Source of the DNA: Tychonema sp. LEGE 07203
GTDB taxonomy: Bacteria > Cyanobacteriota > Cyanobacteriia > Cyanobacteriales > Microcoleaceae
Assembly (NCBI RefSeq): GCF_015207285.1
Contig: NZ_JADEXD010000057.1
Coordinates: 1-34,160 of the forward strand
Length of the DNA stretch: 34,160 nucleotides
Reading direction: 5' to 3'
Under the pieces are notes generated by a model that was given only the letters and a program-made list of their open reading frames with translations, had not been told where the DNA came from and did no database searches. A program made the position numbers and the translations under genes. This document shows positions 1 through 34,160 of this stretch, one piece after another; positions within the stretch are counted from its first letter, which is position 1, and each line of letters opens with the position of its first letter.

Positions 1-2
1 GT

Positions 3-35
3 AGATACCCGACTTCTTAAATAAGTCGGGTATCT
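3..35. repeat. Dispersed palindromic repeat, ATACCCGACTT type (copy 1)
   Basis: A perfect inverted repeat: the arm AGATACCCGACTT is followed after a short AT-rich loop by AAGTCGGGTATCT. A second, near-identical copy lies at 21017-21049, so this is a dispersed intergenic repeat and not just a local hairpin. It could form a transcript hairpin, but there is no U-tract that would make it a clear terminator. Confidence 0.75.
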
Positions 36-155
36 AAAGCGCGAGATCGTTTTACGTTTTTTTGCTTTCATACTTCTGGTTCCTTTAAAAAGCTATTATT
101 GTTGAAGGGACAGGCAATTTATATGTGCTGAAATTTGAGCCAAGCAGATTATTGA

Positions 156-481
156 CAGGCTTTAACACAGATAGAAACTGGAGATTTACCAGGAGCGCTG
201 CAAAGCCTCGATCGCATTTTGAAAAAAAATCCCAAGTTCGCACAAGTTTATCGGGCCAGAGAAAAAGTGCGCGCAAAACTCCAGGATTTTCCAGGTGCGA
301 TCGCCGATTACAAGGCAGCTTGGTTAAATTTGACTTAGGTTGGGTGCAATCTTTAGCAGTGCAAACTGCCGTTGTATGCAACATTCAAATTGCGATCGGC
401 GATAATCGGATAACCTATGGGCTTTTAGGACAAGATTTCCTTGCTCGCTTTGATGTGCGGATTCTCGAAAAAAAAGTATAA
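156..481 (+). pseudogene. TPR / retropepsin-like aspartic protease fragment (frameshifted)
   Basis: In the frame starting at 156 the translation is a TPR-like helix pair (GDLPGALQSLDRILKKNP, then RAKLQDFPGAIADYKAAW), ending at a TAG at 336-338. The next frame continues to 481 with VVCNIQIAIGDNRITYG and LLGQDFLARFDVRI. That is the C-terminal signature of the cyanobacterial retropepsin-like aspartic protease family (the GLLGxDFL segment). TPR-protease fusions of this kind are known in cyanobacteria. The catalytic DTG segment is absent, and the upstream TPR frame is closed by a TGA at 153-155. I read this as the decayed 3' remnant of one gene with at least one frameshift and an internal deletion. 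Family assignment is moderate, non-functionality is likely. Confidence 0.55.
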
Positions 482-577
482 TTTCATCCCCGATAATTTA
501 TAGAACACAGGCAAGATGCCTGTTCCACAAATATAGAATATAGCCTTTCTGTGCTCTGGTATGAGGTACTATCCGGG

Positions 578-622
578 ATAGGGCATAGGGCATAGGGCAT
601 AGGGCATAGGGCATAGGGCATA
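578..622. repeat. Short tandem repeat (ATAGGGC)n
   Basis: About six and a half direct copies of the heptamer ATAGGGC between the broken gene and the GH108 gene. Simple heptamer arrays recur at several intergenic sites in this window. Copy number is likely unstable and no function is visible. Confidence 0.8.
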
Positions 623-691
623 CCTCACCACGCTTGAGAACCGCTATAAGAAAGAACAATCAACTGTCAACTGCCAACAATCAACTGTCAA

Positions 692-1354
692 CTACTTAAT
701 CTTGTTCACGTAGCCCCACAAACTGTAATCGCGACTCAGCCAACCCCGAAAAAAAGCCATCTGACTCGGATCTTCCTGCACCCGTTTGTAGCGGTAAATA
801 ATCCGCTCGTTAATCATTTGCAGCGCTGTGTTCTTGTTGTTAGCGATTTTCAATGCTTGCCTGGTGCGCGCGTCAAAAACGCCGCTTTGTGGCAATCCCA
901 AGGCTTGCTGGAGAAATGTAATAGAATTGTTAATACCGAAATTAACTGCGGTGTCAAACATGACGATCGCCAAAGCAGGCTGCATCGTCTCCGAAAGGCT
1001 TGAATCCCAGTAATATTTATAAATTTCTAGGAGCTCTGCTTCCGATATCTGCGTCACGTCGAGAGGCGGCAGCCCGCGACTGTAGCGGTACGAGTTGTAT
1101 TCTGTTTGCAGGATGCCCCGATAGGTTCTGCCGCCTTTATCTGCGGGGTGATTGCTGAATCCGCCCTCAAAATATAAGGTGAAATAAAGAGCTGTTTGAA
1201 ATACTCGCTGCCGAAAATTTGCTGTCTGCTTTTGCGCGAGAGTCTTTTGGGCAAAAGGCAAGGGGATTGCTAAGGCTAACAGAAGTATCCCCAGCAGGAG
1301 GTTTGGCTTCCACTTGATGTTAGGTTGGTGCTGTGTCGCTTGCTTGTCGCTCAT
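692..1354 (-). CDS. GH108-type N-acetylmuramidase (lysozyme-like), membrane-anchored or secreted
   Basis: A 220-residue protein if translation starts at the Met preceding SDKQATQ. An in-frame upstream Met at 1405 would add 17 residues and run far into the divergent gene's leader. Residues about 17-40 form a hydrophobic stretch (LLLGILLLALAIPLPFA) that looks like a signal peptide or single membrane anchor. The following domain carries FEGGFSNHPADKGGRTYRGI, the GH108 catalytic motif with its Glu in E-G-G at about residue 63. A C-terminal segment (FDTAVNFGIN...FLQQALGLPQSGVFD) matches the PG_binding_3 half usually joined to GH108. The family cleaves peptidoglycan glycan strands, so this protein probably remodels the cell wall from the periplasm. 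Single-gene unit, divergent from the TPR/GT41 gene with a 99-bp gap. Confidence 0.8.
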   Translation of the reverse strand: MSDKQATQHQPNIKWKPNLLLGILLLALAIPLPFAQKTLAQKQTANFRQRVFQTALYFTLYFEGGFSNHPADKGGRTYRGILQTEYNSYRYSRGLPPLDVTQISEAELLEIYKYYWDSSLSETMQPALAIVMFDTAVNFGINNSITFLQQALGLPQSGVFDARTRQALKIANNKNTALQMINERIIYRYKRVQEDPSQMAFFRGWLSRDYSLWGYVNKIK

Positions 1355-1453
1355 AAATTCTCTGTGACGATCGCGCGTAATTCTGCTAAAACTGGTACTC
1401 TGCAAAATAATATAGATTCAACCTTTAACTTGATAGCACAGATAGGCCGCCAA

Positions 1454-3634
1454 ATGAATTCCGATTTTCGCAACCAATCCGAAACACCCCAATTAGAAGA
1501 TGCTGCATCGCTGACTGTCGTTGCAGAAACCTATTACTCCCAAGGCGATTTAACAGCAGCAGTCGCTGCTTGCCGCCAAGCTCTAGAATTGCAACCGGAT
1601 TGGGCGGCGGCTTACGTGACAATGGGCAACGTGCAACAAGCAACCGGGCAAATTGAGGAAGCGATGCGGTTTTATTCCGAGGCGATCGCCCTGAATCCCG
1701 ATTTTGCTGAGGCCTATGCTAATTTGGGGAGTATGCTCTACAAACAAGGGCATTTGGTGGAGGCGATTGTCAACTACCAAAAGGCGATCGAACTCAAACC
1801 AACTTTGGCTGCCGCCTACTGGAATTTGGCAGGGGCGATGAAGCAGCAGGGGCAGTCGGATGCTGCTGCAGCCTACGAGCAAAAAGCTCTCGAACTCAAT
1901 CCCCATCTGGCTCAGGTAGATTTTCACATAAATTTAGGCGATAAACTAGCGCGACAGGGGAAGTTAGATGAGGCTGTAGCTGCATGGCAGCGGGCGATCG
2001 CCTTCAAACCCGATTTACCCGAAGCATACTGTCAAATTGGCATAATTTTGCGCCACCAGGGCAAATTTAAAGATGCCATACCCAACCTGCAAAAAGCCCT
2101 AGAAATTAAGCCAGATTTTATTTCCGCCCACCAACATTTGTGCGGCATCCTCAGAGATACTAGCGATTTAGCAGCCGCGCGGCAAGCCGTGCACGCATAC
2201 AGCCAAATGTGCGCCGAAACCGATCCGATTATGACGGCGATTTACTTCGTCAGCACCTATCAAGTGTCGGGATTGAATCAAATTGCGGGCGATCGATTTT
2301 TAGAACTAGAATCCTACTTGCAGCAAAACTTAGAAACCGCGACTTCCGTAGAAGTTAAATCGCTTTATGCAAACTTGTTATTCAGCACGCCCTATCTGCG
2401 AGATGACTTGGCAGCAAACTCTCAGCTTTACAGATTAATTGCCAAAAAGTACGTTGACAAATGTATCAAACCTAATTTTCCTCAACCTGCAAATTACAGT
2501 TACCAACCAAAAGCCCCAGGTAGCAAGTTAAAAATCGGCTTTTTATCCAATCACTTCAGCCGCCATTCTGTAGGTTGGTGCAGCGCTGACATCATTCGCG
2601 AATTGTCCGGAATCACGCCCAACTTGTATTTATACGCTTCCGAAAGAATTGTTTCTGACGATCGCACTCAGCAATTTGAAAGTTTCGGCAAACTGACTTT
2701 TCCCAAAACTTACCCGAACGGACTTGCCAATTCCGCAGAAATTATCGACCAAATTCAGCAAGACGAATTGGACGTTTTAGTCGATTTAGATTCTCTCAGC
2801 GTACCGATTCACGCAGACATTCTCTACCAAAAACCAGCACCAGTTTGTATTTCTTGGTTGGGATTTGATGCACCTTACATATCCTCGGAAAATTACTTTC
2901 TTACAGACTGGCACTCGCACCCAGAAGGTCGCGAAAAATATTATGACGAACAGCTAATTAGGATGCCGGATTCTTTTGTAGCGGTGTCAGGTTTTCAGAG
3001 GTACGGAGTCGATCCGGTGGCATTGAGAAAGTCGAACCGGATCGGTTTGGATCAGACGGTTTACCTGTGCGTCGCTCCGGGCAGAAAATTTAATCGCGAC
3101 TTAGTAAAAGCACAAGTTGCGATTCTCAAACAAGTGCCGAACAGTGTTTTAATTCACAAAGCTTTGGGCGATGCTGCGGTGTTTGAGGCTGCGTATCATC
3201 AAGCTTGCGAAGCTGAAGGAGTCAGCAAGCACCGAATTAAGTTTTTGCCGAGGTTTGCTACGGAGGAAGAACACAGAATTGTCTATTTGCTGGCCGATGT
3301 TTTGTTGGATTCCTATCCTTATAATGGAGGCACTCACACTTTAGAGGCTTTGTGGTTTAATTTGCCTGTGGTGACTCGTACCGGAGAGCAATTTTTGTCG
3401 AGAATGGGTTATTCGTTTTTGCAGGTTTTGGGGATGGAAACTGGCGCGGCGGGGTCTTGGGCGGAATATGTAGATTTGGGTGTAAAATTGGGTAAAGATG
3501 GTGATTTGAGACAGGCAATTAAAGCGCATTTGATCGAGTCTAAAAACCCCGCTAATTTGTCGCCGCTGTGGAATCCTAAAAAGTTTGCTGATGATATGTA
3601 TGGGGTGTTTGAAAAACTGTGTAAAATAGGATGA
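1454..3634 (+). CDS. TPR-domain O-linked GlcNAc transferase-like protein (SPINDLY/GT41 family)
   Basis: 726 residues from the Met of MNSDFRNQ. The open frame extends upstream to 1325, but that would overlap the divergent gene. Residues about 20-230 hold roughly six TPR units (for example YSEAIALNPDFAEAYANLG and YQKAIELKPTLAAAYWNLA). The region from about 358 to 715 is the GT41 catalytic half: KIGFLSNHFSRHSVGW, CISWLGFDAPYISSENYFL, and a nucleotide-sugar-binding segment NGGTHTLEALWFNLPVVTRT near 625-644. This is the domain order of cyanobacterial SPINDLY-type proteins, which attach sugars to Ser/Thr of target proteins. The substrate cannot be read from the sequence. Neighbours give no pathway hint. 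Confidence 0.88.
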   Translation: MNSDFRNQSETPQLEDAASLTVVAETYYSQGDLTAAVAACRQALELQPDWAAAYVTMGNVQQATGQIEEAMRFYSEAIALNPDFAEAYANLGSMLYKQGHLVEAIVNYQKAIELKPTLAAAYWNLAGAMKQQGQSDAAAAYEQKALELNPHLAQVDFHINLGDKLARQGKLDEAVAAWQRAIAFKPDLPEAYCQIGIILRHQGKFKDAIPNLQKALEIKPDFISAHQHLCGILRDTSDLAAARQAVHAYSQMCAETDPIMTAIYFVSTYQVSGLNQIAGDRFLELESYLQQNLETATSVEVKSLYANLLFSTPYLRDDLAANSQLYRLIAKKYVDKCIKPNFPQPANYSYQPKAPGSKLKIGFLSNHFSRHSVGWCSADIIRELSGITPNLYLYASERIVSDDRTQQFESFGKLTFPKTYPNGLANSAEIIDQIQQDELDVLVDLDSLSVPIHADILYQKPAPVCISWLGFDAPYISSENYFLTDWHSHPEGREKYYDEQLIRMPDSFVAVSGFQRYGVDPVALRKSNRIGLDQTVYLCVAPGRKFNRDLVKAQVAILKQVPNSVLIHKALGDAAVFEAAYHQACEAEGVSKHRIKFLPRFATEEEHRIVYLLADVLLDSYPYNGGTHTLEALWFNLPVVTRTGEQFLSRMGYSFLQVLGMETGAAGSWAEYVDLGVKLGKDGDLRQAIKAHLIESKNPANLSPLWNPKKFADDMYGVFEKLCKIG

Positions 3635-3670
3635 CTAATCATATCATTTCCGGTAACACCGTCAGGTGAT

Positions 3671-3737
3671 GTTGACTGTTGACTGTTGACTGTTAACTGT
3701 TAACTGTTGACTGTTAACTGTTAACTGTTAACTGTTG
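3671..3737. repeat. Heptamer tandem array TGTTGAC/TGTTAAC
   Basis: About nine to ten tandem heptamers alternating between TGTTGAC and TGTTAAC, directly after the TPR/GT41 gene. A related array (AACTAACAACTAACAACT) sits just before miaE at about 3897-3923. They are simple repeats of the kind common between genes in this genome and no regulatory role is visible. Confidence 0.8.
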
Positions 3738-3744
3738 CCAACTA

Positions 3745-3848
3745 ATATCAATTCCGTTAGCATCGGAATTATTCATTTCTCTCTAATCTCTCTGTGTTCT
3801 CTGTGTTCTAGTAAGGTTAAATCATTCCGATGCAACGGTCAACGATAT
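3745..3848. repeat. MITE-like palindromic element (ATATCAA...GATAT family, copy 1)
   Basis: About 104 bp bounded by an imperfect terminal inverted repeat: ATATCAATTCCGTTAGCATC on the left and GATGCAACGGTCAACGATAT on the right. The interior contains CTCTGTGTTCTCTGTG followed by GGTTAAAT. The same layout occurs at 10725-10832 (opposite orientation), 14593-14695 and 28211-28313. It encodes nothing, which fits a non-autonomous mobile palindrome. Confidence 0.75.
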
Positions 3849-3927
3849 AACAAGTAACAACTAAGAGGACCCGCACGCACCATCCACCGCCCCTACCAAC
3901 TAACAACTAACAACTAACAACTGACTA

Positions 3928-4519
3928 ATGACACTACCAACTATTAAGTTTTTGAAGCAGCCGACTTCGGAAGCTTGGATCGAACAGGCGATCGCCCATT
4001 TGGATACAATTTTGTTAGATCATTCTCACTGCGAGCGGAAAGCGGCGGGAGTAGCGTTAAATTTAATGTTTCGCTATCCAGCGCGGGAAAAGTTGGTGAG
4101 GATGCTAACAGCGATCGCCAGGGAAGAATTAGAGCATTTCGAGCAAGTCAACCAGCGGTTGGAACAGCGCAGTATCGCTTTGGGGCCTTTGGCTGCGCCT
4201 CCCTACGGTGCCGGTTTGTCCGCCCAAATTCGCAAACAGGAACCGGAGAGACTTTTGGATTCTTTGCTGGTTTCTGCTTTGATTGAAGCGCGGAGTCACG
4301 AACGGCTGGGGCTGTTGGGCGATCGTTGTCCCGATGCCGAATTAGCTAAGTTTTACCGCAGTTTGATGGCGAAGGCAAGCCCGCCATTATGGGGTATATT
4401 GGATTTTAGCCACAACTTATTTCGATCGCCCTTTGGTGATAGAACGGCTGGAGGAATTATCATTGGTAGAAAGTCAGTTGCTGGCAACTGTTTATCCTGA
4501 ACCGAGAATTCACAGTTAA
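3928..4519 (+). pseudogene. miaE: Frameshifted tRNA-(ms2io6A)-hydroxylase
   Basis: The first 148 or so residues match MiaE: an all-helical ferritin-like diiron monooxygenase with the metal motif EELEHFEQV and the segment ALIEARSHERLGLLGDRCPD. MiaE hydroxylates the ms2i6A37 modification of tRNA. After LMA at about 4366-4374 the original frame runs into non-homologous sequence ending at 4500. The +1 frame restores the family C-terminus (ARHYGVYWILATTYFDRPL, then LEELSLVESQLLATVYPEP) and ends at 4519. The junction codons read R-Q-A-R-H where the family has E-A-R-H. So besides the one-base slip, a conserved diiron ligand Glu appears to be Gln. Either a real pseudogene or a sequencing error at the slip. 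Confidence 0.85.
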
Positions 4520-4610
4520 AAGTTGGGTGCATTTCTATACTGCAAAGCACAAACGATCGGTAGTTTTACAGTTGCTACAGCAAACCAATAAGTATAATTT
4601 TTAACAACCC

Positions 4611-5093
4611 ATGAGAACCCAACATTTAGATTTTTTGATTCGTTCCTGGGAAACGCGCGATCGGGCGGATGCGTTCAATTTAATTAAAAACATTTTAGCA
4701 GAGTACGGTTTAAACTGTGAGCCTTTCGGTGCAGATCGAGATGTCTATGATGTCGAATTATTTTATCATAAAAAGGGTGGAGAATTTTGGGTAGTAGAAC
4801 AGCAAGAGGAAATAGTCGGTACAGCCGCTTATTATCCGATTGAACGCGGTAATAATGCGGTGGAAATTCGCAAAATGTATATTTTGCCGGCAGTAAGGGG
4901 AAAAGGTTTGGGAAAGTTTTTACTGCAAGAGTTGGAAAGTAAAATAATGGATCGCGGCTTTGATGAAATCTGGATAGAAACGGCTAGCGTTCTCAAGGAA
5001 GCTGTTAAGATGTACGAAAATAACGGATATTTACCGGCGACTGGTGTTGAAACGCCAAGGTGCGATCGGGTTTATGTAAAATGTTTAAGTTAG
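4611..5093 (+). CDS. GNAT family N-acetyltransferase
   Basis: 160 residues starting MRTQHLDFLIRSWETRDR. The GNAT fold is visible in order. There is an N-terminal strand/helix pair (RSWETRDRADAFNLIKNIL), a strand WVVEQQEEIVGTAAYYPI, the acetyl-CoA pyrophosphate loop after MYILPAVRGKGLGKFLL (R-G-K-G-L-G, matching Q/RxxGxG/A) at about residues 90-106, and the C-terminal KMYENNGYLP segment. Length is normal for a single-domain GNAT. The acyl acceptor cannot be deduced. A dispersed REP-like repeat follows immediately downstream and may end the transcript. Confidence 0.85.
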   Translation: MRTQHLDFLIRSWETRDRADAFNLIKNILAEYGLNCEPFGADRDVYDVELFYHKKGGEFWVVEQQEEIVGTAAYYPIERGNNAVEIRKMYILPAVRGKGLGKFLLQELESKIMDRGFDEIWIETASVLKEAVKMYENNGYLPATGVETPRCDRVYVKCLS

Positions 5094-5105
5094 AAGCCAA
5101 GTCTA

Positions 5106-5170
5106 AGAAACCGGGTTTCTGCAAAAATCTCGGTTGGTGGCAAAAGCATCTCGGAAGAAACCCGGTTTCT
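5106..5170. repeat. REP-like palindrome (AGAAACCGGGTTTCT family, copy 1)
   Basis: Two self-complementary blocks, AGAAACCGGGTTTCT at 5106-5120 and AGAAACCCGGTTTCT at 5156-5170, flank a spacer containing GCATCTCGGA. The whole unit recurs at 29307-29371 and, in reverse orientation, at 30956-31025. It sits between convergent genes (GNAT and histidine kinase), a typical REP/BIME position. Confidence 0.8.
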
Positions 5171-5188
5171 GGGAATTTTGCAACTGTT

Positions 5189-8100
5189 TTAATTTCTTTG
5201 TTGCCGCAGCGGAATCTCGATCGCAAATTCGGTACCTTCTCCCACTACAGAATTGCAATAAAGCTGACCACCGTGTTTTTCTACGACAATAGAGTGCGAA
5301 ATTGCCAATCCTAAGCCTGTGCCTTTGCCGACTGGTTTTGTAGTGAAAAATGGGTCAAACAACCGCCGTTTCACGTCTTCGCTCATCCCGGAGCCGGTGT
5401 CAGCTATCCGCATTGCCACGCAGTTACTGTCGGTGACTTCGGTGCGAATCGTAATTGCGAGATTTTTGCCCGCGCGATCGAACTTATCAATCTTCATTTC
5501 CACAGCGTCGATCGCATTTGTCAACAAATTCATAAATACTTGATTTAACTGACCTGGATAACATTCAACTAAAGGCAAGTTACCGTATTCTTTGATAATA
5601 TTAATAGGCGGGCGATCGGGTTTATTTTTCAGGCGGTTTTGCAAAATCAGCAGCGTGCTTTCAATGCCTTCGTGAATGTCAACTTGTTTCATGTCGGCTT
5701 CGTCAAGTCTTGAGAAAGTCCGCAGGCTCAAAACTATGTCGCGGATGCGATCGGCTCCGAGTTTCATAGATGATATTATTTTCGGTAAATCTTCAGCAAG
5801 ATAATCAATTTCAAAGTCTTCTCTGGCCTCTAAAATTGTGGCGCTAGGCTGCGGGCATTCCTGCTGGTAAAGTTGCAGCATTTTTAGCAAGTTTTGAGTG
5901 TATTCGCTGGTGTAGCTGAGATTGCCGTAGATAAAATTAACCGGGTTGTTAATTTCGTGGGCGACACCTGCTACTAACTGTCCCAAACTCGACATTTTTT
6001 CACTTTGAATTAATTTAGTTTGGGTGTGCTGGAGTTGGTGCAAAGCTTGTTCGAGCTGTTGAGTTTGAGCTCTTGCTAATTCTGCCGCTGTAAGGGTTTG
6101 GGCGTACAATTCGGCATGGTCGATCGCGATCGCAATTTGAGCAGTTACCGCTTGCATCAGCTCGACTTCCGAATCGCTCCAATGGTGCGCGGACATAGCC
6201 TGATAGCAGCTAATCGTGCCTATATCGCCGGAAGCAGTATGAACCGGCAGCGACAGCACTGAGTTAATTTTAGAACTCTGGAAAATTGCGCTCACTTCTG
6301 CATCTCCAAAAGTGCTGACATCATCAATTTTCAAAATTTGTCGGCGCAAAATCTGCTGCACTGCGACACTAGATTTTTCCTCTACAGCATAAGTACCCAA
6401 CAAACTCGGCAAATCTGCATTCTTCGCTTCGCAAACTATTTCCCAAACCGGAGGATTGCTGTTGGGGCGATACCAAACGAAGATGCACCAATCGAGCTGG
6501 ATCAGATTGCGAATTTCTTGAACTGCAGTTGCTAAAATTGTGTCTAAATCTAAAGAATTGCGGATTTGGTTGGCAATTTGATTCAGCAGTTGTTCTCGCT
6601 GAGCTTGCTGTCTGAGGGCTTGCTCCGATCGCACTAATGTTTCTTCGGCAAGTTTGCGATCGGTTAAATCTTGAATGACTGCTTGGATAATTTTTTCATT
6701 TCCAACTTCGATGACTGTCAGCACGACTTCTGCGGGAAACTCAGTACCGTCTGAGCGCCGGTGCAGCCAATCAAAACGGTGGTTTCTGCGCTCAAAGGCG
6801 AGATCTATCATTTCGTTCGTCAATGTCGAAGAGTCTCTACCGTTGGGTTGAAAAAGCGGCGACAACTTGTCCAGATGATTGCCTACCAACTGCTCTTTTC
6901 CAGTATATCCAAATAGTTCTAATGTCGCGTTATTGACATCATAAATATTATTTTTGTCTGACATTAAAACAGCCATACTGGTTAATTCGTAGAGCGATCG
7001 AAATTTGGCTTCCGACTGCTGCAAAGCCGCTTCTATTTGTTTGCGAGCGGTAATGTCGGCAACCATTGCTAAAGCACCGACATAGCGCCCTTCTTTGTCA
7101 GACAACGGATTAGTAGAAAGTATCGCCCACAAGTCGCTGCCGTCGCGGCGACGGAACTTAAAATCGTGCTGTTCGCGAATTCCTTGATTGCGGCGATCCA
7201 GTTTGAATTGCGCGATCGCGATGCCTTCTGCATCCATGAAAGCAAATAGCGACTTCCCGATCGTTTCCTCTGCGGTGCAGCCAAGCATATCGGCCATTTT
7301 TTGGTTGACAAAAGTAGTTTTACCCTCCGCATCGATCGTCCAAATTCCTTCATCTGCTGTCTCGACAATGCACCTGTATTTTTCCTCGCTTTCCTTGAGG
7401 GCTTCTTCTGCCAATTGGCGCTCGGTAATGTTTTGAGTCATCAACAATCCGCCGGTGATTTCTTGCCGCTCGTTTCTGACTGGCAAAGTGTAAGCGAGGT
7501 AGATGCGATCGCGGTAAGTAAATTCGGTAACAACTGTTTCTCCAGCCAGCGCTGCCCGATAATTTGGCTCGACGGCACTGCAAAAATCCGGCTCGAATAC
7601 TTCCCAGATTGTCTTGCCTTCCATCAATTCTTTGGAAAGCCCCACTGCTGCTAATTCTGTACCTTCTACCAGGGTGTAGCGCATTTCTGTGTCAAACAGC
7701 ATCACCGCACCGTTAGGAATGTTGCTTGCCACCGCGCGGTATAGCTGTTCGCTTTTTTCCAGTGCTGCTTCTGCTTGGCGGCGATCGCTAATGTCAATGA
7801 CGAGTGCACCGATGCCGATCGCCTCGCCGTCTTTGTCGAGCAGAGGAAAATAAGAGCCTGTCATGTGTCGCACAACCCCCGGCTGCCTGGGATTTGCAGC
7901 GCTCATCTCGATGTTAATTAAGGGAGTTTTCGTTCTCAGTATTTCTGCGTACAAAGGCTCTACCATTGGAGCAATATGCGGCACTGCTTCGCGTACAGTC
8001 TTGCTTATGTGATCGGCAGGATTGAGGCAATTTATCTCTGCTAAAAATTGATTGATTTGCACGTACCGCAGTTGGGAGTCAAGAATGCAGATTCCCGCCG

Positions 8101-9028
8101 GCGCTTCCTGCAAAAAAGCATCAAATAGTGCTTGTTTTTGTGCTAATTCTTGTTCTAAAGCTTTGCGATCGCTAATATCTGTTAGATAGCCTATCATCCC
8201 GATCGCTTTTCCAGTACAGTCTTTCAATAGCGAAAGTATCAGGTGCGAGGCAAAATTTTCTCCAGATTTACGGCGTGTTATTAGTTCTATTTCCAGCTCG
8301 CCTTTTTTTTGTAGCGGTTTGATGATTTTCTCTAATAAAGATTCCTGATTTTCTGGGGAGTGAATTAAAGAAATATGCTGTCCGATCGCCTCAGCTTCTT
8401 GATATCCGTACAACCTTTCGGAGGCTTTATTCCAACTGGTAATCGAGCCTTCCATATCGGTGCAAATCACCGATTCTCGAATTTGGTCTAAAATCTGACT
8501 TTGCAGTTGTAATTGCGATTTTGCAAGTTCGAGTTCGGCAATTTTTTCTTGGAGTAGTTGCTCAGTTTTTGTCAGTTCGGCACTTTGCTTTGCCAGCAAT
8601 TTTTCTAGATGTGAATTGCACTGCTGCGGTGATTCTAGCGGCTCGCTATTTTCATCCTGAATATTAAAAATTTCTTCGGCACTCAACCAAATCGCGGACT
8701 CTCCCTCTGTTTCAATTGTCCGCAGGGAAACTCGCACGGGTACGAGATAGTTATTTTTATGTTTGTATGCTGCGGCGCACGATCGCGTGGAGCTATTTTT
8801 AGTAAGACTTTCTCGATCTTTTTTTGTGTCAGCACAATCTGTTTGCAGAATTTCCCAGTAGTTGAGCTTGAGAGTTTCTGCAACTGTGCGGCCGATCGTA
8901 CTTGCAAAAGCTGGATTTACGTCGATAAAAGTCCCGTCCGCGCGGCACAGTGCCAGCCCGATCGGACTGAGTTCTAATAATTTGCGGTTGCTGCGATCGC
9001 TCTGGTCTTCTCCTAACAGGCTTTGCAT
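5189..9028 (-). CDS. Multi-PAS/GAF hybrid-type sensor histidine kinase (no receiver domain)
   Basis: 1279 residues. The N-terminal half is a tandem of about six PAS/PAC units. The first, at about 12-130, contains GLALCRADGTFIDVNPAFAS, and a short coiled coil at about 130-175 separates it from the next. The others begin near 185, 295, 420, 545 and 670, several ending in the PAC signature DISDRxxxE. A GAF domain follows at about 815-975 (NSLDLDTILATAVQEIR, IQLDWCIFVWYRP), then a coiled coil. The kinase core has the H-box VAGVAHEINNPVNF with phospho-acceptor His near 1024, the N-box FMNLLTNAID near 1167, G1 DTGSGM near 1211, and KGTGLGLAIS. No membrane segments are evident, so it is probably cytoplasmic. 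No response regulator is adjacent, so it is an orphan kinase. Its signal is unknown. Confidence 0.92.
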   Translation of the reverse strand: MQSLLGEDQSDRSNRKLLELSPIGLALCRADGTFIDVNPAFASTIGRTVAETLKLNYWEILQTDCADTKKDRESLTKNSSTRSCAAAYKHKNNYLVPVRVSLRTIETEGESAIWLSAEEIFNIQDENSEPLESPQQCNSHLEKLLAKQSAELTKTEQLLQEKIAELELAKSQLQLQSQILDQIRESVICTDMEGSITSWNKASERLYGYQEAEAIGQHISLIHSPENQESLLEKIIKPLQKKGELEIELITRRKSGENFASHLILSLLKDCTGKAIGMIGYLTDISDRKALEQELAQKQALFDAFLQEAPAGICILDSQLRYVQINQFLAEINCLNPADHISKTVREAVPHIAPMVEPLYAEILRTKTPLINIEMSAANPRQPGVVRHMTGSYFPLLDKDGEAIGIGALVIDISDRRQAEAALEKSEQLYRAVASNIPNGAVMLFDTEMRYTLVEGTELAAVGLSKELMEGKTIWEVFEPDFCSAVEPNYRAALAGETVVTEFTYRDRIYLAYTLPVRNERQEITGGLLMTQNITERQLAEEALKESEEKYRCIVETADEGIWTIDAEGKTTFVNQKMADMLGCTAEETIGKSLFAFMDAEGIAIAQFKLDRRNQGIREQHDFKFRRRDGSDLWAILSTNPLSDKEGRYVGALAMVADITARKQIEAALQQSEAKFRSLYELTSMAVLMSDKNNIYDVNNATLELFGYTGKEQLVGNHLDKLSPLFQPNGRDSSTLTNEMIDLAFERRNHRFDWLHRRSDGTEFPAEVVLTVIEVGNEKIIQAVIQDLTDRKLAEETLVRSEQALRQQAQREQLLNQIANQIRNSLDLDTILATAVQEIRNLIQLDWCIFVWYRPNSNPPVWEIVCEAKNADLPSLLGTYAVEEKSSVAVQQILRRQILKIDDVSTFGDAEVSAIFQSSKINSVLSLPVHTASGDIGTISCYQAMSAHHWSDSEVELMQAVTAQIAIAIDHAELYAQTLTAAELARAQTQQLEQALHQLQHTQTKLIQSEKMSSLGQLVAGVAHEINNPVNFIYGNLSYTSEYTQNLLKMLQLYQQECPQPSATILEAREDFEIDYLAEDLPKIISSMKLGADRIRDIVLSLRTFSRLDEADMKQVDIHEGIESTLLILQNRLKNKPDRPPINIIKEYGNLPLVECYPGQLNQVFMNLLTNAIDAVEMKIDKFDRAGKNLAITIRTEVTDSNCVAMRIADTGSGMSEDVKRRLFDPFFTTKPVGKGTGLGLAISHSIVVEKHGGQLYCNSVVGEGTEFAIEIPLRQQRN

Positions 9029-9143
9029 CTGACCTAGCTAGATTTGGGTTATCTAATTATATATTTATTATCTGGTTTTTTGCTGTGACTTTTATCACTC
9101 GGAAAGGAAGAAGAAATAACTTCCCTCTTCCTTCTGCGTTCAA

Positions 9144-10535
9144 TTAATCGCGGGCAATACCTTCGTTTCGGGCAGCCAACTGCACTGCATCGGCGACGGC
9201 AACGGCAACTCTTTCGTCAAAAACAGACGGTATAATATGTTCTTTGTCAAGTTGATCGGGGCTGACTAAAGAGGCGATCGCGTAAGCTGCACCCAAATAC
9301 ATACTGGTGGTAATCGTGCTAGCTTTGCAGTCCAAAGCACCTCGAAATATCCCCGGAAATGCCAAAACATTGTTAATTTGATTTGGGTAGTCGCTGCGCC
9401 CGGTAGCAATAATCGCCGCATCCTCCATAATTAATTCTGGCTGAATTTCGGGAATGGGATTTGCCATTGCAAAAACAATCGGATTCTCGGCCATCGATTG
9501 CACCATCGAGCGCGTCAGCACGCCGGGGGCGCTAACACCTAAAAATACATCCGCACCGGCGATCGCATCTTTCAAAGTACCGCCAGAAGGCACGGCAAAT
9601 TCTAATTTTTCTGGGTTCATATCCGTGCGGTCTTTGGAGAGGACACCTTTGGAGTCGCACATGATGATGTTTTCGGCACCTGCTTGGCGCAGCAAGCGGG
9701 CGATCGCCACTCCGGCCGCACCGGCACCGTTAATCACGACAGACACTTCTGCGAGGGTTTTTTTGACGATTTTCAAGGCATTAATTAATGCTGCCAAACT
9801 GACGATCGCAGTGCCGTGCTGGTCGTCGTGAAAAATCGGAATATCTAGAGTTTCCCGCAATCTTGCTTCGATTTCAAAACAGCGGGGAGCAGAAATATCT
9901 TCGAGATTTACTCCGCCAAAAACCGGGGCAATGTTCTGTACTGTACGAATAATTTCTTCGGTATCTTGGGTGTTCAAACAGATAGGAAAGGCATCAATTC
10001 CGGCAAATTCTTTAAATAGCATGGCTTTGCCTTCCATGACCGGCAGGGCGGCCTCTGGCCCCAGGTTTCCCAGTCCTAAAATTGCACTGCCGTCGGTAAC
10101 AATGGCAACAGTATTTTGTTTGATTGTGAGGTTGTAAACTTGTTGCGGATCCTTGGCGATCGCAGTACAAATGCGGCCGACTCCGGGGGTGTAGGCCATT
10201 GCCAAATCTGACTGGCGTTTGAGGGAAATTTTGCTAATTACGCTGATTTTTCCGCCGCGGTGCAAGTTGAAAGTGCGATCGTACACGTCGATCACTTTGA
10301 TATCCGGTAGCGCTTTCATGGCTTGGACTATTTCTTCGCTGTGCTCGGTGCTCGAAGCATCGACGGTGATATCGCGAACTGTAGTGGCGCGGGTTTGTTC
10401 GATCGAGTCGATTTGTCCTAAGTTGCCGCCTGCAGAGGCGATCGCGTTGATGACGCTTGCGAGCATTCCCGGTTGGTTGGGGAGAGAAACGCGAATCGTT
10501 AAACTAAAGCTGGGGTTCGGTGTCAGTTTTACCAT
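9144..10535 (-). CDS. NAD(P)-dependent malic enzyme with N-terminal ACT domain
   Basis: 463 residues if started at the Met of MVKLTPNP, the usual N-terminus of this cyanobacterial family. An upstream in-frame Met would add eight unconserved residues. Residues about 10-85 form an ACT domain (SLTIRVSLPNQPGMLASVIN), a candidate amino-acid-sensing module. The rest is bacterial-type malic enzyme: MAYTPGVGRICTAIAKDP, VTDGSAILGLGNLGPEAALP, the metal-binding IFHDDQHGTAIV, the dinucleotide-binding GAGAAGVAIARLL, and the C-terminal MANPIPEI. It decarboxylates malate to pyruvate with NAD(P)+ reduction. The same architecture was long annotated as malate dehydrogenase in cyanobacteria. Monocistronic, with no operon partner visible. 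Confidence 0.93.
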   Translation of the reverse strand: MVKLTPNPSFSLTIRVSLPNQPGMLASVINAIASAGGNLGQIDSIEQTRATTVRDITVDASSTEHSEEIVQAMKALPDIKVIDVYDRTFNLHRGGKISVISKISLKRQSDLAMAYTPGVGRICTAIAKDPQQVYNLTIKQNTVAIVTDGSAILGLGNLGPEAALPVMEGKAMLFKEFAGIDAFPICLNTQDTEEIIRTVQNIAPVFGGVNLEDISAPRCFEIEARLRETLDIPIFHDDQHGTAIVSLAALINALKIVKKTLAEVSVVINGAGAAGVAIARLLRQAGAENIIMCDSKGVLSKDRTDMNPEKLEFAVPSGGTLKDAIAGADVFLGVSAPGVLTRSMVQSMAENPIVFAMANPIPEIQPELIMEDAAIIATGRSDYPNQINNVLAFPGIFRGALDCKASTITTSMYLGAAYAIASLVSPDQLDKEHIIPSVFDERVAVAVADAVQLAARNEGIARD

Positions 10536-10684
10536 GATTGCTTGATTTGAGAATTTCAATTTTAGATTTTATCGCCAATATTAGACATAAAATTTAATAA
10601 TTAAAATTTTCAACTTAAATTTTTAACAAATTCTGTGAACTCGGCAGAGCGATCGCACTACACAACCCCTAGGGCTCGTCATTC

Positions 10685-10718
10685 GATTTTAGATTTTAGA
10701 TTTTAGATTTTAGATTTT
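10685..10718. repeat. Tandem GATTTTA heptamer array
   Basis: About five tandem copies of GATTTTA. A degenerate relative (GATTTGAGATTTGAGATTTTAGATT) occurs near 24421. Simple repeat next to the reversed MITE-like copy. Confidence 0.75.
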
Positions 10719-10724
10719 GGATTG

Positions 10725-10832
10725 ATATCGTGGACCGTTGATCGTCAGGTGATTTAACCGGCGCTAGAACACAGAGGACACAGAGAGAGAATAGAGATAT
10801 GAATACAGGACGATGAAGAGAGGATTTGATAT
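10725..10832. repeat. MITE-like palindromic element (ATATCAA...GATAT family, reverse copy)
   Basis: Relative to the copy at 3745-3848 this is the reverse complement. It shows ATATCGT and GACCGTTG at the left, GATTTAACC, then CTAGAACACAGAGGACACAG in the middle, and GATTTGATAT at the right end. It is more diverged than the other three copies. Confidence 0.65.
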
Positions 10833-10956
10833 GATTCCACGGATCGATCGCGTGGCGGATATCACAGGAGAAATTCGCACAGTCAGTTTCAATGTGTTTG
10901 AATTGTGTCAAAACTTGGGACAGCCAAATTCGGGTAACATACCCCCTTTACAATCC

Positions 10957-11010
10957 GGCGGTTGAAACCGCGTCTGCAGAAACTTTCGTCGGCCCCAAGG
11001 CCGACTGGTT
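10957..11010. repeat. GGCGGTTGAAACCGC-type dispersed repeat (variant copy)
   Basis: Starts with CGGCGGTTGAAACCGC, itself a small palindrome, and continues through CAGAAACTTTCGTCGG to a second hairpin GTCGGCCCCAAGGCCGAC. Its left half matches the copies at 19796 and 22778. Its right half is divergent in sequence but keeps the two-hairpin plan. Confidence 0.65.
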
Positions 11011-11665
11011 AATAAAGAATCTCCAAAATCCGGATTTGGTATAATAACTTTGTGATAAGCTGTTGCGGCATTTAAACTATATGCCAAAAAACAATAAAAA
11101 TATTGTGGGGAGTAGGGGTTGGGCACGAGAGCCCGCCCTGAACATACAATGTTTATTTGTCCGACAGCTTATCTATTTTTCCAAATATTTATGTTCGCTG
11201 CAAACTCAATCAATGTGAAACAAAATTCTATTTTCCAGCAATCAGTAAATTCACCAGAATTACCTAAAATATTTATCGCCAAACAGCTTGCTGTGTCTGT
11301 CTTCTTCCGACGGCCATTTCTCTTCTGCTTGCCGCCTGATTCCTGCTGTTGTTTTTTGAAGCGAGACACCCAGGAGAGTTGATGCGGCTTTTTGGCGGCT
11401 TTTATTGGGGATGTAAAAAGTAGATGCACGGCTGTTTGAGCCGGCAGGTAAAAATCAGATCGACTGACAAGCGGACTTTTGGTATGTTAATTGTGCCTGC
11501 TTGTTTGACACTCTTCGATAGCGAGTGCAACGTTGCTTTCGATCGAATTACCTGCACGCTTTGCCCCAGAATTCCAGCGACTGAACTAACAGGCAATCTA
11601 CCCGATGTCGGCACTGGCACAGCTTGGTTCCAGCACAGCGATTTGCTGGTTGCTGACTGTCAATT

Positions 11666-12061
11666 TTAGCGATCTGTCGCAGCATCGGCACAGATAATAC
11701 TAAAAAATTTGCAAGCCAGACTATCGGCGGGAACTTTTTCAAAGTCTTGCCGATCGACCGGTTGCTCTGCCTCGCTGCCGGGGGGAACGACGCACAGCGC
11801 AACTTGTCCGACTCCAGCCATCAGTTCGGCAACTCGGTCTAAAATGCTGTCGATTTTTCCAATTAGCTGCTCTGCTACATCCAGACTCGGCGCGATGATG
11901 AAAAAGGTTTTGACTCCTTCGGGACAAGGGGCGAAGCCGAGGGTGCATTCTCGCAACAGTGCTTGAGTCGAGAGACTCAGAGAATCATCGAAGCGAGCGA
12001 TTACTGCTTGATAAAAAGCGGTTGTCAAAGAACGATCGCCAAAAACAGGTTGAGATAACAT
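11666..12061 (-). CDS. Small conserved-looking protein, possibly DnaA domain I-like
   Basis: 131 residues from the Met of MLSQPVFGDR, chosen because AGGAAG lies a few bases upstream. The frame extends to 12313 but the extra residues are low in plausibility. No family is recognised with certainty. The central part (FFIIAPSLDVAEQLIGKIDS, then LDRVAELMAGVGQVALCVVP) follows the helix-strand-helix-strand plan of the DnaA N-terminal domain, where a strand is followed by W/L-rich helices and a final V-x-V strand. This is a weak structural resemblance by eye. The C-terminal 35 residues (GSEAEQPVDRQDFEKVPADS onward) look disordered. Encoded alone, divergent from argS. Confidence 0.6.
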   Translation of the reverse strand: MLSQPVFGDRSLTTAFYQAVIARFDDSLSLSTQALLRECTLGFAPCPEGVKTFFIIAPSLDVAEQLIGKIDSILDRVAELMAGVGQVALCVVPPGSEAEQPVDRQDFEKVPADSLACKFFSIICADAATDR

Positions 12062-12354
12062 AACTACTTCCTTTCGTGCGATTTTTGGGAGTATTGAAAA
12101 AATTTTAACATACCTTAATGTAACTGATTTAACTAAATTATATTGCGATCGCGATCGTTGACTAGATGTGATCTTTAGGGGTTTGTTTGGCGATCGGCAT
12201 TGTGATAATCTGTAATCTAAGATACGAAACGCTGTGATTGAGGTCAGGATGAAATATATTATCGAGGGGGAAATCCCCCCAGCAGTAAAGCTAAAAGTTG
12301 CGATCGACCTCAACCTTTAGCGTTTAAAATAAATATCCAATCAAAATATTAAAG

Positions 12355-14112
12355 ATGAACTCGATCGCCCAACAGTTAAAAGCAAGAATTGAAAAAGCCT
12401 TCATCGCAGCCTTCGGGGAAAGTTATGCGGGTACAGATCCGATGCTAGCCGCTGCGGGAAACCCCAAGTTTGGGGACTTTCAGTGCAATGCAGCGATGAG
12501 TTTGGGCAAAAAGTTAGGCAAGCCCCCGCGAGCGATCGCCTCGACAATCATCGAAAACCTAGATGTTACCGACATCTGCGAAACCCCAGAAATCGCCGGG
12601 CCAGGTTTTATCAATTTGAAGCTGAAACCGGCGTATTTGGAAGCGCAAATAAGTGAGATCGCCGCCGACACCCGTTTGGGGATTGAACCGGCGAAAACGC
12701 CTCAGACAATCGCGATCGACTTTTCGAGCCCGAATATCGCCAAAGAAATGCACGTCGGACATTTGCGATCGACAATCATCGGAGATGCGATCGCCCGCAC
12801 CCTCGAATTTCAAGGCCACGACGTACTTAGAATCAACCACATCGGCGACTGGGGCACCCAATTCGGAATGCTGATCGCATACTTGCGCGAAGTTCACCCC
12901 GAAGCATTAACAACCGCTGACGCTCTAGATTTAGGCGATTTAGTCGCATTTTACCGCCAAGCAAAACAGCGCTTCGACACAGACGAAACCTTCAAAGAAA
13001 CCGCCCGCCAAGAAGTAGTAAAACTGCAAGCAGGCGCAGAAGACACCCGCCGCGCCTGGAAATTGCTGTGCGATCAATCCCGCCGCGAATTCCAAGTAAT
13101 CTACGACTTACTAGACATCAAACTAACCGAACGCGGCGAATCGTTTTACAATCCATTATTACCCGCAGTAGTCGAAGATTTAAACAAGTTAGGTTTGCTA
13201 GTAGAAAGCGACGGCGCGAAATGCGTTTTTGTAGAGGGTTTCACCAACAAAGAAGGCGAACCACTGCCGCTAATCGTCCAGAAAACCGACGGCGGCTACA
13301 ACTATGCAACAACAGATTTAGCCGCCATCCGCTACCGGATACAAAAAGACAATGCAAAGCGCATCATTTACGTCACAGATTCAGGACAAGCCAACCATTT
13401 CGCCCAAGTATTTGCCGTAGCCAGAAAAGCCGGTTGGATTCCCGAAGATGTCGAAATTGTCCACGTTCCCTTTGGTTTAGTATTGGGAGAAGACGGAAAA
13501 AGGTTAAAAACTCGTTCTGGGGATACAGTGCGGCTGCAAGATTTGCTCGATGAGGCGATCGTCCGCACGCGCCAAGATTTAGAAGACAGATTAAAAGCCG
13601 AGGAAAGACAGGAAACTGAGGAATTTATTGCTAACGTATCTCGCACAGTTGGTTTAAGTGCGGTTAAGTATGCCGATTTAAGTCAAAATCGCGCTAGTAA
13701 CTATGTATTTAGCTACGACAAAATGCTTGCATTGCAAGGAAATACCGCACCTTATATGCTGTATGCCTACGTGCGCGTCCAGGGCATTCGCCGCAAAGGA
13801 GAGATTGATTTTGACAACTTAGATGCAGGTGCAAAAGTGATTTTGCAGTCCGATGCCGAGTTAGTCTTGGCAAAGCATTTATTGCAGTTCAATGAAGTTA
13901 TAAATTCTGTGGGCGGCGATTTGTTGCCGAATCGAATTTGTCAGTATTTGTTTGAATTGAGTCAAAAATTCAATCAATTTTTTGAGCAATGTCCGGTGTT
14001 GAAAGCCGAGGAACCGCTGCGGACTTCGCGGCTAATGTTGTGCGATTTGACGGCGAGGACTTTGAAGTTGGGGTTAGGATTGTTGGGGATTCAAGTGTTG
14101 GAGAGGATGTAA
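12355..14112 (+). CDS. argS: Arginyl-tRNA synthetase
   Basis: 585 residues, the normal length for class I bacterial ArgRS. The N-terminal add-1 domain ([20 protein letters not shown]) precedes the signature [19 protein letters not shown], which contains the HIGH motif as HVGH near residues 135-138. The KMSK-loop equivalent is [16 protein letters not shown]. The C-terminal DALR anticodon-binding domain includes [12 protein letters not shown] and ends [14 protein letters not shown], the family terminus. It charges tRNA-Arg with arginine in the cytoplasm. Monocistronic; a CCCCCCTAGC-type repeat starts at its stop codon and may serve as its 3' end. Confidence 0.97.
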
Positions 14113-14215
14113 TACCATTTCTCTAAAATCATGCAATACTCTCCGACCCCCCCTAGCCCCCCCCTTAGCAAGGGGGGGACAAGAATACTGTTGCATTATT
14201 TTTTGAAATTGGTAT
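14112..14215. repeat. MITE-like element with C-rich core (CCCCCCTAGCCCCCC type)
   Basis: Imperfect terminal inverted repeats ATACCATTTCTCTAAAATCATGC and GCATTATTTTTTGAAATTGGTAT flank a core in which CCCCCCCTTAGC pairs with GCAAGGGGGGG. The left end overlaps the argS stop codon region. A partial copy of the core (TAGCCCCCCCTTAACAAG) is cut by the right window edge at 34143-34160. Non-coding. Confidence 0.7.
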
Positions 14216-14350
14216 AATCTAAGGTTTGTAGCTGTAGGGTGCGTGAGAGCAATAAATATTTGAATCTAGGTGATGAAACTGTTTGCACTCACGCACCGCC
14301 CAAAGTCTTGAACAATACCGATGCAACCGGAAATAAGATAATTTTAACCG

Positions 14351-14376
14351 CCGATCAACGCCGATCAACGCTGATG
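14351..14376. repeat. CCGATCAACG short tandem repeat
   Basis: Two exact copies of CCGATCAACG followed by the degenerate CTGATG. It directly follows the stop of the downstream antitoxin-like gene, where a toxin gene would be expected. Confidence 0.6.
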
Positions 14377-14384
14377 AAAGAGGA

Positions 14385-14594
14385 TTATTCTGCATCAATT
14401 CCTTGCCACAGTTCAGAAAGCGGTACAGTCTCCCCAGTCATTGCTTCCTTCCATCCTTGACGAAAACAATCTTCGGCTGACTTCAGCGGTTCCTCAGCAA
14501 GAACAATAACGCGGACTCGGCGACCCGAAAATTCTGAAGAATGCGCGAGAACTTCTTCCCAAGTTCCCTCTACTTCTAACAGTTGTAGTGTCAT
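14385..14594 (-). CDS. Antitoxin-like small protein, paralog B
   Basis: 69 residues from MTLQLLEVEGTWEEVLAHSS. Nearly identical over its first 33 residues to the protein at 14741-14959 (EFSGRRVRVIVLAEE against EFSGRRVRITVLANE), and both end in GIDAE. The family is small, acidic and common in cyanobacteria, where I associate it with type II toxin-antitoxin loci (recalled, not tested). No toxin follows. Its start codon is unusual: the A and T of ATG are the last two bases of the MITE-like element at 14593-14695, and the usual leader seen upstream of paralog A is missing. Expression is therefore doubtful. Confidence 0.65.
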   Translation of the reverse strand: MTLQLLEVEGTWEEVLAHSSEFSGRRVRVIVLAEEPLKSAEDCFRQGWKEAMTGETVPLSELWQGIDAE

Positions 14595-14695
14595 ATCAAA
14601 TCCATTTGTATCCGAATTATTCATCTCTCTTCTCTTCCTCTGCGCCCTCTGCGCTCTCTGCGGTTAAATCACTCCGATCCAACCGCAAACGATAA
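14593..14695. repeat. MITE-like palindromic element (ATATCAA...GATAT family, copy at antitoxin start)
   Basis: ATATCAAATCCATTTGTATC at the left pairs with GATCCAACCGCAAACGATAA at the right. The interior has CTCTGCGCCCTCTGCGCTCT and GGTTAAAT. It lies exactly between the truncated toxin remnant and the start codon of antitoxin B, so it probably inserted into, or recombined within, the toxin-antitoxin array. Confidence 0.75.
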
Positions 14696-14751
14696 TTGCC
14701 CTTAAATCGATCGGCAAAGTACACCTTAATTGAAAAAGACTCACTCTGCAT
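14696..14751 (-). pseudogene. 5' remnant of a RelE/ParE-like toxin gene
   Basis: An ATG at 14751-14749 overlaps the 3' end of antitoxin A by 11 bases, the classic coupled arrangement. It opens a frame MQSESFSIKVYFADRFKGN before running into the MITE-like element. The short strand-helix start (IKVYFADRFK) resembles the N-terminus of RelE/ParE-fold toxins. Only about 18 codons survive, so the family call is an inference. Confidence 0.4.
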
Positions 14752-14959
14752 CAATACCTTCCCACAGTTCCGATACAGGTCTAGTTTTTCCTGTCTTGAT
14801 TTCCAGCCATGCTTGTCGAAAGCTCTCTTCTGGAGATGGAAGTGCTTCTTCATCTTCGTTAGCAAGAACAGTAATGCGAACTCGGCGACCCGAAAATTCT
14901 GAAGAATGCGCGAGAACTTCTTCCCAAGTTCCCTCAAATTCTAACAATTGTGCTGTCAT
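14741..14959 (-). CDS. Antitoxin-like small protein, paralog A
   Basis: 72 residues, MTAQLLEFEGTWEEVLAHSS then EFSGRRVRITVLANEDEEAL, ending WEGIDAE. Paralog of the protein at 14385-14594. Residues 1-35 are likely a beta-rich DNA-binding or dimerisation part, and the acidic C-terminal half (PSPEESFRQAWLEIK) would be the toxin-neutralising tail if it is an antitoxin. The downstream start overlap with a truncated toxin frame at 14751 supports the antitoxin reading. It has its own leader, unlike paralog B. Confidence 0.7.
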   Translation of the reverse strand: MTAQLLEFEGTWEEVLAHSSEFSGRRVRITVLANEDEEALPSPEESFRQAWLEIKTGKTRPVSELWEGIDAE

Positions 14960-15021
14960 TGCTTTGACTCTTTTTAAAATTAGAATTTAGTAAATTGTAG
15001 CGCATTCCTCAAATCGAGCAT

Positions 15022-15864
15022 TTACGGCTTTTTGTTAAAAATTAAGCTCTCCAGAAGACCTTTAAACATTGTTACGACAATTTGGCGATCGTTATCTCTC
15101 ACAAAAATATCGTAATTGGGACTTGAGTTAATTTCAATCAACCAATATTTTCCATTGTTATCTAGCGCAATGTCAAGCCCAGCATAATTAATCGCCATTT
15201 CATCAAAAACAGGTTTAACAAAATCTTCAATCTCTGACATGAGAGCAGGATTAATTATATGTTTGGCTTTTGCACCTTCCCAGTGCAGCGGGCTTAAATT
15301 CCCCGCAAATTCAGCCTGAGATTTGTCTTTCTCGTACAGCAAAACTAGCTTTTCTTTGCAGAAAACAGCCCGATATTCGCGGACAATTTCGATATATTCT
15401 TGAGCGAGCGCCACATAGTCATAATCTTTGCTGTTGACGTTAAATATAATTTCTAGAGCTGCTTTAATTTGCTCTATAGTTTTACACAAAAAAACATTGT
15501 TGCCACCAGCACCGCGATTTCTTTTGATAATCACCGGGAAAGCGAAATTTGTGTTTACTTCTAAAACAATTGATTCAATATCTGGGAAAGTTAAATATTT
15601 TTTATACTTCTCCTCGCAGTGAGGCGAGACAAAACTGAGAGTTTTGGGAGTATTTATCTTGCCCTTTAAGATTTGATAGGTATATTCTTTGTCTTTAAAA
15701 ATCTCTGCTGCTGACGCGCTGTTAAATGGCGTCATGTAATTGACAAAATAATATTCTTCGCCGCCGTGTTTGATTCTAATCAAGTTTTGGGTAGGATGCA
15801 GGATTTCGCAAGGGATATTTAATTCCTCACAAGCTGCCAGCAGGATTTCAATATTGGTTAGCAT
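15022..15864 (-). CDS. ATP-grasp family ligase (RimK/D-Ala-D-Ala ligase-like)
   Basis: 280 residues. The ATP-grasp fold is seen as a lysine strand and glycine loop FAFPVIIKRNRGAGGNNVFL (about 108-127), the adenine-contact region ALAQEYIEIVREYRAVFC, a catalytic segment YAGLDIALDNNGKYWLIEIN with the metal-binding E-I-N near 253-255, and SSPNYDIF. Enzymes of this fold join a carboxylate to an amine with ATP via an acyl-phosphate, for example in peptide tagging or peptide natural products. The substrate is not apparent: no precursor peptide, transporter or partner enzyme is adjacent. Lower GC than the neighbouring genes, consistent with an accessory gene. Confidence 0.75.
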   Translation of the reverse strand: MLTNIEILLAACEELNIPCEILHPTQNLIRIKHGGEEYYFVNYMTPFNSASAAEIFKDKEYTYQILKGKINTPKTLSFVSPHCEEKYKKYLTFPDIESIVLEVNTNFAFPVIIKRNRGAGGNNVFLCKTIEQIKAALEIIFNVNSKDYDYVALAQEYIEIVREYRAVFCKEKLVLLYEKDKSQAEFAGNLSPLHWEGAKAKHIINPALMSEIEDFVKPVFDEMAINYAGLDIALDNNGKYWLIEINSSPNYDIFVRDNDRQIVVTMFKGLLESLIFNKKP

Positions 15865-15950
15865 AAAATGTAACTGAATTAGAAAGTAATTTTAAAGATT
15901 TGAGATTAGAGAATCGCTTCCAAATCTCAAACCTCAAATTGAATCAAATT

Positions 15951-16640
15951 TTATCCAAACAACCGCTGCTGTCCGTTTGCCGCATCTTTCCCGGCATAAA
16001 TCTCGCGCGTTCCCTTGGGAATGTAAATCCAGTCGAACTCTTGCAGGCGGTTTGTCAAGTTGGAAATGCTGACTCCCAATTCATCTCTCATTTTGTATAA
16101 ATGCGACCATTTTGTTAAATCGCGTCCCTTTCTTTTATCTTCCAAAACAACTCGGGGCATTAACAAACAGCTTGCAAAATATTGGGCTTGCCATTCGATC
16201 GACGCAATTTTGGTATTCGCGATCGCACCCCGACAAACAAACGGTTCTTCGACATCAGACGCTGTTTTTTCTCGATCGCCCAAATTGAGTTCCAACTGTT
16301 CGACAGTACCGTCTGCTTCGTCTTGATTGACGTGCAGCACCCAGTGGCCGATTTCGTGGGCGATCGTCGATTCGATGAACCCCGGCGGTTTTTCGAGAAT
16401 CAATTCGTTGATTTCGATTAACCGCTGCTGGGGTAAAATCCTGGCGGCGATCGCACCTTCTTCATCCGGCTCAATGCAGTCCCAAACTACGCCCAAATCC
16501 AGAAAATCAGCAACCGTCGTCGCTTCAAAAGGCCATTTCGGAGCAAACTTTTGCGTTTTCTGCATCTGCATTAAAATGTCATTTGCCAAACGCTCGATCG
16601 ATTCTTTGGGATAGAAGCAATACGGTTTAAAAATACTCAC
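15951..16640 (-). CDS. ImmA/IrrE-type metallopeptidase
   Basis: 229 residues. The zinc motif is AHEIGHWVLH, with H95, E96 and H99. The third ligand is likely E149 in IEWQAQYFASCLLMP, the COG2856/DUF955 signature. The C-terminus (LYKMRDELGVSISNLTNRL) resembles the winged-helix-like tail of the family. In Bacillus ICEBs1 ImmA and Deinococcus IrrE, such proteases inactivate a cognate XRE repressor when triggered. Its start is 15 bp after the stop of the XRE gene, so the two are cotranscribed and probably function as a pair. Confidence 0.88.
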   Translation of the reverse strand: MSIFKPYCFYPKESIERLANDILMQMQKTQKFAPKWPFEATTVADFLDLGVVWDCIEPDEEGAIAARILPQQRLIEINELILEKPPGFIESTIAHEIGHWVLHVNQDEADGTVEQLELNLGDREKTASDVEEPFVCRGAIANTKIASIEWQAQYFASCLLMPRVVLEDKRKGRDLTKWSHLYKMRDELGVSISNLTNRLQEFDWIYIPKGTREIYAGKDAANGQQRLFG

Positions 16641-16655
16641 TATCAGGGGCCTCTC

Positions 16656-17003
16656 TTACGCTTCAAAAGATTGTTTGAGCCAATCTGGATTTTCTTGCAT
16701 CCGGCGGAAAAGAGCCTGCATTTCCTTCGGATTCTGCTTCAGCAGCGCTTCGTACTGCTGAGGCAGTCTCCCCGCCAAAAAAATCAATTCCTCTTCGTTA
16801 ATGTCGAGATTCCGCGCCAATGCTCGAATTACTTCCTCTTTTGGCGCGTAATCGGCGCGATCGTTCTCCAACTTCGACAAATAAGTAAAATCCACACTTA
16901 GCATAGCAGCAAGCTCACGTTGTGAGTAAGCCTTATCCTTGCGAGCTTGACGGATCAGTCTTCCAAATGTTTGTTCCACGGTTTTTCGCCTCCTGACAAG
17001 CAT
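16656..17003 (-). CDS. XRE-family HTH transcriptional repressor, partner of the ImmA-type protease
   Basis: 115 residues from MLVRRRKTVEQ. A longer form from 17057 and a GTG start at 16979 (VEQTFGRL) are alternatives. Residues about 13-70 are an XRE helix-turn-helix: LIRQARKDKAYSQRELAAML, then YLSKLENDRADYAPKEEVI. The C-terminal stretch (YEALLKQNPKEMQALFRRMQ) is helical and is the usual region recognised by an ImmA/IrrE partner. First gene of a two-gene unit. It probably represses its own promoter and the divergent operon starting at 17233, where palindromic sites lie. Confidence 0.87.
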   Translation of the reverse strand: MLVRRRKTVEQTFGRLIRQARKDKAYSQRELAAMLSVDFTYLSKLENDRADYAPKEEVIRALARNLDINEEELIFLAGRLPQQYEALLKQNPKEMQALFRRMQENPDWLKQSFEA

Positions 17004-17038
17004 TCTAGCCTGTTTTGATGAAAACTTCAACAAAATAC

Positions 17039-17093
17039 TTGACGGGAAAATCAACATGCGCTACCATGAATTTAGTTGACCCTTTAGTCAACT
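17039..17093 (+). promoter_or_regulatory. Candidate promoter and operator of the divergent cassette
   Basis: TTGACG at 17039-17044 and TACCAT at 17062-17067 are separated by exactly 17 bp, a sigma70-type layout reading right. Just downstream, at 17074-17093, is a perfect inverted repeat AGTTGAC-N6-GTCAACT, where a repressor would overlap the transcription start. It lies within 100 bp of the XRE start codon. Operator identity is inferred. Confidence 0.5.
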
Positions 17094-17142
17094 GTCGTGA
17101 CCGCACTGCTGTGGTTAAAAGTGGAAATCAGCTAAAAAAACA

Positions 17143-17156
17143 CGCTATATATAGCG
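17143..17156. promoter_or_regulatory. 14-bp perfect palindrome CGCTATATATAGCG
   Basis: Perfect inverted repeat in the leader of the 17233 gene, 77 bp before its start codon. It could be a second operator or a small transcript hairpin. No other copy is obvious nearby. Confidence 0.35.
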
Positions 17157-17232
17157 CCGCTAAGTTGAGAGGAGCGATCGCCAGCCGGATCTAAACCCTT
17201 GTACGCAGCAAATAAGGAGGAACAGATAGCAA

Positions 17233-17499
17233 ATGCTGAGAACCTGGACAGACACGCATTACAAGCTTGAAGACGATGACTGGCTATACATCGCCACCCA
17301 CGAAGAACAAAGTTCGGCCTCACTGGTTTGTCCGGGCTACGCGCGGGATGGCGAAGGCTTCAGCATCCACTTCACCCCAGCCCACCTAGAAACCTTAGAG
17401 CATTTGCTCACCGCCCTGCGGATTATTCAAGCTCAACAAGAGGCGATGCTTGAGTACAAATATCCCGAACCAAAAGCTACAACACATCTCATTCGGTAA
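17233..17499 (+). CDS. Unknown 88-residue protein, first gene of the XRE/ImmA-linked cassette
   Basis: Starts MLRTWTDTHYKLEDDDWLYI after a strong AAGGAGG at 17214-17220 (spacer of 12 bases). Not recognised. It looks like a compact soluble alpha/beta protein: an acidic aromatic N-terminal part, then FSIHFTPAHLETLEHLLTAL, which reads as a strand followed by an amphipathic helix, and a basic tail ending in HLIR. No membrane segment and a single cysteine. It is separated from the next gene by 119 bp that consist mostly of two simple repeats. Confidence 0.65.
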   Translation: MLRTWTDTHYKLEDDDWLYIATHEEQSSASLVCPGYARDGEGFSIHFTPAHLETLEHLLTALRIIQAQQEAMLEYKYPEPKATTHLIR

Positions 17500-17506
17500 T
17501 CGGAAG

Positions 17507-17582
17507 GGGAGATGGGGAGATGGGGAGATGGGGAGAATTAGCCAATTACCAATTACCAATTCCCAATTACCAATTCCCAATT
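17507..17582. repeat. Two adjacent simple tandem arrays (GGGGAGAT)n and (CCAATTA/CCAATTC)n
   Basis: About three to four units of GGGGAGAT run to about 17536. They are followed by about six units alternating CCAATTA and CCAATTC. They fill the gap between the first and second genes of the cassette. A similar GAATTGG array occurs at 28128-28156. Confidence 0.8.
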
Positions 17583-17618
17583 GTCTGTAAATCAATAAAG
17601 AACTAAGGAAAAACAACA

Positions 17619-18323
17619 ATGACTACTAAAACACAAGAAAGACCTACATTTTCAGTATTTGGTGCCAAACCGAACAATGCTTTGCTAGTACCAGAAATCC
17701 CGATCGCCGTTCGCAACAACTGCCAAAGCGGCCAGTGGGCGATCGGCGATACCGATTACGGTTCCAAGTGTTCGATCACCATCCTCAAATTTGCCAAATT
17801 TTTCGGTTCCCTCGGTCAAACTTCCCACACACTTTGGGGTCAACTTTGGTTCGTCGCAGAAACAGGCGAACTCCCCCAAGGAGTTGTCATGGTGACATAC
17901 ATCAAAAACCGCAGTTTAAACGATTTTAACCGTTTAGTCGCATCAGTTCAATCACGCGGCGTAGAGCCAGCAACCGGAATATTTGTCCCCGAATTCGTCA
18001 AACATTCCGGTCAAAAACCAGACGATAGCGGAGTAGTAAAACCGATCAATTACTACAGCTTGAAATGGTCGTGGATGGAGCGAAAAGACTGGGCAGTTAT
18101 CGATCAAGCAGCAGCAGTTTTGTCCGATCCGAGCAATCAATCGCGGATGATTGACTTAGAAGGAACCAGGGCTATGATCTGTTTAGATAACCTACCAGCA
18201 GCACAAGTTGCGTCCTTGATGGCCGCTGACGCTGGCGGTGAAAGCGATGCTATTGCTTTGAATTCTAACGGCGGTATGTCGCTACCGTCAGCGGAAGATA
18301 GAGCAACTGCTGACTTGTTCTAA
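17619..18323 (+). CDS. Unknown 234-residue protein of the coiled-coil cassette
   Basis: Starts MTTKTQERPTFSVFGAKPNN; AAGGAAAAAC just upstream can serve as a ribosome site. Not recognised. The body (about 30-180) is rich in aromatic strands: WAIGDTDYGSKCSITILKFA, TLWGQLWFVAETGELPQGVV, then YYSLKWSWMERKDWAVIDQA, suggesting a beta-rich soluble domain. The last 40 residues are low complexity and end in the acidic-hydrophobic tip EDRATADLF. That general pattern (ordered core, flexible tail, acidic hydrophobic tip) resembles single-stranded-DNA-binding proteins, but no OB-fold motif can be asserted. An attenuator-like hairpin follows its stop. Confidence 0.7.
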   Translation: MTTKTQERPTFSVFGAKPNNALLVPEIPIAVRNNCQSGQWAIGDTDYGSKCSITILKFAKFFGSLGQTSHTLWGQLWFVAETGELPQGVVMVTYIKNRSLNDFNRLVASVQSRGVEPATGIFVPEFVKHSGQKPDDSGVVKPINYYSLKWSWMERKDWAVIDQAAAVLSDPSNQSRMIDLEGTRAMICLDNLPAAQVASLMAADAGGESDAIALNSNGGMSLPSAEDRATADLF

Positions 18324-18330
18324 TTTTGTG

Positions 18331-18360
18331 GAAAAGGCGCGATTTAATCGCGCTTTTTCC
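18331..18360 (+). terminator. Rho-independent terminator or attenuator
   Basis: Arms GAAAAGGCGCGATT and AATCGCGCTTTTTC form a stem of about 13 bp with a nearly closed loop, and the second arm ends in a T-run. It lies 8 bp after the stop of the 234-residue protein gene and before the next cassette gene, so it may reduce expression of the downstream genes. Confidence 0.6.
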
Positions 18361-18384
18361 GTAACTGTGACAGCGAAGAGCCAA

Positions 18385-18753
18385 ATGAAAAAAGTCACTA
18401 AAATCAAAACCCAACCAAACCTGCAAGAAAGCCGTTTGAGAGAGAATTTCGAGATGCTCGATCGCATTCGGGATGATACAGTCAACGACATCGAAAGTCT
18501 TACCAAAGACTTCCAGCACATGACTGTAGTTGCCGAATCTATCCGGCGGAATTACCGAGCTTTGCTATCGGAAAATCAACTGCTAAAAAACACGCTTCTA
18601 AGTATAGTTGAGGATTGCGAATGCTGGCAAAGCAATCGGTGCGATCGCTGTCAAAAAATACTCAAATCTCTAGACAACAATAATCCCGACTGTCCGCCGA
18701 ATGCAGCCAAAGAATACCGAGCTATTCTCAGCCAACTGCGGAACTTAGGATAA
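18385..18753 (+). CDS. Small Cys-knuckle protein of unknown function
   Basis: 122 residues from MKKVTKIKTQ, preceded by GAAGAG. The open frame begins at 18328 but that would start inside the terminator hairpin. Residues about 15-75 form a long helix with coiled-coil character (ENFEMLDRIRDDTVNDIESL, then NYRALLSENQLLKNTLLSI). Next comes a cysteine cluster CEC-x5-CDRC (C78, C80, C86, C89) that could bind zinc, and a further Cys at 103. No known family is recognised. It lies 57 bp before the first coiled-coil gene, in the same direction. Confidence 0.6.
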   Translation: MKKVTKIKTQPNLQESRLRENFEMLDRIRDDTVNDIESLTKDFQHMTVVAESIRRNYRALLSENQLLKNTLLSIVEDCECWQSNRCDRCQKILKSLDNNNPDCPPNAAKEYRAILSQLRNLG

Positions 18754-18810
18754 CTCAAAACCTCTCACAAACCAACCCTGCAAAAGTTTTAATCAGGAGC
18801 AACAAACCTT

Positions 18811-19788
18811 ATGACACTAGCAACAGCCAAAGATAGCAAAACCAAGATTTTGCAAAGTTTTCACCAAATTTTAGCAGACAAAAAAAAGATTGAATCGAAA
18901 GTCGAAACTAAGGAACAGTCAGCGGAAAAAGCCAAAAGCAAACAACTCCTAGAAGTTGCTTCTACCTACACAATTGATAGCATTGTTAAAGGCTTGGCAG
19001 ACTTGCAATTAGATTTCGGTAGCATCACCAGCGGACTTTCGGAAAAACTGAAGGCGGAATCTGCGAAATTAGATGAATTAAAACGGGCGATCGAAATTGA
19101 AGCCGAACAATTGCAAGAGTTGCAGCAAGTTAGAGTTGTAGCAGACGCTCTCCACATTTTAACTCAAGAACACCGGGAAAAACTGACGCTCCTCGAACAA
19201 AACGCCGCCAACCAGCGCGAAGTATTGGAAAAAGATACAACCCAAAAGCGCAAGATTTGGGAAAAAGAACAGCAAGAATTTGATGCAGCTTTTCAAGAAC
19301 AAACTGCACTCACAACAAAAGGGCGCCAGCAGGAAACAGCCGATTATCAATACGAATTGCAGCGCGATCGCAAAATTGAAACCGACGAATACGAAGAAAC
19401 GAAGCGCAAACTAGAACGGCAATTGGAAGAATCTACCCGCGAAAAAGACAAAAACTGGGCGGAAAGAGAAAAAGCCCTCAGCGACAATCAAGCGGAGTTT
19501 GAAGAGAATCAAAGGAAGGCCGCTGGATTTGAAGAAGAACTCAAACAGGCTTATGTGAAAGCCAAAGAAGAAGCTATTCAAGAAGTTTCCCGCGAAGCTA
19601 AAGTCAAGGCAGATTTAGCGGACAAGGAATGGGAAGCAAGCAAGCAGGGATATGAGTTGAAAGTGCAATCTTTACAGCAGACTATTGCGCGGCAAACTGA
19701 ACAAATCGCTGAGATTTCCGCGCAACTGCAAGCTACGATGAAGCAAGCGCAAGATTTGGCAATGAAAGCTTTTGCGAGCAAAGCTTAA
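18811..19788 (+). CDS. Coiled-coil protein, paralog 1
   Basis: 325 residues preceded by AGGAG at about 18795. Almost entirely charged heptad sequence after residue 70: LSEKLKAESAKLDELKRAIE, YQYELQRDRKIETDEYEETK, WAEREKALSDNQAEFEEN. It ends with a conserved tail motif KVKADLADKEWEASKQGYEL through KQAQDLAMKAFASKA. No ATPase or membrane motif. It aligns along its length with the protein at 19903-20982, so the two are paralogs from tandem duplication. Proteins of this type may self-assemble into filaments or act as structural scaffolds; that is inference from composition only. Confidence 0.75.
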   Translation: MTLATAKDSKTKILQSFHQILADKKKIESKVETKEQSAEKAKSKQLLEVASTYTIDSIVKGLADLQLDFGSITSGLSEKLKAESAKLDELKRAIEIEAEQLQELQQVRVVADALHILTQEHREKLTLLEQNAANQREVLEKDTTQKRKIWEKEQQEFDAAFQEQTALTTKGRQQETADYQYELQRDRKIETDEYEETKRKLERQLEESTREKDKNWAEREKALSDNQAEFEENQRKAAGFEEELKQAYVKAKEEAIQEVSREAKVKADLADKEWEASKQGYELKVQSLQQTIARQTEQIAEISAQLQATMKQAQDLAMKAFASKA

Positions 19789-19795
19789 AGATTAC

Positions 19796-19850
19796 TCGGC
19801 GGTTGAAACCGCAACTACACAAACGAAGTCCGCGCAACGCGAGACTAAGA
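19796..19850. repeat. GGCGGTTGAAACCGC-type dispersed repeat
   Basis: CTCGGCGGTTGAAACCGC, a short spacer with ACACAAACGAAGTCCGCG, then GCGAGACTAAGA. Nearly the same order and sequence as 22778-22832, and its left half also matches 10957. It sits between the two coiled-coil paralogs. Confidence 0.8.
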
Positions 19851-19902
19851 ATTAGAATTGAAACCAGACCAAATTTGCCCAACTATTAAGAGATGGAAAG
19901 CT

Positions 19903-20982
19903 ATGAACAAAAAAGTTAGCGACAAAAGCACCAAGGCTCAAATCTTAGAAGCGTACAAGGAAGCCGCGCAAGAAAAAGCTGCATTAGAATTGCAAATCAA
20001 ACAGCTAAATGCTTCCCCAAAGCAAGCAGCAGTTCCTGAAAAACTTATTGTGGAGGCACAAAAATCAATGGTTTCAACTCAAACTCAACAAAAAATGCAG
20101 TCCACAATCGACAATCTGATTTTGCTGCAATTTGGCTTTGGTGGCGCTGTCAGCGAGTTGTCTGAGAAGTTAACTTCCGAAGCTACTAAATTGGAAGAAT
20201 TGCGGCGCGTTGTGGGGGAGGAAGTTCAACAACTGCAAGAGTTGCACGGTTTAGAAGATGTTGCGGAAGATACGCTGGATAATTTAATTCAGCAGTACGA
20301 AGAAAGTGCGAAAACTTTTACTGACGAACTCAGCGAACGGCGCGAAACTGTTGAACAGGAGTTGTTGGAACTGCGGCTGGCTTGGGAAAAAGAGCAGGAA
20401 TTGCAAAAGTTGGCAGTGAAAGAACGCAATGATAATCAGCAAAAAGCTCGCAGCCGGGATGAGGAGTTGTATGATTACGATCTGAATCTTCAGCGAAATC
20501 TGGATATCGAAGAATACGAACAGCGCCAGCAAAGGCTTTATCAAGAAATTGAAGAGTTTCGCCAGGAACAGGAGAAACAGTGGGCGGAACGGGAAAAATC
20601 TATTTCGGAACGGGAAAGTTTGTCTGCGGATGTTAAGGCTAAGGTGGAAGCTTTTCCGAAGGAATTGGAAGCTAATATCAAGAATGGGAAGGATACTGGT
20701 CGCAATATTGGCAATTATCAAGCTAAGGTTAAGGCGGATTTGTTGGCTAAAGATATTGAAGGACAAAAGCAAAATTATGAGCTGCAAATTCAAGGGATGT
20801 TGCAGACTATTCAAAATCAAGATGCGCGGCTTGCTAGTTTGTCACAGCAACTTGATTCTGCTTTGAAACAGGTTCAAGATTTGGCGGTGAAGGCGATTGA
20901 GGGTTCGTCGAATTTGAGTTCTTTCCAAGCTGTGAGGGAAATTGCGATCGAACAAGCTAAGACTCAGCAGAAAAATAAGTAG
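19903..20982 (+). CDS. Coiled-coil protein, paralog 2
   Basis: 359 residues from MNKKVSDKSTKAQILEAYKE, after GGAAAG. A further 45 bases upstream are open, but this start has the better ribosome site. Strongly charged coiled coil throughout. Shared blocks with paralog 1 include LSEKLTSEATKLEELRRVVG (LSEKLKAESAKLDELKRAIE in the other), the QLQEL segment, QWAEREKSISERE, and the tail KVKADL, KQNYELQIQ, QTIQNQD, KQVQDLAVKA. Beyond the shared tail it has an extra 25 residues. Last gene of the cassette. It is followed by the palindromic repeat at 21017, which may end the transcript. Confidence 0.75.
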   Translation: MNKKVSDKSTKAQILEAYKEAAQEKAALELQIKQLNASPKQAAVPEKLIVEAQKSMVSTQTQQKMQSTIDNLILLQFGFGGAVSELSEKLTSEATKLEELRRVVGEEVQQLQELHGLEDVAEDTLDNLIQQYEESAKTFTDELSERRETVEQELLELRLAWEKEQELQKLAVKERNDNQQKARSRDEELYDYDLNLQRNLDIEEYEQRQQRLYQEIEEFRQEQEKQWAEREKSISERESLSADVKAKVEAFPKELEANIKNGKDTGRNIGNYQAKVKADLLAKDIEGQKQNYELQIQGMLQTIQNQDARLASLSQQLDSALKQVQDLAVKAIEGSSNLSSFQAVREIAIEQAKTQQKNK

Positions 20983-21016
20983 ATACAGCGCTTTTAGGAG
21001 CTAATTAGGTTGCTTT

Positions 21017-21049
21017 AGATACCCGATTTCTTGAATAAGTCGGGTATCT
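21017..21049. repeat. Dispersed palindromic repeat, ATACCCGACTT type (copy 2)
   Basis: AGATACCCGATTT and AAGTCGGGTATCT form an almost perfect hairpin, matching the copy at 3-35 with few differences. Located between the second coiled-coil gene and the toxin-antitoxin pair. Confidence 0.75.
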
Positions 21050-21127
21050 GGATATGGTCGGGAGAGATTTTTGCGATCGCCCGCGAACTGTGCAAAAATA
21101 TAAGTATTTAGGCTGGAGGTAAGTGCT

Positions 21128-21850
21128 ATGGCTGATAGTAACAACTTGGAACTGCGGGATATTCCGATATATTCTATCCCTCAAGCAGCACAATATCTCA
21201 GGCTGCGGAGAGATATGTTGCGACATTGGGTTGTTGGCTGGTACTCGCAAACAAAAACGGACAAGCACTTCTTTGAGCCGTTGATTGAGTTACCTCAACA
21301 CAATAATCTTGAACTGCTGCCCCAGTCCAAAACTACACTACTTTCTTTCACAAATTTGGTAGAGGCTCATGTCTTGATGGCTATTGTTAAGGCTACAGGC
21401 TTCTCCCGCAAGCAACTTAGCACCACTCTCAAATGTGTCAACCGTAATTTTTCTACTCCTCACTTATACGCTCGAATTGAGTTTCAAGTCGAGGGAATTG
21501 CTATTTTGTTTGAGAGATGCGGACAGAAGCTTGCAGCATCCGGCAGGGAACAGGAAGCAAGGCAGATTCTAGACATTTATTTCGATCGCATTGTACGAGA
21601 TGAAGCTGGATTACCTATCAAACTCTTCCCTTTCACGAAGCTACCAGGTTCCGACGAACCTAAAACAGTGATGATTGACCCCACAATCTCCTTTGGTCGC
21701 CCAGTTTTGGCTGGAACTGGCATTCCCACAGCTATGCTGGCAGAACGTTACAAAGCGGGTGATTCCATCGATGAACTTGCTGAGGACTATAATTGCGATC
21801 GGCTCCAAATAGAGGAAGGTATTCGCTGCGAACTTCCGCTAGTAGCATGA
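21128..21850 (+). CDS. DUF433-domain antitoxin with N-terminal MerR-like HTH
   Basis: 240 residues, preceded by GGAGG at about 21115. The N-terminal part (IYSIPQAAQYLRLRRDMLRH) is a winged-helix/MerR-like DNA-binding region. A middle region (LVEAHVLMAIVKATGFSRKQ) is typical of the longer DUF433 antitoxins. The C-terminal DUF433 domain is clear: MIDPTISFGRPVLAGTGIPT and DSIDELAEDYNCDRLQIEEG. Its TGA overlaps the start of the toxin gene (ATGA). DUF433 proteins accompany PIN-like DUF5615 toxins, and the pair would act as an autoregulated type II toxin-antitoxin module. Confidence 0.85.
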   Translation: MADSNNLELRDIPIYSIPQAAQYLRLRRDMLRHWVVGWYSQTKTDKHFFEPLIELPQHNNLELLPQSKTTLLSFTNLVEAHVLMAIVKATGFSRKQLSTTLKCVNRNFSTPHLYARIEFQVEGIAILFERCGQKLAASGREQEARQILDIYFDRIVRDEAGLPIKLFPFTKLPGSDEPKTVMIDPTISFGRPVLAGTGIPTAMLAERYKAGDSIDELAEDYNCDRLQIEEGIRCELPLVA

Positions 21851-22269
21851 ATGAGATATTTTTCATCGATCGATGTTTAGGAACAAAACTGGCAGATTCG
21901 TTACGAAATGCGGGGGCGACAGTAGAAATTCATGACGATCGTTTTAAGCAAGATGTCAAGGATGAGGATTGGCTGAGGATAGTTGGAGAAAGCAATTGGG
22001 TTGTACTTACAAAGGACAACCCAATTGCTAGCCGTCCTTTGGAGTTATTGGCTGTGGCTCAAGGTAATGTACGGCTGTTTGCATTTGTGGGTGGCGATGT
22101 TTCTGGAGTTGTAGTGGCACAAGCTTTTGTAAATGCCTTAGAAAATATGCAACGATTTATTCGGGGGAATCAAGCACCTTTTATTGCTAAGGTGTACCAG
22201 TCGGGTTTGGTAAAGCCCTGCAAAAACCAAAAGGAACTTTTGAGGATTCTCCCTAAAACCAGTGAGTAA
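21847..22269 (+). CDS. PIN-like (DUF5615/Mut7-C-type) toxin, partner of the DUF433 antitoxin
   Basis: 140 residues, starting at the ATG that overlaps the upstream stop codon by four bases. The N-terminus MNEIFFIDRCLGTKLADSLR has the acidic residue of the PIN-like fold at D8. A second acidic cluster is DVKDEDWLRIVGESNWVVLT, followed by the T-K-D-N motif at about residues 57-60, where the catalytic Asp of this family is expected. Likely a ribonuclease toxin. The coupled translation and the DUF433 neighbour make this reading firm, although the exact DUF number is from memory. Confidence 0.82.
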   Translation: MNEIFFIDRCLGTKLADSLRNAGATVEIHDDRFKQDVKDEDWLRIVGESNWVVLTKDNPIASRPLELLAVAQGNVRLFAFVGGDVSGVVVAQAFVNALENMQRFIRGNQAPFIAKVYQSGLVKPCKNQKELLRILPKTSE

Positions 22270-22490
22270 ATCATCTCAAAGTTAATCTCGATTAGTCCAG
22301 TTTATAAACTGTCTACTTTTTTCCAGGCTCCAAGAGTATGAAAACCTACCTACAACGTTGTAGCTTTTAGTAAAAAGCCCGATCGCCCTGTGCACTTCTA
22401 GAAACTGTCCTTTGTTCTCCTGGCCGCTTCATTCACGATCATTATTGTATAAGTTAATCAACCAAAAAATATATTTGGGGTTTAAAGATT

Positions 22491-22772
22491 ATGTCACAAC
22501 AAATTGTACGTCAAAAAGATACTAATGCTTGGATTCTTCAGTGCTGGGTTTCTTTTATTGTTGCCATTTCTGCAACTACTGTTGGTGTGATTTATTTACA
22601 GGTAGATCCTTGGCAAAAGGCTTTTATGGGTATGGGTTTAACTTTTTCGGTTGGCTCGTCTTTTACTTTAGCAAAAACCATTCGCGATAACAACGAGTCA
22701 ACAAGATTGACTGCGAGAATTGATGAAGCGAGGGTTGAGAAAATTCTCGCGGAACATCATCCTTTGAAATAA
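22491..22772 (+). CDS. YiaA/YiaB-family small inner-membrane protein
   Basis: 93 residues. Two hydrophobic helices are visible, ILQCWVSFIVAISATTVGVI (about 15-35) and KAFMGMGLTFSVGSSFTLA (about 44-62). They are followed by the charged cytoplasmic tail KTIRDNNESTRLTARIDEAR, the two-helix YiaA/B domain plan. Function of the family is not established. Single gene, convergent with the ferredoxin gene; repeat and terminator sequences separate them. Confidence 0.8.
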   Translation: MSQQIVRQKDTNAWILQCWVSFIVAISATTVGVIYLQVDPWQKAFMGMGLTFSVGSSFTLAKTIRDNNESTRLTARIDEARVEKILAEHHPLK

Positions 22773-22777
22773 GATGA

Positions 22778-22832
22778 CTCGGCGGTTGAAACCGATCCTA
22801 TACAAACGAAGTCCGCGGAGGCGGACTAAGAG
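22778..22832. repeat. GGCGGTTGAAACCGA-type dispersed repeat
   Basis: CTCGGCGGTTGAAACCGATC, then TACAAACGAAGTCCGCGGAG and GCGGACTAAGAG. GTCCGC and GCGGAC form the second hairpin. Closest relative in the window is 19796-19850. It directly follows the YiaA/B gene. Confidence 0.8.
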
Positions 22833-22864
22833 CTCGAAAAGGTGAAACTTATATGTTGTTGCAT

Positions 22865-22890
22865 AAAAACAGCCCGCGCGGGCTGTTTTT
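22865..22890. terminator. Bidirectional rho-independent terminator
   Basis: A perfect 26-bp palindrome centred on CCCGCGCGGG, with A-run and T-run at opposite ends, between the convergent YiaA/B and ferredoxin genes. Either direction of transcription yields a GC-rich stem followed by U residues. Confidence 0.8.
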
Positions 22891-22919
22891 GTTGAGCTTG
22901 ATGGGAAAACCTGCGGATT

Positions 22920-23387
22920 TCAATGGCTACCTTTAAACTTACGATCGCCCTTAGTCTTTCGACGCTGGCGAACACCGGCCTGAACGGTTGCCAAATCCAC
23001 CGGAAAACCAACGACAGGAATCACCTGATCCTGGCGTTCTTCTTCCAGATTCTTGAGTTCGGTGTAGTCAACCCAGTGAATGCAATTTACCGGACAAGTG
23101 TCCATCGCCTCAGCAATCAACTCTTCAGAATCACCGTCTTGTCGGACTACGCGCGATCGTCCGTAATCCGGCTCAATGTAGAAAGTATTGCGAGCAACAT
23201 GAGCGCAGTGCTTGCAGCCAATGCAGGTAATCTCATCAACATAGACACCTTTTTGGCGAAACACACCGCCCAATTCCGGTTCCAAACCAGAGCGATCCGG
23301 TGCATCCCGCAAAAATCCGCCCAACTCCGGCTCTAAACCAGAGCGGTTATCGATACTGTCTGTTTGGAATGGAGAAAGATCCGACAT
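22920..23387 (-). CDS. [4Fe-4S] ferredoxin with duplicated N-terminal motif
   Basis: 155 residues. Single-cluster ferredoxin motifs: C55, C58 and C61 in CIGCKHC, and CPVNC with C98 as likely fourth ligand (C102 extra). This matches the cyanobacterial ferredoxin that lies downstream of Ycf35. N-terminal oddity: the decapeptide RSGLEPELGG occurs twice, at residues 15-24 and 32-41, separated by seven residues. This is an in-frame duplication also visible in the DNA. The C-terminal 40 residues are basic (RQRRKTKGDRKFKGSH). Third gene of the DUF2997-Ycf35-ferredoxin operon. Role in electron transfer is inferred; the partner is unknown. Confidence 0.85.
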   Translation of the reverse strand: MSDLSPFQTDSIDNRSGLEPELGGFLRDAPDRSGLEPELGGVFRQKGVYVDEITCIGCKHCAHVARNTFYIEPDYGRSRVVRQDGDSEELIAEAMDTCPVNCIHWVDYTELKNLEEERQDQVIPVVGFPVDLATVQAGVRQRRKTKGDRKFKGSH

Positions 23388-23554
23388 TTACACCTCTTCC
23401 AATATATAAATAAGCCCGCCGGCGCGGACTTCGATCGAACCAGATGGTAACAATCTCGATCGACTCGTTGAAGTCTTCGGACTTGAGTCCTTTGTTACCC
23501 CAATCGCCAGCAAGGACTTGCATTTGTGACTGACTCTGAACAATTTGTCAACTC

Positions 23555-23941
23555 TTAAGCGCACCAGCGCTGAACCACCAAGCGGATCGAGCCGTCTTGA
23601 TTTTGCTTTTGCTCAGAAACTTGGAAGCCCTGCTTAGCGCTTTCATTTACCACAGTATGGTAAGCGTAGCGCTGAGTCACCTTGTTCAGAAAACGGTCTA
23701 CAGACCAAGCTTGCTGCCAAAATTGGAGATCCGCCACCAATTCATACTCAGTCCCGTTCCAGCTAAAACCTACGTCGTAGCCGTTTTCTTGCTCGATTAC
23801 AACCTCAGCGGTGCTGGTGAGGCCGCGATAGCCGCGCACCTCAGTCGGGCCCGACTTCCAGTCGATACCCAAATCAGTTAAAGCAGCTTCCAAAGAATTC
23901 AAATTGCGGATCTGGGTCTTAATTTGGCTAAAGTGTGACAT
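23555..23941 (-). CDS. ycf35: Ycf35 homolog (DUF1257)
   Basis: 128 residues, MSHFSQIKTQIRNLNSLEAA at the start, RGYRGLTSTAEVVIEQENGY in the middle and YAYHTVVNESAKQGFQVSEQ near the end. These are the hallmark blocks of Ycf35/DUF1257, conserved in cyanobacteria and some plastids. Biochemical function is not established. Middle gene of the operon: DUF2997 lies 40 bp upstream and the ferredoxin 167 bp downstream. The conserved association points to a joint, probably redox-related, role. Confidence 0.92.
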   Translation of the reverse strand: MSHFSQIKTQIRNLNSLEAALTDLGIDWKSGPTEVRGYRGLTSTAEVVIEQENGYDVGFSWNGTEYELVADLQFWQQAWSVDRFLNKVTQRYAYHTVVNESAKQGFQVSEQKQNQDGSIRLVVQRWCA

Positions 23942-23981
23942 GGTGATTCCAAAAAAATTTAAGTGAACTCAACAAAAAAGA

Positions 23982-24191
23982 TTACCAATCGCTAAAAGCC
24001 ACTTGGGCCGTCGCTTCGGCTGGCTGATTGAGCGCTTGCGCGAAATATTCAGATGTTGACTCTTGATGAAGCACCACACCGAGCTGGGCTTCAATTGCAG
24101 CAGTTACCTCAGCGCAGGAAGCACCGACAATGCCGGTGACTGTTTCCTGTACGCGGCCATCTGGATAAATCACAAACTCTAGTGTTTCCAT
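23982..24191 (-). CDS. DUF2997 family protein
   Basis: 69 residues, METLEFVIYPDGRVQETVTG then VGASCAEVTAAIEAQLG. The start pattern (E-F-x-I-x-x-D-G-x-V) and the conserved C in G-A-S-C are diagnostic of DUF2997, a short family almost always encoded beside Ycf35 in cyanobacteria. First gene of the trio. The C-terminus (FAQALNQPAEATAQVAFSDW) is poorly conserved. Confidence 0.85.
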   Translation of the reverse strand: METLEFVIYPDGRVQETVTGIVGASCAEVTAAIEAQLGVVLHQESTSEYFAQALNQPAEATAQVAFSDW

Positions 24192-24553
24192 AATCCGGGC
24201 TGACTGAATTAAGAACGATGAAATGCAGACACCGACGCCAGCAAGCCTGGTACGATGCCTCCTGAAGTCGATTCTTGAGAGTTGGCTGACTCGCCACTAT
24301 ATCAATTTTGACGAATTGATAGGTTTTGAGTCACAACTTAACAGAACTTATTAATAGGTAGGAGCAATACGTCAGTGTTATGTAAAGTTTCGCGTAGATC
24401 GTGACATCAGTCAAGTCGATGGATTTGAGATTTGAGATTTTAGATTGAGGAAGAAGGCAGAAAAAAGAGGGATGAACCGCAGAGGGCGCTCTTGGCGCAG
24501 AGGGAAGAAGGCAGAAGGTAAGAGGCAAAAGTATAAATTCCCCATCTCGCCCT
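24192..24553. other. Intergenic region upstream of the DUF2997 operon
   Basis: 362 bp without a credible gene. It must hold the leftward promoter of the DUF2997-Ycf35-ferredoxin operon. The right part contains degenerate GATTTGA repeats near 24421-24447. It also contains AACCGCAGAGGGCGC and GGCGCAGAGGGAAGAAGGCAG near 24475-24515, related to the core of the MITE-like family but without its ends. No conclusive promoter motif was identified. Confidence 0.55.
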
Positions 24554-25408
24554 CTAATTCTCTCTGGGGTCTAAAATGTCTCGCAGGCCGTCGCCTAAAA
24601 GGTTGAAACCCAGAACAATCAAGGTAATCAGCAAACCGGGAAACACAATAGTCCAAGGAGATGAAAGAGCGTATCCGCCTTTGAAAGCATCGGAAAGCAT
24701 TGTCCCCAACTCCGGGGCGGGCGGCTGCGCGCCCAAACCGAGAAAACCTAAACCGGCGGCTTCTAGGGTGGCTGTACCAATTGAAAGAGTTGCTTGTACA
24801 ACTAGAGGCGCGAGACTTCCGGGCAAAATGTGGCGAAAAATAATCCGCAAGTCGCAGGCGCCCAAGGCTTTGACTGCTAAGACAAATTCTTGTTCTCGCA
24901 GCGACAGCACCATACTGCGGGCGAGGCGGATGTAAATGGGAATTTGCACGAGGCTGACGGCGATAATTACGCTTTGCAGGCTCGGCCCGGTGACGGTGAC
25001 AAGGGCGATCGCCAGTAAGATCGAAGGAAACGCTAGCAAAATATCCGCCAAGGTGCCGATCGCAATTTCCAGCAACCCCCGAAAATAGCCGGCCACCAGC
25101 CCCAAAACCGCTCCTACAAATAACCCCGCACTCACAGAAACCAGGCTCGCAAGCAAAGATATCCCCAATCCGTGCCACACCCGCACCAACAAATCTCGCC
25201 CCAAACCGTCGGTGCCGAACCAGTGTTGAGCGCTAGGAGCCACTAATCGGGATAAATAATCTCGATCGACTGCAGCATCGTAGGGGTGAAGCAGGGGAGC
25301 TAACAGTGCCGAAAAAACCAGCGCTACGGTCAAAATTAAGCCAATTTTTCCCGAGGTCGATCGGCTAAATCGCTGCCAAGCTGGCTGTGAAAATAGTGAG
25401 ATATTCAT
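24554..25408 (-). CDS. ABC transporter permease, DppC/OppC type
   Basis: 284 residues from MNISLFSQPAW. The frame extends to 25681, but that would run through the divergent M16 gene and its leader. An N-terminal OppC-like segment (KIGLILTVALVFSALLAPLL, then HWFGTDGLGRDLLVRVWHG) is followed by five further membrane helices. The BPD_transp_1 EAA loop reads VLAVKALGACDLRIIFRHIL. The C-terminus has GDGLRDILDPRE, the family signature. This is one of two inner-membrane subunits of a dipeptide, oligopeptide or nickel importer. No partner permease, ATPase or binding protein is within the window. Confidence 0.93.
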   Translation of the reverse strand: MNISLFSQPAWQRFSRSTSGKIGLILTVALVFSALLAPLLHPYDAAVDRDYLSRLVAPSAQHWFGTDGLGRDLLVRVWHGLGISLLASLVSVSAGLFVGAVLGLVAGYFRGLLEIAIGTLADILLAFPSILLAIALVTVTGPSLQSVIIAVSLVQIPIYIRLARSMVLSLREQEFVLAVKALGACDLRIIFRHILPGSLAPLVVQATLSIGTATLEAAGLGFLGLGAQPPAPELGTMLSDAFKGGYALSSPWTIVFPGLLITLIVLGFNLLGDGLRDILDPREN

Positions 25409-25508
25409 AGATCGATCGCGCACCAGTTCTCGCGCCAGATGGTGGATGTTAGATGTTTTTTTGTAAAGACCTTTAAGATATAAAAGAAAAGGTAAATTTA
25501 AAACCGCA

Positions 25509-26837
25509 ATGACATCAACCCTACTCAAAACCTCCGCCCGATCGCCCCTCAACGCCCCAACAGTCCGCCATTTCCCCAACGGTCTGACAGTTATAGCCGA
25601 ACACTTACCAGTCGATGCCGTCAACCTCAGCGTGTGGATGAATTTAGGCTCAGCCGTCGAATCCGACGAAATCAACGGCATGGCTCACTTTTTAGAACAC
25701 ATGATTTTTAAAGGAACTCCCAGCATCAAAAGCGGAGAATTTGAGCGGGCGATCGAGCAGCGCGGTGCTGTCACCAATGCCGCCACCGGCCAAGATTACA
25801 CTAACTATTACATCACCACAGCCCCTAAAGATTTTGCTGAACTAGCTCCCCTACAAGTCGATGTCTTGCTCAACGCCAGCATTCCCGACGACGCTTTCGA
25901 GCGGGAACGGCTGGTAGTATTGGAAGAAATCAGACGATCGGAAGACAATCCGCGCCGGCGCACCTATCAGCGATCGATGCAATTAGCCTTTGAAGTCCTG
26001 CCCTACAAGCGACCGGTATTAGGCCCGACTGCCGTCATCGAACAGCTTACCGCCCAACAAATGCGCGATTTCCACAGCAGCCGATATCAGCCTGGGGCGA
26101 TGACAGCCGTCGCTGTAGGTAATTTGCCAGTCGAGAGGCTCATAGAAATTGTCGCAGACAGTTTTGCCGCCAAAAGCACAGCACAAAATAGCCCCATAAA
26201 TTTGCCAGATGCCGGCAACTTTCAGCCAGAATCCGAAATTCTCAACTACGGCAAAGAATCGCCGTTTACCGAAACAGTCCGCCGCGAATTTGTAGACTCT
26301 GCACTCCAGCAAGCCCGACTGATCGTGATGTGGCGAGTACCCGGTTTGCTGGAAATGTCCGAAACCTACGCCCTAGACGTTTTGGCGACAATCTTGGGCC
26401 ACGGCCGCACAACTCGCTTGGTGAAGGAGTTGCGCGAAGAAAGAGGGCTAGTTTCGTCAATTTCCGTCAGCAACATGACTCAGCGGCTGGGGGGAGTATT
26501 CTCGATTTCAGCTAAACTAGGGACAGAAAACTTGGAAGCAGTCGAATCAGCGATCGTCGGACACCTCCGCACTCTGCAAACCGAACTGGTGACAGATGCC
26601 GAAATTTCCCGCATCCGCACGCAAGTAGCCAATCGGTTTGTGTTTAGCAATGAAACTCCCAGCGATCGAGCAAGTTTGTACGGTTACTATCATTCAATGC
26701 TAGGAGATATCGCTCCCGCACTCAACTATGCAGCCTGCATCCAAGCTATAACAGCGCAGGATATCCGGGAAGCCGCCGTCAAATATCTGTCTCCCGACGC
26801 GATGGGGGTTGTGGTAATTCGCCCCGAAGCAGCATAA
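25509..26837 (+). CDS. M16-family zinc peptidase (processing peptidase-like)
   Basis: 442 residues. The inverted zinc motif HFLEH (H60, E63, H64) lies in the canonical context GSAVESDEINGMAHFLEHMI. The downstream metal ligand Glu is in RLVVLEEIRRSEDNP. The inactive second domain has VMWRVPGLLEMSETYALDVL and ILGHGRTTRLVKELREERGL, typical of bacterial M16B proteins. Such proteins degrade or process short peptides and often function as heterodimers with an inactive homolog; no such partner is adjacent, though it may lie outside. Divergent from the permease gene with a 100-bp gap. Confidence 0.93.
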   Translation: MTSTLLKTSARSPLNAPTVRHFPNGLTVIAEHLPVDAVNLSVWMNLGSAVESDEINGMAHFLEHMIFKGTPSIKSGEFERAIEQRGAVTNAATGQDYTNYYITTAPKDFAELAPLQVDVLLNASIPDDAFERERLVVLEEIRRSEDNPRRRTYQRSMQLAFEVLPYKRPVLGPTAVIEQLTAQQMRDFHSSRYQPGAMTAVAVGNLPVERLIEIVADSFAAKSTAQNSPINLPDAGNFQPESEILNYGKESPFTETVRREFVDSALQQARLIVMWRVPGLLEMSETYALDVLATILGHGRTTRLVKELREERGLVSSISVSNMTQRLGGVFSISAKLGTENLEAVESAIVGHLRTLQTELVTDAEISRIRTQVANRFVFSNETPSDRASLYGYYHSMLGDIAPALNYAACIQAITAQDIREAAVKYLSPDAMGVVVIRPEAA

Positions 26838-26900
26838 TTCCGATTTCCTTCTAAACCAGACAATCGTTTCTTTGCCAAGCTAGGAAGAGTTCCAAATGCA

Positions 26901-26928
26901 CAAAGATGGTAAGCCGCCACCATCTTTG
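26901..26928. terminator. Hairpin after the M16 gene
   Basis: CAAAGATGG and CCATCTTTG form a 9-bp stem around a 10-base loop, about 65 bp after the stop. There is no clear T-run, so it is only a possible transcript end. Confidence 0.4.
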
Positions 26929-27081
26929 ATTTGAGAATACTCCGTGAAGTTCGATCGCCTGTCGCCTTGAAGCTTTTGTATCGAATCATGAATACAAAAC
27001 CTTTAATGTACGGGCGATCGGTAAAATTGCCGTAAATTTCTGAGAATATAAGCTTGGAATCATTGAAGTGCACAGGGAAGC

Positions 27082-28110
27082 ATGAAATTACAAAACTTTC
27101 TCAACTCAAAAATTAGGTACGATGCCAAAGCAATCGCTGCTGACGACCAACTCAGCCGCCAAATTCAAAGCCGCCTCATCGATCTGGGTTTACTGAAACC
27201 TCCCGTAGACGGCATTTTTGGCCCTCTTTCTACCGCCGCCCTCCACCGATTTCAAACCTTGATGAAGTGCGGCGAACCGGGTTTTTTGGGAGCAATCACA
27301 GCCAAAAAGCTGATCGAAACCAAAACAACGGACATTCCCACACCTCGCCCGATCCTAAAAACGACCAGAGACACTATTTTTAAATCAAAACCCCTAGCGT
27401 CTTCTCAACTTCAGGACTCAGAAAAACAAGTAATTCCAGCGGGAAAAGAGTTTGAACTCCTGGCTTTTGTTCCAATTCGCGGCCACATCAGAGTTGCTCT
27501 CCGCAACCAGTCTTTCAAAAATTCAGGAATTTGGTATGTTTACGGAGGACACGCTCAAGTTACTTTAGACGGCGTTTTGCTTTATCCCAAACCGAATCCG
27601 CCAACTGTCAGACTTGGCATTCCTTATCGATCGCAATTAGATAATTTTTACAACCCTACGGGTGCTTGCAACGTAACTTCCATAGCGATGTGTCTGGACT
27701 TTTTGAGAGTGCCGCGGCGCAATAGAACCGGACAATATGAAGACGAACTTTACGAATATGCGATCTCCAAAGGTTACAGTCGCTGGGATCCCTACGATTT
27801 GGCAAAAATTGTTAGAGATTACGGCGCTCAAGATTACTATACCGAGAATGCAACTATTGATGACGTTCAAGATTGGCTGGCAAGCGGAAATCCCGCTGTC
27901 ATCCACGGATACTTCACGTCTTTCGGTCACATTATAGTTGCTGCGGGCTACGACAGCGAGGGATTCTTCGTTCACGATCCCTATGGCGAGTGGTTCCCCA
28001 GCGGCTACGATACAAGTGTCAGCGGTGCCTACTTGCACTATTCCTATCGTTTAATCCGCAGCGTTTGTATGCCTGACGGAGATTTTTGGGTGCATTTTAT
28101 CTCGAAGTAA
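27082..28110 (+). CDS. Peptidoglycan-binding and C39-like cysteine peptidase protein
   Basis: 342 residues. Residues about 27-75 are a PG_binding_1 domain (IQSRLIDLGLLKPPVDGIFG through LSTAALHRFQTL). The C-terminal half is a C39_2-like papain fold: Q185 in PYRSQLDN, C196 in PTGACNVTSIAM, H283 in TSFGHIIVAAGYD and D299 in HDPYGEW form a plausible oxyanion Gln and catalytic triad. No signal peptide is evident, so its location is uncertain. It could cleave peptide cross-links in the wall or act on exported peptides. A linker of about 100 residues (79-175) carries beta-strand-like segments of unknown role. Confidence 0.8.
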   Translation: MKLQNFLNSKIRYDAKAIAADDQLSRQIQSRLIDLGLLKPPVDGIFGPLSTAALHRFQTLMKCGEPGFLGAITAKKLIETKTTDIPTPRPILKTTRDTIFKSKPLASSQLQDSEKQVIPAGKEFELLAFVPIRGHIRVALRNQSFKNSGIWYVYGGHAQVTLDGVLLYPKPNPPTVRLGIPYRSQLDNFYNPTGACNVTSIAMCLDFLRVPRRNRTGQYEDELYEYAISKGYSRWDPYDLAKIVRDYGAQDYYTENATIDDVQDWLASGNPAVIHGYFTSFGHIIVAAGYDSEGFFVHDPYGEWFPSGYDTSVSGAYLHYSYRLIRSVCMPDGDFWVHFISK

Positions 28111-28127
28111 TTTGGCATTGGGCATCG

Positions 28128-28156
28128 AGAATTGGGAATTGGGAATTGGGAATTGA
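28128..28156. repeat. GAATTGG tandem array
   Basis: About four tandem GAATTGG units just after the C39-like gene. Simple repeat related to the CCAATTC array at 17540-17582 on the other strand. Confidence 0.75.
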
Positions 28157-28210
28157 GCGTTAAAAATTGGGAATTAATTATTAGTTATTCACAGGACTAA
28201 ATAACCAATA

Positions 28211-28313
28211 ATATCAAATTTGGTAGCATCAGAATTGCCGCTCTCTCTTCTCTTTCTCTGTGCTCTCTGTGTTCTCTGCGGTTAAATTCTTCTGATGCAA
28301 TTATAATTGATAT
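28211..28313. repeat. MITE-like palindromic element (ATATCAA...GATAT family)
   Basis: ATATCAAATTTGGTAGCATCAGAA on the left pairs with TTCTGATGCAATTATAATTGATAT on the right. The interior holds TCTGTGCTCTCTGTGTTCTC and GGTTAAAT. Best-preserved ends of the four copies. Confidence 0.78.
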
Positions 28314-28326
28314 AACAATAGCGAGG

Positions 28327-28389
28327 AGGAGACGGCAATGCCGTTTCCCTACCCTAATTAATTGTAGGGAAACGGCATTGCCGTCTCCT
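28327..28389. repeat. Long perfect hairpin (26-bp arms)
   Basis: AGGAGACGGCAATGCCGTTT and six more bases run to 28352. Their exact reverse complement occupies 28364-28389, with an 11-base AT-rich loop between. The position between convergent C39-like and nadC genes suits a bidirectional transcript stop, but the arm length and perfect identity point to a recently mobile palindrome. Confidence 0.8.
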
Positions 28390-28400
28390 GATATCAGTAA

Positions 28401-29261
28401 CTAACTATTAATTTTCATGCTCAAATCCAGCCAAGCCGATCGCGTAATTGGAGCACTCGTAGAAATATAATCAACTCCGGTTTCCGCCACACTCCGAATA
28501 GTTTCTAAAGTCACATTCCCAGACGCTTCAATTTTTACCCGATCGCTCTTTTCGCGAATTATGGCCACAGCCTGCCGCATTAAGTCAAAGGACATATTGT
28601 CTAACATGATAATATCCGCCTTGTGCTGCAATGCTGTCTGGACTTCGGCGAGAGTTTCGGTTTCGACTTCGATTGTCAGCGGATAGGGGATAGAATTGCG
28701 AATTAGGGCGATCGCCTCCGCAATTCCCCCAGCCGCCGCAATGTGATTGTCTTTCACCATCACCGCGTCATCCAATCCCATCCGGTGATTCCAAGCGCCG
28801 CCGATTTGAGTTGCGTATTTTTCCAACAATCTCAATCCCGGTGTTGTCTTGCGCGTATCCACCAATTGCACGGGCAAATCGGCAATTTTGTCAACATATT
28901 TTCGAGTTAAAGTAGCGATGCCGCTCAAACGCATTGCCAAGTTTAATGCTACTCTTTCTCCGGTTAACAGCGCATCGAAATTGCCGGAAATTTCGGCAAT
29001 TACTTCTCCTTTTGCGCACAGTTTCCCTTCGGGTACTTGGGGAATGAAACTGAGGCTGCTGTCTAAAAGTTTAAATGTGCGATCGGCGATCGGCAATCCG
29101 GCTATGACTCCCGCTTCTTTGACAATCCATTTAGCAGTACCCTGGATGCTGTTTGCGGGGAATAAGGCTGATGTTGTGCGATCGCCCCTACCGATATCTT
29201 CTAGCAGCCAGTCGTGCAGTAGGGAGTCTAAAACTATCCAAGGTGGCAATATTGCTGTCAT
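28401..29261 (-). CDS. nadC: Nicotinate-nucleotide pyrophosphorylase (carboxylating)
   Basis: 286 residues, typical length for quinolinate phosphoribosyltransferase. Motifs in order: LLEDIGRGDRTTSALFP, SGIATLTRKYVDKI, DTRKTTPGLRLLEKYATQIG, GGAWNHRMGLDDAVMVKDNH, IEVETETLAEVQTALQ and IKIEASGNVTLE-like (VKIEASGNVTLETIRSVAET). It converts quinolinate and PRPP to nicotinate mononucleotide in de novo NAD synthesis. Single gene. A REP-like repeat lies directly upstream at 29307-29371. Confidence 0.96.
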   Translation of the reverse strand: MTAILPPWIVLDSLLHDWLLEDIGRGDRTTSALFPANSIQGTAKWIVKEAGVIAGLPIADRTFKLLDSSLSFIPQVPEGKLCAKGEVIAEISGNFDALLTGERVALNLAMRLSGIATLTRKYVDKIADLPVQLVDTRKTTPGLRLLEKYATQIGGAWNHRMGLDDAVMVKDNHIAAAGGIAEAIALIRNSIPYPLTIEVETETLAEVQTALQHKADIIMLDNMSFDLMRQAVAIIREKSDRVKIEASGNVTLETIRSVAETGVDYISTSAPITRSAWLDLSMKINS

Positions 29262-29306
29262 GTTTTTGTCGGTTGTTATATCAATAGGAATTACGCATCA
29301 AAACCC

Positions 29307-29371
29307 AAGAAACCGGGTTTTTGCCAGAGAATCGGGCTGTAACAAAGTATCTCGGAAAAAACCCGGTTTCT
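29307..29371. repeat. REP-like palindrome (AAACCGGGTTT family, copy 2)
   Basis: AAGAAACCGGGTTTTT at the left, AAAAAACCCGGTTTCT at the right, with GTATCTCGGA in the spacer. Same layout as copies at 5106-5170 and 30956-31025. Located in the leader of nadC. Confidence 0.8.
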
Positions 29372-29555
29372 GACTACCCGTGCGTTTGGGACTGCTATTA
29401 GAAACAATAGTCGATCGGCTAATTTTCGGCAAGTTGCAGAATGATGTTGGTGTGAGTGCGATTTTGGGCGATCGCACTACATAATCAGCTATTCTGTTGC
29501 TGACCTTGGGTTTTGGTGGTTTAATGGACTAGATGGGCGATCGCGAGCAGAAACC

Positions 29556-29784
29556 ATGATACAGCCAGTCATTTTAGAAAAATTAGCAGAACACCCTGAG
29601 TCTCTTCAGACAGAAGTGCTTCATTATATTGAATTTTTGATTGAAAAGTAGGCTAAAAAACTCAACTCAAGAAAAGCCGACACAGAAGCGTCGTGTTGCC
29701 GAAAAAATAAAAGGAATGTTTGTTCTACCGCTACCTGATGACTTTGATTAGCCGCTTGAGGATATGAAGGAATATAGGTCATGA
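29556..29784 (+). pseudogene. Broken DUF2281 antitoxin gene
   Basis: MIQPVILEKLAEHPESLQTE and VLHYIEFLIEK match the intact DUF2281 protein at 29850-30071, then a TAG replaces the next codon. Past a frameshift, KIKGMFVLPLPDDFD and, after another TAG, PLEDMKEYRS continue the family C-terminus, ending at the TGA of 29782-29784. At least two nonsense changes and one slip, so it is a pseudogene. Confidence 0.75.
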
Positions 29785-29820
29785 ATATATTACTAATTAG
29801 ATGCTAATGCTTTGATATAG
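29781..29820 (+). pseudogene. 5' remnant of a PIN-domain (VapC-like) toxin
   Basis: The ATG overlaps the antitoxin pseudogene's TGA (ATGA). With one base removed, the sequence reads MNILL then DANALI, the strand and catalytic Asp that open VapC/PIN toxins. It stops at once and the rest of the gene is absent; the next antitoxin's leader follows directly. Confidence 0.5.
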
Positions 29821-29849
29821 CTAATCTTGAATTTAAAGGAGACTAAAAA

Positions 29850-30071
29850 ATGATGATAGAAACTGCCATCTTAAAAAATCTCGAAAAATTGCCTGAATCT
29901 GTCAAACAGGCAGTTCTTGACTATATAGAATTTCGAGTAAGCCGATACGCCCAAGAGGCTCCTAAAACGGAAAAAGCTGCCAAGCGAGGCGGACTTGAAA
30001 TTTGGAAAGGTAAAATCTGGATGTCTGATGATTTTGATGAACCTCTCGAAGATTTAAAAGATTATATGTGA
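29850..30071 (+). CDS. DUF2281-family antitoxin
   Basis: 73 residues; a start at the second Met is equally possible, and GGAG is at about 29838. MMIETAILKNLEKLPESVKQ and AVLDYIEFRVSRYAQ are the DUF2281 signature, with the acidic tail FDEPLEDLKDY. These proteins are cognate antitoxins of PIN toxins. The toxin start follows 2 bp after the stop but is truncated after 20 codons by an IS element. This would be an antitoxin without its toxin. Confidence 0.8.
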   Translation: MMIETAILKNLEKLPESVKQAVLDYIEFRVSRYAQEAPKTEKAAKRGGLEIWKGKIWMSDDFDEPLEDLKDYM

Positions 30072-30073
30072 AC

Positions 30074-30136
30074 ATGAATATTCTACTGGATACCCATACT
30101 TTTCTCTGGTACTTGGAAGACAGTAAACAATGGTAG
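30074..30136 (+). pseudogene. PIN-domain toxin truncated by IS1-family element
   Basis: MNILLDTHTFLWYLEDSKQW is the unmistakable N-terminus of a VapC-type PIN toxin: D6 is the first catalytic acid, followed by H-x-x-x-W-x-L. The stop codon TAG is formed by the first bases of the inserted element. The remainder of the toxin is not found on the far side of the element, so a deletion accompanied or followed insertion. Confidence 0.8.
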
Positions 30137-30200
30137 TCCTGCATAGCAAGGAAAAAGTGTTATAATTTTATTCTTTATAACCTACCTTGAATTTTAGCTG

Positions 30201-30449
30201 ATGAACTGTCCCAAGTGTCACTCTGAATACATCTTGAAAAATGGTCGCACTCAGCGATGGCAAGCAAAATTTTAAATGTCGAGATTGTGGAAGACAATTT
30301 GTCATGACTCCCAGGCACCAACCGATTGCAGAAGCAACAAAAAAGTTGATCGATCGACTTTTATTAGAAAAGATATCTCTAGCTGGGATTGTGAGGGCGA
30401 CTGGGGTTTCGGAACGGTGGTTGCAATACTATGTGTTTAGAAAAAATTA
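30201..30449 (+). pseudogene. InsA-like N-terminal part of IS1-family transposase (frameshifted)
   Basis: The frame from 30201 gives MNCPKCHSEYILKNGRTQR. A shift at about 30258 then joins the frame GKQNFKCRDCGRQFV, completing the CPKC / CRDC zinc ribbon typical of IS1 InsA. A helix-turn-helix (LAGIVRATGVSERWLQYYV) follows, ending at 30449. The one-base insertion breaks it. Confidence 0.8.
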
Positions 30450-30919
30450 GGAGCTGTAAAAAGACAAGTAGAAGTAAAGTCAAAAAAAAGGGGAAACTAA
30501 TAATTCAATGTGATGAGATGCAGTCATTCATTTGTTGGCAATAAGGATAACAAGCAGTGGATTTGGCCGGCAATTGATGCATCTACCCTCATAAATTGTA
30601 GGAGTATATATTGGCAAAATAGATCGAGCTGGTGTTCAAGGATTATGGGACTATTTGCCACCAGTTCCAGAGTCAATGTGCCGCAAGTTATACAGACTTT
30701 TGGAGTGCCTATAGAATAGTTTTTCCTCAAAAAAGACACAAGGCAGTAGGAAAGGAGACTAATCGGACAAACTATATAGAAAGATTTAATAATACGATGA
30801 GACAAAGAATATCTCGATTGGTGAGAAAAACTCTTTCATTTTCCCAAAAACTCTCCAATCATCTGGGGGCTATTTTGTATTTTATTCATGAGTATAACGC
30901 CAGTTTATCTATCAATTAA
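30450..30919 (+). pseudogene. IS1-family DDE transposase, multiply interrupted
   Basis: IQCDEMQSFI retains the first catalytic Asp context. Several stops and slips follow, then SYTDFWSAYRIVFPQKRHKA (second Asp) and NYIERFNNTMRQRISRLVRK with the final Glu, ending FIHEYNASLSIN. Not translatable as one protein. Confidence 0.8.
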
Positions 30920-30955
30920 AACCCTAGATATTCCTTGCTATGCAGGACTACCCGC

Positions 30956-31025
30956 AAAAAACCCGGTTTTTCTGAAAAATCGTCGATATTTCCGAGAGAT
31001 GCTTGATGCAGAAACCGGGTTTTTG
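30956..31025. repeat. REP-like palindrome (AAACCGGGTTT family, reverse copy 3)
   Basis: CAAAAAACCCGGTTTTTCTG then TTTCCGAGAGATGC and GCAGAAACCGGGTTTTTG. Reverse orientation relative to 5106-5170. Its left end lies 3 bp from the IS1 right terminus. The remaining bases to 31272 contain a GTGCGATCGCAC HIP1 palindrome at about 31079 and no gene. Confidence 0.8.
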
Positions 31026-31272
31026 ACCCCGCTGGCGTAAGTTTTGTTAACAATACTCGGGACAGTGTGTGAATAAAAGTGCGATCGCACTTCTGCAAAA
31101 AGTAACTGGAATCTGAACCAGCAAAAATAGAAAACCAGACAATATTTAGGTCAATCTCAAAAAACCGATCGGTTTAACAAACTGTTTCAATAAAATACTT
31201 GAATTAAATTTACCCCAAGTCTTATCAATTTGTCAAGTGTAAAATAAATTTTTAGTATTTTTTTTAAACAAT

Positions 31273-32319
31273 TTAGCTACCGTATACGTGTGGTTTGAAT
31301 TTAGATGGAATCTTGCCCAGTTGATAAAAATCCGTCAATTTCTTACCTTCACTATCAGCCAGAGAATCAAAATATTCGCGAACGCTGATATCTTTAATAG
31401 AGTCTACATCATAAAAATGCAGCGACTCAACATCAAATACTAGAACTGGATCCACAAATGTTACCTTCCCTTGACCAATTGTATAATTATCCCACGGGTT
31501 TTTGCCAAATTTTCGTCGAATATGAATCTGCCATTGCCCATTCGGGTAAACGGTCAAAGTTTCATTAGAAATAGGCATCCAGTTGCCATCTACTACGCAG
31601 CCAGTAGAAATTTTTTGAGGTGAGAATACTTGAGGTTGAGGCATGGCTCCATAAACAATGCGAGTAATACGTTTGGCACGATAATCAAATTCAAAGCTTT
31701 TGGGGTATTTTGATTTCCGATTCCACCACGGAATAACTTTAGAAGTTTTTAGTTGAGAATCTATTTCCTCACGATGTGCTTCATAACAACAGAGCATTTG
31801 CTGATATTCTACTCGACTAAACTCAGAGGGATCTACATAGATTGTCCAGTTGCTTCTGGATACATCGTCATGAAAAGTTTTGATTTCTAATTTGGCGCGC
31901 TCGCTGGGATTAATCGGCAGACCCATATCTAATAGTTCGGGAATAATTCTACCAGCCAAAGATCGAGAAACTACTTTGTCATTAAAACAGAAAATCGGGA
32001 AGCGAATCAAGTCACGAGAAGTTGGCAATAAACTTCGGAAAGAGTGTTCTTCCATGATGCTGATACGATGGACTTCTTGTGGATTATTCGTGGGACAATA
32101 AACTTGAAAAGTTAAGACATCTGGACGTTTTTTTTTGTAGTATTTAGACAAATTATATGGACTTGTAGGAGATAAGCGTTCATAGATTACCAAAGCGCAT
32201 AACACAAGAATTACACCCATATCCCACAGTTTACTTTCAGACAATCTCAGGCAAATTTTTCTGTACAATTGGTCATAAATATTTTTGACATTTTTAATAA
32301 TTATTATATAATTAGACAT
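31273..32319 (-). CDS. Unknown membrane-anchored 348-residue protein
   Basis: MSNYIIIIKNVKNIYDQLYR, then one hydrophobic helix LWDMGVILVLCALVIY at about residues 31-46, so probably anchored with a large soluble C-terminal part. The soluble region is rich in Trp, Tyr and Pro (SNWTIYVDPSEFSRVEYQQM, VIPWWNRKSKYPKSFEFDYR, YPNGQWQIHIRRKFGKNPWD), like a beta-rich domain. No enzyme motif or family is recognised. Base composition is AT-rich compared with the core genes and it adjoins the decayed IS1/toxin-antitoxin area, which suggests an accessory origin. Confidence 0.65.
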   Translation of the reverse strand: MSNYIIIIKNVKNIYDQLYRKICLRLSESKLWDMGVILVLCALVIYERLSPTSPYNLSKYYKKKRPDVLTFQVYCPTNNPQEVHRISIMEEHSFRSLLPTSRDLIRFPIFCFNDKVVSRSLAGRIIPELLDMGLPINPSERAKLEIKTFHDDVSRSNWTIYVDPSEFSRVEYQQMLCCYEAHREEIDSQLKTSKVIPWWNRKSKYPKSFEFDYRAKRITRIVYGAMPQPQVFSPQKISTGCVVDGNWMPISNETLTVYPNGQWQIHIRRKFGKNPWDNYTIGQGKVTFVDPVLVFDVESLHFYDVDSIKDISVREYFDSLADSEGKKLTDFYQLGKIPSKFKPHVYGS

Positions 32320-32498
32320 ACACTATTTTATCGCCAACCAATAACCTCAATAAATCCGCCCCGCCCCACTTGATGTCTGAAAAATACAAGGAGAAATAGC
32401 GAGTTTCTGCTGTTTCTCCTATTCAAATTTACCATGCCAGACAGGGCTGGCATTGCACGGCCGCCAAAACCGGTGCGCGGTGCACACCCTACAGGGTT

Positions 32499-33947
32499 TT
32501 AATTTGCGGCTGAGTTAACAGCCGGGGTTCCTGATGTCTGAGGCGCGAGACGACTTGCGATTTGATTGATGAAACCTTGCAAGAAGGAAACTTGCTGATT
32601 TTGCATAAATACTGCTTGCAAAGTTTTTGTCAGTTCCGTAAGATTGAAGATGCCTTTAGCATTTTCCAATTCTTGAGTTGAGAAATATTCAATCAAACTC
32701 AGTCCGGCTATTCTGGTAAAGTAGGCTGCACTAATTCCCTGCACCGCGCCTCCGGCTGCATAGGTGACGGCATTGCTTTTCAGCAGTCCAGTAATAGTTT
32801 GGGTAGACAGTTCTACTAATCCCAGTTTGAACATTTGGGTTGCTAAAGTTCCCGCTACTGTTTTAGCTTGATCTAAGGAAAACTTTTGCTGGTAGATAGC
32901 GCCGAGGTCGATGACGAGTTGGGTGCTGATGGCGGTTGTTGCTAGCAAGTCTAAGGCGGGAACTGGGTTAGCAAAAACGGCGGCGGCGGCGATGTACTGA
33001 TATTGTTCGATGATGGGAATTGCCCGATCGCGCCTGACTGCATTTAATAAGGTTTTCGCCTCTAATTTAATAGTCGCAGCTTCGCGTACCGCACTCGCCC
33101 AGACCAACTGTTGCCGTTCTTCGGTTACGATTTTAGTCAATCTTGCTGTCAGCGGTTCGAGTTGAGAAACTTGATTTTCGATCCGTTCTTTAACAGTGCC
33201 GTCTGGTTGGTGCTGCCGCACTTTAATAGAATTTGGGGAAGCTGCGATCGCAATTATATCTTCTGTTCCCAATATTCCTTGCATTCTTTGGTGCAACTGC
33301 TGCAAAACTTGCGACTGCTGCGTTGGCAAATATTGGTCTAGTTTGTTCCAGACTAGCAGCACGCGCTGACCTGCTGAAATTAGCTGAGATAATGTTTTAA
33401 ATTCAGAATCCGTAATGTCGCCCGCTGTCACAAACAACACTAAATCACCGCTGATTTTAGCATCGACATTTGTGGTATTGGTAAACAGCGGTGCTGTTTC
33501 TGAAAAAATCTGCTTTGACGGTTGTTGGGATGCCCAATTAGAATTTAAAACTTGAATTAAGGCAGTTTTGCCGACAGCTTTGCCGCCGCTTACGGTAATC
33601 CGCAAGTCTTGTCTGTCTAATTCCGCTTTGAGCCGATCGAGCTTTGCTGTTAGATTAGCCGGATTTGCCGAGTTTTGAGCTTCCCGAGCTAGCAAATTAA
33701 TCGCGGCGGATGCCGTGGCGATCGCTTTTTCGGCTGCTTCCCGGTTGACCAGGGGTTCGGGGAGTGCGAGTTCGAGTTTGGGGGATTGTTGCTTCCACCA
33801 CCAATAACCCGCACCGGCCGCCGCCAAGCCGATGAGTGCCGTTTCGCCCATTTCTGAACCCGAATGCTGTAGAGTTTCCAGCAGCCACAGCGCCGCTGAA
33901 AGTCCTATTCCGCCTATCAAAATCGGTCGCCGCAAGTTAAGTGTCAT
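32499..33947 (-). CDS. DUF697-type membrane protein with P-loop GTPase domain
   Basis: 482 residues from MTLNLRRPIL, after AGGAAG at a good distance. The frame extends to 34106 but the added residues look non-coding. Two N-terminal hydrophobic stretches (PILIGGIGLSAALWLL and TALIGLAAAGAGYWWW) precede a P-loop GTPase core: GGKAVGKTALIQVL is Walker A and VLLVWNKLDQYLP carries the NKxD guanine motif. DLVLFVTAGDITDSE stands in for the G3 region, and its canonical D-x-x-G is not obvious. The C-terminal half (VFANPVPALDLLATTAISTQ, TQMFKLGLVELSTQ) matches the DUF697/YcjF-type helical domain. Role in the family is unclear; probably membrane- or envelope-related. Confidence 0.82.
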   Translation of the reverse strand: MTLNLRRPILIGGIGLSAALWLLETLQHSGSEMGETALIGLAAAGAGYWWWKQQSPKLELALPEPLVNREAAEKAIATASAAINLLAREAQNSANPANLTAKLDRLKAELDRQDLRITVSGGKAVGKTALIQVLNSNWASQQPSKQIFSETAPLFTNTTNVDAKISGDLVLFVTAGDITDSEFKTLSQLISAGQRVLLVWNKLDQYLPTQQSQVLQQLHQRMQGILGTEDIIAIAASPNSIKVRQHQPDGTVKERIENQVSQLEPLTARLTKIVTEERQQLVWASAVREAATIKLEAKTLLNAVRRDRAIPIIEQYQYIAAAAVFANPVPALDLLATTAISTQLVIDLGAIYQQKFSLDQAKTVAGTLATQMFKLGLVELSTQTITGLLKSNAVTYAAGGAVQGISAAYFTRIAGLSLIEYFSTQELENAKGIFNLTELTKTLQAVFMQNQQVSFLQGFINQIASRLAPQTSGTPAVNSAAN

Positions 33948-34142
33948 TGTTACCTTCCTGTGGGTATTATTGCCAAGCTTAACCTTAACGGGCTTGGTCT
34001 TTGTCCCTATATTCCATCGTACCTCTGGGATATCGAAACAGGCAGGCGGGATACCGGTGCGGATTACACCCTCAAGTTTTTGGACAAGGGCCAAATCTAC
34101 TTTCATACCATTTTTCTGACCTATGTGCTATGGATGAAGTCT

Positions 34143-34160
34143 TAGCCCCCCCTTAACAAG
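34143..34160. repeat. Partial copy of the CCCCCCTTAGC repeat, cut by the window edge
   Basis: TAGCCCCCCCTTAACAAG resembles the core of the element at 14112-14215. Only the first part is inside the window. Confidence 0.55.

Follow-up and report, generated by a model that had tools for sequence, protein, structure and literature searches.

What does an XRE repressor with an adjacent ImmA-type protease control in a cyanobacterial chromosome, and which signal would release it? The question is raised by a cassette of Tychonema sp. LEGE 07203 (Microcoleus group), located in a 34,160-nt stretch of DNA called here the window. The XRE and M78/ImmA genes are divergent from five genes designated p88, p234, p141, CC1 and CC2. 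Our answer, held at a probability of about 0.7, is that the cassette is a DNA-damage-inducible operon and the Microcoleus counterpart of the arh genes, switched by XRE/ImmA, tripped by single-stranded DNA (ssDNA) and devoted to DNA protection by coiled-coil proteins. The features are as follows.

15951..16640, minus strand: ImmA/IrrE-type M78 metalloprotease, 229 aa (Pfam Peptidase_M78, E 2.5e-9; PADLOC capP, 6.7e-16; HEIGH motif)
16656..16979, minus strand: XRE repressor (HTH_3, E 8e-12; PADLOC HTH_VI, 1e-11, and capH, 3e-9; ribosome-binding site and -10 placement)
17002..17030, minus strand: promoter-like boxes of the XRE gene, -35 TTGAAG at 17030-17025 (within operator 1), -10 TAGAAT at 17007-17002
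17015..17030, no strand: putative operator 1, TTGATGAAAACTTCAA, TTGA-N8-TCAA dyad, kept in relatives
17039..17054, no strand: putative operator 2, TTGACGGGAAAATCAA, TTGA-N8-TCAA dyad, kept in relatives
17039..17067, plus strand: promoter-like boxes of the five-gene operon, -35 TTGACG (within operator 2), 17 bp, -10 TACCAT
17076..17091, no strand: putative operator 3, TTGACCCTTTAGTCAA, TTGA-N8-TCAA dyad, kept in relatives
17233..17499, plus strand: p88, predicted PC4/Pur-alpha-like ssDNA-binding fold, proposed ArhA (AF2 and Foldseek)
17619..18323, plus strand: p234, predicted OB-like protein of SSB type, proposed ArhB (AF2; weak SSB matches; copies on mobile elements)
18385..18753, plus strand: p141, short protein with Cys knuckle CxCx5CxxC, likely 122 aa from ATG 18385, proposed ArhC
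18811..19788, plus strand: CC1, coiled-coil protein, proposed ArhD, older name ArhC (PHROG_29668, E 5.8e-14)
19903..20982, plus strand: CC2, coiled-coil paralogue of CC1, proposed ArhE, older name ArhB (PHROG_29668, E 3.5e-24)

The profile matches and the HEIGH motif bear out the repressor and protease identities assigned in an earlier, sequence-only reading of this DNA. Its five rightward reading frames also stand, and all seven genes are under purifying selection. Median dN/dS (13 comparisons per gene) is 0.09 for p88, 0.09 for p234, 0.31 for p141, 0.12 for CC1, 0.17 for CC2, 0.10 for ImmA and 0.04 for XRE. Three starts are revised. The XRE gene more probably begins at GTG 16979, because AGGAGG lies at 16994-16989 and the -10 box at 17007-17002; an upstream ATG at 17003 is also possible. 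The lengths in L147 and L148 (122 and 359 aa) place the probable starts of p141 and CC2 at ATG 18385 and ATG 19903. Domain and profile scans, including Pfam, PHROG and PADLOC, found no nuclease or toxin domain in the five rightward genes, and an Rfam scan of the whole window gave no match.

The intergenic region carries the presumptive control elements. The 17-bp-spaced promoter proposed earlier was confirmed as TTGACG-17-TACCAT, and its position is conserved in the aligned relatives; for the XRE promoter, the alignment of relatives covers the portion upstream of 17003. The window has all three TTGA-N8-TCAA dyads, and so has every one of the 18 relatives that can be read at this point; L035, the 19th, is masked over them. 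A scan of TTGA/TCAA spacers in 39 of 40 XRE upstream regions (L036 dropped out) counted N8 63 times, N9 22 times and any other spacing at most twice, against a shuffled mean of 0.66; four of these regions lack a dyad, and the loci are related, so that neither these motif counts nor the linkage counts below are independent. The switch is present without an exact operator in L151, and the dyad of L153 is an N9 form within an A-rich run. Two genomes (G054 and G038) carry the CC pair apart from a cassette-type XRE/ImmA, and in each of them two dyads precede CC1 (L155, L113). Among other CC loci, dyads were found in 0 of 18 without an adjacent XRE and in 0 of 9 beside the second, XRE/CapP-like switch, the latter figure standing for eight sound members because CC1 of L116 is a fragment and its upstream stretch unsound. 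In G055, G096, G314 and G271 a window-type ImmA lies elsewhere and the CC pair has no operators; three of these four pairs adjoin the XRE/CapP-like switch. In G034, the 700 bp preceding a CC2-like gene at a separate location (L174) contain no dyad. The perfect palindrome CGCTATATATAGCG, also noted earlier, is present at 17143-17156. Of 19 aligned relatives only one shares its perfect form with the window, so the palindrome is probably not the operator.

These elements suggest a stepwise mechanism. (i) XRE would bind the three operators, which overlap both divergent promoters. (ii) Bound XRE would keep its own gene and p88-p234-p141-CC1-CC2 down. (iii) As ssDNA accumulates, ImmA would cleave XRE, in the manner of its relatives: CapP cleaves CapH, and IrrE cleaves DdrO. 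(iv) The freed operon would supply two predicted ssDNA-binding proteins, p88 and p234, together with the coiled-coil pair. (v) CC1 and CC2 would probably serve to hold damaged or single-stranded DNA, or to bundle it, while repair proceeds.

Structural models underlie the prediction that p88 (PC4-like) and p234 (OB-like) bind ssDNA. The AF2 model of p88 has a bbbb-alpha topology (pLDDT 69, pTM 0.45), and 14 of its top 16 Foldseek matches are of Pur-alpha or PC4 type, at non-significant E values of 0.26-0.65. The p234 model is bbb-alpha-bb (pLDDT 56, pTM 0.51), with weak SSB matches; a PDB profile search with p234 gave no match, and neither model matched a PDB entry at E 0.001 or better.

The earlier reading envisaged a stress-inducible module with a new output. 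The module is chromosomal and probably inducible, but its output has apparently been reported already. Judged by gene order, divergent XRE and a length fingerprint, with the arh proteins compared by description, the five-gene block is apparently the same set as the gamma-ray-induced arh operon of Limnospira (spirulina). The arhR-arhABCDE genes, ARTHROv5_10466-10471 of Limnospira (Arthrospira) indica PCC 8005, are described as a five-gene operon with a divergent XRE gene and two SMC-like genes; gamma rays are reported to induce them 8-30-fold in a strain in which recA is not induced and the LexA gene is reported absent (PMC8400943, PMC4550399, PMC4398503). One arh gene, _10471, is given as not significant at 3200 Gy (PMC4398503). 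As in the window, five co-directional genes diverge from the XRE gene, and the two SMC/coiled-coil-like genes occupy places 4 and 5, those of CC1 and CC2. Of the lengths from 60 to 700 residues tested, only 328 and 656 are compatible with the printed arh identities, and CC1 has 328 aa in L175 and L176. These two same-family genomes carry the block colinearly; the neighbour following CC2 is unlike the reported PstS-like gene, and p141 of L176 is a short ORF of 78 aa. A term search of the available text of the three papers found no mention of ImmA, metallopeptidase or Argonaute; in PMC4550399, IrrE/DdrO is cited as a Deinococcus mechanism, not for arh. Among genes without a known function, those of arh are reported to be induced most strongly by gamma rays in this cyanobacterium, which is said to lack LexA and not to induce recA; they gain here a testable regulator and mechanism.

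Conservation distinguishes core from accessory parts. Copies of p234 occur in 49 of 61 family genomes and in 26 of 29 same-genus genomes; the gene is absent in three of the latter and is dispensable. The neighbourhood search proposed earlier held at close range: in the 39 relatives that possess ImmA as well as CC1, the two lie within 10 kb in 31, on different contigs in five, where the gene run is broken at contig ends, and at separate loci in three (G038, G054, G055). It did not hold at class level, where 16 of 28 CC loci have no adjacent XRE or M78 gene (33 class genomes are CC-positive; three of the same genus and two weak matches, G165 and G184, were set aside). A minimal form, XRE/ImmA|CC1-CC2 without p234, occurs in five genomes, which represent five other families, and elsewhere the CC genes are coupled with an XRE/CapP-like pair that is unrelated to the cassette switch. 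CC1 and CC2 form the core of the output. PHROG_29668 had no match in 14 control genomes; a homology to Deinococcus is claimed in PMC4398503.

The nearest switch relatives found adjoin Argonaute loci. Away from the cassette, a Cas4-like nuclease and a long Argonaute adjoin the switch in 11 of 15 class loci and in 4 of 7 further loci from relatives; PADLOC was applied to L120 and L128 only, and clustering or HMMs carried the Argonaute and Cas4-like identities over to the other loci. In L131 the Argonaute is fragmentary, and L119 is from a Microcoleus genome. The 15 loci cover 16 of 21 class ImmA places, the others being three cassette copies, a second copy in G198 and a fragment in G108; the seven exclude G025:C96, G035 and G055. 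The ImmA tree places the cassette set near the Argonaute-linked proteins, which are 39-61% identical and share the operator half-sites; these loci differ from the cassette in output and, in many, in a dyad spacer of N9 rather than N8. PMC6299218 describes repressor-like HTH proteins in pAgo operons and does not mention the protease. PMC3702460 was set aside as a prior report of PIWI with a metalloprotease; it concerns rare zincin fusions and another PIWI family. Tentatively, at somewhat less than even odds, these loci may belong to a LexA-independent cyanobacterial DNA-damage alarm: one ssDNA-tripped XRE/ImmA family with TTGA-N8/9-TCAA operators, its two outputs being Argonaute with Cas4-like defence and the coiled-coil arh operon for protection of the genome. 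The CC pair would then have come independently under the control of another, unrelated XRE/CapP-like switch, whose operator is GCAAAC-N4-GTTTGC. The data suggest that an Argonaute defence, too, is armed by this protease-repressor alarm; DNA-damage sensing and the switching-on of Argonaute in cyanobacteria would become testable questions.

The Argonaute neighbours and the ImmA tree are also what would be expected if the cassette itself were an anti-phage or anti-plasmid operon, its switch sensing invader ssDNA and its OB/PC4 proteins and coiled coils acting on invading DNA. CapH/CapP is reported to control CBASS and other immune operons, and SeAgo with a Cas4-like nuclease is reported to limit plasmids. 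We consider this reading unlikely: both p234 and the block as a whole are near-universal across genus and family and under purifying selection, unlike patchy defence systems, the five genes have no detected nuclease or toxin domain, and the likely orthologous operon is reported to respond to gamma rays. It is more doubtful still that p88-p234-p141 are replication or recombination genes of a mobile element, captured beside a host switch and CC pair as a partly domesticated phage or plasmid remnant. Copies of p234 on IMG/VR phage-like contigs (63-82% identity) and cyanobacterial plasmids (26-34%) branch among those of the cassettes in the tree, and CC2 resembles gp268 of Bacillus phage G (27.7%). 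Against this, no integrase, phage structural or replication gene was recognized in the cassette, no close CC1 relative was confirmed in IMG/VR, and the CC pair, XRE and ImmA are found without p234, whose origin is at most what such a capture explains. A prophage or ICE remnant was rejected, in agreement with the sequence-only reading, as no integrase or structural gene was recognized; the flanks, argS/ATP-grasp and p93/fdx, are common to many, not all, Microcoleus loci. That XRE/ImmA is an unrelated neighbour of a constitutive or otherwise controlled block fits the CC loci without an adjacent XRE, yet is very improbable, since putative operators overlap the operon promoter and precede two unlinked CC pairs, and several families show the coupling, with switches of two types.

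A damage-inducible operon of this kind has known parallels. ICEBs1 ImmR/ImmA follows the same XRE plus ImmA logic, in a setting unlike the cassette and its flanks, where no integrase or conjugation gene was recognized. CapH/CapP likewise pairs an adjacent XRE and M78 protease divergent from an operon, and PADLOC reports capH and capP matches, at the E values listed above only; the cassette differs in having no known immune effector, and domain and profile scans of its proteins found no CD-NTase. Deinococcus DdrO/IrrE (PprI) combines a repressor with an M78 protease in the DNA damage response, the protease being reported as ssDNA-activated (PMC10904395); its output genes are others, and the window switch apparently serves mostly one operon per genome.

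The pattern AGTTGAC-N6-GTCAACT was rejected as a genome-wide motif: among the places listed it matched exactly only in the window, and with three mismatches it gave 368 matches versus 485 for a control pattern. Operator doublets had at least one match in 43 of 59 genomes, with 0-11 per genome for the control; the Tychonema genome itself had nine among the matches listed versus three for the control, near background. The only candidate trans sites of the shared operator observed are those of G054 and G038.

The cassette is a real, conserved, chromosomal module. An XRE repressor and the protease ImmA (the switch) stand divergent from p88, p234, p141 and the coiled-coil paralogues CC1 and CC2 (the CC pair). 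The window lies on contig C325 of a 6.6 Mb genome (G000), whose nearest relatives among named genomes are Microcoleus, Tychonema and one Lyngbya strain. The switch genes are:

15951–16640, minus strand: ImmA, divergent from the five-gene block
16656–16979 or 17003, minus strand: XRE, divergent from p88, p234, p141, CC1 and CC2

Among 59 relatives, CC1 is present in 45 and ImmA in 44. The 39 genomes with both carry them within 10 kb (31), on different contigs (five: G001, G005, G016, G026, G028) or at separate loci (three: G038, G054, G055). p234 occurs in 34 of the 59, in 26 of 29 same-genus genomes, in 49 of 61 genomes across the family and in 11 of 291 across the class, where ImmA is found in 18, CC2 in 33 and p88 in six, two of these at E ~3e-4. 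Gene order is invariant wherever the contig extends far enough. Flanking genes are common to many Microcoleus/Tychonema loci; other loci (e.g. L028, L030–L032) have none of them inside the available stretch. Three genomes (G010, G023, G027; L147–L149) are missing p234 and retain p88 and p141, and five from other families (L150–L154, of which L154 is degraded) have the switch divergent from CC1–CC2 alone. Insertions of about 2.4 kb split p234 near codon 41 in several relatives (L038 216–2644 and L041 5573–8001; from match positions in G004, G005, G007, G009, G032 and G354), in G004 also near codon 133. Rfam identifies the L038 and L041 insertions as group II introns (RF00029), which carry an RT-like ORF. 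In G026 a p234 break at codon 133 coincides with a gap between contigs. Eight places in G058 resemble p234, and six of these share about 32% identity with the window protein. Just 3' of the cassette (21128–22269), a DUF433/HTH-like gene overlaps a PIN_10 gene; this likely toxin–antitoxin pair also adjoins the cassette in some relatives.

Control by XRE through the putative operator TTGA-N8-TCAA is strongly supported by sequence. Three dyads lie in the window, and each of 18 readable relatives has three as well; L035, the 19th, is masked. Across the upstream regions of 39 window-type XRE genes, spacer 8 yields 63 dyads in 23 loci and spacer 9 yields 22 in 13, every other spacer from 2 to 15 giving 0–2; four regions (L118, L127, L151, L164) have none. 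Shuffled controls gave 0.66 for spacers 8 and 9 combined (maximum 3), and windows drawn at random from these loci, without excluding the operators, gave 0.11 dyads each. Operator 2 contains the −35 of the five-gene operon, and operator 1 that of XRE. A TnpB gene (L118 7904–9094) and, in a different genus, a TnpB-like gene identified by eye (L176 10477–11609) lie between XRE and its operators. Operator-like doublets, for example TTGATTTTTAATTCAA-N15-TTGACTATTAAATCAA, recur among the matches listed on contigs of G000, G012 and G027, and may represent either repeats of plasmids or decoys for XRE; relaxase-like genes were seen by eye on L167 and L171. The doublets are at:

L167 5061–8651: operator-like doublets
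L168 5063–5109: operator-like doublets
L169 2571–6149: operator-like doublets
L171 2406–4667: operator-like doublets

The CC pair can stand apart from the switch. In G054 the switch and p88–p234–p141, with three dyads (L091), lie at 314 kb on contig C13 and the CC pair at 42 kb (L155); in G038 the CC pair (L113) and a switch accompanied by a p88-like gene are on different contigs. Each of these unlinked pairs has two dyads upstream of CC1. Where a window-type XRE lies directly beside the CC pair, dyads occur in six of seven loci. None precedes the CC pair in the remaining 18 CC loci without an adjacent XRE, or in nine (eight sound) beside a second switch, nor was one found in the 700 bp upstream of a separately placed CC2-like gene in G034. 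Four genomes do not fit a simple rule: G055, G096, G314 and G271 carry a window-type ImmA at another place, and no dyads accompany their CC pairs, which in all but G271 adjoin the second switch. This switch is a different XRE with an M78/capP-like protein, divergent from CC1. Of the 28 CC loci retrieved from the class beyond the genus, eight have it; L162 adds one further instance. The rest have the second XRE at a contig end (one), a window-type XRE without ImmA (two), neither switch (16) or no CC match (one). Two of its M78/capP-like proteins match PADLOC capP (2.7e-23 and 1.5e-22), and HELME replaces HEXXH in all six examined beside the CC pair (L107, L108, L111, L115–L117). Its operator looks different from the window type: the putative GCAAAC-N4-GTTTGC is exact in four of nine second-switch loci.

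A damage-inducible output of the cassette would follow from orthology with the arh operon of Limnospira indica, to whose products ArhA–ArhE the five proteins p88 to CC2 would correspond. According to the portions of the literature consulted, five probably co-transcribed arh genes, divergent from the XRE gene arhR, are induced 8–30-fold by gamma rays (PMC8400943). They form the top induced set, in a lasting, dose-dependent response; recA was not induced, the LexA gene is absent, and two of the five resemble SMC proteins (PMC4550399). The corresponding seven-gene cluster runs from ARTHROv5_10466 (XRE) to 10472 (PstS-like), one gene not reaching significance at the lower dose; XRE itself is induced 2.55- and 2.78-fold (PMC4398503), as autorepression would give. 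Among lengths of 60–700 residues, only 328 or 656 are compatible with the identities printed there (95.12, 94.82 and 94.21). A colinear block with ImmA beside XRE and a CC1 of 328 residues occurs in two genomes of the family, 6.4 and 6.8 Mb in size (L175, L176); these are presumably Limnospira. Term searches of the accessible text of these three papers returned no ImmA, metallopeptidase or Argonaute.

In Pfam and NCBIfam searches at E up to 1, no match of the five proteins reached a curated cut-off; CC1 (5.8e-14) and CC2 (3.5e-24) match PHROG_29668, of unknown function. The p88 model (pLDDT 69) combines four strands with a long helix, and 14 of its 16 top PDB matches are Pur-alpha or PC4-type (MoSub1, human PC4, the T5 PC4 homologue; E 0.26–0.65, probability 0.69–0.93). 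For p234 (bbb-alpha-bb, pLDDT 56) the list is headed by RNA-editing complex chains, with many SSBs further on at E 0.08 or more; four viral hits, none named, have E <0.001. Mobile-element copies of p234 are interleaved with cassette copies. Judging from their partners, CC1 and CC2 may hold damaged DNA. We hypothesize a repair role for the cassette; the main rival reading makes it a defence system. ImmA matches PADLOC capP (6.7e-16), and XRE matches HTH_VI (1e-11) and capH (3e-9). By analogy with CapH/CapP and PprI, as described in the text available, ImmA would cleave XRE on ssDNA.

The window-type switch also occurs beside Argonaute. A Cas4-like nuclease and a long Argonaute are divergent from XRE in 11 of 15 class ImmA loci fetched away from the cassette (exceptions L118, L123, L124, at a contig end, and L127) and in four of seven further loci from relatives (L156, L159–L161; not L157, L158 or L164); in several of the latter the genome has the cassette too. 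In the midpoint-rooted ImmA tree, whose deep forks are weakly supported, the ten cassette copies group with L118 at a support of 98/92, neighbouring L120, L122 and L123 (91/85); L120 and L122 are Argonaute-linked and carry the N8 operator. Literature searches combining Argonaute with ImmA and XRE, or with metalloprotease, repressor and M78, found no report of the link. The XRE half is partly known, because pAgo operons include lambda-repressor-like DNA-binding proteins (PMC6299218, the text seen naming no protease, peptidase or ImmA). Cas4-related nucleases adjoin pAgo, in Microcystis included (PMC2743648, with no XRE, HTH or protease in the part consulted), and the available part of PMC10653904 mentions no protease, XRE, ImmA or peptidase. 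At Argonaute loci of two Microcoleus genomes (L119 7994–9889, L159 7207–9027), a long XRE–ImmA-like protein, Pfam-tested in L119, is followed by a second ImmA.
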